Shown here: piece after piece, positions 1 to 20,941 of the stretch
Numbering within the stretch: position 1 is the stretch's first letter
Layout: the number at the start of each line of letters is the position of its first letter
IMG/VR virus record: IMGVR_UViG_3300027736_000289
Coordinates: 1-20,941 of that record
Direction: 5' to 3' (one strand)
Length of the DNA: 20,941 nt
Source: a virus
Notes under the pieces: generated by a model
Database searches by the model: none
Told to the model about the DNA's origin: nothing
Seen by the model: only the letters and a program-made list of their open reading frames with translations
Translations under genes and position numbers: made by a program

Positions 1-2
1 AG

Positions 3-146
3 GCTTCAAGATTGTTCAAACGATATGACAGTCCGTTGGGTGTCGCAGGTTTCGGTGACATGGGTGCAATCAGGGTGAGCCGTGCGCTTGACCCTGACGT
101 GGCACAGCTCGTCGAGCCGTACCGACGCATGCGTCTATTCGCATGA
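3..146 (+). CDS. Head-tail connector protein, C-terminal end (partial)
   Basis: The reading frame is open from the left edge and stops with TGA at 144-146, giving about 47 residues that end in VEPYRRMRLFA. The segment SPLGVAGFGDMGAIRVSR followed by DPDVAQLVEPYRR resembles the C-terminus of small actinophage head-tail connector proteins, which seal the portal and accept the tail. This is recalled family resemblance, not a search result. Its stop overlaps the next start as ATGA at 143-146, and the next gene looks like a tail terminator, so the position fits. The N-terminus lies outside the window. A different neck protein is possible. Confidence 0.55.
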   Translation, partial: ASRLFKRYDSPLGVAGFGDMGAIRVSRALDPDVAQLVEPYRRMRLFA

Positions 147-556
147 GTTCAGCCACTACCGTCTCCCAGATCAAAACTGGTTTGGCTGCGAACCTGGCAA
201 CCGTGTCAGGTCTTCGCGCTTACGCCTATCAGCCTGACAATGTGAACACCCCGTTCGCTTGGCCGTTGCTGGATAGTATTCAGTACAACGGGGCTATGGG
301 TGGGGGTTTGATTACCCATAAGTTCACGATCAGTGTTGTGGTGGGTCGTTCGGCTGAGCGTACTGCACAAACTTTGTTGGATGGGTATTTGTCATATAAG
401 GGTGCAACTTCTATTCGTCAGGCGATTGAGTCGGATCGGACTTTGGGTGGTGTTGTACAAGATTTGATTGTTGAGTCTGCAAACAACATCTCTACCCTTG
501 AAGCGAACGACGCTACCTATTTGGCGATTGACTTCGTTGTCACGGTGTATGCCTGA
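143..556 (+). CDS. Tail terminator-like protein
   Basis: This 137-residue protein begins in an ATGA overlap with the connector gene and lies just upstream of the major tail protein, the usual place for a tail terminator (tail completion protein). That protein caps the growing tail tube and joins it to the head. The length is normal for the family. The sequence has an N-terminal helix (VSQIKTGLAANLATV), then alternating beta strands with a conserved-looking HKFTISVVVGR strand, and a final strand DYATYL-like region ending in DFVVTVYA, compatible with the alpha/beta terminator fold. No catalytic motif is expected. The assignment depends mainly on synteny and size. Confidence 0.6.
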   Translation: MSSATTVSQIKTGLAANLATVSGLRAYAYQPDNVNTPFAWPLLDSIQYNGAMGGGLITHKFTISVVVGRSAERTAQTLLDGYLSYKGATSIRQAIESDRTLGGVVQDLIVESANNISTLEANDATYLAIDFVVTVYA

Positions 557-560
557 CCCC

Positions 561-590
561 TTGCCGAGTGTGCGTTGTGGCGTGTAGTGT
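561..590 (+). promoter_or_regulatory. Weak candidate promoter before the major tail gene
   Basis: TTGCCG at 561-566 is followed after 18 nt by TAGTGT at 585-590, a loose match to a -35/-10 pair. It lies in the 95-nt gap before the major tail gene, one of the larger gaps in the structural region. The major tail protein is needed in many copies, so an extra promoter would make sense. The match is poor and could be chance. Confidence 0.25.
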
Positions 591-608
591 TATCGCATCG
601 GCTCAGCC

Positions 609-652
609 GAGCAGACATCAACTCGAACGCCGATAGGCAGGAGCAGACATCA
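609..652 (+). repeat. 12-nt direct repeat flanking the major tail gene RBS
   Basis: GAGCAGACATCA occurs at 609-620 and again at 641-652, exactly and 32 nt apart. The second copy includes part of the Shine-Dalgarno AGGAG (639-643) and the first base of the ATG at 652. The repeat could be an operator, a translational-control site or the trace of a local duplication that copied the leader. Only the repeat itself is directly visible. Confidence 0.6.
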
Positions 653-1074
653 TGGCAAAGCAAGTTCTCACAAACGTGGCAGTGACCTTCGGTACTGCTG
701 CAACCGATATCAGCGCATACGTCACAAGCATCACTCTGTCTACAACAGCCAATGAAGTTGTGACCTCGGCAATGGGATCGTCAGCGATGACTCGCATCCA
801 GGGCATGATTGATAACTCAATCACGCTTGAGTTGCAACAGGATTACCCAACGATTGAGAAGTTGTTCTGGGATGCGTTCACTGCTGGTACTGCTGTACCG
901 ATGACAGTGAAGCCAAACGGCACTGCTGCTGCTAGCTCTACATCGCCTCAGTATGCATTTAGTGTTCTGCCTACAAGTTGGACACCCGTGAATGGTGCCA
1001 TAGGTGACCTGGCCACCGTCTCAATCTCGTATCCCATCTCTGGTGCAATCACCAAGACTGGCACCAACGGCTAA
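652..1074 (+). CDS. Major tail protein (tail tube)
   Basis: This 140-residue protein has a strong start: AGGAG at 639-643 lies 8 nt before ATG. It is Thr/Ser/Ala-rich and beta-strand-rich. It opens with QVLTNVAVTFGTAATDISAY and TSITLSTTANEVVTS, followed by IDNSITLELQQD and a C-terminal strand ATVSISYPISGAI. This is the usual look of small tail tube proteins that stack as hexamer rings around the tape measure. It sits between the terminator and the frameshifted chaperone, as in most siphophages. It is short for the family but similar in size to other small actinophage tube proteins. There is no sign of a sheath gene, so the tail is probably non-contractile. Confidence 0.75.
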   Translation: MAKQVLTNVAVTFGTAATDISAYVTSITLSTTANEVVTSAMGSSAMTRIQGMIDNSITLELQQDYPTIEKLFWDAFTAGTAVPMTVKPNGTAAASSTSPQYAFSVLPTSWTPVNGAIGDLATVSISYPISGAITKTGTNG

Positions 1075-1092
1075 TTTCAATAATCCAATCCC

Positions 1093-1108
1093 TTACCTGC
1101 GGAGGTAA
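1093..1108 (+). promoter_or_regulatory. Hairpin over the Shine-Dalgarno of the tail chaperone gene
   Basis: TTACCT (1093-1098) and AGGTAA (1103-1108) are perfectly complementary around a GCGG tetraloop (1099-1102). The arms and loop contain the GGAGG Shine-Dalgarno (1101-1105) of the chaperone gene starting at 1112. In RNA the 6-bp stem would hide much of the ribosome-binding site. It could lower chaperone output relative to the abundant tube protein. Regulation is inference; the complementarity is seen directly. Confidence 0.5.
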
Positions 1109-1111
1109 AGA

Positions 1112-1402
1112 ATGAAGATCGCACTCAGTTTGACTAGTGCATTAGATGGCAAGCAACGCACAATCATTGCTGCGTTCCCTGACTTCATTGCGTTTGAAAA
1201 CAAATACAATCGCAGTGTTGCCAAGTTTGAAGCCGAACTTACTTTGACCGATCTTGCATACCTTGGATGGCATGCAGAGAAACGGTTGAAGAAAACTGGG
1301 TTGGACTTTGAATCATGGTGCGATGATATTGAAGCACTCGAAGTGGGAGACAGCGCAGACGCAGTGATCGTCCCTTTGGAGATAAGTCAGCCCACTGGGT
1401 AA
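1112..1402 (+). CDS. Tail assembly chaperone, short form (G-like)
   Basis: This 96-residue product is the unshifted form of the tail assembly chaperone, which coats the tape measure and guides tube polymerisation. It lies directly after the major tail protein and has a GGAGG Shine-Dalgarno. It opens MKIALSLTSALDG with a strand-rich N-terminus, then has the typical alpha-helical segment FIAFENKYNRSVAKF and TDLAYLGWHAEKRLK, and ends in a short tail after the slippery site. The zero-frame stop is TAA at 1400-1402, 22 nt beyond the heptamer. The longer frameshift product is listed separately. Size, order and the heptamer together make the call strong. Confidence 0.8.
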   Translation: MKIALSLTSALDGKQRTIIAAFPDFIAFENKYNRSVAKFEAELTLTDLAYLGWHAEKRLKKTGLDFESWCDDIEALEVGDSADAVIVPLEISQPTG

Positions 1403-1521
1403 TCGCATATCTCGCTTGCGAGACTTCGATTGCGCCTAGTGTTTTGCTGGCAGAAGAACCACGAATGCTGTTCACAATGTTGGCGTACCTTCGATGGAGA
1501 GCCATTCACCTAGGCAAGTAG
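1112..1521 (+). CDS. Tail assembly chaperone, -1 frameshift product (GT-like)
   Basis: A -1 shift at CCCTTTG (1372-1378) joins the first 89 codons to a second frame that runs without a stop to TAG at 1519-1521. The junction reads VIVPL, then GDKSAHWVIAYLACETS, and continues through IAPSVLLAEEPRMLFTMLAYLRWRA. The product would be about 136 residues. The downstream part has the hallmark of the T domain of siphophage chaperones: an aromatic, a small-residue helix, then P..LL and a helix ending near W/R. The T frame has no plausible start of its own and ends 9 nt before the next gene, as expected for a frameshift extension. The long form binds the tape measure; the short form is in excess. Confidence 0.82.
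1372..1378 (+). promoter_or_regulatory. Slippery heptamer for -1 programmed frameshift
   Basis: C CCT TTG in the zero frame fits X XXY YYZ exactly, allowing both tRNAs to re-pair one base back on CCC and TTT. A small stem, TCTCG (1410-1414) with CGAGA (1419-1423), lies downstream. It is further away than usual stimulators (about 31 nt), so it may not matter. The site joins the G-like and T-like chaperone frames. Confidence 0.8.
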
Positions 1522-1530
1522 TATCGGTCT

Positions 1531-2118
1531 ATGGCAGGTTTGAGTCGAGCTGGAACATTCACTTCTTCTGAAGCATTAAATCAAGTAAGAATTGAAGGCA
1601 TTGGAGATTTTCTTCGTGACCTGTCTAAGACTTATCCTGAGTTTAATAAACAAGCACGAATTGCCAGTCAGGGTGTAGCCGAGTTACTAGTCGTTGCAGC
1701 CAAGTTTGAAGCTGCTTCTGTGACTCGTAATCGTCAAGCTATGGAAGTCATGAAAGGCATGAGGGCGCAACGTGACCGTATCCCTACAATCAAACTTCAA
1801 ATGGATTCGGGTTTTGTCTCTCAATCTAAACCCAACAGAAAACGCAAAGTAAAAGTAACCCGAGGAGATGTATTCTTTGGTGCCGAATTCGGTGGTGGAA
1901 AATATGGAAAATCAAATAAAACTTCTGCTGGTTCAAGAGCATGGTTGAAAAATGACGGAACAAGAAAAGGTGGAGGAACAACTACTCAATTCTTACCTTG
2001 GCGGGGAAATGAAGGTTATTTCTTCTGGCCATCCGTCCGTAAGAATAAAGATAATATTGCTAAAGTCTATATGGATGCTATAGAAAAGGTGCTTGAAGGG
2101 CTTAGAGATAAGTCTTGA
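1531..2118 (+). CDS. HK97 gp10-like head-tail/tail completion protein
   Basis: This 195-residue protein has the features of the HK97 gp10-like family: an N-terminal helical part (DFLRDLSKTYPEFNKQARIASQ), a basic middle and a C-terminal GDVFFGAEFGGG, then TTQFLPWRGNEGYFFWPSVR with a closing helix. The family acts in the neck or tail completion during tail attachment. Two things are odd. The gene lies after the chaperone rather than among the neck genes. Its codons are also visibly richer in A (AAA, AGA, GGA, AAT) than those of its neighbours, which suggests separate acquisition. No clear Shine-Dalgarno precedes ATG 1531; the chaperone long form stops 9 nt upstream, so coupling is possible. Confidence 0.7.
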   Translation: MAGLSRAGTFTSSEALNQVRIEGIGDFLRDLSKTYPEFNKQARIASQGVAELLVVAAKFEAASVTRNRQAMEVMKGMRAQRDRIPTIKLQMDSGFVSQSKPNRKRKVKVTRGDVFFGAEFGGGKYGKSNKTSAGSRAWLKNDGTRKGGGTTTQFLPWRGNEGYFFWPSVRKNKDNIAKVYMDAIEKVLEGLRDKS

Positions 2119-2142
2119 CTTTGGCTGTGGTTTCGCTACCCT
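2115..2142 (+). promoter_or_regulatory. Candidate sigma70-type promoter for the primase-like gene
   Basis: TTGACT (2115-2120), a 16-nt spacer and TACCCT (2137-2142) lie at the end of the gp10-like gene, just before the primase-like gene at 2161. TAnnnT -10 boxes are common for actinobacterial housekeeping sigma factors. A strong AGGGAGG follows at 2149-2155. A private promoter inside a structural operon would mark the next gene as a moron-like cargo gene. It has not been tested by any alignment. Confidence 0.45.
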
Positions 2143-2160
2143 GTAGTTAGGGAGGCGTTC

Positions 2161-2865
2161 ATGGTTGTCTATTTTGATTCGGTCAAGTCTGTTCAGCCGA
2201 AGCCGTTCGCCACGAATTGGCTTGACCTCAAGGAACGCTTGATGCACCATGAGGAGAATGCGCACAAGTCTGATGGTGCTTTGTGGTCACCTGTCGAGTA
2301 CTACCCAGGTAGGACTCGCGGTAATACTGCTGTTCGGTTCATTGAAGCGTTAGTCGTTGACATGGACGGCGAATCATTTGCCAATGCCAACCTTGACGGG
2401 TTTGAATATCTTGCCTACTCCACCTATTCGCATCGACTGAATGATCCTCACTATCACTTAGTTTTGCCGTTGGCTGAGCGTGTACCGGCAGGGCTGTGGC
2501 GAGCTGTGTGGGCTGAGCTGCATGAACGAATCAACTTGCAGGGTGACCCTGCGACCAAAGACCCTGCTCGTATCTTCTACCTTCCACAACATGCACTAGA
2601 TCAACCGTTTGAGTTCCACGAACAATCAGGAACATTCATTGACACAGACTTCCAATACGAACCTGCACGCAACCCAACACCAGCGTCACCACGTCAGTCT
2701 GCTCAGCCTCGACGCAAGCGCACTATCGGTGTTGAGATGAATGATGCGTGGTGGGATGCAGGCAAGGTGATGACAAAGTATGACGGTCTTGAAGGTAAAG
2801 CATTGTGGTCTTCCGTGTTGGCTGACTTTCGTGCCTTGCGCTCGGCTTGTGAGGATGTCATCTAG
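2161..2865 (+). CDS. Stand-alone primase-like (AEP-type) protein
   Basis: This 234-residue protein looks like the catalytic part of an archaeo-eukaryotic-type primase. Residues 64-70 read LVVDMDG, giving a D67-x-D69 metal pair after a hydrophobic strand. Then comes AYSTYSHRLNDPHYHLVLPL (85-104), and GDPATKDPARIFYLP (128-142) matches the D..(K)D..R.FYLP signature seen in phage and plasmid primases. The C-terminal third is basic and Pro/Ser-rich (166-188), then helical. No helicase is fused. The start is supported by AGGGAGG 5 nt upstream. It is surprising to find such a gene between tail genes, since a second primase-polymerase is encoded at 18550. It might help replication early or be a mobile cargo gene. 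Primase activity is inferred from motifs only. Confidence 0.55.
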   Translation: MVVYFDSVKSVQPKPFATNWLDLKERLMHHEENAHKSDGALWSPVEYYPGRTRGNTAVRFIEALVVDMDGESFANANLDGFEYLAYSTYSHRLNDPHYHLVLPLAERVPAGLWRAVWAELHERINLQGDPATKDPARIFYLPQHALDQPFEFHEQSGTFIDTDFQYEPARNPTPASPRQSAQPRRKRTIGVEMNDAWWDAGKVMTKYDGLEGKALWSSVLADFRALRSACEDVI

Positions 2866-2874
2866 AATTGCCGT

Positions 2875-4971
2875 ATGGCTGGCGTTCGCACATTCGTAGT
2901 TCGGTTCCTTGCTGACGCAGAGCAATACAAAAAGGGCATCAGGCAAGTCTCCGATGGTATGGGTGGCTTGAAAACTGATGTCACTAGTTTGTTGCCGTCA
3001 TTCAAAACTGTTGCAATTGCTGGTGCGGCTGCGTTTGGTGCTGTGAGTGCGTTCGCATATAAAGCAGTTCAGGCTGCTGCTGAAGATCAGAAGTCTCAAG
3101 CGTTGTTGGCGTTGCAGATAAAGCAAACCACAAACGCAACCGATCAGCAGATTGAATCAACGATGAACTTCATCGGCGCGTTGCAGATGAGTGCTGCTGT
3201 GTCTGAGGAGAAGTTGCGTCCAGCGTTGGCAATTTTGGTTCGTGGTACTGGCGATCTAAGCGAAGCGCAACGGTTGTTGCAAATCAGCCTTGACATCTCT
3301 GCTGGGTCTGGTAAAGACCTTGAGGCTGTTTCGACGGCCATCAGTCGTGCCGCGAATGGTTCGTTCACAGCGTTGAGCAAGTTGGGTGTTCCTCTTGATG
3401 AGAACACTGTGAAGACCAAAGACTTCAACGCTGCGACTTCTCAGTTGGGTGAAACTTTCAAGGGTGCTTCGGCTGCTGCTGCTAATACCTTCACCGGCCA
3501 AATGACCAAATTGAAGTTAGGTATCGGTGAGATTACCGAATCCATCGGCAAGATTCTATTGCCATACTTTGAGAAGTTTGTTGGATTCATCAACGACAAG
3601 ATTGTTCCTGCTGTTCAAATCTTTGTGGACAACTTCAAATCCAAAGGTGTTGGTGGCGCATTAGAGATGGCCACTGCGTCAATGGGTACCTTTGGTGAAA
3701 CGGCTGTGAATGTGTTGGAAGCAGCGTATGTTTCGTTGCTTACCTTCACGCATGATCTTGCTAAGACTGTGCGTATTTTGGCTGATGCTGCTGCACTTGG
3801 GTTCGGTTTGCAAGGCAACATTGTTGGTGCTGGTAAAGCGTTGGTTGTTGCTGTGGCAATGTCAAAGGTTCAGGACGCAACGAATGAGGCGTTGTCCGGT
3901 GCCGGTGCAATGTTTGACAATTTCCGTATGAAAGTTTATATGGCGCAGTTGCAGTTGGCTCAACTAGGCAAGCCTCCAAAGGATGTTTCGGATTCATTGG
4001 ATCGTATGTCGCAGTCTGGGTTGAGAGCTGCTAACTCAGTGAAGGATGTTGCGTTGGAGTTGGGTGGGTCAACTGGTGGTGGTGTGGCTAAGGCTGTGAA
4101 GACTGCTACCGAGAAGTTGAAGGAATATACCGATGCGTTGAAGTCCAGCAACTCTGCACAGAAGTCGTTCACCCAGGCGCAGAAGGCTTCGGTCAAGGCT
4201 GGTCAATCGTTGACGGCTGCAAACCAAGGTGTGGCTGATGCGCAGGCTGCATTCAATCAGGCTGTGGCTGGGTATGGGGCTGATTCACCGCAGGCTAAGA
4301 AGGCTGCGTTCGAGTTGGCTCAGGCTCAGCGTGGGTTGGAACGCGCTGGGTACAACGTTGAGGGTTCGTTGTTTGCGATCAAGGATGCTGAGGAGGCGTT
4401 GAAGAAAGTTCGTGCTGATCCTGAGTCAACACCTCAAGCAATTCGTGAGGCTGAGATTGCGTTGGCTGAGGCGAAGTTGTCAAGTGCAGATGCGATTGAT
4501 CAGCAGACTGAGGCGACTGATGGTTTGACTAAGGCAACTGGTTTATTGAATGATGCGATCTTCGGTGCATCGGTTGGTTCTGACATCTATACCCAGTTGT
4601 CGGATGCGTTGACTGAGGCGAAGCAGAAGCAGGCTGATGCGACTGATGCTGTGGCTGAGGCGATTGATCGTGAGACTGAGGCGTTGAAGAATTATGCGGA
4701 TGCGATTGAGGCTGCTGGGAAGATTGCGTTGTTGTATCCAAAGGTTGTGGCTGCGAATCCGATGGCTGGTGTGGCTGGCAGTATTCCTGCAACGGTGACA
4801 GGTAACTCGACTGGCTTCAATGCTGGTTCTGGTGGTGGGTTCAGCCCTGTTGTCAATGTGAATGCTGGGTTGATCACTGACAAGGATACTCTTGCGTTAG
4901 ATATTTCAGATTTGTTGACTGAGTTCGCTCGCAAGAATGGTGGGAATGCCCTTAGAGGGATTGCGTTCTAA
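2875..4971 (+). CDS. Tape measure protein
   Basis: This 698-residue protein is the largest gene in the window. It has the classic tape measure architecture: an N-terminal MAGVRTFVVRFLADAEQYKKGI segment, a hydrophobic stretch at about 44-62 (KTVAIAGAAAFGAVSAFAY) and long Ala/Gln/Lys-rich helices. A heptad-like coiled-coil region (about 410-625) has many A-D-A and E-A-L repeats, and the end is Gly-rich and hydrophobic (NVNAGLITDKDTLALDISDLL). The protein fills the tube and sets its length. At roughly 1.5 angstrom per residue, the known rule, this predicts a tail near 100 nm. No good Shine-Dalgarno is seen; the primase-like gene ends 9 nt before, so re-initiation is likely. Confidence 0.9.
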   Translation: MAGVRTFVVRFLADAEQYKKGIRQVSDGMGGLKTDVTSLLPSFKTVAIAGAAAFGAVSAFAYKAVQAAAEDQKSQALLALQIKQTTNATDQQIESTMNFIGALQMSAAVSEEKLRPALAILVRGTGDLSEAQRLLQISLDISAGSGKDLEAVSTAISRAANGSFTALSKLGVPLDENTVKTKDFNAATSQLGETFKGASAAAANTFTGQMTKLKLGIGEITESIGKILLPYFEKFVGFINDKIVPAVQIFVDNFKSKGVGGALEMATASMGTFGETAVNVLEAAYVSLLTFTHDLAKTVRILADAAALGFGLQGNIVGAGKALVVAVAMSKVQDATNEALSGAGAMFDNFRMKVYMAQLQLAQLGKPPKDVSDSLDRMSQSGLRAANSVKDVALELGGSTGGGVAKAVKTATEKLKEYTDALKSSNSAQKSFTQAQKASVKAGQSLTAANQGVADAQAAFNQAVAGYGADSPQAKKAAFELAQAQRGLERAGYNVEGSLFAIKDAEEALKKVRADPESTPQAIREAEIALAEAKLSSADAIDQQTEATDGLTKATGLLNDAIFGASVGSDIYTQLSDALTEAKQKQADATDAVAEAIDRETEALKNYADAIEAAGKIALLYPKVVAANPMAGVAGSIPATVTGNSTGFNAGSGGGFSPVVNVNAGLITDKDTLALDISDLLTEFARKNGGNALRGIAF

Positions 4972-6221
4972 TGGCTAAGGCTACGAAGTGGGGTTCAACT
5001 TATAAGGTTTTATTAGATGTTGGTTTCTTGGCTGATGCGTTCACATTGGATTCCAGCAAACTTGATGGGACTGATGTGTTGAATGGTTCAACATCGTTTG
5101 TGGACATCACCGAGTATGTGACGAATATCAATATCAATCGTGGCCGTGCAACTCAACTTGATACATTCCCATCGTCTAGTTGTACTATCTCAGCCGATGA
5201 TCGTGCAGCTGCACGATACTTTGATCCGTTGAACACAGCATCAGAATGGTATTCGGGTGGGACTGTTGGTATTGCACCACGTCGCCAGTTTCAGGTGTAC
5301 GGCGGTACAGCCGGAACCACAGCAATGTTCACAGGATTTGTCTATGACTTGAATATGGATTATGCCGAACCAAACCTTTCAACAGCAACGATTGTGGCTA
5401 CTGATTCGCTCGGGCAACTTGGTCAAACCGTGCTGACCGCATTCAACCCTTCATCACAACTGACCTCTGCACGTGTGTCTGCAATCTTGGATCGTCCTGA
5501 AGTGTCGTTCTCGACTGCGACTAGAAGTATTGAGACTGGGGTTGCGACGTGTGGAACGGTTGCGTATGAGGATGCGACGAATGTGTTGCAGGCGTTGCAG
5601 GATGTGGCGACGGCTGAGGGTGGGCGTTTGTTTGTTGATCGTTCTGGGAGTTTGAACTTTGATGCTCGGATTGCTGTGTCGTTTGGTACGGCTGTGGCTT
5701 CGTTTGGTGGTACGGCTGGTGTTCCGATTCTGTCGTTGGCGAATGTGTATGGGGCTGAGACGGTCATCAATCGCGTCGGAGTCCAAATAGACGGCGGCAC
5801 GGCTTCGAGCATTGCGTCTGGTACTGCGTCGCAAACACAGTATGGGATCAAGGCGTTGTCGTTGACTGGTGTTCCGTTGGCCACTGATGCTGCTGGGTCT
5901 GCGTTGGCGTTGTCGTTGTTGACACGGTTTCAAGACCCTGTGGTGAGGTTCTCGGAGATGGATGTGTTGTTGAATGCGTTGACTACAGCACAACAGCAGA
6001 CAATGGCAGCACTTGAGATTGGCGATATTTTGTCGGTGTCTAAGACATTCTCGACTGGTACACCGGCAACGGTGACACAGAACGTGGTTGTCGAATCCAT
6101 ACGGCACACAGTCAACCCATCAACACATCGCGTGACTATCGGAATGGGTCAAGTCCAACTTGTACTACCATTCATCCTGGACACCTCAGCCCTCAACTCA
6201 ACCGTCTACGCACTACAATAG
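4971..6221 (+). CDS. Minor tail protein, hub/distal-tail-like
   Basis: This 416-residue protein starts in a TAATG overlap with the tape measure, the usual place for distal tail and hub proteins. Residues 44-58 (FVDITEYVTNININR) followed by GRATQLDTF and ADDRAAARYFDPLNTAS resemble the N-terminal domain of actinophage minor tail proteins. Then a barrel-like segment carries MFTGFVYDLNMDY. The remainder is beta-rich with a likely hub domain (ATNVLQALQDVATAEGGRLFVDRSGSL). It would form the tail tip and organise receptor-binding proteins. No peptidase or glycosidase motif is apparent. Codon choice swings from C/A-ending to G/T-ending within the gene. Confidence 0.72.
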   Translation: MAKATKWGSTYKVLLDVGFLADAFTLDSSKLDGTDVLNGSTSFVDITEYVTNININRGRATQLDTFPSSSCTISADDRAAARYFDPLNTASEWYSGGTVGIAPRRQFQVYGGTAGTTAMFTGFVYDLNMDYAEPNLSTATIVATDSLGQLGQTVLTAFNPSSQLTSARVSAILDRPEVSFSTATRSIETGVATCGTVAYEDATNVLQALQDVATAEGGRLFVDRSGSLNFDARIAVSFGTAVASFGGTAGVPILSLANVYGAETVINRVGVQIDGGTASSIASGTASQTQYGIKALSLTGVPLATDAAGSALALSLLTRFQDPVVRFSEMDVLLNALTTAQQQTMAALEIGDILSVSKTFSTGTPATVTQNVVVESIRHTVNPSTHRVTIGMGQVQLVLPFILDTSALNSTVYALQ

Positions 6222-6228
6222 GAGCATT

Positions 6229-6606
6229 ATGGCAGTCAGACCAACCTTCACCAGTGGCGATATATTCACAGCAGCCAACGCCACAACCCTCGCAGCATCT
6301 GTCGTTGCAATCAACGCACAGACCGGCACAACATACACAGCAGCCGTCGGTGATGTCGGCAAACTTGTCACACTCAGCAACGCAGCTGCAATCGCACTCA
6401 CAATCCCACCCTCAGTCTTTGCCATCGGTGACCAGATCAACATCATGCAAGGCACAGGTGGATCGGGTGTTGTGACGATCAGTGGTGCAAGCGTGACACT
6501 AAACTCGAACGGTGCAAAGTTGAAAACGAACGGACAGTACGCAGTTGCAACTATTCTTTGCACAGCATCCAACGTGTTCTTGGTATTTGGCAACTTGGTT
6601 GCATAA
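6229..6606 (+). CDS. Small tail-tip/fibre-like structural protein
   Basis: The start at ATG 6229 is chosen over an in-frame ATG at 6160 because AGGAG (6220-6224) sits just before it and 6160 lies deep inside the hub gene. The 125-residue product begins MAVRPTFTSGDIFTAANATTL. It then contains YTAAVGDVGKLVTLSNAAAI, IPPSVFAIGDQINIMQGTG and VTISGASVTLNSNGAKLK, a pattern of short beta strands I recall from small phage tail-fibre modules. It has no catalytic signature. It is probably a beta-sandwich or trimeric knob near the tail tip. Its neighbours, hub and Gly-rich protein, support a role in host recognition. Confidence 0.6.
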   Translation: MAVRPTFTSGDIFTAANATTLAASVVAINAQTGTTYTAAVGDVGKLVTLSNAAAIALTIPPSVFAIGDQINIMQGTGGSGVVTISGASVTLNSNGAKLKTNGQYAVATILCTASNVFLVFGNLVA

Positions 6607-6609
6607 GCC

Positions 6610-7275
6610 ATGCAACTACTCTCAGCAGTGGCTGTTGCACTTCCACCTTTGGCAACTGGTGGTTCGTCTAGTTCAATAACTGTCGGCGGTCAGAACTACA
6701 CGCTTCTCACATTTACATCAACAGGAACATTGACTATTGTTAATGGTGGAGATTTTGAGTATATGGCTTTTGGTGGTGGTGGAAACGGTGGTGCCGGTGT
6801 TTACACAAACTATGGTGGTGGTGGTGGCGGAAACGGTGCTGCTGCAACAACGGGAACTGTAGCAATAGCTTCAAACCAAACGATTACGATTGGTGGCGCA
6901 AACACATCATCAACAATCGGTTCTTTAGTAACCGCCAATGGTGGCGGTAACGGTGGTGCGGCAACAAGCGTTGGTGGTTCTGGTGCTGGTGGCGCAGCAA
7001 GTGGAAAAAATGGTGGTGCAGCATATAGCGTTGTTGCTTTCACTGGAACAGCAACAACTTATGCTGGTGGTGGTGGTGCAGGATATGATGATGCGCCAAG
7101 TCATATTAATGAGGGTTCGGGTGGTGGTGGCGGTGCTGCTAATGGTGCAAGTTTTGGGAACAACGGCCCCTCAGCAACTGGTAACGCATCAGGCGGTGGC
7201 GGTGGTTCTGGAGATAACGCTCGACCAGGGGGTAGCGGTTCTGCTGGGATCGTTTTGATTAGGTTCAAGGTGTGA
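6610..7275 (+). CDS. Glycine-rich tail adhesin-like protein
   Basis: This 221-residue protein starts 3 nt after the previous stop. Its N-terminus is hydrophobic (LLSAVAVALPPLATGG) and is followed by QNYTLLTFTSTGTLTI. About 130 residues are then dominated by poly-Gly runs (FGGGGNGGAG, YGGGGGGNGAA, GSGGGGGAANG). It ends in GSAGIVLIRFKV, the closing strand typical of phage glycine-rich tail domains. Gly-rich loops forming polyglycine sheets are known from T4-type gp38 adhesins, so a receptor-contact role is plausible by analogy. Gly codons are mostly GGT, giving a low-complexity DNA tract. The Shine-Dalgarno is poor. It could also be a structural decoration protein. Confidence 0.6.
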   Translation: MQLLSAVAVALPPLATGGSSSSITVGGQNYTLLTFTSTGTLTIVNGGDFEYMAFGGGGNGGAGVYTNYGGGGGGNGAAATTGTVAIASNQTITIGGANTSSTIGSLVTANGGGNGGAATSVGGSGAGGAASGKNGGAAYSVVAFTGTATTYAGGGGAGYDDAPSHINEGSGGGGGAANGASFGNNGPSATGNASGGGGGSGDNARPGGSGSAGIVLIRFKV

Positions 7276-7277
7276 CA

Positions 7278-7634
7278 ATGGCATATTTTGCAAAAATATC
7301 TGATGAAGTTGTTGAAGGTATTATTGTTGTTTCTGACGAGGATTGTGGTAGTCAGTTTCCTGCAAGCGAATCTGTAGGTCAGGCGTTTATTGCTTCACTT
7401 AATTTGTCTGGTGAATGGAAACAAACTTCATACAACAACAACTTTCGCAAACAATTAGCAAGAGTTGGATACACATACGATGCAGATGCAGACCAGTTTG
7501 TTGCTCCGAGTCCGTTTCCATCGTGGACGCTGGACAGCAATAATGATTGGCAGGCACCAACACCGATGCCAAATGATGGGAAGATGTATGGATGGAACGA
7601 AGAATCTCTTGCTTGGGTCGAAGTCGTTGGCTGA
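7278..7634 (+). CDS. Small phage structural-region protein, YFAKI/WNEE family
   Basis: The ATG at 7278 gives 118 residues and is preceded by AAGGTG; a GTG at 7272 overlapping the previous stop (GTGA) would add two residues. The sequence opens MAYFAKISDEVVEGIIVVSD and has GEWKQTSYNNNFRKQLARVGYTYD (split across strands). It closes with PFPSWTLDSNNDWQAPTPMP and MYGWNEESLAWVEV. I recall this arrangement from aquatic phages, including cyanophages and pelagiphages, where it is carried near tail genes, but its function is not established. Trp-rich C-terminal repeats suggest a small binding module. Its last 43 nt overlap the next gene in another frame. Confidence 0.55.
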   Translation: MAYFAKISDEVVEGIIVVSDEDCGSQFPASESVGQAFIASLNLSGEWKQTSYNNNFRKQLARVGYTYDADADQFVAPSPFPSWTLDSNNDWQAPTPMPNDGKMYGWNEESLAWVEVVG

Positions 7635-9103
7635 TTGTTGCTCCTGCGCTTCTAGCTTCGATCTTTAGTTTTATTCCGTCAGCGTCAGCTGATCCGGCAC
7701 CAGGGTTGTCCACGTCGTATTACACGATTGATGAGATACCACCAGTCCAGTCAACTACTGAGTATGAGTTGTGTGGTTCGGAGATAGAGAACAACATCAA
7801 TCGAAGTTACGACGGTGAGCCATTCGAGAACTGCACAGGCGACTTGTTTATGGTTCACATGACTGGGTTCATCACGATCCCCGAACATGAGACGATTGGG
7901 TTCTGGTTGGCTTCTGATGATGGTGGCCGTATCAACATTGGTGGGAATGAGTGGGGCAACTGGGGCGATCAGGGTTGTTCAGCCTACGAGTCTGGGCAGA
8001 TAGACATTAGTGCAGGCGATGCCAACCTCAATCTGTTCATGTACGAGAACGGCGGATCGACCTGCCTGATGCTCGCATGGAACATTGACGGTCAAGGATG
8101 GTCAATCGTTCCCGATGAGGCGTTCACGACCAACGGCGAATCAACCACGACTACGACTAGCACTACTACTACCACTACGACCACAACAACGATTCAGGAG
8201 ACGACAACAACATGGACGACCACAACAACTTCTTCGACTGTCGCACCAACAACTGTTCCTGCTACAAACCCATCGACTACTACGACACTTCAAACAACTA
8301 CGACTTCAACGACTACGACTTCTACAACTACAACTCAAGCACCACCTCCTCCAACAGTGGCACCACCACCAGCGACTACAACTTCCACAACTTCCACAAA
8401 CCCACCAGAGACAACACAACCATTGCCACCTGCAACGGTTCCTCAGCCATCCATACCTGAGACAACGCCACCAGATACACAGCCTCCTCCACCAGCCACA
8501 CTGCCGTTCGTACTACAACCATTATTCCCTCCGAACACAATCACGATCCCTGAACGACCAGCAACGATACCGACAATCCCAATGCCACCAACAACCATGC
8601 CCCCACCCCCAGACACCCTGCCAGAAGCATCACAAGCCCCTGAGACGAGCCAACCTGCCAAAGACGCACCATTGCCACCCATCGCAGACAAGGCTGTTGT
8701 TGAAGCCCTAGCCAACATCGAGCAAGCAACCCCCACAGAAGTCAAAGCCATCGTCACCGAACTCCTGACCCATGCCCTCACCACCGACCAAGCCGTCTCC
8801 GTAGCATCCGAACCAGCAGTGCTGGAAGTGTTGACCAACGCTGAAGCGGCTCAAGTGTTTGAGCAGGTCGCGGTTGAAGAACTATCAACTGAGCAGGCTG
8901 TTGAGTTGGTGGCTGCTGTGCAAGATGCACCATCGTCTGTGCGTAAAGCGTTTGAGGCTGTGTTGAATCTGTTCCAAGGTTTCGCTGATGATTATGTGAT
9001 GACGAATCAAACTGTGCCAATCAAAACTCGTCGTGCGCTGATTGCCTTGGGTGCTGTATTCTTGGTGTCAGCCCCTGCACCGACACGAAGGAATAGACGA
9101 TGA
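7592..9103 (+). CDS. Secreted PA14-like protein with Thr/Pro-rich stalk and C-terminal hydrophobic segment
   Basis: This 503-residue protein has a clear export signal: basic start, hydrophobic WLIVAPALLASIFSFIP and a cleavage-like SASA|D at 33/34. A TTG at 7613 could instead start the signal peptide. Residues about 38-180 form a PA14-like module (MTGFITIPEHETIGFWLASDDGG, then NLNLFMYENGGSTCLMLAWN) with four cysteines. Residues about 184-255 are almost all Thr, then a Pro-rich region to about 370, then a helical region (ALANIEQATPTEVKAIVTEL). A hydrophobic stretch near 480-493 precedes RRNRR. The layout suggests a cell-surface lectin on a stalk. It is followed by an ATGA-coupled membrane gene, so it may be part of the lysis or surface-remodelling block. 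Function unknown. Confidence 0.6.
   Translation: MERRISCLGRSRWLIVAPALLASIFSFIPSASADPAPGLSTSYYTIDEIPPVQSTTEYELCGSEIENNINRSYDGEPFENCTGDLFMVHMTGFITIPEHETIGFWLASDDGGRINIGGNEWGNWGDQGCSAYESGQIDISAGDANLNLFMYENGGSTCLMLAWNIDGQGWSIVPDEAFTTNGESTTTTTSTTTTTTTTTTIQETTTTWTTTTTSSTVAPTTVPATNPSTTTTLQTTTTSTTTTSTTTTQAPPPPTVAPPPATTTSTTSTNPPETTQPLPPATVPQPSIPETTPPDTQPPPPATLPFVLQPLFPPNTITIPERPATIPTIPMPPTTMPPPPDTLPEASQAPETSQPAKDAPLPPIADKAVVEALANIEQATPTEVKAIVTELLTHALTTDQAVSVASEPAVLEVLTNAEAAQVFEQVAVEELSTEQAVELVAAVQDAPSSVRKAFEAVLNLFQGFADDYVMTNQTVPIKTRRALIALGAVFLVSAPAPTRRNRR
8143..8340 (+). repeat. ACN trinucleotide-rich low-complexity tract
   Basis: Nearly every codon here is a Thr codon (ACT, ACA, ACG, ACC mixed), encoding the Thr-rich stalk of the PA14-like protein. 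The codons are mixed rather than identical, so the amino acid repeat seems to be under selection rather than being a fresh slippage expansion. Such tracts can still change length by recombination. Confidence 0.7.
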
Positions 9104-9267
9104 AGTTGTGGGGTGAGTTCCATGCATTGCTGTGGACTATCGCTGCATCTGTCACAACTATTCTTACGTTGTCTGGGGGTATCCAACGAGTCGTGATCTG
9201 GCTTACTGTTGGAGCATTAGTTCTGCACCTGATCGGCGCACTCACCAAGAAAGAAGAATCAAAATGA
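9100..9267 (+). CDS. Small two-helix membrane protein (holin candidate)
   Basis: ATG 9100 overlaps the previous stop as ATGA, and AAGGA (9088-9092) lies 7 nt upstream. The 55-residue product has two hydrophobic helices, about 8-24 (ALLWTIAASVTTILTL) and about 31-48 (VVIWLTVGALVLHLIGAL). They are joined by SGGIQR, and the tail is charged (TKKEESK). It ends in an ATGA overlap with the next small membrane protein, just upstream of the endolysin. Two-helix topology, a charged C-terminus and location fit a holin or antiholin. With another membrane protein alongside, I cannot tell which one forms the lethal pore. Confidence 0.6.
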   Translation: MKLWGEFHALLWTIAASVTTILTLSGGIQRVVIWLTVGALVLHLIGALTKKEESK

Positions 9268-9497
9268 AGAAGTTACAAGATGTCGCAGGTCGCATCGTCG
9301 CAGTCTTCCTATCGTCAGCTCTTGCCATCGTTGGTGGTTCAGCCGTGATCGCACCGGAACTGGAGATATGGAAGTCGGCTGTGTTGGCTGGGTTCGCAGC
9401 CTGTGCAACTGTTGTGCAGAAGTTGGCTCAAGCATCGCTTGATGGCAACCTCACGATGGATGAAATCAACGACGCATTCGGCGCAAAGAAGAAGTAA
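9264..9497 (+). CDS. Holin-like membrane protein
   Basis: This 77-residue protein starts in an ATGA overlap at 9264; an upstream in-frame ATG at 9132 would lie inside the previous gene and is less likely. It has hydrophobic segments at about 9-27 (GRIVAVFLSSALAIVGGSAV) and 34-50 (WKSAVLAGFAACATVVQ), then a soluble tail DGNLTMDEINDAFGAKKK. The combination of a second helix containing AGFAA..VVQKLA and a C-terminal DG.LT..EIN.AF resembles actinophage holins as I remember them. It is followed 6 nt later by the M15 endolysin gene, which supports a role in permitting its release or triggering lysis. Confidence 0.65.
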   Translation: MKKLQDVAGRIVAVFLSSALAIVGGSAVIAPELEIWKSAVLAGFAACATVVQKLAQASLDGNLTMDEINDAFGAKKK

Positions 9498-9503
9498 CCC
9501 CAG

Positions 9504-10079
9504 ATGACCAAGATGTCTTGGCCTGTAGTCCCAATCAAGTGGTGCGAACATCTCAAAGGCAAGAAGCCTTCTGAGGTTTCGCTCACGATGTTGCGACCCA
9601 TTAGTGGTGGCGGTCAGTTGCACCACTGTGCCGCTCGCGCTTGGGAAGCAATGAAGCATGCAGCGATGGCTGAGGGTGGGATCAATCTGAAGCCGACTTC
9701 GCCTGGTGATACATATCGGAGTATCGCTCAGCAGAAGGCTGGGTTCCTGCAACGGTTCCAGTTGGAAGTTATTGAAGGCGCACAGACCAGAACCTATGAC
9801 GGCAAGAAGTGGTATCTGAAGAAGGGCATGGCAGTACTTGCATCGCCTGTGGATGATCCTGCGAAGTGTTCACGTCACATGATGGGCATCGCAGTTGATG
9901 TCGCCAACGCATCAGGCAAAGTCTTGGCATGGCTGTTGGAGAACGAGCAACGGTTCGGGTTCAGTCACGAAGTTGTTGACATGTTAGGTGCAGAACCTTG
10001 GCACTTGCGCTGGACAGATTCAACACCAAACCAAGCCGTCGTTGATTACGAGGCAGCGAACCCGAAGCCTGCCGCATGA
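9504..10079 (+). CDS. Endolysin: M15-family D,D/L,D-peptidase-like
   Basis: This 191-residue protein carries the metallopeptidase M15 (VanY/DacY-type) signature. SRHMMGIAVDVA (123-134) supplies His125 and Asp132, and EPWHLRW (164-170) supplies catalytic Glu164 and the third zinc ligand His167. An upstream GDTYRS motif (69-73) is also typical. It would cut peptide stems of peptidoglycan. It has no signal peptide, so release through a holin is expected, which matches the two membrane genes just upstream. No separate cell-wall-binding domain is visible at the C-terminus; the first 40 residues could serve that purpose. Its stop overlaps the next start. Confidence 0.82.
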   Translation: MTKMSWPVVPIKWCEHLKGKKPSEVSLTMLRPISGGGQLHHCAARAWEAMKHAAMAEGGINLKPTSPGDTYRSIAQQKAGFLQRFQLEVIEGAQTRTYDGKKWYLKKGMAVLASPVDDPAKCSRHMMGIAVDVANASGKVLAWLLENEQRFGFSHEVVDMLGAEPWHLRWTDSTPNQAVVDYEAANPKPAA

Positions 10080-10339
10080 TGGACTGGGGCATCGTTCTTG
10101 CTGCGTTGATCACGGCTGTAGGAGGCGCGATGACAACGCTGATGATGGTTATGCGTAAAGAAAACACGGAAGACCACGCAAGGGTTGTGGATGCTCTAGA
10201 CACGCTTAGTGGAAATGTGGACAAGATTGGGACTAAGTTGGATTCACACATCGACTGGCATCTCAAGGGGACTACCAATGGCGAAACTATTGCAGGAAAT
10301 AAAGTCGCAAAGCCTAAGAGGAACATCAAAGCTCGATGA
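10076..10339 (+). CDS. Small membrane protein with internal second start
   Basis: This 87-residue protein starts in an ATGA overlap with the endolysin. An N-terminal transmembrane segment (about 4-25, WGIVLAALITAVGGAMTTLM) is followed by a helical, charged region (TEDHARVVDALDTLSGNVDKI), HIDWH and a basic tail. The architecture resembles short membrane proteins that follow endolysins in actinophages and may be lysis accessories. A strong AGGAGG at 10120-10125 precedes an in-frame ATG at 10130 (residue 19), so a shorter product lacking most of the helix may also be made. The last 62 nt overlap the next gene in another frame. Confidence 0.6.
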   Translation: MMDWGIVLAALITAVGGAMTTLMMVMRKENTEDHARVVDALDTLSGNVDKIGTKLDSHIDWHLKGTTNGETIAGNKVAKPKRNIKAR

Positions 10340-10502
10340 GATAGTTGCTCAACTCTCTGCCGAAGATGGCAAAGACCTACGCGAAGCAATGGCAGACCCC
10401 ACGATCAGACCCATGCAAATAGTGCATGCCTTGAAGAAGCGTGGATTCAAGATGTCTCCATCGGTAATCACCCGACATCGAGACAACAATGTCACTCGCT
10501 GA
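10278..10502 (+). CDS. Small helix-turn-helix-like protein
   Basis: ATG 10278 gives 74 residues and is chosen over an in-frame ATG at 10209, which lies far inside the upstream gene. The region LDEIVAQLSAEDGKDLREAM followed by DPTIRPMQIVHALKKRGFKMSPSVITRHR looks like a small winged-helix or HTH DNA-binding unit with a recognition helix near MSPSVITRHRDN. I recall similar short proteins next to calcineurin-like phosphoesterase genes in actinophages. The gene overlaps the previous one by 62 nt, a longer overlap than usual here, and the following one by 14 nt. No strong Shine-Dalgarno is seen. A regulatory role is only a guess. Confidence 0.5.
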   Translation: MAKLLQEIKSQSLRGTSKLDEIVAQLSAEDGKDLREAMADPTIRPMQIVHALKKRGFKMSPSVITRHRDNNVTR

Positions 10503-11460
10503 CGACTTACGCGAAGCAGGTCAACCAGCATGGCCAGTGATCCAACCTGGCAAACGATACACAGTCCCCACCCTCAACCCACAACCCATCAAGCACGGCG
10601 AATACCAGACGGCTGTGATCCTGCCGGACATGCAGATCGGATACTTCCACAGTGCATCAGGCTTGGAAGCAATCCACGATGAGCAAGCCATTGAGGTTGC
10701 GTTACGGATCATCAAAGCATCGAAGCCTGCACAGATTGTCATGGTTGGGGACAACCTTGACCTGTGCGAGTTTGGAAAATATAGGTACACGCCTGCCTTT
10801 GCCAGAACGACACAAGCTGCGATTGACCGAGCAACAGAGTTGTGCGCACAGTTGCGCAAACTCGCACCCCAAGCCACGATCACATGGATTGCAGGCAACC
10901 ACGAAGAACGGCTCGGCAACTATGTTCTGGACTCGGCTGCTGCTGCGTTCGGGTTGCGACGTGGAAAGGTTCCGTCTGAGTGGCCTGTGATGTCGGTGCC
11001 GTATCTGTGCCGGTTGGATGAGTTTGAAGTGGAGTATCTGAGTGGATACCCAACGGGTGCGCATTGGATCAACGAACGCCTGCATGTCATTCACGGCGAC
11101 AAGGTTGCCAGTGGTGGCAGTACCGCGCACAAGTATCTGTCAACACAAAAGACTTCGGTGATCTTCGGACACATTCATCGACGCGAATGGGCTGAACGAA
11201 CCCGAGATGACTACGACGGTGCGAGAACAATCTTGGCTGCATCACCAGGATGTCTTGCTCGCATTGACGGCGCAGTGCCAAGCACACGCGGAGGCCACGA
11301 TCTTGACGGACGACCATTATTCAGATCAGAAGACTGGCAACAAGGTTTGGCTGTAGTCGAGTACGAACCAGGTGACGGTGACTTCGTGCTGGAGTTAGTA
11401 CCGATCCGAAACGGTTGGGCAAGGTGGCGTGGTGTGGACTACCTCGCATCCCAGACGTGA
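10489..11460 (+). CDS. Calcineurin-like metallophosphoesterase
   Basis: This 323-residue protein shows all the metal-site motifs of the calcineurin-like phosphoesterase fold in order: LPDMQIG (D47, Q49), VGDNLDL (D88), GNHEER (N137, H138), HGDK (H202, D204) and GHIHR (H228, H230). The first motif has DMQ in place of the usual DxH, a change seen in phage members. It should hydrolyse a phosphodiester or phosphomonoester with two bound metal ions; the substrate cannot be read from the sequence. Candidates are nucleic acid ends or cyclic nucleotide signals. It overlaps the HTH-like gene upstream and the next gene as GTGA, which suggests one operon. Confidence 0.85.
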   Translation: MSLADDLREAGQPAWPVIQPGKRYTVPTLNPQPIKHGEYQTAVILPDMQIGYFHSASGLEAIHDEQAIEVALRIIKASKPAQIVMVGDNLDLCEFGKYRYTPAFARTTQAAIDRATELCAQLRKLAPQATITWIAGNHEERLGNYVLDSAAAAFGLRRGKVPSEWPVMSVPYLCRLDEFEVEYLSGYPTGAHWINERLHVIHGDKVASGGSTAHKYLSTQKTSVIFGHIHRREWAERTRDDYDGARTILAASPGCLARIDGAVPSTRGGHDLDGRPLFRSEDWQQGLAVVEYEPGDGDFVLELVPIRNGWARWRGVDYLASQT

Positions 11461-11717
11461 GCAACCCGATGGTGCTAGTCACGTGGGCTGACGCTCATTC
11501 AGGTGTCGCAACGTGGACACCGATTGATTCACTCGACAAAGATGAAATGATTGTGGCGACCTGTGGGTTCCTGCTAACGACCTGCGATGGCGGTAAGCCT
11601 GAACACATCACTATCTACCAGTCACGGACAATGGAAGACGACATCGATCATGTTCTCCATATTCCATGCGCTATGGTGCGCAAAATAGCAATCTGCACCC
11701 CCGATCAACTAGGGTAG
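11457..11717 (+). CDS. Small conserved phage protein of unknown function
   Basis: GTG 11457 overlaps the phosphoesterase stop (GTGA) and gives 86 residues; ATG 11469 would give 82. The sequence VLVTWADAHSGVATWTPID, then VATCGFLLTTC, ITIYQSRTMEDD and HVLHIPCAMVRKI forms a compact beta-rich protein. I recall short phage proteins with this W.DAH...W......D....P pattern, all without known function. It closes the run of overlapping genes from 10489. About 100 nt of non-coding sequence follows with a hairpin, so this may be the end of a transcription unit. Confidence 0.55.
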   Translation: MSNPMVLVTWADAHSGVATWTPIDSLDKDEMIVATCGFLLTTCDGGKPEHITIYQSRTMEDDIDHVLHIPCAMVRKIAICTPDQLG

Positions 11718-11756
11718 GTCTTGGCTCGTTCGCACCCGATTGGTCGCAGAACAGCC

Positions 11757-11782
11757 CCTCACCCTTCCTCCTTGGGGTGAGG
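11757..11782 (+). terminator. Hairpin at transcription-unit boundary
   Basis: CCTCACCC (11757-11764) and GGGTGAGG (11775-11782) form a perfect 8-bp stem with a 10-nt pyrimidine-rich loop. It lies in the 101-nt gap between the small conserved gene and the secreted lysozyme gene. There is no T-run after it, so it may be a factor-assisted terminator, an RNA stabiliser or an operator palindrome. The gap shows no other obvious element apart from a T/A-rich CATATAT at 11784. Confidence 0.45.
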
Positions 11783-11818
11783 TCATATATCCACTCACCT
11801 GCGAAGATCGGACAAGAC

Positions 11819-12352
11819 ATGAGACGCATCACAGCAACCATCGTCACCACACTCACACTCATCATCGGAATCGGAACAGCACAAGCAGCCCAAGCCCCCA
11901 AACCCACCCACAGCCCTACCACAACCCGAAGCGAAGTGATACCGAAAGAACGCCAACCGAACATTGTGTTTCGGCACGGTGACATCAGTTGGTTGCCACA
12001 GCTCGCAGCCGAAGCAGGATGGCCACCTCGGACTTGGAAACGCCTCGGTCAGATAATCCTTCGTGAATCAGGTGGATGCCCGAACCGTAGGGGCGGTGAC
12101 ATCGTAAACAAAGACTGTGAAGTCATCGGATTCGATGGGTCAAATCATCGCTCAGATACTTCTTTGCTCCAAATAAATGGAATAAATTACGACCCGAAGC
12201 GAAACAAGTATGCGCCTATCTGCACCCAGATGAAGATATGCACCCAAGAACCCTTGCTTGACGCGCTCACCAACCTCAAGGCTGGTCTGCTCCTGTTCAG
12301 GGCAACAGGTTCTGATTGGTCGCCTTGGATCGTCCCTGAAGGTGGTTGGTGA
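11819..12352 (+). CDS. Secreted lysozyme/transglycosylase-like protein
   Basis: ATG 11819 gives 177 residues with an Arg-rich start, hydrophobic TATIVTTLTLIIGIGTA and AQA cleavage sites near 23-26. An upstream in-frame start at 11666 would destroy the signal peptide. The mature part has LGQIILRESGGCPN (Glu83 as the likely catalytic acid), SDTSLLQIN (112-120) and a closing ATGSDWSPW, the pattern of SLT/goose-type lysozyme folds. Four cysteines (87, 100, 135, 141) could form disulfides after export. It would cut the glycan strand of peptidoglycan outside the membrane. It lies apart from the main lysis block and has its own leader. Secretion makes it either a SAR-like lysin or a wall-modifying protein. 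Confidence 0.7.
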   Translation: MRRITATIVTTLTLIIGIGTAQAAQAPKPTHSPTTTRSEVIPKERQPNIVFRHGDISWLPQLAAEAGWPPRTWKRLGQIILRESGGCPNRRGGDIVNKDCEVIGFDGSNHRSDTSLLQINGINYDPKRNKYAPICTQMKICTQEPLLDALTNLKAGLLLFRATGSDWSPWIVPEGGW

Positions 12353-12388
12353 GTATCCACCATCCTGCAACAGTGTTGCCCTACAGTC
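12352..12388 (+). promoter_or_regulatory. Shared promoter-like motif, copy 1
   Basis: AGTATCC (12352-12358), CCATC (12360-12364) and CTACAGTC (12381-12388) precede the membrane protein gene at 12416. TACAGT (12382-12387) fits TAnnnT. The same AGTATCC and CTACAGTC words, with exactly 30 nt from the first A to the TACAGT, recur at 13351-13387 before another gene. The copies share little sequence elsewhere, so the words look like functional boxes. Confidence 0.5.
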
Positions 12389-12415
12389 GAATGTGACCCA
12401 TAGGAGGGCAAACAA

Positions 12416-12694
12416 ATGGAACCACTAACGAACAGAATCAAAGCAGGCTGGATCATCGCATTCACAATGATTGGATGGTTGTTCTTCTTGCTACCAATGA
12501 CCGGTGAAGATATTCCAGAAGGACATCCAACACCAATATCAAATCAAGCATGGGTGACTTGGATCATCATCAACTTTGTGATGCTCATCCTTGTTCACTT
12601 GCTGATCAGCAAAGAACATCGTGCCAACAAACGCGCAATCAAAACTTTGAAGCGTGTTGCCAAGGCTCGACTCAACCATCCAACTCACCGATGA
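12416..12694 (+). CDS. Two-helix membrane protein of unknown function
   Basis: This 92-residue protein has a strong AGGAGGG site (12402-12408) before ATG 12416. Hydrophobic helices lie at about 10-28 (AGWIIAFTMIGWLFFLLPM) and 46-64 (WVTWIIINFVMLILVHLLI). They are separated by a short polar loop with prolines (GEDIPEGHPTPI), and the C-terminal tail is very basic (KEHRANKRAIKTLKRVAKAR). This topology places both ends on the same side, likely the cytoplasm by the positive-inside rule. It is the first gene after a promoter-like motif and is coupled by ATGA to whiB. It could be a second holin, a superinfection-exclusion protein or an inner-membrane anchor. I do not recognise the family. Confidence 0.6.
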   Translation: MEPLTNRIKAGWIIAFTMIGWLFFLLPMTGEDIPEGHPTPISNQAWVTWIIINFVMLILVHLLISKEHRANKRAIKTLKRVAKARLNHPTHR

Positions 12695-12990
12695 GTGAAG
12701 GTCACGTTGTTGATAGTTGGTCTGAAGGTGCGCATGTCTTCAGACCAACACAACCTGAATGGATGACTCAAGCGAAATGCAAAGGTCAAACCGATCTGTT
12801 CTTCAACGAAGGGAACAGCATCTTTGTTCGTGCAGCAAAAGTTATTTGTGGCACCTGCCCTGTTCGGCGCGAATGTTTAGCGTTCGCAATGAAGAACGAT
12901 GATCAAGGCATCTGGGCTGGTACATCAACCAACGAACGTGAACGGATACGACGTGCGCTGAGGAAGAACATTAGAGTCTTGACATCATGA
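12691..12990 (+). CDS. whiB: WhiB-family transcription factor
   Basis: This 99-residue protein has the four cysteines of a WhiB iron-sulfur domain: C30 (AKC), C53 and C56 (VICGTCPVRREC), and C62. They are followed by the G[IV]W.G turn as GIWAG (73-77) and a basic C-terminal segment (NERERIRRALRKN). WhiB proteins bind a [4Fe-4S] cluster and the primary sigma factor region 4, altering promoter choice. They are confined to Actinobacteria and their phages, the strongest host evidence in this window. Phage copies can redirect host transcription. Its start overlaps the membrane gene and its stop overlaps the nuclease gene, both as ATGA. It may act at the shared motifs at 12352 and 13351, which is inference. 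Confidence 0.9.
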   Translation: MSEGHVVDSWSEGAHVFRPTQPEWMTQAKCKGQTDLFFNEGNSIFVRAAKVICGTCPVRRECLAFAMKNDDQGIWAGTSTNERERIRRALRKNIRVLTS

Positions 12991-13373
12991 CATCACCACA
13001 GAAGCGCAAAGGATCAGCAGCAGAGTTAGCGGTGGCCAAGTGGCTCAACCGTCTCGGCTGGACTGGTGCCGAACGCTCACGTGCCGGATGGACAGATGAT
13101 CGAGGCGACATAGACGGCATGCCAGGTGTGTGCATCGAGGTCAAGAATGAGAAAAGAATTGATTTGCCTGGGTATCTGCGTGAGCTGGAAGTGGAGATGA
13201 AGAACGCTAAGGCTTGGGCTGGTGCAGTCATCGTCAAACGGCGTGGATCAGCCGATCCTGCTGACTGGTATGCGGTGATGCCTGCACAGAAGTGGGCTGA
13301 ACTGCTGCTCGAATTAGACCAACCAAACAACCCTGCAACACCCCCAGACAAGTATCCCCATCGGCACACATAA
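12987..13373 (+). CDS. Hjc-like Holliday junction resolvase/nuclease
   Basis: This 128-residue protein matches the PD-(D/E)XK resolvase pattern: KRKGSAAELAVAKWL with E13, GWTDDRGDIDG with D41, and VCIEVKN with E51 and K53. The segment NAKAWAGAVIVKRRG follows in the place expected for the last core strand and helix. Archaeal Hjc and phage relatives of this size cut four-way junctions. In a phage this would resolve branched replication intermediates before packaging. It starts in an ATGA overlap with whiB and is followed by a second promoter-like motif inside its last codons. It could alternatively be a simpler structure-specific endonuclease. Confidence 0.7.
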   Translation: MTSPQKRKGSAAELAVAKWLNRLGWTGAERSRAGWTDDRGDIDGMPGVCIEVKNEKRIDLPGYLRELEVEMKNAKAWAGAVIVKRRGSADPADWYAVMPAQKWAELLLELDQPNNPATPPDKYPHRHT

Positions 13374-13387
13374 CAAGTGCTACAGTC
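13351..13387 (+). promoter_or_regulatory. Shared promoter-like motif, copy 2
   Basis: AGTATCC (13351-13357), CCATC (13358-13362) and CTACAGTC (13380-13387) match copy 1 at 12352-12388. The distance to TACAGT is again 30 nt. The motif begins inside the nuclease gene and leads to the exonuclease gene at 13427. AGTGCT (13376-13381) and AGCACT (13407-13412) form an inverted repeat around the presumed start point, which could be an operator. Confidence 0.5.
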
Positions 13388-13426
13388 ACAATCCTAATAA
13401 TTCCCAAGCACTAAGGAGCCTGCGAA

Positions 13427-14527
13427 ATGAGTACAGAAGACTTCATTCAAGAAGAAGCACCGAAGGATCGTTGGGGACGGTATCTCGTCCAACAACCTGA
13501 AGGCAAGCCACGCGGATACACCCGAGTCACAACTGTCGCAAAGACACTTGATGACACAGCATCACTTGCTGATTGGAAAGTACGCATGGCAATCACAGGA
13601 TTGGTACAACGACCAGACCTACTTGCACAAGCATCAACAGCGATTGATGATCGCACTCGCATGAACAAGATTGCGAACGATTGTGTCGAAGCAGCAGGTG
13701 CGTACAGTCGTGCCAATCTTGGAACAGCACTACACGCAATCACCGAACAGATCGATCTTGGTTTGAAGCCTGCGATCTTGCCAGGCTTACAAGCAGACAT
13801 TGATGCGTATGTTGCAGGAATCGCAGCGTATGGAATCAAGATGCACGACGAGTTCATTGAAGTGTTGTTGATCAACGATGACTTGGAGTACGCAGGTACA
13901 GCAGATCGCATCGTCACATTGATGGATGGCCGACTGGTCATCTTCGACTTGAAGACCGGCACAGACCTTTCCTACTCATTCGGCAACATCGCCGTACAGC
14001 TCGCCATGTATGCGAACGCTGACTGGATGTACAACTGGAAGACAGGCGAACGCAGACCGATGCCAGCCATCGACAAGACCGTTGGCATCATCTGCCACCT
14101 CCCAGCCGGTGACGCAACAGTTGCCTTCCACGAAGTCAACCTGGTAGCAGGATGGGAAGCAGCAAAACAATCATTCACCACACGTGAATGGCGCAAACGC
14201 AAAGACCTATTCAAACCCTACAAAGCCGACCAACCCACCAAAGTTGTGGAAACACCCAAGTCGTTGACTGCACGTGCAGGATGGATGAAGGCACGAATCC
14301 AAGCCCTAACTGGCGAAGCCCAAAAGATGCTCATCCTGTCATGGCCTCAAGGGGTGCCACACTTCGACCAATGCACCAACGAACACTTTGATGCGCTGCT
14401 CCGTGTCATCGAGTTGGTAGAGGCTGAGCATTCGGCACCGTTCTTTGCACCTGACCCAACGAAACCGAAGCCGAAGAAACGCAAGATCGCAGGCTTTGAC
14501 AACCCAGACGATGCGTACCCAGGATGA
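13427..14527 (+). CDS. RecB/Cas4-like PD-(D/E)XK exonuclease
   Basis: This 366-residue protein starts after AAGGAG (13414-13419). It carries the RecB-type nuclease motifs in order: GTALHAITE (H103), EYAGTADRI (D160), VIFDLKTG (D174, K176) and QLAMYANA (Q191, Y195). In actinophages such genes supply a 5'-3' or 3'-5' exonuclease for recombination or end processing, often near a single-stranded DNA-binding protein, as here at 14952. No Cas4-type iron-sulfur cysteine cluster is seen at the C-terminus. That region is instead basic (KPKPKKRKIAGFDNP) and may bind DNA. It overlaps the next gene as ATGA. Confidence 0.8.
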   Translation: MSTEDFIQEEAPKDRWGRYLVQQPEGKPRGYTRVTTVAKTLDDTASLADWKVRMAITGLVQRPDLLAQASTAIDDRTRMNKIANDCVEAAGAYSRANLGTALHAITEQIDLGLKPAILPGLQADIDAYVAGIAAYGIKMHDEFIEVLLINDDLEYAGTADRIVTLMDGRLVIFDLKTGTDLSYSFGNIAVQLAMYANADWMYNWKTGERRPMPAIDKTVGIICHLPAGDATVAFHEVNLVAGWEAAKQSFTTREWRKRKDLFKPYKADQPTKVVETPKSLTARAGWMKARIQALTGEAQKMLILSWPQGVPHFDQCTNEHFDALLRVIELVEAEHSAPFFAPDPTKPKPKKRKIAGFDNPDDAYPG

Positions 14528-14955
14528 ACGACCCAATCGAAGGTCGTGCATACGACGTGAACAGCGAAGACATCTTGGCGTTGAACTACATCAAGACACA
14601 AATCCAATCGCTCGATCACGAACGACGCGACCAGTATTCAACCTTGCTCATTGATGCACAATCCGCTAAACGGAACATCAATCTGAGCGCAAACAAATCT
14701 CACAGACGATACGAAATTGCACGGGGCATTCTGCTTCTCATGCAAGACGGACAGTTTGACCGAGACTTGGTGAAGGGCATCTGCTCCCACATCACCAAGG
14801 AGACATACACAAAGGCAGGCGAAGCACTAGGTCATCTGAATGCTGCACAGGCTGAGCTGTTCGCTCAAATCTGTTACGGCATCACAGTTGATCAAGTGAC
14901 AATCCAATACATCCCAGAACAGAACACATTCCGTGTTCAGGAGGAAAGCAAATGA
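14524..14955 (+). CDS. Unknown protein between exonuclease and SSB-like genes
   Basis: This 143-residue protein overlaps both neighbours as ATGA, so it belongs to the recombination operon. It looks mainly helical: SEDILALNYIKTQIQSLDHE, then basic SHRRYEIARGILLLMQ, and AQAELFAQICYGI near the end with a short beta tail (VTIQYIPEQNTFRVQ). I see no enzymatic motif and do not recognise the family. Its place suggests a partner of the exonuclease or the SSB-like protein, such as a loading or annealing factor. The end of the gene contains the strong Shine-Dalgarno AGGAGG (14939-14944) for the next gene. Confidence 0.5.
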   Translation: MNDPIEGRAYDVNSEDILALNYIKTQIQSLDHERRDQYSTLLIDAQSAKRNINLSANKSHRRYEIARGILLLMQDGQFDRDLVKGICSHITKETYTKAGEALGHLNAAQAELFAQICYGITVDQVTIQYIPEQNTFRVQEESK

Positions 14956-15353
14956 CAGACATATTCCTACAAGACGGAGGATCAAAATATCCTGCGCTCA
15001 AGTTTGAGACACCAGGCGACACCCATTCGGGCAAAGTCTTGGAAGTCAAGAAGTTGGAAGACCGTGACCCACAAGGCAACACGAAGACTTGGGACAACGG
15101 AGACGTGCGATACGTGTTCGTGTTCACGATCAACACCGGCACCGAGATTGGCAACCTTTGGGCGCGTGGCAACATGGTCAAAACAATCCGTGAAGCAGCC
15201 ACAGCTGCGAACGTGACCGCAATGGTTGGCACCAATCTGACTGTGAAGTACACAGGCGATGGTGAGAAGAAGACCAAGGGCTTCAACGCACCGAAGTTGT
15301 ACAAGGCCAAAGTTGAGCCTGGTGCAACCGACGAATCAGCAGCGATGTGGTAA
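14952..15353 (+). CDS. Single-stranded DNA-binding-like protein
   Basis: This 133-residue protein starts 7 nt after AGGAGG. Its pattern is LKFETPGDTHSGKVLEVKKLE, TWDNGDVRYVFVFTINTG, LWARGNMVKTIREAATAANV, then LTVKYTGDGEKKTKGFNAPK and LYKAKVEP. This matches small actinophage proteins annotated as ssDNA-binding, which I remember as an OB-fold-like family with a conserved YTGDGEK. It would coat single strands during replication and recombination. The neighbouring exonuclease and resolvase fit. The C-terminus lacks the usual acidic SSB tail, although DESAAMW has some acidity. Confidence 0.65.
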   Translation: MTDIFLQDGGSKYPALKFETPGDTHSGKVLEVKKLEDRDPQGNTKTWDNGDVRYVFVFTINTGTEIGNLWARGNMVKTIREAATAANVTAMVGTNLTVKYTGDGEKKTKGFNAPKLYKAKVEPGATDESAAMW

Positions 15354-15374
15354 CCCACAGTCGATGACACAAGT

Positions 15375-15423
15375 TTGCTGGGTGGGGAGTCGCTCCCCCG
15401 AACCGTTGAACCCCATCCAGCAA
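15375..15423 (+). ncRNA. Long stem with competing inner hairpin in leader of small-gene cluster
   Basis: TTGCTGGGTGGGG (15375-15387) pairs with CCCCATCCAGCAA (15411-15423) over 13 bp with one G-U pair. Inside, GGGGAG (15384-15389) and CTCCCC (15393-15398) form a second perfect 6-bp hairpin with a TCG loop. Both use the same GGGG, so they exclude each other. The element lies in the 91-nt gap before the 44-residue gene at 15445, with AGGAG at 15436-15440. It resembles an attenuator or cis-acting RNA, but could be a terminator without a T-run. Confidence 0.45.
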
Positions 15424-15444
15424 TTCAGTACCAACAGGAGCAAC

Positions 15445-15579
15445 ATGACAAAGCAAGACTTAGCAAACGCAATCCAATTCTTAGAGAAGATGGTCATCGG
15501 GGTAGCAGACCAAGACAGATTCTTCGCAACCTTAGAAGCACTCAAAACCGAACTCAACAAAAGGAGCAAACCCAAATGA
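15445..15579 (+). CDS. Very small helical protein
   Basis: ATG 15445 is preceded by AGGAG (15436-15440) and gives 44 residues, mostly amphipathic helix: DLANAIQFLEKMVIGVADQD then RFFATLEALKTELNKRSK. It ends in an ATGA overlap with the next gene, which has its own AAGGAG upstream. Coupling and Shine-Dalgarno support translation. I do not recognise it. It starts the small-gene cluster after the structured leader. Confidence 0.55.
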   Translation: MTKQDLANAIQFLEKMVIGVADQDRFFATLEALKTELNKRSKPK

Positions 15580-15791
15580 CACCAGACACCGTGAACCTCA
15601 TCACCGAACTAGAACAACGCATCAGCGAACTCTCAGTCGCACTTGAGTTGGTTACCGAAGACCGAGACAACCTACGAGACGCAGGCAACAGCCTTATGCA
15701 CGAACTCGACCTCTGCCGAGCAACACTCACCCAAGCCCACTCAGACATCTCACGCCTCCGCGTGTACCTAGCCCAAGGCGCAGAACTGTAA
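15576..15791 (+). CDS. Small coiled-coil protein
   Basis: This 71-residue protein is one long predicted coiled coil: LITELEQRISELSVALELVT, then EDRDNLRDAGNSLMHELDLC and HSDISRLRVYLAQG, with leucines in heptad spacing. It starts in ATGA overlap with AAGGAG (15561-15566) upstream and ends as TAATG. It may dimerise or tether a partner. The first in-frame start further upstream (15375) is rejected because it would read through the leader structure. Family unknown. Its codon choice is strongly C/A-ending. Confidence 0.6.
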   Translation: MTPDTVNLITELEQRISELSVALELVTEDRDNLRDAGNSLMHELDLCRATLTQAHSDISRLRVYLAQGAEL

Positions 15792-15970
15792 TGATGAGTG
15801 ACTACGATCAGACGATCAAGCACTATCAGTTCCGTAACGCAGAGTTGATCTACGAGTTAGCAGAGATGTGTGTTGTAACAGCTCGACTCAACTCACACAT
15901 CCAAGTCTTGGAAACTACCTTGGCTGCAATGTCCGGTGAACTACACGCACTACGAATGGACACACAATGA
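15791..15970 (+). CDS. Small helical protein
   Basis: The start ATG 15791 shares a base with the previous stop (TAATG), and AAGG lies a little upstream. The 59-residue product reads MMSDYDQTIKHYQFRNAELI and continues YELAEMCVVTARLNSHIQVL, ending LHALRMDTQ. It is mostly helical with a heptad-like pattern, like its upstream neighbour, so the two may form a heteromer. It ends in an ATGA overlap with the KOW-like gene. Function unknown. Confidence 0.55.
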   Translation: MMSDYDQTIKHYQFRNAELIYELAEMCVVTARLNSHIQVLETTLAAMSGELHALRMDTQ

Positions 15971-16149
15971 GACGGTTCAACATCGGTGACAAAGTAATCA
16001 TTGACGACATCTCAGGTGTCATCGAATCAATCGTCATGGTGGACGGCAAAGAAACAACATACGACGTGCGCTACACCTCTATGGACATGATGATCGCCAC
16101 CGACGTACCAGAAGGAGACATCCAACCTTGGATGGCAGACGAACAATGA
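15967..16149 (+). CDS. Small KOW/SH3-like protein
   Basis: This 60-residue protein starts in an ATGA overlap. Its sequence RRFNIGDKVIIDDISGVIES, then TYDVRYTSMDMM and DVPEGDIQPW has the short beta-strand order and G-D-x-V start of KOW or SH3-type barrels, seen in small nucleic-acid or protein-binding proteins. It could bind RNA, DNA or an enzyme of the host. It is followed by an ATGA overlap with the acetyltransferase. Fold assignment is by pattern only. Confidence 0.55.
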   Translation: MRRFNIGDKVIIDDISGVIESIVMVDGKETTYDVRYTSMDMMIATDVPEGDIQPWMADEQ

Positions 16150-16574
16150 TTATCGCCCTGCGTGACACCAGTAGTGAGGATTGCGAATTGTATTGGGATT
16201 GGGTCAACGACCCTGAAGTGCGCAAACAATCCAATAACACTATGACTATCGAATGGGACGCACATTGGTACTGGTTCAACAAACAACTAGGCCGAGACAA
16301 CGTGCGCATGTTCGTTGCCTACGACTGGAGTTCAATCGGTGCTGCACCAGTCGGACAAATACGATTTGAATACGGCAACAAAGAATGGAACCTGTCGTAC
16401 TCAGTTGACTCAGAATATCGAGGGAAAGGCATCAGTAAACAAATGATTCATCTCGGACTTCAACAACTCACGATCATCAAAGCAGAAGTCAAACCTGACA
16501 ACACCATCTCCAACCATGTCTTTACCAGCCTCGGCTGGGTCAAGACCGGCACAACCTACAGGAGCCAACCATGA
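16146..16574 (+). CDS. GNAT-family N-acetyltransferase
   Basis: The ATGA overlap at 16146 gives 142 residues, preferred over an in-frame ATG at 16128 inside the previous gene. It has the GNAT layout: IIALRDTSSEDCELYWDWVN at the start, PVGQIRFEY before the acetyl-CoA core, then SYSVDSEYRGKGISKQM (motif A, R/Q-x-x-G-x-G type, residues 84-100) and NHVFTSLGWVKTG near the end. The opening with W.ND..VR..S and H.WF resembles acetyltransferases acting on amino sugars (PseH-type) or RimJ/L. Substrate unknown: surface sugar, protein N-terminus or a modified base are all possible. In a phage it may modify a host target. Confidence 0.75.
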   Translation: MIIALRDTSSEDCELYWDWVNDPEVRKQSNNTMTIEWDAHWYWFNKQLGRDNVRMFVAYDWSSIGAAPVGQIRFEYGNKEWNLSYSVDSEYRGKGISKQMIHLGLQQLTIIKAEVKPDNTISNHVFTSLGWVKTGTTYRSQP

Positions 16575-16747
16575 TCATCCAAGTACGCTGCAACGCCTGC
16601 AAAGGCGTAGTCAAACTTGACGACCAACGCACCACAGGATGCCTGTGTGACTCTGACGCACCAACATGGGTTGGCTTAGACCGTCAAGGCAAACTGATCC
16701 ACTACTCCCAAGTTGACCTCACCATCCTTGAAGGCAAAGCACCATGA
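16571..16747 (+). CDS. Small zinc-ribbon-like protein
   Basis: The ATGA overlap and AGGAG at 16559-16563 support a 58-residue protein. It contains CNAC (residues 7-10) and CLC (24-26), a four-thiol pattern that could bind one zinc, followed by a beta-rich part (WVGLDRQGKLIHYSQVDL). Such small zinc proteins often bind host RNA polymerase or nucleic acid, but no function can be assigned here. It ends in an ATGA overlap with a still smaller ORF. Confidence 0.6.
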   Translation: MIIQVRCNACKGVVKLDDQRTTGCLCDSDAPTWVGLDRQGKLIHYSQVDLTILEGKAP

Positions 16748-16845
16748 CCCAACCTGGACTCAGCCGACTCAACCCCTGCCCATGCCGACAACCCCTACCG
16801 GCACAACCTGTGTGCGGTGACCGAGGTGTCGAAGATGATGATTGA
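16744..16845 (+). CDS. Possible 33-residue Cys/Pro-rich peptide
   Basis: ATG 16744 overlaps the previous stop (ATGA) with a weak GAAGG upstream. The product has CPC and a later C (NPCPCRQPLPAQPVCGDRG) and ends VEDDD. Its stop at 16843-16845 overlaps the next gene's ATGATG. It is very short, and only coupling and cysteine spacing support it. It may be a real micro-protein or only a ribosome bridge to the next gene. Confidence 0.35.
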   Translation: MTQPGLSRLNPCPCRQPLPAQPVCGDRGVEDDD

Positions 16846-17056
16846 AGACCCTGTTGCAGAGTTCATTGAAGCAGCAGCAGACGGACTCTGCACCGCCTAC
16901 GTTGTCGTGGCAACCGTTGAACGCATCGATGGCTCACAATCGTTCTGGATTACAACCCTGAACAGGCAGACCAGTTCGACCACGCTCGGACTGTTAGTGT
17001 CAGCCACCTCAGCCGAACAATACCGAATCGCAAAATCACTCACCGAAGGAACATGA
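16835..17056 (+). CDS. Small protein of unknown function
   Basis: ATG 16835 has GAGG 9 nt upstream and gives 73 residues; GTG 16817 and ATG 16838 are alternatives. The sequence IEDPVAEFIEAAADGLCTAY, VVATVERIDGSQSFWITTLN, then TLGLLVSATSAEQYRIAK looks like a single alpha/beta domain of the kind found in small phage accessory proteins. No motif is recognised. It couples by ATGA (or via the stronger AAGGAGG) to the HTH gene. The cluster context suggests an early host-takeover role, which is inference. Confidence 0.5.
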   Translation: MMIEDPVAEFIEAAADGLCTAYVVVATVERIDGSQSFWITTLNRQTSSTTLGLLVSATSAEQYRIAKSLTEGT

Positions 17057-17076
17057 CAAAGCCCCAAGGAGGCAAC

Positions 17077-17307
17077 ATGGCAACACAACCAAAGCAACAC
17101 AGATACCCAGCAATCAACCTGCTGAACACATTCACACCAGGTATCAACGATCAACAGATAGGTGACATGCTTGGCATCAGCCGATCATGCGTTGTCAGAT
17201 GGCGCACCGTAGGCAAAACACTCTACGAATATCAAGCAGACACGTATGCGGTCAAACTTGGATTCCACCCAGCAGAGATATGGCACAACTGGCTTGATGC
17301 CCAATGA
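17077..17307 (+). CDS. Helix-turn-helix DNA-binding protein
   Basis: ATG 17077 is chosen because AAGGAGG (17066-17072) precedes it; ATG 17053, overlapping the previous stop as ATGA, would add 8 residues. The 76-residue product has a clear HTH: INDQQIGDMLGISRSCVVRW, with the recognition helix ISRSCVVRWRTVG. The segment YQADTYAVKLGFHPAEIWHNW follows, a pairing I recall in small actinophage DNA-binding proteins. It may be a repressor or activator of the small-gene cluster or of the methyltransferase gene immediately downstream. Confidence 0.7.
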   Translation: MATQPKQHRYPAINLLNTFTPGINDQQIGDMLGISRSCVVRWRTVGKTLYEYQADTYAVKLGFHPAEIWHNWLDAQ

Positions 17308-17314
17308 GCATCGC

Positions 17315-18529
17315 ATGAAAGTCCTCAGCCTCTTCAGTGGTGTCGGTGGGTTTGACATGGGCTTGGAGAACGCCGGTATGAAAACAGTGTTCCAATGTGA
17401 ATGGGACAAACATGCGAACAGCATTCTGCACAAGCATTGGCCTGATGTACCAAAATGGGATGATGTTTCTACGCTGACAGGCAAACACATTCTTGCTCAC
17501 GCACCTGTCATTGATGTCGTTGCATGGGGTTCACCATGCCAAGACTTATCTGTTGCAGGCAAACGAGCAGGTTTAGAAGGTGGAAGATCAGGACTCTTCC
17601 ACGAAGGAATCAGAATCATCAAAGAACTACAGGAGGAAAGCAATGGACAATATCCAAGAATCTCTATTTGGGAGAACGTCGTCGGCGCACTCAGTTCCAA
17701 CCGAGGTGCTGACTTCGGGATCATCCTCGATCAGATGGCAGAAGCAGGGGCGTTGGAAATTGAATGGAGCGTCGTGGATGCGCAACATTGGGTTCCCCAA
17801 CGACGTAGACGCGTGTTCGTCATCGCTATCTTCGATCCTGTCCTCGCCAGCAGATGTCCAAACCCGTTACTACCTTTCAGCGAAAGCTTGCGAGGGCATC
17901 TTGCGAAGGGCAACAAAGAAGGACAAAGTTCTTCCACCACGATTGCAGAAAGCGTTGGAGCAGATGATCAGCCAATCTGGATTGATAGAGCAGCTTGGAA
18001 TCAAGGAATCAATGCACAATTCCCTGGAGAGATAAGTGACAAGCCAATAGTTCCACCACTGGTTGTTGGTGTTCCTCATGCGGTGCTTGCAAAGGTAGAG
18101 CCATACGTCAAATCAAGAAGGGCGCAAACATCAGAAGATTCCGAATCCTGGGTCGCTGGTCAAGTCAACCCCACACTCAACTCGTTCGATGTTGGTGACA
18201 CACGTGCGACAACAGCCATTGTTGAAGAACCCATCTTCTTCCAAGCACATATGAGTGGTGAAGCCAGGGTCAAAGAAAAAGTGTTGCATTCATTGTCGTC
18301 AAATATGGGTACAGGCGGCAACAACACTCCTTTGGTTGCTGAGCCAACGATGGCTGTGCGTAGGTTGACCCCATTGGAATGTGAAAGGTTGATGGGTTGG
18401 CCTGATGACCACACTCGATACAAAGCTGATGGCACCGAGCAAGCTGACACCCACCGATATAAACAGTGTGGCAACGGTGTTGCCTCACCGGTAGCCCAAT
18501 GGATAGCCAAACACATTCTCAACATCTAA
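17315..18529 (+). CDS. DNA (cytosine-5-)-methyltransferase
   Basis: ATG 17315 gives 404 residues and places motif I directly at the start (MKVLSLFSGVGGFDMGLENAG), as usual; ATG 17297 would add 6. Motif IV WGSPCQDLS carries the catalytic Cys75, motif VI is WENVVGA (119-125), motif VIII is VPQRRRRVFVIA (160-171), and motifs IX-X lie at the end (LTPLECERLMGWPDD, then QCGNGVASPVAQWIAKHI). The variable part between is the target-recognition region. It transfers a methyl group to C5 of cytosine, probably shielding phage DNA from host restriction. No restriction enzyme is next to it. Motifs VI-VIII and part of the recognition region overlap a separate ORF with a strong Shine-Dalgarno. Confidence 0.9.
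   Translation: MKVLSLFSGVGGFDMGLENAGMKTVFQCEWDKHANSILHKHWPDVPKWDDVSTLTGKHILAHAPVIDVVAWGSPCQDLSVAGKRAGLEGGRSGLFHEGIRIIKELQEESNGQYPRISIWENVVGALSSNRGADFGIILDQMAEAGALEIEWSVVDAQHWVPQRRRRVFVIAIFDPVLASRCPNPLLPFSESLRGHLAKGNKEGQSSSTTIAESVGADDQPIWIDRAAWNQGINAQFPGEISDKPIVPPLVVGVPHAVLAKVEPYVKSRRAQTSEDSESWVAGQVNPTLNSFDVGDTRATTAIVEEPIFFQAHMSGEARVKEKVLHSLSSNMGTGGNNTPLVAEPTMAVRRLTPLECERLMGWPDDHTRYKADGTEQADTHRYKQCGNGVASPVAQWIAKHILNI
17643..18035 (+). CDS. Overlapping ORF inside the methyltransferase gene
   Basis: A 130-codon frame lies wholly inside the methyltransferase in another frame. ATG 17643 has AGGAGG at 17631-17636 with a 6-nt spacer, almost identical to the site of the SSB-like gene (AGGAGGAAAGCAA). 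The product reads MDNIQESLFGRTSSAHSVPT and later SSSLSSILSS, then RYYLSAKACEGILRRATKKD followed by KVLPPRLQKALEQM. I recall phage hypothetical proteins with a LSAKA..GILRRA...G..LPP..L signature near methyltransferase genes, but could not check this. Either a true overprinted gene or a by-product of conserved methyltransferase codons. The Shine-Dalgarno argues for expression. Confidence 0.45.
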   Translation: MDNIQESLFGRTSSAHSVPTEVLTSGSSSIRWQKQGRWKLNGASWMRNIGFPNDVDACSSSLSSILSSPADVQTRYYLSAKACEGILRRATKKDKVLPPRLQKALEQMISQSGLIEQLGIKESMHNSLER

Positions 18530-18549
18530 CTGAAACGAAACCCTGCGCA

Positions 18550-20535
18550 ATGACAACACTTGAGACAGCAATCGCATATACACAATTAGGTATCAGGGTG
18601 ATACCGATCAGACCTGGACACAAATACCCTGGCATCGACGCTTGGCAAACGAAAGCAACCGACGACACCGATGTAGTCACATCATGGTTCACTGGTGACT
18701 ACAAGAGCTACGGCATTGGAATCGCTACAGGTCGCACCAAGTATGGACAGATATTTGTTGTTGATGTTGATGACCGTGACGAGTATCGAGGTTCAGATAC
18801 ATTGCACGACTTGGAGCAACGGTTCGGTGCGTTACCTGAAACGGTTACAGCAATCACCGGCACAGGAGGACAGCACCTGTACTTCTATTCACCTGTTGAG
18901 GTGCGCAATGATGCTGGGTCACGGCTTGGTGTGGGTTTAGATATTCGTGGTGAGGGTGGGCAGGTCTTGGCTGCACCAACGGTGCATCCGAACGGTAAGC
19001 AGTACCAGTGGGTTGATGGGTGGTCACCTATGGATAGACGGCCTGCGAACGCACCACAGTGGCTCCTGACGCTTCTCACGACCAACCCACAGATGGTCAA
19101 GCCCCAAGGTACGACTGACCTGTTCCTCGCTGACCCAACCACCCCTAGCGCAAGATACTGTGCGCAAACCACATGGGAGCAGCTCCTCATCCCAGACGGC
19201 TGGACACTCGCCAAGACAGATCGACACGGTGAACAGCATTGGACTCGACCAGGCAAAGACAGTCGTGATGGCATCAGTGCCACTATCGGACACAACGGCA
19301 ACGATGCTTTGATCGTGTTCACCTCAGCCGTTGCATGGCTGCCCGAAGGTGGATACAACAGGTTCGGATACATGGCAGCACGCGACCATCACGGAGACTG
19401 GAAACAAGCAGCCAAACAATTCTTAGCCCACAACACCACCCAAGCCGACACCACCACCATCACCCCAGATGAAATGCTAGACATGCTTGTCGACTGGAAA
19501 ACATTCTGGAACCAAGACCACATCGTCGAAGACTGGATCGCCAAACCACTCATCGCACGTGCAAGACAAACAGCGTTGTTCGCCGGTGCAAAGACAGGCA
19601 AGTCATGGCTCACACTCAACGTCGTCGCAGCACTCGCCACAGGCAAACCAATCCTCGGACACCCACCCGTAGCTGAAGTCCACGTCTTGTACTTGGACTA
19701 CGAAATGGTTGAAGCCGACCTCTACGAACGCCTAGAACAATTCGGCTACACAGAAGAAGATGACCTGTCACATCTTCATTACGCACTGATTCCTTCACTA
19801 CCCCCACTCAACACGGCTGAAGGAGCCTCAGCCATCATGCGCCTGTGTGAACTGACCAAGGCTGAGGTTGTAGTGATAGACACCACAGGTCGAGCCATCG
19901 AAGGTGAAGAGAACTCTGCCGACTCATACCGTGAGTTCGCCAGGACTACAGGGTTAGCCCTCAAACGTGCAGGCATCGCCTGTGTACGCACAGACCACGC
20001 AGGCAAAGACGGCGGCAAGAAACACGGCCAACGCGGATCATCAGCCAAGAACGACGACGTGGACATCGTGTACCGACTCGACAAGACTGATGACGGACTG
20101 ATGCTTGTAAGAACCCACACACGGATCAGCTGGGTACCAGAGAAGATTGACCTCATCGTTGAAGACATAGACGACATCACCACCATCCGACAACGCACCA
20201 GAGCAACCAAAGGATGGACAGCCCAAGAGATCGCCCTAGCCAAACACATCGACACACTAGGCATCCCAAAGAACGCTGGAGTCAACGAAACACAACGCAT
20301 CGCCAAAGAACTTGGAGCCAAACTCGGACGCAAATCTGTACTCAGCCGTGCCATCCAATGTCGCCAACTACCCACCTCAGACCCCCTAGAATCGGGAACC
20401 ACCCTCGGGAACCACCCTGTAGACCCTATGGTGGCTATGGGAACCACACACCGTACCGATAGGTACGGGGTGGTACCAGCCCGTTCCGAACCTGAACAAA
20501 CCAACATTGACTTCGATCTAGACAACGACTTCTAA
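18550..20535 (+). CDS. Primase-polymerase/helicase replication protein
   Basis: ATG 18550 gives 661 residues; an in-frame ATG at 18466 overlaps the methyltransferase. The N-terminal prim-pol domain (about 1-170) has VVDVDD (D72, D74), GTGGQHLYF (H109) and LDIRGEGGQVLAAPTVHPNG (130-149). A middle region (about 207-292) has RPGKDSRDGISATIG. The C-terminal RecA-like ATPase has Walker A GAKTGKS (346-352), Walker B VVVID (440-444) and DHAGKDGGKKHGQRGSSAKN (482-501). Residues from about 540 form a basic, helix-turn-helix-like segment, then a disordered tail ending in acidic DFDLDNDF. It would open DNA and make primers, possibly extending them. No other DNA polymerase is in the window. The 3' end contains origin-like repeats. 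Confidence 0.85.
   Translation: MTTLETAIAYTQLGIRVIPIRPGHKYPGIDAWQTKATDDTDVVTSWFTGDYKSYGIGIATGRTKYGQIFVVDVDDRDEYRGSDTLHDLEQRFGALPETVTAITGTGGQHLYFYSPVEVRNDAGSRLGVGLDIRGEGGQVLAAPTVHPNGKQYQWVDGWSPMDRRPANAPQWLLTLLTTNPQMVKPQGTTDLFLADPTTPSARYCAQTTWEQLLIPDGWTLAKTDRHGEQHWTRPGKDSRDGISATIGHNGNDALIVFTSAVAWLPEGGYNRFGYMAARDHHGDWKQAAKQFLAHNTTQADTTTITPDEMLDMLVDWKTFWNQDHIVEDWIAKPLIARARQTALFAGAKTGKSWLTLNVVAALATGKPILGHPPVAEVHVLYLDYEMVEADLYERLEQFGYTEEDDLSHLHYALIPSLPPLNTAEGASAIMRLCELTKAEVVVIDTTGRAIEGEENSADSYREFARTTGLALKRAGIACVRTDHAGKDGGKKHGQRGSSAKNDDVDIVYRLDKTDDGLMLVRTHTRISWVPEKIDLIVEDIDDITTIRQRTRATKGWTAQEIALAKHIDTLGIPKNAGVNETQRIAKELGAKLGRKSVLSRAIQCRQLPTSDPLESGTTLGNHPVDPMVAMGTTHRTDRYGVVPARSEPEQTNIDFDLDNDF
20392..20417 (+). 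repeat. Exact 13-nt tandem duplication in replication gene
   Basis: TCGGGAACCACCC occurs twice in tandem, at 20392-20404 and 20405-20417. The unit is not a multiple of three, so the two copies are read in different frames (SGTT and LGNHP). A third partial copy, GGGAACCAC, is at 20439-20447. The repeats lie in the part encoding the disordered tail. Confidence 0.75.
20440..20477 (+). other. Origin-like hairpin in the 3' end of the replication gene
   Basis: CCGTACC (20451-20457) and GGTACGG (20462-20468) form a perfect 7-bp stem with a GATA loop. Outside a small bulge, ACCAC (20443-20447) pairs with GTGGT (20470-20474), and GG (20440-20441) with CC (20476-20477). The three GGGAACCAC copies lie just upstream. 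Repeats plus a hairpin inside a replication initiator gene recall the lambda origin inside gene O. Function is inferred. Confidence 0.45.
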
Positions 20536-20575
20536 ACCACCCAAGACACCAGCCCCCACCCCCAGCCACACCCCC

Positions 20576-20881
20576 ATGCCCCCCATCACCCGACCCTGCC
20601 TCAGTTGTAAAACACTCACGACCCAACCAATGCGATGCGACCTGTGTGAGGCAAAGCATCAGTCGAAGCGCAACAGGCTCAGAACTCATTACCAAGGTGA
20701 CTACAAGCAACGTGCTGCATGGGTCAGGGCTAACGCCACGATCTGTCACATCTGTGGCGAAGGTGATCGGGGATCGCTCGACCCTTGGACGGCTGATCAC
20801 ATCTACCCAGGTGAAGCCGACTCACTCCTCCTTGCAGCTCACCGATCCTGCAACTCGTCGCGAGGCGACGGAACTCGATGA
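20576..20881 (+). CDS. HNH endonuclease
   Basis: This 101-residue protein has an N-terminal zinc site (C8-x2-C11, C21-x2-C24) and a basic linker. The HNH domain follows: CHIC (57-60), WTADHIYPGE with D74 and catalytic His75, and AAHRSCNSSRG (87-97) completing the zinc and metal sites. Small stand-alone HNH nucleases encoded just before terminase are common in siphophages and support DNA packaging cleavage, so this gene may mark the start of the packaging module beyond the window. It lies 40 nt after the replication gene in a C-rich spacer. A homing-type or general nuclease is less likely but possible. Its stop overlaps an ATG (ATGA at 20878). Confidence 0.8.
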   Translation: MPPITRPCLSCKTLTTQPMRCDLCEAKHQSKRNRLRTHYQGDYKQRAAWVRANATICHICGEGDRGSLDPWTADHIYPGEADSLLLAAHRSCNSSRGDGTR

Positions 20882-20941
20882 ACCCCCTCCGGCATTCTCG
20901 GGGGGTGGGGTCAAACTCGGCAGGCCGAGGCGACAAAGTAC
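20878..20941 (+). CDS. Start of a further gene (partial, frame uncertain)
   Basis: ATG 20878 overlaps the HNH stop as ATGA and stays open to the right edge (MNPLRHSRGVGSNSAGRGDK). A second open frame from GTG 20811 reads on through PPPAFSGGGVKLGRPRRQS, whose GRPR motif is frequent at the start of small terminase subunits. Only one is likely real. Position after an HNH gene suggests a terminase subunit. Confidence 0.3.
   Translation, partial: MNPLRHSRGVGSNSAGRGDKV
20882..20906 (+). terminator. Weak GC hairpin near right edge
   Basis: ACCCCC (20882-20887) can pair with GGGGGT (20901-20906) over 6 bp with a 13-nt loop. No T-run follows. It overlaps the possible start of the next gene, so it may be a terminator after HNH, a translational element or a chance product of C- and G-runs. 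Confidence 0.25.

Follow-up and report, generated by a model that had tools for sequence, protein, structure and literature searches.

The window, i.e., the whole stretch of DNA analysed here, is a virus record from IMG/VR that runs to 20,941 bases, and its plus strand carries a gene for a C5-cytosine methyltransferase of 410 amino acids at positions 17297 to 18529 (the start may be 17315), which we call alpha. Judged by its sequence, alpha is a clear member of the PF00145 C5-cytosine methyltransferases, scoring 178.7 bits over residues 7-408 (cut-off 22); motifs I, IV, VI, VIII, IX, and X all lie in the alpha frame, and PCQ, ENV, QRR, and motifs IX and X are kept in the alpha alignment. The gene is flanked by phage genes, with a Prim-Pol primase/helicase downstream and, just upstream, an HTH_23-like gene (17053 to 17307, plus strand) which overlaps the start of alpha and whose match falls just under the curated cut-off; the same phage window also encodes an exonuclease and a metallophosphoesterase. 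A GNAT acetyltransferase gene was found at 16128-16574, and the gene at 7592-9103 gave a sub-threshold PA14 match.

Nested in alpha, in its +1 frame and likewise on the plus strand, is an open reading frame of 130 codons (17643 to 18035, ending in TAA) with a predicted product of 130 amino acids, which we call beta. An initial annotation, made from the letters alone, had proposed a second gene here, overprinted on exactly the codons for motifs VI-VIII; those motifs are covered, but the overlap (alpha codons 116-245) also takes in the linker following them. Motif IX (RRLTPLECERLMGWP) sits in alpha and not in beta. As read from the sequence, the ATG stands six bases 3' of the Shine-Dalgarno sequence AGGAGG (17631 to 17636, plus strand), which falls within the alpha codons for Q-E-E, and a nearly identical start context (AGGAGGAAAGCAA-ATG) opens another gene of the window at 14952. 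The same annotation had pointed to this AGGAGG and to the lack of such a site at the methyltransferase start, which holds for both 17297 and 17315, and the C-terminal pattern that it described is found, residues 78-89 of beta reading LSAKACEGILRR and residues 97-105 reading LPPRLQKAL. Strong Shine-Dalgarno sites (at least 5 matching bases) precede the start in 66% of relatives vs. 23% of shuffles. The position of the start varies by clade, each with its own Shine-Dalgarno site (e.g., GAGGTG ahead of MENIQ in Clostridia and AAGGAG ahead of M.QLTFWSEE in a proteobacterial type). By these signals, beta appears to possess a translation start of its own.

We examined selection on the +1 frame by a shuffle test in which synonymous codons were permuted within each alpha, leaving the protein and the codon usage unchanged. 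Since the beta stretch stays open in 2.5% of the shuffled versions, the length of the ORF alone is weak evidence; it is because of its conservation, and not because of its length, that beta lies far beyond chance. An HMM trained solely on loci from cellular genomes gave 83-205 bits to the +1 frames of 63 viral loci, a non-redundant set, with all 200 shuffles lower in every locus, and not one stop was seen in these frames against 233 expected. As those 63 loci had been selected via the ORF, the test was redone with loci fetched by alpha itself, and the ORF was present and above all shuffles in 77 of 77, i.e., it is kept in relatives picked without regard to it. Close relatives retain the ATG and the open frame, the search pattern having favoured such relatives.

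Third positions of alpha codons are second positions in the beta frame, and for this reason almost any synonymous substitution in alpha changes beta. The ratio of synonymous change to expectation, about 1 over alpha codons 1-105, dropped to 0.13-0.68 over codons 106-225 and from codon 226 stood at about 1 or more. Across 133 disjoint sequence pairs, the fraction of synonymous codons that had changed was 0.337 before the ORF, 0.156 over its first 80 codons, and 0.065 over the next 30, and rose again to 0.40 over motifs IX-X (P-values of 7e-35 and 1e-31 by sign tests); at the Shine-Dalgarno codons it was cut to 0.168 vs. 0.337. The host frame is under excess synonymous constraint, and this constraint is bounded by the ORF. 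Over the last 30 conserved codons the +1 protein is 80% identical and alpha 60%, so the nested frame is the main constraint there. The synonymous-site test suggested by the initial annotation, which had counted a lack of extra constraint against a second gene, found these sites extremely constrained, and the hypothesis of a real gene survives for this reason even though homologues occur only inside C5-methyltransferase genes. On this sequence evidence, the nested gene proposed there, at 17643-18035, is almost certainly a real protein-coding gene, as borne out by the 77 of 77 loci chosen by alpha, the shuffles, and the synonymous constraint. It is very improbable that the +1 frame, instead of being a gene of its own, is reached through ribosomal frameshifting from alpha, yielding a short hybrid protein: the +1 ORF is often open 5' of its start, for 22 codons in the majority of close relatives, as such a reading would have it, but the ATG and Shine-Dalgarno site are conserved, at places that differ between clades, and the constraint starts at the Shine-Dalgarno site and not upstream. 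Chance or passive conservation imposed by the alpha frame, or selection for an RNA structure instead of a second protein, has next to no probability, for although RNA elements can constrain synonymous sites, the synonymous shuffles, which reject passive conservation, never came near the real scores, the +1 protein is the better conserved of the two over those 30 codons, and the protein signature persists in different phyla, the length changes within the ORF being specific to clades.

A tblastn search with the beta product revealed similar frames in unrelated phages, within genes annotated as methyltransferases, and in the first three loci examined in detail the match was in +1 relative to the annotated CDS. 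Throughout the sets of 198, 77, and 239 loci that we collected (some contigs are shared), the ORF is nested in a C5-methyltransferase, in its +1 frame, and 28 of 29 further genome matches are nested in the same way, the exception being L654. These loci come from several bacterial phyla. The initial annotation had likened the C-terminal pattern of the product to phage hypothetical proteins found near methyltransferases, and the homologues inside C5-methyltransferase genes agree with this; the free-standing homologues that it proposed to search for were found nowhere among more than 500 loci from viral contigs, species genomes, phages, and plasmids. Phages P1 and P7 carry the nested ORF inside dmt (L294:2264-2743) and dam (L295:2444-2941), respectively, unannotated in both records; in P1, as in the window, the nested start overlaps an AAT codon. 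The nested ORF is also present in more than 500 plasmid records, mostly from E. coli, where the gene is annotated as the P1-type enzyme. The nested ORF is not general to C5-methyltransferases: in a survey of two phyla it was seen in only one (L337) of the 59 top-scoring C5-methyltransferase loci, and random genome samples of the same two phyla carried it in 5 of 299 and 15 of 299 cases.

The conserved C-terminal element of beta (residues 58-112; 17814 to 17978, plus strand) is helical, with the consensus LSxILExxVPxKYYLSxKACxGILRRA, and matches a segment that follows motif VIII in ordinary C5-methyltransferases and stands in frame there, mostly 28-36 residues past this motif (SLSDILETNVDEKYYV, TLQDLLEHDVDKKYFLSDKI, and LKKVLEKHVPEKYYFSAKAVQGMLK). 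At 4 bits or more, the element was detected in 16.5% of 85 ordinary enzymes, in 0 of 850 shuffled proteins, and in 0 of 198 alpha frames that hold a nested ORF; more than 80% of the ordinary enzymes stay below 4 bits with the element profile, and the matches to these enzymes are short and mostly weak, with only L654 above 20 bits. A profile-profile comparison by hhalign from which L654 was left out placed the element at the same spot with an E-value of 0.0017 and a low HH-suite probability (15%). In L654, the sole non-nested genome match, the profile hits directly past motif VIII in the frame of the methyltransferase itself. This gene (L654:907-1893) is an ordinary one-chain C5-methyltransferase with the beta element in its own frame, and is possibly a link between the nested-ORF and the ordinary forms of the enzyme. 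What is new in this analysis is that, by sequence comparison, the beta element appears to correspond to an in-frame segment of ordinary C5-methyltransferases that is missing from the alpha frames with a nested ORF. In the DNA of the window, the distance from motif VIII to the start of the element is about 8 codons, vs. about 30 in ordinary enzymes, so a frame shift in an ancestral gene does not by itself account for the arrangement, and a deletion or rearrangement must have accompanied any change of frame. Right after the conserved part of beta, alpha codons 226-344 (17972-18328) are highly variable among relatives in both length and sequence, as if target-recognition domains were swapped there.

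Among known systems, the small subunit of M.EcoHK31I is likewise encoded in another frame within the large one. M.AquI and M.EcoHK31I are both two-polypeptide C5-methyltransferases (PMC3404938), and in the naturally split M.EcoHK31I both chains are needed for activity (PMC3404938, PMC3439449); with fragments of M.SssI, complementation was best when the C-terminal piece began in the stretch from motif VIII to the target-recognition domain (PMC3404938). The small chain of M.EcoHK31I, however, has motif IX and that of M.AquI has motifs IX-X (PMC3404938), whereas in the window both motifs are on alpha and beta comprises the segment after motif VIII; we do not file the window system under the M.EcoHK31I type because the small chain there carries motif IX. 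Compared with ordinary one-chain PF00145 enzymes (e.g., L654), alpha is of the same family, and the beta element is in frame there and in the +1 frame here. There is a further likeness to orf13/orf14 of Streptococcus phage MM1 (DQ113772), called C5 methyltransferase alpha and beta subunit by the depositors' annotation only, where a small +1 ORF covers the same part of a C5-methyltransferase gene. Its +1 frame scored 59.6 bits with a family HMM built without MM1, the best of 500 shuffles reaching 32.5, and by this comparison MM1 orf14 is remotely but clearly homologous to the ORF family of the window; it differs as a remote relative whose product ends sooner past the YFLS motif. Since this ORF of a pneumococcal phage was annotated as a beta subunit, the arrangement was already spotted at least once, and in our literature searches of open-licence papers the overlap of beta with the methyltransferase was described nowhere.

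Searches of Pfam and NCBIfam with the beta product gave chance-level matches only, and searches of the PDB by sequence and by fold gave no useful match for beta. PHROG 16143, which is named DNA methyltransferase, was matched by 54 of 61 aligned nested-ORF products at E-values up to 0.1; the window's own beta product, taken by itself, did not reach the threshold. Confidence in the predicted structure of beta sets in only at about residue 76, from where the chain forms two helices, and its N-terminal half is predicted to be disordered; the prediction for alpha leaves residues 195-303 unmodelled, opposite the beta element, which may in part be an effect of the shallow alignment over the variable region. 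As models, the two predictions look complementary.

We consider it probable that alpha and beta form a two-polypeptide methyltransferase in which beta provides the linking element in trans. Ribosomes would start at beta's own Shine-Dalgarno site and ATG inside the methyltransferase mRNA and produce a small second polypeptide, the N-terminal half of which would be read off DNA that encodes the catalytic core. On the simplest reading, alpha's own chain would have lost the element that joins the catalytic and target-recognition domains; beta would bind alpha and supply its C-terminal element in trans, and the working enzyme would be an alpha-beta complex encoded by one DNA stretch read in two frames. 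We infer that beta is produced, that it binds alpha, and that methylation depends on it or is modulated by it; alpha might also be active alone, since it has all the conserved motifs. Selection on beta and on its start site, the constant company of a C5-methyltransferase, the MM1 annotation, the in-frame element of ordinary enzymes, the complementary structure predictions, and the known two-chain enzymes speak for the alpha-beta complex; the full motif set of alpha, the short and mostly weak element matches, and the differing distance from motif VIII speak against it.

It is unlikely, though worth keeping in sight, that beta is real but acts separately (e.g., as an operon regulator or a counter-defence protein) and is merely overprinted in the methyltransferase. 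Its predicted fold, a small helical element with basic residues, would suit such a role, and so would the phage hypothetical proteins mentioned in the initial annotation; however, beta was never away from a C5-methyltransferase in the loci surveyed, its element is common to ordinary methyltransferases, and its MM1 homologue is annotated as a beta subunit. Strict association with the enzyme and the shared element support the earlier suggestion of a partner of the enzyme and speak against the other suggestion made with it, that of an independent anti-host protein. Because the conserved part corresponds to a segment of ordinary enzymes, a look of de novo overprinting is limited to the N-terminal part of beta. 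We regard it as improbable that alpha is a full enzyme which beta only tunes, as an inhibitor, chaperone, or specificity factor that replaces no lost element; motifs I to X in one frame of alpha are in keeping with this, but the element present in ordinary enzymes is missing from the alpha frame.

Overlapping genes that are long, old, and on the same strand have seldom been proven in bacteria and their phages, and beta offers such a case across hundreds of loci and several bacterial phyla, with sharp selection boundaries and with tractable phages in P1 and MM1. Beyond the single locus, it is about an even call whether phages and prophages harbour a largely unannotated class of C5-methyltransferases, P1 included, in which an internal structural segment has moved to a second frame and a working enzyme has to be put together from two proteins encoded by the same DNA. 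If beta is a subunit of the enzyme, recoded or codon-optimised clones of methyltransferases of this kind would unknowingly have lost part of it, and the evolution of an overlapping gene as the partner of its host gene could be tested via one alpha-silent base change.

Some relatives depart from this layout. At L188:3791-5296, L153:1736-3496, and L108:3473-4855, the +1 ORF stays open across the target-recognition region and reaches motif IX in frame, and in L188 and L153 alpha's own frame ends early. In Mycobacterium phage Dove (L296:1206-2324), the methyltransferase is split into an N-terminal gene, gp107, with the nested ORF inside, and gp108, with motifs IX-X. These variants could be natural split enzymes or damaged or frameshifted genes.
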